DNA of 9,020 bases from Candidatus Eiseniibacteriota bacterium (GTDB taxonomy: Bacteria; JAFGKV01), in NCBI GenBank assembly GCA_025453925.1, contig JALOPK010000115.1, positions 1 to 9,020 on the forward strand, in the 5' to 3' direction. The notes below the pieces were generated by a model. The model had not been told where the DNA came from. It searched no databases and worked only from the letters and a program-made list of their open reading frames with translations. Position numbers and translations under genes: made by a program. Positions 1 through 9,020 of this stretch are shown piece by piece (within the stretch, counting starts at the first letter, position 1; each line of letters begins with the position of its first letter).

Positions 1-485
1 CCTCCCGGCACAACGTGACGCGCATGGCGGAGAAGGCCGGCTGCACCGTCATGGCCGAGACCCGCGGAGACGGCATCTACCTGGAGATCAGGAAACTGAA
101 CGCGCCAACCCAGCCGGCCGTCCCCGCGACGGGCGCCGCACCTATCGGCGGGCCGCTGGTCCTCGTGGTGCCCAGCGAGTTCTTGGGCCGCGGCGACGAG
201 GAATTGGGGCGGATTCTGGTTCGGAGCTTCTTCCATACGCTGGGTGAAGTGCGGCCCCTGCCTGACTCAGTCATCTTCCTCAACAGCGGGGTCAAGCTGG
301 CAGTGGCGGGTTCGCCCGTGCTGGATGACCTCCAGGAGTTGTGCGCGCAGGGGGTGGTTATCTTGGCGTGCGGCACATGCCTGGGCCACTACGAATTGAA
401 GGACCAGCTCAAGGTCGGGGAAGTATCCAACATGTACGACATCGCTGACGCGCTGTTGACCGCGGGGAGGCTGGTGAGTCTATGA
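1..485 (+). CDS. yedF: YedF-type selenium-metabolism protein, 5' truncated
   Basis: The reading frame is open from the window edge (codons begin at base 3) to TGA at 483-485, giving 160 visible codons. The first residues, SRHNVTRMAEKAGCTV, match the end of a TusA/SirA-like domain, and GIYLEIRK closes that domain. After a short linker rich in Ala and Pro comes a DsrE-like domain starting at PLVLVVPSEFLGRGDEELG and ending with a conserved block, LACGTCLGHY then LKVGEVSNMYDI. A TusA-like domain followed by a DsrE-like domain is the layout of the YedF family, which commonly sits beside selD. The cysteine in CGTCL lies where the family has a conserved cysteine. Its biochemical role is not settled; a role in handling sulfur or selenium before SelD is inferred from context. 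GTG at 15 and ATG at 24 are internal codons, not the start, because the domain continues upstream. The gene overlaps selD by 4 nt. Confidence 0.88.
   Translation, partial: SRHNVTRMAEKAGCTVMAETRGDGIYLEIRKLNAPTQPAVPATGAAPIGGPLVLVVPSEFLGRGDEELGRILVRSFFHTLGEVRPLPDSVIFLNSGVKLAVAGSPVLDDLQELCAQGVVILACGTCLGHYELKDQLKVGEVSNMYDIADALLTAGRLVSL
464..470 (+). promoter_or_regulatory. Ribosome binding site deciding the selD start at 482
   Basis: GGGGAGG lies inside the end of yedF, 11 nt before ATG 482. No comparable purine-rich site sits at suitable distance before ATG 542 (the preceding bases are GCTGAGCCGCAAAG), so the site favours the upstream start that reads through the UGA. Confidence 0.5.
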
Positions 486-1531
486 CGGACAATCGAATCC
501 GCCTCACGGCGTTGACCACGGCCGCCGGCTGAGCCGCAAAGATGGGCCCCGAGGCTCTGGCGCAGGTCCTGCGCCCTTTGCACGGCATGTTTGCGGCAGA
601 ACGGTTCCCCAAACTTCTGGTGGGCCTCGAAATAAGCGACGATGCCGCGGTGTACAAGATCACCGATGATGTCGCGGTGATCCATACGGTGGACTTCTTC
701 ACGCCCGTGGTGGACGACCCCTACGACTACGGCTCCATCGCCGCGGCCAACGCCATGAGCGATGTCTACGCCATGGGGGGCGAGGTGGTAATGGCGCTGA
801 ACATCTGCGGATTCCCACCCTCGTTGCCCGTGGAGATCATCGCGGAGATTCTGCGCGGAGGGGCCGAGAAGGTGCTGGAGGCCGGCGGAGCCCTGGCCGG
901 CGGGCACACCATTGAAGACCCCGAACCGAAGTATGGGCTCGCCGTCATGGGAATCGTTCATCCGGCACACATTCTGACCAAGGGCGCCGCGCTGCCCGGC
1001 GACATCCTGGCCCTCACCAAGCCGCTGGGCGCGGGCATCATTACCACCGCGGCCAAGGGCGATGCCGCCAACCCTGCCCACCTGCCGCTGGCCGTCGAGA
1101 GCATGAAGCGGCTCAACCGGGAGGCGACGCGCCTGGCCCGGCTGGTCGGCGTTCACGCATGCACCGACATCACCGGCTTCGGGCTGCTCGGCCATGCATG
1201 GGAAATGGCGGAGCGTAGCGGTGCGCGGCTTCTGTTCGGCCTGGATCGGCTTTCCTTCCTCGATGGTGCGATCCGGTATGCCGGGGAGTGGCTTTTCCCG
1301 GGAGGAACGTGCCGTAACGAGCAATGCTATGGCCGCCACGTTGAGTTCGCGCCTGGCATTCCCGACGAGATGCGCCAGCTTCTCTTCACGCCGGAGACGT
1401 CGGGGGGGCTGCTGCTGGCCGTGCCGCCCGACAGAGCGGACTCACTCATGGCACGCTTCGCCGCGGCCGGGCAGCCGGTGTGGGTTATCGGGGAAGTGAC
1501 CGAGGGACAGGGCATCATGGTCGAGGGGTAA
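482..1531 (+). CDS. selD: Selenide, water dikinase (selenophosphate synthetase), selenocysteine-containing
   Basis: SelD makes selenophosphate from selenide and ATP, the selenium donor for selenocysteine and selenouridine synthesis. Translation from ATG 482 gives MTDNRIRLTALTTAAG, then UGA (530-532), then AAK and MGPEALAQVLRPL. The N-terminal IRLT...GxxxK pattern is the SelD signature, and UGA is codon 17, the position of catalytic Cys17 in E. coli SelD, with Lys20 conserved. Reading UGA as Sec gives 349 residues, close to the usual 347. Further family motifs are DDAAVY (53-58), TVDFFTPVVDDP from residue 69, NAMSDVYAMGG (90-100), GGHTIEDPEPKYGL, CTDITGFGLLGH from residue 227, GGTCRNEQCY, and FTPETSGGLLLAV. 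A start at ATG 542 would delete the glycine-rich loop, the Sec and the essential Lys, leaving an inactive protein, so I reject it. The start overlaps the yedF stop (ATGA), suggesting translational coupling. The C-terminus ends VTEGQGIMVEG. Confidence 0.95.
533..586 (+). promoter_or_regulatory. Bacterial SECIS-like element of selD
   Basis: Directly after the UGA (530-532) the mRNA can fold into a two-part hairpin. The lower stem pairs GCAAAG (536-541) with CTTTGC (576-581), extended by GCC (533-535) with GGC (584-586) across a 2-nt bulge. A 17-nt 5'-side bulge follows. The apical stem pairs GGCGCAG (559-565) with CTGCGCC (569-575) without mismatch, and the tip reads GCAGGTCCTGC. The GGUC at the tip matches the SelB-binding apical loop of the E. 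coli fdhF SECIS (GCAGGUCUGC). The tip starts 32 nt after the UGA, within the spacing usual for bacterial SECIS elements. The fold was found by eye and its stability was not calculated. Confidence 0.8.
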
Positions 1532-2114
1532 GACTGACGACAAGGCGCGAGAATCTCCGGACATCGTCGGGGGCGCTCCGAGATCGTGAGAGGGCGCGGA
1601 CCCCACGAAGGGGGGAAGAGAACGCCGGACGTCCGACGGCGACCCTCCGAATCGAACATGGAAGAGCGGCCAGCCCGCAATGACTGACGAGCACGGTGCC
1701 CGGCATGGCGGGAATCCGGGACATCTTACGCCGTCGCGGGGAGCGGATTCCAGTGGGGAGCACCTCCACCGAACGCGCACTCTCTGAACACCGCGCCTGA
1801 GTCGCGGTAATTGTAGAACGTGTTTCACCGCGCTTCAATGGCATATAGGACATGTCCAATATAGGACATGTCCTATATCATTCCTCACCCCTGGACACGC
1901 GATCCGTGCCGGCGTGGACTGCAGCGCCCGGAACGGGCCAGTGGAGCCCTCGGGGTTGTGCAGGACGCCGCGGCACACTCCGGCTTGCCTGGTTCTTGCC
2001 TGACACGGCAGGGGGACCTTCCTTCCTTGTGTACTGCCCTGTCTCGGGCGGATCGGCTGCGCAGGGAGAGCGCTCTGCGCCCACAACAGGCATCAGCACC
2101 ACGCGGGAGACGCC
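1532..2114 (+). other. Intergenic region between selD and the PAS kinase
   Basis: These 583 bases have no reading frame with protein-like composition or recognisable motifs. They contain a small inverted repeat at 1623-1641 (CGCCG and CGGCG around the 10-bp palindrome CGGACGTCCG) without a T-tract, which could act as a weak 3' end for selD, and a strong tandem palindrome at 1843-1878. The 230 bases after the palindrome would form the kinase 5' leader if transcription starts near it; I recognise no riboswitch there. GGGAGA at 2105-2110 is the kinase ribosome binding site. Confidence 0.6.
1843..1878. promoter_or_regulatory. Tandem palindromic operator-like site
   Basis: A 15-nt unit, ATATAGGACATGTCC, occurs at 1843-1857 and again at 1859-1873, a 16-bp period. 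Each copy contains the 10-bp palindrome GGACATGTCC (1848-1857 and 1864-1873), and the second copy extends to a perfect 20-bp palindrome, ATATAGGACATGTCCTATAT (1859-1878). The site is much more AT-rich than its surroundings. This looks like a binding site for a dimeric regulator, present twice, upstream of the kinase. It could instead be a fragment of a dispersed intergenic repeat. No regulator can be assigned from the sequence. Confidence 0.6.
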
Positions 2115-4841
2115 ATGTCGGGAGATTCTGAGCCAATCGAACGAGTGACCAGCAGTCACGCGACCGCACCGGGGATTGTCGACGGGGCGCCGGGGTCCCC
2201 GGAGGAGCCGTTTGGCGCCATGTTCGAGAGGCACGGCGCGGTGATGCTGATCATCAGCCCTGACGATGGCCGAATCGTCCATGCAAATCAGGCGGCGGCC
2301 CGCTTCTACGGGTATCCCTTGTCAGAACTCCAATCCTTGACAATCCACGCTGTCAGTCAGGTGTCCTACGACGAGGTCGACCGGGCCATGGCGGAGGCCA
2401 AGGCCGGCCGGCGCACCCGTTTCGAGTTTCCGCATCGATTGGCTGACGGCGAGATTCGCCATGTCGTCATCCACGCCTCTCCGGTGAGCTTCCGGCATCG
2501 CACGCTCCTGTTCTCGATCCTCCACGACATCACGGGGCGAAGGAAGGCCGAAGATCTTCTGCGTTTCACGCAATACGTGGTCGATCACATGACTGATGGG
2601 GTGTTCTGGGCAAGGGCAGACGGCCGGCTGGCATACGTGAACGAGGCCGCGTGCCAGAGACTGGGCTATTCCCGCGAAGAGCTGCTGACGCTCCGGGTGA
2701 CGGACCTGGTTGCGGAGTACACTGAAGCGCAGTGGGCCGACCATTGGCGTGCGGTCAAAGAAAGGGGATCCCTGGTCTTCGAGAGCCGGCACGTGCGAAA
2801 GGACGGAGGGGTCTTCCCGGTGGAGATACGAACCACTTTCGTCCACTTCGAGGGGGAGGAGTATGCCTGCGGCATCGTCAGCGATATCACCGCGCGCAAA
2901 CACGCCGAATCGGCTGTATGCGCCAGTGAGGAACGGCTGCGTCTCATCGTGGAGGCGACACCGCTGGCATTGCTGATGGGCGAGTTGGAAACGGGGAGGG
3001 TTCTGCTGGCCAACGAGTCCTTCTGCGAGCTCTTCGGGTATCAGCGAGACGTGATCATGACCATGCGCTCGGCGGACTTTTACGCAGATCCGGAGCGCGA
3101 TCGGCCTCGCATCGCGGCGGCCCTGCGCGAACATGGTCGCATACGGCAGTGGGAGGTGCCGGCACGCAGAGCGGATGGCACGGTATTCGACGCGTTGCTC
3201 TCCTACGAGCTGGTGCAATACGGCGGTCAGGCCGCGGCCGTGGGAGTCGTCTATGACTTGACTGAGCGAAAGCGTGGCGACGCGGCACTCCGCGCCAGCG
3301 AGGAGAAGTTCCGGCTGCTGGTCGAGACGTCGGCGGATGTGATCTGGACCATCAATGAAGCGGGCCGGTTCACGTATGTGAGCCCTGCCATCATGCAGTT
3401 GCGCGGGCTCACGCCGCAGGAGGCGATGCGGGAATCCATCTCCGAGGCGGTGTGCCCCGAGTTCCTACCGCGAATCACCGAGGCTCTCGGCAGGAGTGCG
3501 GAATCCCGGAAGTCGGGGAACACCGGCTTCACGGACCACATGGAGATCCAACAACCCCGCAAGGACGGTTCCCGGGTCTGGGTAGAGATCATCACCCGGG
3601 AGCTCCATGACGAGAGCGGTCGCCGCGCCGGCGCGCTGGGCATCTCCCGCAACATCAACCGGCGGAAGCAGGCCGAAGCCCAACTGCTGGAGTCCCGGCG
3701 ACTGCTCGAGGCGCAGAATCAGGAATTGCGGAAGCTGATTGTGGCAATCGAACAGAGCGGCAACACGGTGGTCATCACCGACTTGGACGGCACGATCCTG
3801 TATGCCAATCCGCGCTTCGAGGAGACCACGGGTTACACCTCACGGGAAGCGCTGGGCCAGAATCCGCGAATCCTCAAATCCGGCGAACTCGATGAGCCTC
3901 ACTATCGCGCCATGTGGGACGCCATCTCCGGCGGGCAGATCTGGCGTGGCGAGTTCCACAACAAGCGCAAGGATGGCTCGCTCTACTGGGAGGCGGCCAC
4001 CATCGCCCCGGTCACGGGCGCGGATGGACGGATCACCAACTACATCGCCATCAAGGAGGATATCACCGAACGCAAGGAGGCGCAGGAAGCATTACTCCGG
4101 TATGCGAGACAACTGGAAGCCCAGAACGCCGAGCTGGATGCCTATGCCCACACGGTTGCCCACGATCTCAAAGGCCCGCTGGGCGTGCTGGTGGGCTTCT
4201 CCGAGCTGCTCGCCGAGACTCCCTCGATGGCCGGGGACGAGCAGACCGCCATGCTCGACCACATCAGACAGATCGGCTGGCAGATGACCCGGATCGTCGA
4301 TGCCTTGCTCCTGCTTTCCGCTACGCGTCGGAAGCAGGTGAAGATCGAGCCGCTGGAGACGGCGCGCATCGTCGACGCAGTCCAGGAGCGGCTCGGGCCG
4401 ATGATTGATGAGGTGGGGGCGGAGATCCGCCTGCCGGACGCGTGGCCGCCCTCCGTGGGCTACGCTCCGTGGGTCGAAGAAGTCTGGGTGAACTACCTCA
4501 GCAACGCGATCAAGTACGGAGGCCGTCCACCCCGGGTGGAGCTTGGCGCTGCGCTCCTGGCCGATGGTCAGGTACGCTTCTGGGTGCGCGACAACGGGGA
4601 AGGGATCGGGCCCGACGACCAACAGAAGCTGTTTGCTCCGTTCACCCGGCTTCGCCAGGTCAGCATCGAGGGGCATGGCCTGGGGCTTTCCATCGTGCGG
4701 CGAATCGTGGAGAGACTGGGCGGCGTCGTGGGTGTCGAAAGCGAGCTGGGGCAGGGAAGTCTCTTCTTCTTCACGCTGCCTCAGGCGCAGACGGCGAGTG
4801 CCGATTCCCCTCCACCTTCCCTTACGGAGATTGTGCCGTGA
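2115..4841 (+). CDS. Soluble multi-PAS sensor histidine kinase (five PAS, HisKA, HATPase)
   Basis: This 908-residue protein has no transmembrane segment or signal peptide, so it should sense a cytoplasmic cue. Five PAS domains lie in a row, about residues 36-145, 150-268, 275-395, 400-530 and 545-670; each repeat ends in a DIT/DLT-ERK type motif (DITGRRKAE, DITARKHAE, DLTERKRGD, NINRRKQAE, DITERKEAQ). PAS5 has GQNPRILKSG where LOV domains carry GxNCRFLQ, so it is not a blue-light LOV domain. A coiled-coil linker (RQLEAQNAELDAYAHTV) leads to the H-box AHDLKGPLG with phospho-acceptor His683. The catalytic domain shows the N-box NYLSNAIK (793-800, Asn797), G1 box DNGEGIG (826-832) and G2 box GHGLGLSIV from 853. 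There is no receiver domain, so phosphate must pass to a separate regulator. The start has GGGAGA at 2105-2110, and the first PAS begins near residue 36, so a later start at 2220 is possible but less likely. The ligands of the PAS domains are unknown. Confidence 0.93.
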   Translation: MSGDSEPIERVTSSHATAPGIVDGAPGSPEEPFGAMFERHGAVMLIISPDDGRIVHANQAAARFYGYPLSELQSLTIHAVSQVSYDEVDRAMAEAKAGRRTRFEFPHRLADGEIRHVVIHASPVSFRHRTLLFSILHDITGRRKAEDLLRFTQYVVDHMTDGVFWARADGRLAYVNEAACQRLGYSREELLTLRVTDLVAEYTEAQWADHWRAVKERGSLVFESRHVRKDGGVFPVEIRTTFVHFEGEEYACGIVSDITARKHAESAVCASEERLRLIVEATPLALLMGELETGRVLLANESFCELFGYQRDVIMTMRSADFYADPERDRPRIAAALREHGRIRQWEVPARRADGTVFDALLSYELVQYGGQAAAVGVVYDLTERKRGDAALRASEEKFRLLVETSADVIWTINEAGRFTYVSPAIMQLRGLTPQEAMRESISEAVCPEFLPRITEALGRSAESRKSGNTGFTDHMEIQQPRKDGSRVWVEIITRELHDESGRRAGALGISRNINRRKQAEAQLLESRRLLEAQNQELRKLIVAIEQSGNTVVITDLDGTILYANPRFEETTGYTSREALGQNPRILKSGELDEPHYRAMWDAISGGQIWRGEFHNKRKDGSLYWEAATIAPVTGADGRITNYIAIKEDITERKEAQEALLRYARQLEAQNAELDAYAHTVAHDLKGPLGVLVGFSELLAETPSMAGDEQTAMLDHIRQIGWQMTRIVDALLLLSATRRKQVKIEPLETARIVDAVQERLGPMIDEVGAEIRLPDAWPPSVGYAPWVEEVWVNYLSNAIKYGGRPPRVELGAALLADGQVRFWVRDNGEGIGPDDQQKLFAPFTRLRQVSIEGHGLGLSIVRRIVERLGGVVGVESELGQGSLFFFTLPQAQTASADSPPPSLTEIVP

Positions 4842-4894
4842 GGCAGGAGATCGCCCCCGCCCGCGCATGGAGGCCGGCGCGACCGCTCCTCAAG

Positions 4895-4917
4895 GAGCCC
4901 CGGGCGGCCCCGGGCTC
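4895..4917 (+). terminator. GC-rich hairpin after the kinase, possible terminator without U-tract
   Basis: GAGCCC (4895-4900) pairs with GGGCTC (4912-4917); after a C-C mismatch GGG (4902-4904) pairs with CCC (4908-4910), leaving a 3-nt loop. It sits 54 nt after the kinase stop. The following bases, GACTTCATCATTC, lack a run of T, so intrinsic termination here is doubtful; it may protect the 3' end of the mRNA instead. Confidence 0.3.
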
Positions 4918-5101
4918 GACTTCATCATTCACGAGCGATCCCGTACGCGACGGAGACCGTAGTGTCCGCGCGCGGACTCGCAATGACGAAGACGAGCACT
5001 GGATCTCCGCTGATACCTGACGGATGTCGAGGCGGCCAGAGAGGAGCCGCGGAGACCTCTCAGTCTGTAGGGAGTCATCATCGGAACCGTCGTCAGTTGG
5101 G

Positions 5102-5131
5102 CCTCTGAGTGCGCGCGCACTCAGAGGTTTC
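5102..5131 (+). terminator. 26-bp perfect palindrome with T-tract: intrinsic terminator or attenuator
   Basis: CCTCTGAGTGCGC followed at once by GCGCACTCAGAGG forms a perfect palindrome at 5102-5127, an 11-bp stem with a GCGC loop. TTTC follows on the plus strand, while the minus-strand flank (CCCAACTG) has no T run, so termination should be directional, on the plus strand. It lies 261 nt after the kinase stop and 112 nt before the flavodoxin start, so it could end the kinase transcript or attenuate the downstream gene. GAGACCTCT at 5052-5060 can pair with AGAGGTTTC at 5123-5131, an alternative fold that would disrupt the terminator. Confidence 0.65.
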
Positions 5132-5239
5132 AGGGTTCCGAGGCCGATGGGCGGTAGTCACGTCGCTCCGCGGCGTGGACGTCCCGGCGCAGAGTGCCGG
5201 GGCAAAGGCTGAACGCAGCGTATCTCGGTCGGATGATCG

Positions 5240-5791
5240 ATGTACTCTCGCACAAGAACGGTGGTGATCGTGCAGGTCGTTGTCGTGTACCAATCGCTGT
5301 GGGGGAACACCGCCGCGGTTGCCCGCGCTATCGCCGAGGGGATCGGGCCTGACGCGCGGGTCGTGTCGACAGCCGAGGCCACCGGGGACGTCCTGACCGG
5401 TACCCGCTTCATTGTGGCGGGTGCTCCCGTGCTTGGCTTCCGCATGCCATCTGACAGGACAGTGGAAAGCATCCGCTTGAATCCGTGCTCCGCTTCCCGT
5501 CCCCCTGATCTCTCGCACCCCTCCATGCGCACCTGGCTGGACGGCCTGTCCGCCAAAAGCGGTTACTCGGCGGCCTTCGAGACCCGGATCTGGTGGTCAC
5601 CCGGCGGCGCTGCGGGTGCGATTCTGCGCGGTCTTGACCGGGCGGGTTATCGACCCCTTGCCAAGGGCCAGAGGTTCATTGTGAAAGGCAAATGCGGCCC
5701 GCTCCGCGAGGGTGAGCTAGAGCGGGCGGTGCAGTGGGGGACGGCGTTGGCGGAGGCCGTCAAGCGTTCGATGGCCGTTCCGACGCGCTGA
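5240..5791 (+). CDS. Flavodoxin-like domain protein
   Basis: This 183-residue product has the opening of a flavodoxin fold: a hydrophobic strand (VVIVQVVVVY), then the FMN-phosphate loop region YQSLWGNTAAVARAIAEGI (17-35), where SLWGNT stands for the usual SxTGNT. A second strand, TRFIVAGAPVLGFRMP, fits the strand and loop that contact the isoalloxazine ring. The C-terminal part contains WWSPGGAAGAILRGLDRAGYRPL and FIVKGKCGPLREGELERAVQWGTALAEAV, the last helix of the fold. The length fits a single-domain flavodoxin-family protein; the electron-transfer role is inferred from the fold. No strong ribosome binding site precedes ATG 5240, and the N-terminus is longer than usual, so GTG 5261, 5264 or 5270 could be the true start. 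A GNAT gene follows 26 nt downstream and is probably co-transcribed. The upstream terminator-like hairpin may control it. Confidence 0.8.
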   Translation: MYSRTRTVVIVQVVVVYQSLWGNTAAVARAIAEGIGPDARVVSTAEATGDVLTGTRFIVAGAPVLGFRMPSDRTVESIRLNPCSASRPPDLSHPSMRTWLDGLSAKSGYSAAFETRIWWSPGGAAGAILRGLDRAGYRPLAKGQRFIVKGKCGPLREGELERAVQWGTALAEAVKRSMAVPTR

Positions 5792-5817
5792 TCCACCGGG
5801 CGGATCGGAGCATGCGC

Positions 5818-6357
5818 ATGAGGCCCTCGTCACCTGACGCGAACCATGGACGGGATGCCCATGTTGACCGCCCCCTCCAGAGCGGCCGGGTGGCGCTGCG
5901 TCCGACCACCGAGGACGACCTGGCCGCGTTCTTCGCACACCAGTTGGATCCTGAGGCAAACCGGATGGCCGCGTTCACGGCCAAGGACCCCGCTGACCTG
6001 GGAGCTTTCCTGGCCCTCTGGGGGAGGATTCTCCGTGACGACGCCATCACGAAGTGGACCATCATCTCTGACGGGCGGGTGGCCGGTCACATCGTGGGGT
6101 TCCAGCAGTTCGGGAAACCATCGGTCTGCTATTGGCTCGGGCGGGAGTACTGGGGCAGAGGGATCGCCACCGAAGCGCTCATGCAGTTCCTGAGGCACGT
6201 GACGATACGCCCTTTGTATGCCCGAGCCGCCAAGGACAACATCGGATCTCTCCGCGTTCTGGAGAAGTGCGGCTTCAAGGTCAGCGGCGAGAGCAAGGGC
6301 TTCTCCATCGCTCGTGGTGTGGAGGTCGAAGAATACATCCTTGAACTGACGGGCTGA
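5818..6357 (+). CDS. GNAT-family N-acetyltransferase (RimJ/RimL-like)
   Basis: The 179-residue product has the pattern of RimJ/RimL-type acetyltransferases: GRVALRPTTEDDLAAFFAHQLDPEAN near the N-terminus, the central strand WTIISDGRVAGHIVGF, the acetyl-CoA pyrophosphate-binding motif EYWGRGIATEAL (110-121), and the closing block ARAAKDNIGSLRVLEKCGFKVSGESKG with the conserved N-xx-S-xx-VLEK-x-GF pattern. These proteins move an acetyl group from acetyl-CoA to an amine such as a protein N-terminus or a small molecule; the substrate cannot be told from sequence. I chose ATG 5818 because GGAG at 5807-5810 is 7 nt upstream. ATG 5812 is in frame but only 1 nt from that site. An in-frame ATG at 5734 would overlap the flavodoxin gene and add residues unlike the family. 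Confidence 0.9.
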   Translation: MRPSSPDANHGRDAHVDRPLQSGRVALRPTTEDDLAAFFAHQLDPEANRMAAFTAKDPADLGAFLALWGRILRDDAITKWTIISDGRVAGHIVGFQQFGKPSVCYWLGREYWGRGIATEALMQFLRHVTIRPLYARAAKDNIGSLRVLEKCGFKVSGESKGFSIARGVEVEEYILELTG

Positions 6358-6392
6358 TCCGACCGGAGCACCGCAGCGGAGCGGTCATCGGC
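6353..6392 (+). terminator. Imperfect hairpin over the stop of the GNAT gene, possible terminator
   Basis: GCTGAT (6353-6358) pairs with ATCGGC (6387-6392) using one G-U pair, and after a CC bulge GACCG (6361-6365) pairs with CGGTC (6382-6386). The stem includes the TGA stop (6355-6357). No T-run follows directly; a TTTTT lies about 20 nt later. It may be a weak terminator or 3' stabiliser. Confidence 0.3.
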
Positions 6393-6976
6393 ATCCCCGC
6401 CCGCTGGAGTGTTTTTGTCAACGAATTCCATCGCCAGCAACGCCGCCACAGACCATACCGGCGCCCACGGTCCGTCCTTTGGGAAGCAGAGAGTTGGCCG
6501 CCAGCAGGGCGTTCTATCCTCCCTTGTCGCTCCCGGAAGGACCGTAGCGCGAGCGCCGTCGCCCCGCCGCCGAACACGCGCGACACGATGATGGTCCCGA
6601 ACCAGAGAGGGAGACGACGCCCACGGCATAGGCTGCCGAGCACGGTGCGGGCGCCCGCAGTGCGAAGCCAACGGTAAGGCCACTCATCGGAGATCGCCCC
6701 CGTTGTACCGCTCCCGCAACAGACCTGCGCGTTCTCGACCCCTACCGCGCCTCTTGCGGGTCGAGCAAGGTCAGCCGCTCTCATGCCGATGACCGGCCAG
6801 CCGACACGCCCGAACCGCACATCTCCCGCCACTGGGGACGGATGCGCGGATCGCGCGCGGGAGCGCCCGCGTGGGGGCAGGCGAGGAGTGAGGAGTCTCG
6901 AGGTAGACCCGGAGGATTCCATGAAGTACATTGAGCGATGGCGTTCAAACGTGTAGCATCGCGGAGGGTCGAGTAG
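6358..6976. other. Gene-poor region before the response regulator
   Basis: These 619 bases contain no gene I can support. A long open frame on the minus strand (6281-6931) and a second overlapping one (6129-6683) give Arg- and Ser-rich translations without recognisable domains and run into the GNAT coding region, as expected of chance frames in GC-rich DNA. A decayed gene on the minus strand cannot be excluded. Near the right end are a possible 11-codon leader ORF (6921-6956) and the ribosome binding site of the response regulator (GGAGGG, 6963-6968). Confidence 0.5.
6921..6956 (+). CDS. Possible 11-residue leader peptide before the response regulator
   Basis: ATG 6921 begins an 11-codon frame, MKYIERWRSNV, ending in TAG 6954-6956. 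GGAGGA (6911-6916) lies 4 nt upstream, a strong Shine-Dalgarno match though rather close. It ends 20 nt before the response regulator start. Such a short frame may occur by chance; translation would support a leader or coupling role. Confidence 0.25.
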   Translation: MKYIERWRSNV

Positions 6977-7651
6977 ATGGGCACACTCCTCGCCGTCGTG
7001 GATGATGAGCAGCGAATCATCGATCTCGTGACGGTATCGCTCGAGCAGGAAGGGTTCACCATCCGCGGATTCCTGACCGGCCCGGACTTCCTTGCCTCGA
7101 TCGACACCACTCTGCCAGACCTAGTGCTTCTCGACATCCGCATGCCAGGCATGGATGGGTTTGAGGTGTGCCGAAGGGTCCGCGCCGAGCAGCGAACGGC
7201 CCGGTTGCCGGTTGTGTTCCTGTCGGCTCAGGACGAGGTGATCAACAAGGTTGTCGGGCTCGAAATCGGGGCTGACGATTTTGTCTCCAAACCCTTCCAT
7301 CCCAAAGAGCTGGGGGCCAGGGTGCGCGCAGTGCTCCGGCGGACGGCATCTGTCGAGACCTCCTGCCGGACCATTGGGGGCCTCGAACTCGACATTGACC
7401 GATTCGAGGCGCGCTGCGGTGGCAAGCGCCTCGCGCTCACCACCGCGGAGTTTAGAATTCTGAGACTCCTTTCCGATCGTCCCGGCGTCGTACTCAGCAG
7501 GGAACGACTGATCGACGGCATGTGGGACGGCGAGCGGGTCGTCACGGACCGTACGATTGACGTGCATGTCCGCCGCCTGCGTGAGAAGCTCGGCCCGTGC
7601 GCTCATCTCGTGCAGACCGTACGCGGCGTCGGCTACAAGATCCAGCAATAG
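6977..7651 (+). CDS. OmpR/PhoB-family response regulator
   Basis: This 224-residue protein is a two-domain transcription factor of two-component systems. The receiver domain (about 3-118) has the acidic pair Asp9-Asp10 (VVDDEQ), phospho-acceptor Asp53 in PDLVLLDIRMPGMDG, the switch Ser83 (FLSAQDE) and Lys105 in GADDFVSKPF. The C-terminal winged-helix domain (about 127-222) has LTTAEFRILRLLSDRPGVVLSRERL, the recognition-helix region RTIDVHVRRLREKLG, and the wing HLVQTVRGVGYKI, all typical of the OmpR/PhoB group. Length is normal. GGAGGG at 6963-6968, 8 nt before ATG, supports the start. No kinase gene is adjacent; the PAS kinase at 2115-4841 is the nearest candidate partner, separated by two unrelated genes. 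Its targets are unknown, though the downstream secreted protein gene is an obvious one to test. Confidence 0.95.
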   Translation: MGTLLAVVDDEQRIIDLVTVSLEQEGFTIRGFLTGPDFLASIDTTLPDLVLLDIRMPGMDGFEVCRRVRAEQRTARLPVVFLSAQDEVINKVVGLEIGADDFVSKPFHPKELGARVRAVLRRTASVETSCRTIGGLELDIDRFEARCGGKRLALTTAEFRILRLLSDRPGVVLSRERLIDGMWDGERVVTDRTIDVHVRRLREKLGPCAHLVQTVRGVGYKIQQ

Positions 7652-7734
7652 CGCATCGGCATCCTTCCCCGCATCCCCGCCCGGGCAAATCGTCACACAG
7701 TCGTAACACGGGCGACCTCACCACGCAACGGACG

Positions 7735-7762
7735 TTACGCATATTCCATTATTGATCATTAA
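7735..7762 (+). promoter_or_regulatory. AT-rich promoter-like stretch before the secreted protein gene
   Basis: The 197-nt gap between the response regulator and the next gene has an AT-rich island at about 7741-7762 in otherwise GC-rich DNA. TTACGC (7735-7740) and CATTAA (7757-7762) are spaced 16 nt apart and could be weak -35 and -10 elements. TTATTGATCATTAA at 7749-7762 is a near-palindrome that could be a regulator site. Downstream, GGCGGG (7763-7768) can pair with CCCGCC (7796-7801) in the leader. Confidence 0.3.
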
Positions 7763-7848
7763 GGCGGGTTCTGCCATCCCGCGTCTTCGATTGGGCCCGC
7801 CCGTAAGGGTTGTCTCCATTTTCGTGATGTAGCCAAGGAGCGGTTCAT

Positions 7849-9020
7849 ATGCTGCGTACAAGCACACTCGTCGTGTTCGTCTGTGGGGCGCAAATCGCCT
7901 CGGCCTCAGTGTCGATCGGCACCGTCTCGATCACTGAGCTAATCAACAACTGCACGGTGGTCGGCCAGTTCCAAAGCTCGGATGTGCTCGAACTGAAAGC
8001 CCCCATTACCAACAATGAGGGCGTGATGACCATGTTCCGGGTGCTTGTGCGTATGCGTGCGCTGAACGCAACGAGCGAGACGGTCGACGCCAACTACACC
8101 GGGCCGCTATACGTGCAAGGTCTAGCGACCGCCCAGGGCTTTGATGACAGCTACGGGTTGGTCTTCAACACACCAGCGATCGCGAACGGGGCTACCTACA
8201 CCGTCACGGCCCGGCTGGGGCTGCACAACCAATTCCTGGGCGCCATCGGCATTCCCAACAATGGCAGCGGGACGATCAATGTCGACGTGGAAGTCTACAA
8301 GTATGACATGGCCGGTGCGGCCGGCTTCCTTGCTGCCGCGTCCACACCCATCACGGCGTATCGACGCAATACCTGCGGAAACAGCACCAGCGGCACCCTC
8401 GTCACTGATCGTGTCGTGTACGACAGTGTCGGCGACGTGGTCACGATCGAGTGGGGCTCGGCTGGGTGTGATGCCCGGCCCGCGTTTTCCGAGGAAAGCG
8501 CGGCTACGGTGGACGTTCGTCGCATGACGGGGGTCCCCTCTGGTGATCCCGTGGCAGATTTCGGCGGCGCCACCAATGTCGCGTCAATCTCGACGTGGAC
8601 CGCTCATGACATGCCGGACGACGGTTGCATCGTGGACGAGGGCGTGGCTCGCACCTTCTGCTACAGCGATCAGATCGGCACCGTGCAGAGCGCCTCGCTC
8701 TACAACACCTACACGACCCAGACTGACGACGAGAACAAGTACCTGATCATCCGGCTGCCGATCGGCGCAGGCACTGCCAGTCACCCGATCCGTGCCGCAC
8801 AATACAACTACATCTTTGTGGGTAACCCCTTGGCTGGCGATCAGTTGGATCTCGGTGATGCACCTGATCCCAGCTACCCGACCCTGCTGGCCAGTGATGG
8901 CGCCCGGCACATCACGGGCAGCGCAGTTTATCTCGGCGCAGGCGTCGATGCGGAGCTTGATGGCCAGCCTAACGCCGGCGCCACCGGTGATGATCTCGCC
9001 GGCGACGATGAAGATGGGGT
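7849..9020 (+). CDS. Secreted protein with DLGDAPD/DDEDGV segment, 3' truncated
   Basis: An uninterrupted frame starts at ATG 7849 and runs off the window after 390 codons. AAGGAG at 7835-7840, 8 nt upstream, is a good ribosome binding site. The N-terminus MLRTSTLVVFVCGAQIASA is a short signal peptide with an ASA cleavage site near residue 19, so the product is exported. Residues 20 to about 330 are rich in Thr, Val, Gly and Asn, look beta-structured, contain scattered Cys (for example Cys35), and match no family I recognise. From residue 334, DLGDAPDPSYPTLLASDGARH, then VYLGAGVDAELDGQPNA and GDDEDGV, is a segment common in large exported, often multi-domain proteins; its acidic end may bind calcium. 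Such proteins often continue with Ig-like or DUF11-like repeats and a C-terminal sorting signal, which lie outside this window if present. The function is unknown; a surface or extracellular role is inferred. Confidence 0.85.
   Translation, partial: MLRTSTLVVFVCGAQIASASVSIGTVSITELINNCTVVGQFQSSDVLELKAPITNNEGVMTMFRVLVRMRALNATSETVDANYTGPLYVQGLATAQGFDDSYGLVFNTPAIANGATYTVTARLGLHNQFLGAIGIPNNGSGTINVDVEVYKYDMAGAAGFLAAASTPITAYRRNTCGNSTSGTLVTDRVVYDSVGDVVTIEWGSAGCDARPAFSEESAATVDVRRMTGVPSGDPVADFGGATNVASISTWTAHDMPDDGCIVDEGVARTFCYSDQIGTVQSASLYNTYTTQTDDENKYLIIRLPIGAGTASHPIRAAQYNYIFVGNPLAGDQLDLGDAPDPSYPTLLASDGARHITGSAVYLGAGVDAELDGQPNAGATGDDLAGDDEDG

Follow-up and report, generated by a model that had tools for sequence, protein, structure and literature searches.

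The 9,020-nucleotide stretch of DNA analysed here (referred to as the window) contains what is, at a probability of about 97%, a functional Sec-type selD gene, in which an in-frame UGA at positions 530-532 would be decoded as selenocysteine (Sec) with the help of a downstream hairpin at positions 559-575. We infer Sec recoding from three lines of evidence, namely the occurrence of TGA at the same codon in homologues, the presence of the decoding genes in the same assembly, and a SECIS-type hairpin that is under selection.

The selD gene (selenide, water dikinase; 482-1531, forward strand) starts with ATG at 482-484 and ends with TAA at 1529-1531, and its only internal stop is the TGA at 530-532, which is codon 17; the other two forward frames across the same stretch contain 10 and 5 stops respectively. 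With TGA read as Sec (U), the product has 349 residues and begins with MTDNRIRLTALTTAAGUAAKMGPEALAQVLRPL. When Cys was placed at codon 17, the protein matched the NCBIfam selD model TIGR00476 with 372.7 bits (cut-off 125 bits) over profile positions 1-310 of 311, and an end-to-end alignment to the Cys-type SelD of Escherichia coli (PDB 3u0o) put position 17 on the catalytic Cys17 and position 20, encoded by AAG at 539-541 (forward strand), on the conserved catalytic Lys20. In E. coli numbering, the protein thus has the two residues of the SelD family active site, Cys or Sec at 17 and Lys at 20. Based on the full-length match to a curated model, the product is assigned as SelD and predicted to synthesize selenophosphate. 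Despite the same family, the full-length alignment, and the shared Lys20, the two proteins differ around the active site, which reads GCGCK with Cys17 in E. coli and GUAAK with Sec17 in the window. An earlier first-pass annotation, made from the letters alone, had proposed the frame from ATG 482 with a SelD N-terminus and the TGA at the catalytic Cys position followed by Lys at codon 20, and all of its coordinates proved right.

Directly upstream lies the 3' part of yedF (3-485, forward strand), encoding a sulfurtransferase-like selenium metabolism protein (TIGR03527, E 7.2e-46, 156.5 bits with a cut-off of 110), whose 5' end is open as its start is upstream of the window. Its stop codon TGA (483-485) overlaps the selD start in an ATGA (482-485, forward strand), which suggests that translation of the two genes may be coupled.

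The first ATG 3' of the TGA is codon 21 (542), and the mechanical ORF list contains only the frame from this ATG (542-1531, forward strand, 329 residues), which is what a standard caller would report and which lacks 20 residues compared with selD from ATG 482, just as the first-pass annotation had anticipated. That this ATG is present and was taken by the ORF caller would fit a true stop at the TGA and a SelD without its N-terminus. However, codons 1-20 are conserved across phyla with the pattern IRLTxxxxxAGU.xK, many homologues have a residue other than Met at codon 21 (e.g., R, L, W or K), and such a protein would lack both position 17 and Lys20, so that we give this reading hardly any weight. 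The selD gene here is rather a clean case of automatic annotation losing an active-site residue.

To place the TGA among Cys- and Sec-type homologues, a comparison that the first-pass annotation had recommended, we scanned one genome per bacterial species and took the best 80 relatives of the window selD. Codon 17 was TGA in 76 and TGT in three of the 79 readable genes (it was masked in the remaining one), so that the in-frame UGA aligns with Sec or Cys of homologues. The 80 relatives come from groups that include Armatimonadota and, with TGA at this codon, Chloroflexota, Acidobacteriota, Fermentibacteria, and Spirochaetota, and relatives from the same genus and family are among those with TGA. 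Closest to the window selD is a gene from Candidatus Fermentibacteria, with 80% identity from residue 17 on, and in a tree the window selD grouped with Fermentibacteria genes, although this grouping is weakly supported. Because the same codon is TGA in 76 of 79 readable homologues and the frame is conserved, the in-frame TGA is not due to chance. One might suspect a Cys-type selD in which the TGA arose through a sequencing or assembly error or as a fresh nonsense mutation, given that the window comes from a draft metagenome-assembled genome (MAG) and that Cys-type SelD is commoner in published surveys. Of the prokaryotic SelD genes in one survey, 19% carry Sec, invariably at this position (PMC4561486). 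Yet an error or mutation is contradicted by 76 independent homologues with TGA at the same codon, those of the same genus and family included, by the intact remainder of selD, and by selection on the downstream hairpin described below, and we consider it highly improbable.

The MAG (3.9 Mb in 502 contigs, 82% complete, 2.9% contaminated) contains the genes for Sec decoding, all on contigs other than that of the window: selA (contig C390, 523.6 bits), selB (contig C170, 333.9 bits), and selC, i.e., a tRNA-Sec with anticodon UCA (C26:8188-8281, 78.8 bits, ARAGORN). The first-pass annotation had named these three genes as a check on its proposal, and the search thus bore it out. Besides selD, two genes encoding the formate dehydrogenase alpha subunit (fdhA) in the same assembly have TGA at the expected Sec site within the motif DHCARLUHS, and therefore represent further selenoproteins. 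A genome-wide reassignment of TGA (e.g., to Trp or Gly) in place of Sec recoding would be compatible with the in-frame TGA, but with nothing further: elsewhere in the window TGA serves as a normal stop, ending both yedF (483-485) and a histidine kinase gene (4839-4841), the selA and selB reading frames are free of internal TGA, and a dedicated tRNA-Sec is present. TGA is therefore not reassigned, and we regard this explanation as the least probable of those weighed here.

The Sec reading further relies on a SECIS-type hairpin (GGCGCAG-GUC-CUGCGCC; 559-575, forward strand), which we evaluated by folding, by published criteria, and against a null of synonymous recoding. Its arms (559-565 and 569-575) form a 7-bp stem around a GUC loop (566-568) that begins with G, and it lies 33 nt after the UGA with an energy of -12.1 kcal/mol. 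It agrees in all respects with the bacterial SECIS model, which has a loop of 3-9 nt with a G in the first two positions, a stem of 4-16 bp, a spacing of 16-37 nt, and an energy of at most -7.5 kcal/mol (PMC13188914). Since the hairpin stretch encodes the conserved LAQVLRPL, we compared it with synonymous recodings drawn according to the codon usage of the gene in question. The best-hairpin score averaged 11.9 over 84 Sec-type selD genes vs. 7.65 in the recodings (standard deviation of the null means 0.36, largest 8.6), and five control stretches in the same 84 genes gave no excess to a small excess (at most 6.23 vs. 5.41). At the level of the gene group, the SECIS is thus under selection that the encoded protein does not account for.

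Codon usage in the stem points the same way, with observed and expected frequencies of 87 and 45% for Leu CTG, 94 and 30% for Ala GCG (+10), and 97 and 71% for Gln CAG, and, further along, 79 and 45% for Leu CTG and 75 and 40% for Arg CGC. By position, the biased codons are those at +8, +9, +11, +13, and +14 in addition to Ala +10, while the loop valine codon at +12 is unbiased (GTG 40% vs. 48% expected); some other selD codons are skewed as well, yet the skew clearly clusters in the stem arms. As the 84 genes are related to one another, z values of the hairpin and codon statistics are inflated. For the window gene by itself, the hairpin exceeds its synonymous null modestly (P about 0.07, or 0.018 when the core is folded in isolation), and the strong case for a SECIS therefore comes from the gene group.

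RNAalifold recovered exactly the 7-bp hairpin from the 51 sequences with LAQVL and no common structure from all 84, because distant genes differ in sequence at this stretch. One Cys-type relative (L020) keeps the hairpin codons of the Sec type, as would be expected after a recent change from Sec to Cys. Folding around the UGA compared with dinucleotide shuffles gave z values of -0.3 to -1.7, under a null that takes no account of the protein code and in which the hairpin signal is diluted, which is why synonymous recoding was preferred. The Rfam model SECIS_1 (RF00031) had no match in the window's own genome, which is not evidence of absence because it matched no control genome either; no Rfam family matched the window.

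In the mechanism that we propose, SelB carrying Sec-tRNA-Sec would be directed by the hairpin at 559-575 to decode UGA 530-532 as Sec. SelD, with Sec17 in the place of Cys17 and together with Lys20, would then convert selenide and ATP to selenophosphate, which would feed SelA and thereby yield further Sec-tRNA, part of it for the synthesis of SelD. The first-pass annotation had remarked both that Sec occurs at this site of known SelD proteins and that SelD here would depend on its own product; the former is well documented (PMC4561486; PMC1794560), and the latter is part of the known picture of Sec-type SelD.

Sec-type SelD is a long-known and common selenoprotein family with an established mechanism, and among bacterial selenoproteins SelD and FdhA have been described as the most widespread (PMC1794560). 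The window gene shares with Sec-type SelD (selenophosphate synthetase, SPS2-Sec; TIGR00476) its length, Sec at the Cys17 position, Lys20, a bacterial SECIS hairpin directly downstream, and the presence of selA, selB, and selC, with no difference of substance. The host, a bacterium from the Candidatus Fermentibacteria lineage or near it, belongs to a poorly studied part of the bacteria, to which the gene adds a clear Sec-type selD and, together with the decoding genes of the assembly, a selenoprotein-using genome.

A second Sec-type selD is present in the same assembly (L136; C389:17296-18228, minus strand), with one TGA and 61% identity to that in the window. Because it falls with Spirochaetota genes in the tree, it possibly reflects horizontal transfer or contamination of the MAG.

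We also observed NifS-SelD fusions that carry Cys (GLGCACK) and are free of internal stops in four other genomes: L138 (G001:C199), L140 (G002:C33), L141 (G003:C74), and L146 (G032:C66). The G001 fusion protein contains the Pfam domains Aminotran_5 and AIRS. Such fusions are reported as rare in the literature, with an example in Geobacter sp. FRC-32 (PMC2398784; PMC4561486), and have the SelD domain in common with the window gene, which is unfused. In the sister genomes G001 and G002, and in the distant G032, the fusion occurs together with an unfused Sec-type selD. A search for a fusion in the window's own assembly found none, the best NifS match being a separate gene beside a nifU-like gene. 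As a speculative and rather doubtful possibility, selenophosphate supply in this lineage may be split, such that Sec synthesis is primed by a selenium-independent NifS-SelD(Cys), and a Sec-type SelD of higher activity depends on this priming. If so, since the window's own assembly has two Sec-type copies and no fusion, either its fusion belongs to the 18% that the assembly lacks, or Sec-type SelD is all that the organism relies on.

The genes 3' of selD are unrelated to it. They encode a PAS histidine kinase (2115-4841), a 183-residue protein (5240-5791) that resembles flavodoxin only weakly (20.5 bits in NCBIfam) and matches nothing in Pfam, a GNAT acetyltransferase, a response regulator, and a secreted-looking protein, the last being a long ORF (7849-9018) open at the end of the window, with a signal-like N-terminus and no NCBIfam or Pfam match.

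Between selD and the histidine kinase gene are two palindromes, CATATAGGACATGTCC-AATATAGGACATGTCCTATAT, 16 bp apart (1844-1877). With at most one mismatch, the window's own genome contains the motif 50 times in forward and 46 times in reverse orientation, many of these being a single palindrome read on both strands, and a genome of the same genus has 12 forward and nine reverse matches; none were found in the other 11 genomes tried, and a reversed-pattern control gave 0 matches in the own and sister genomes. The palindrome occurs singly or as pairs spaced by 16 bp, with unconserved flanks, and may represent either an operator specific to the genus or a dispersed short palindromic repeat.
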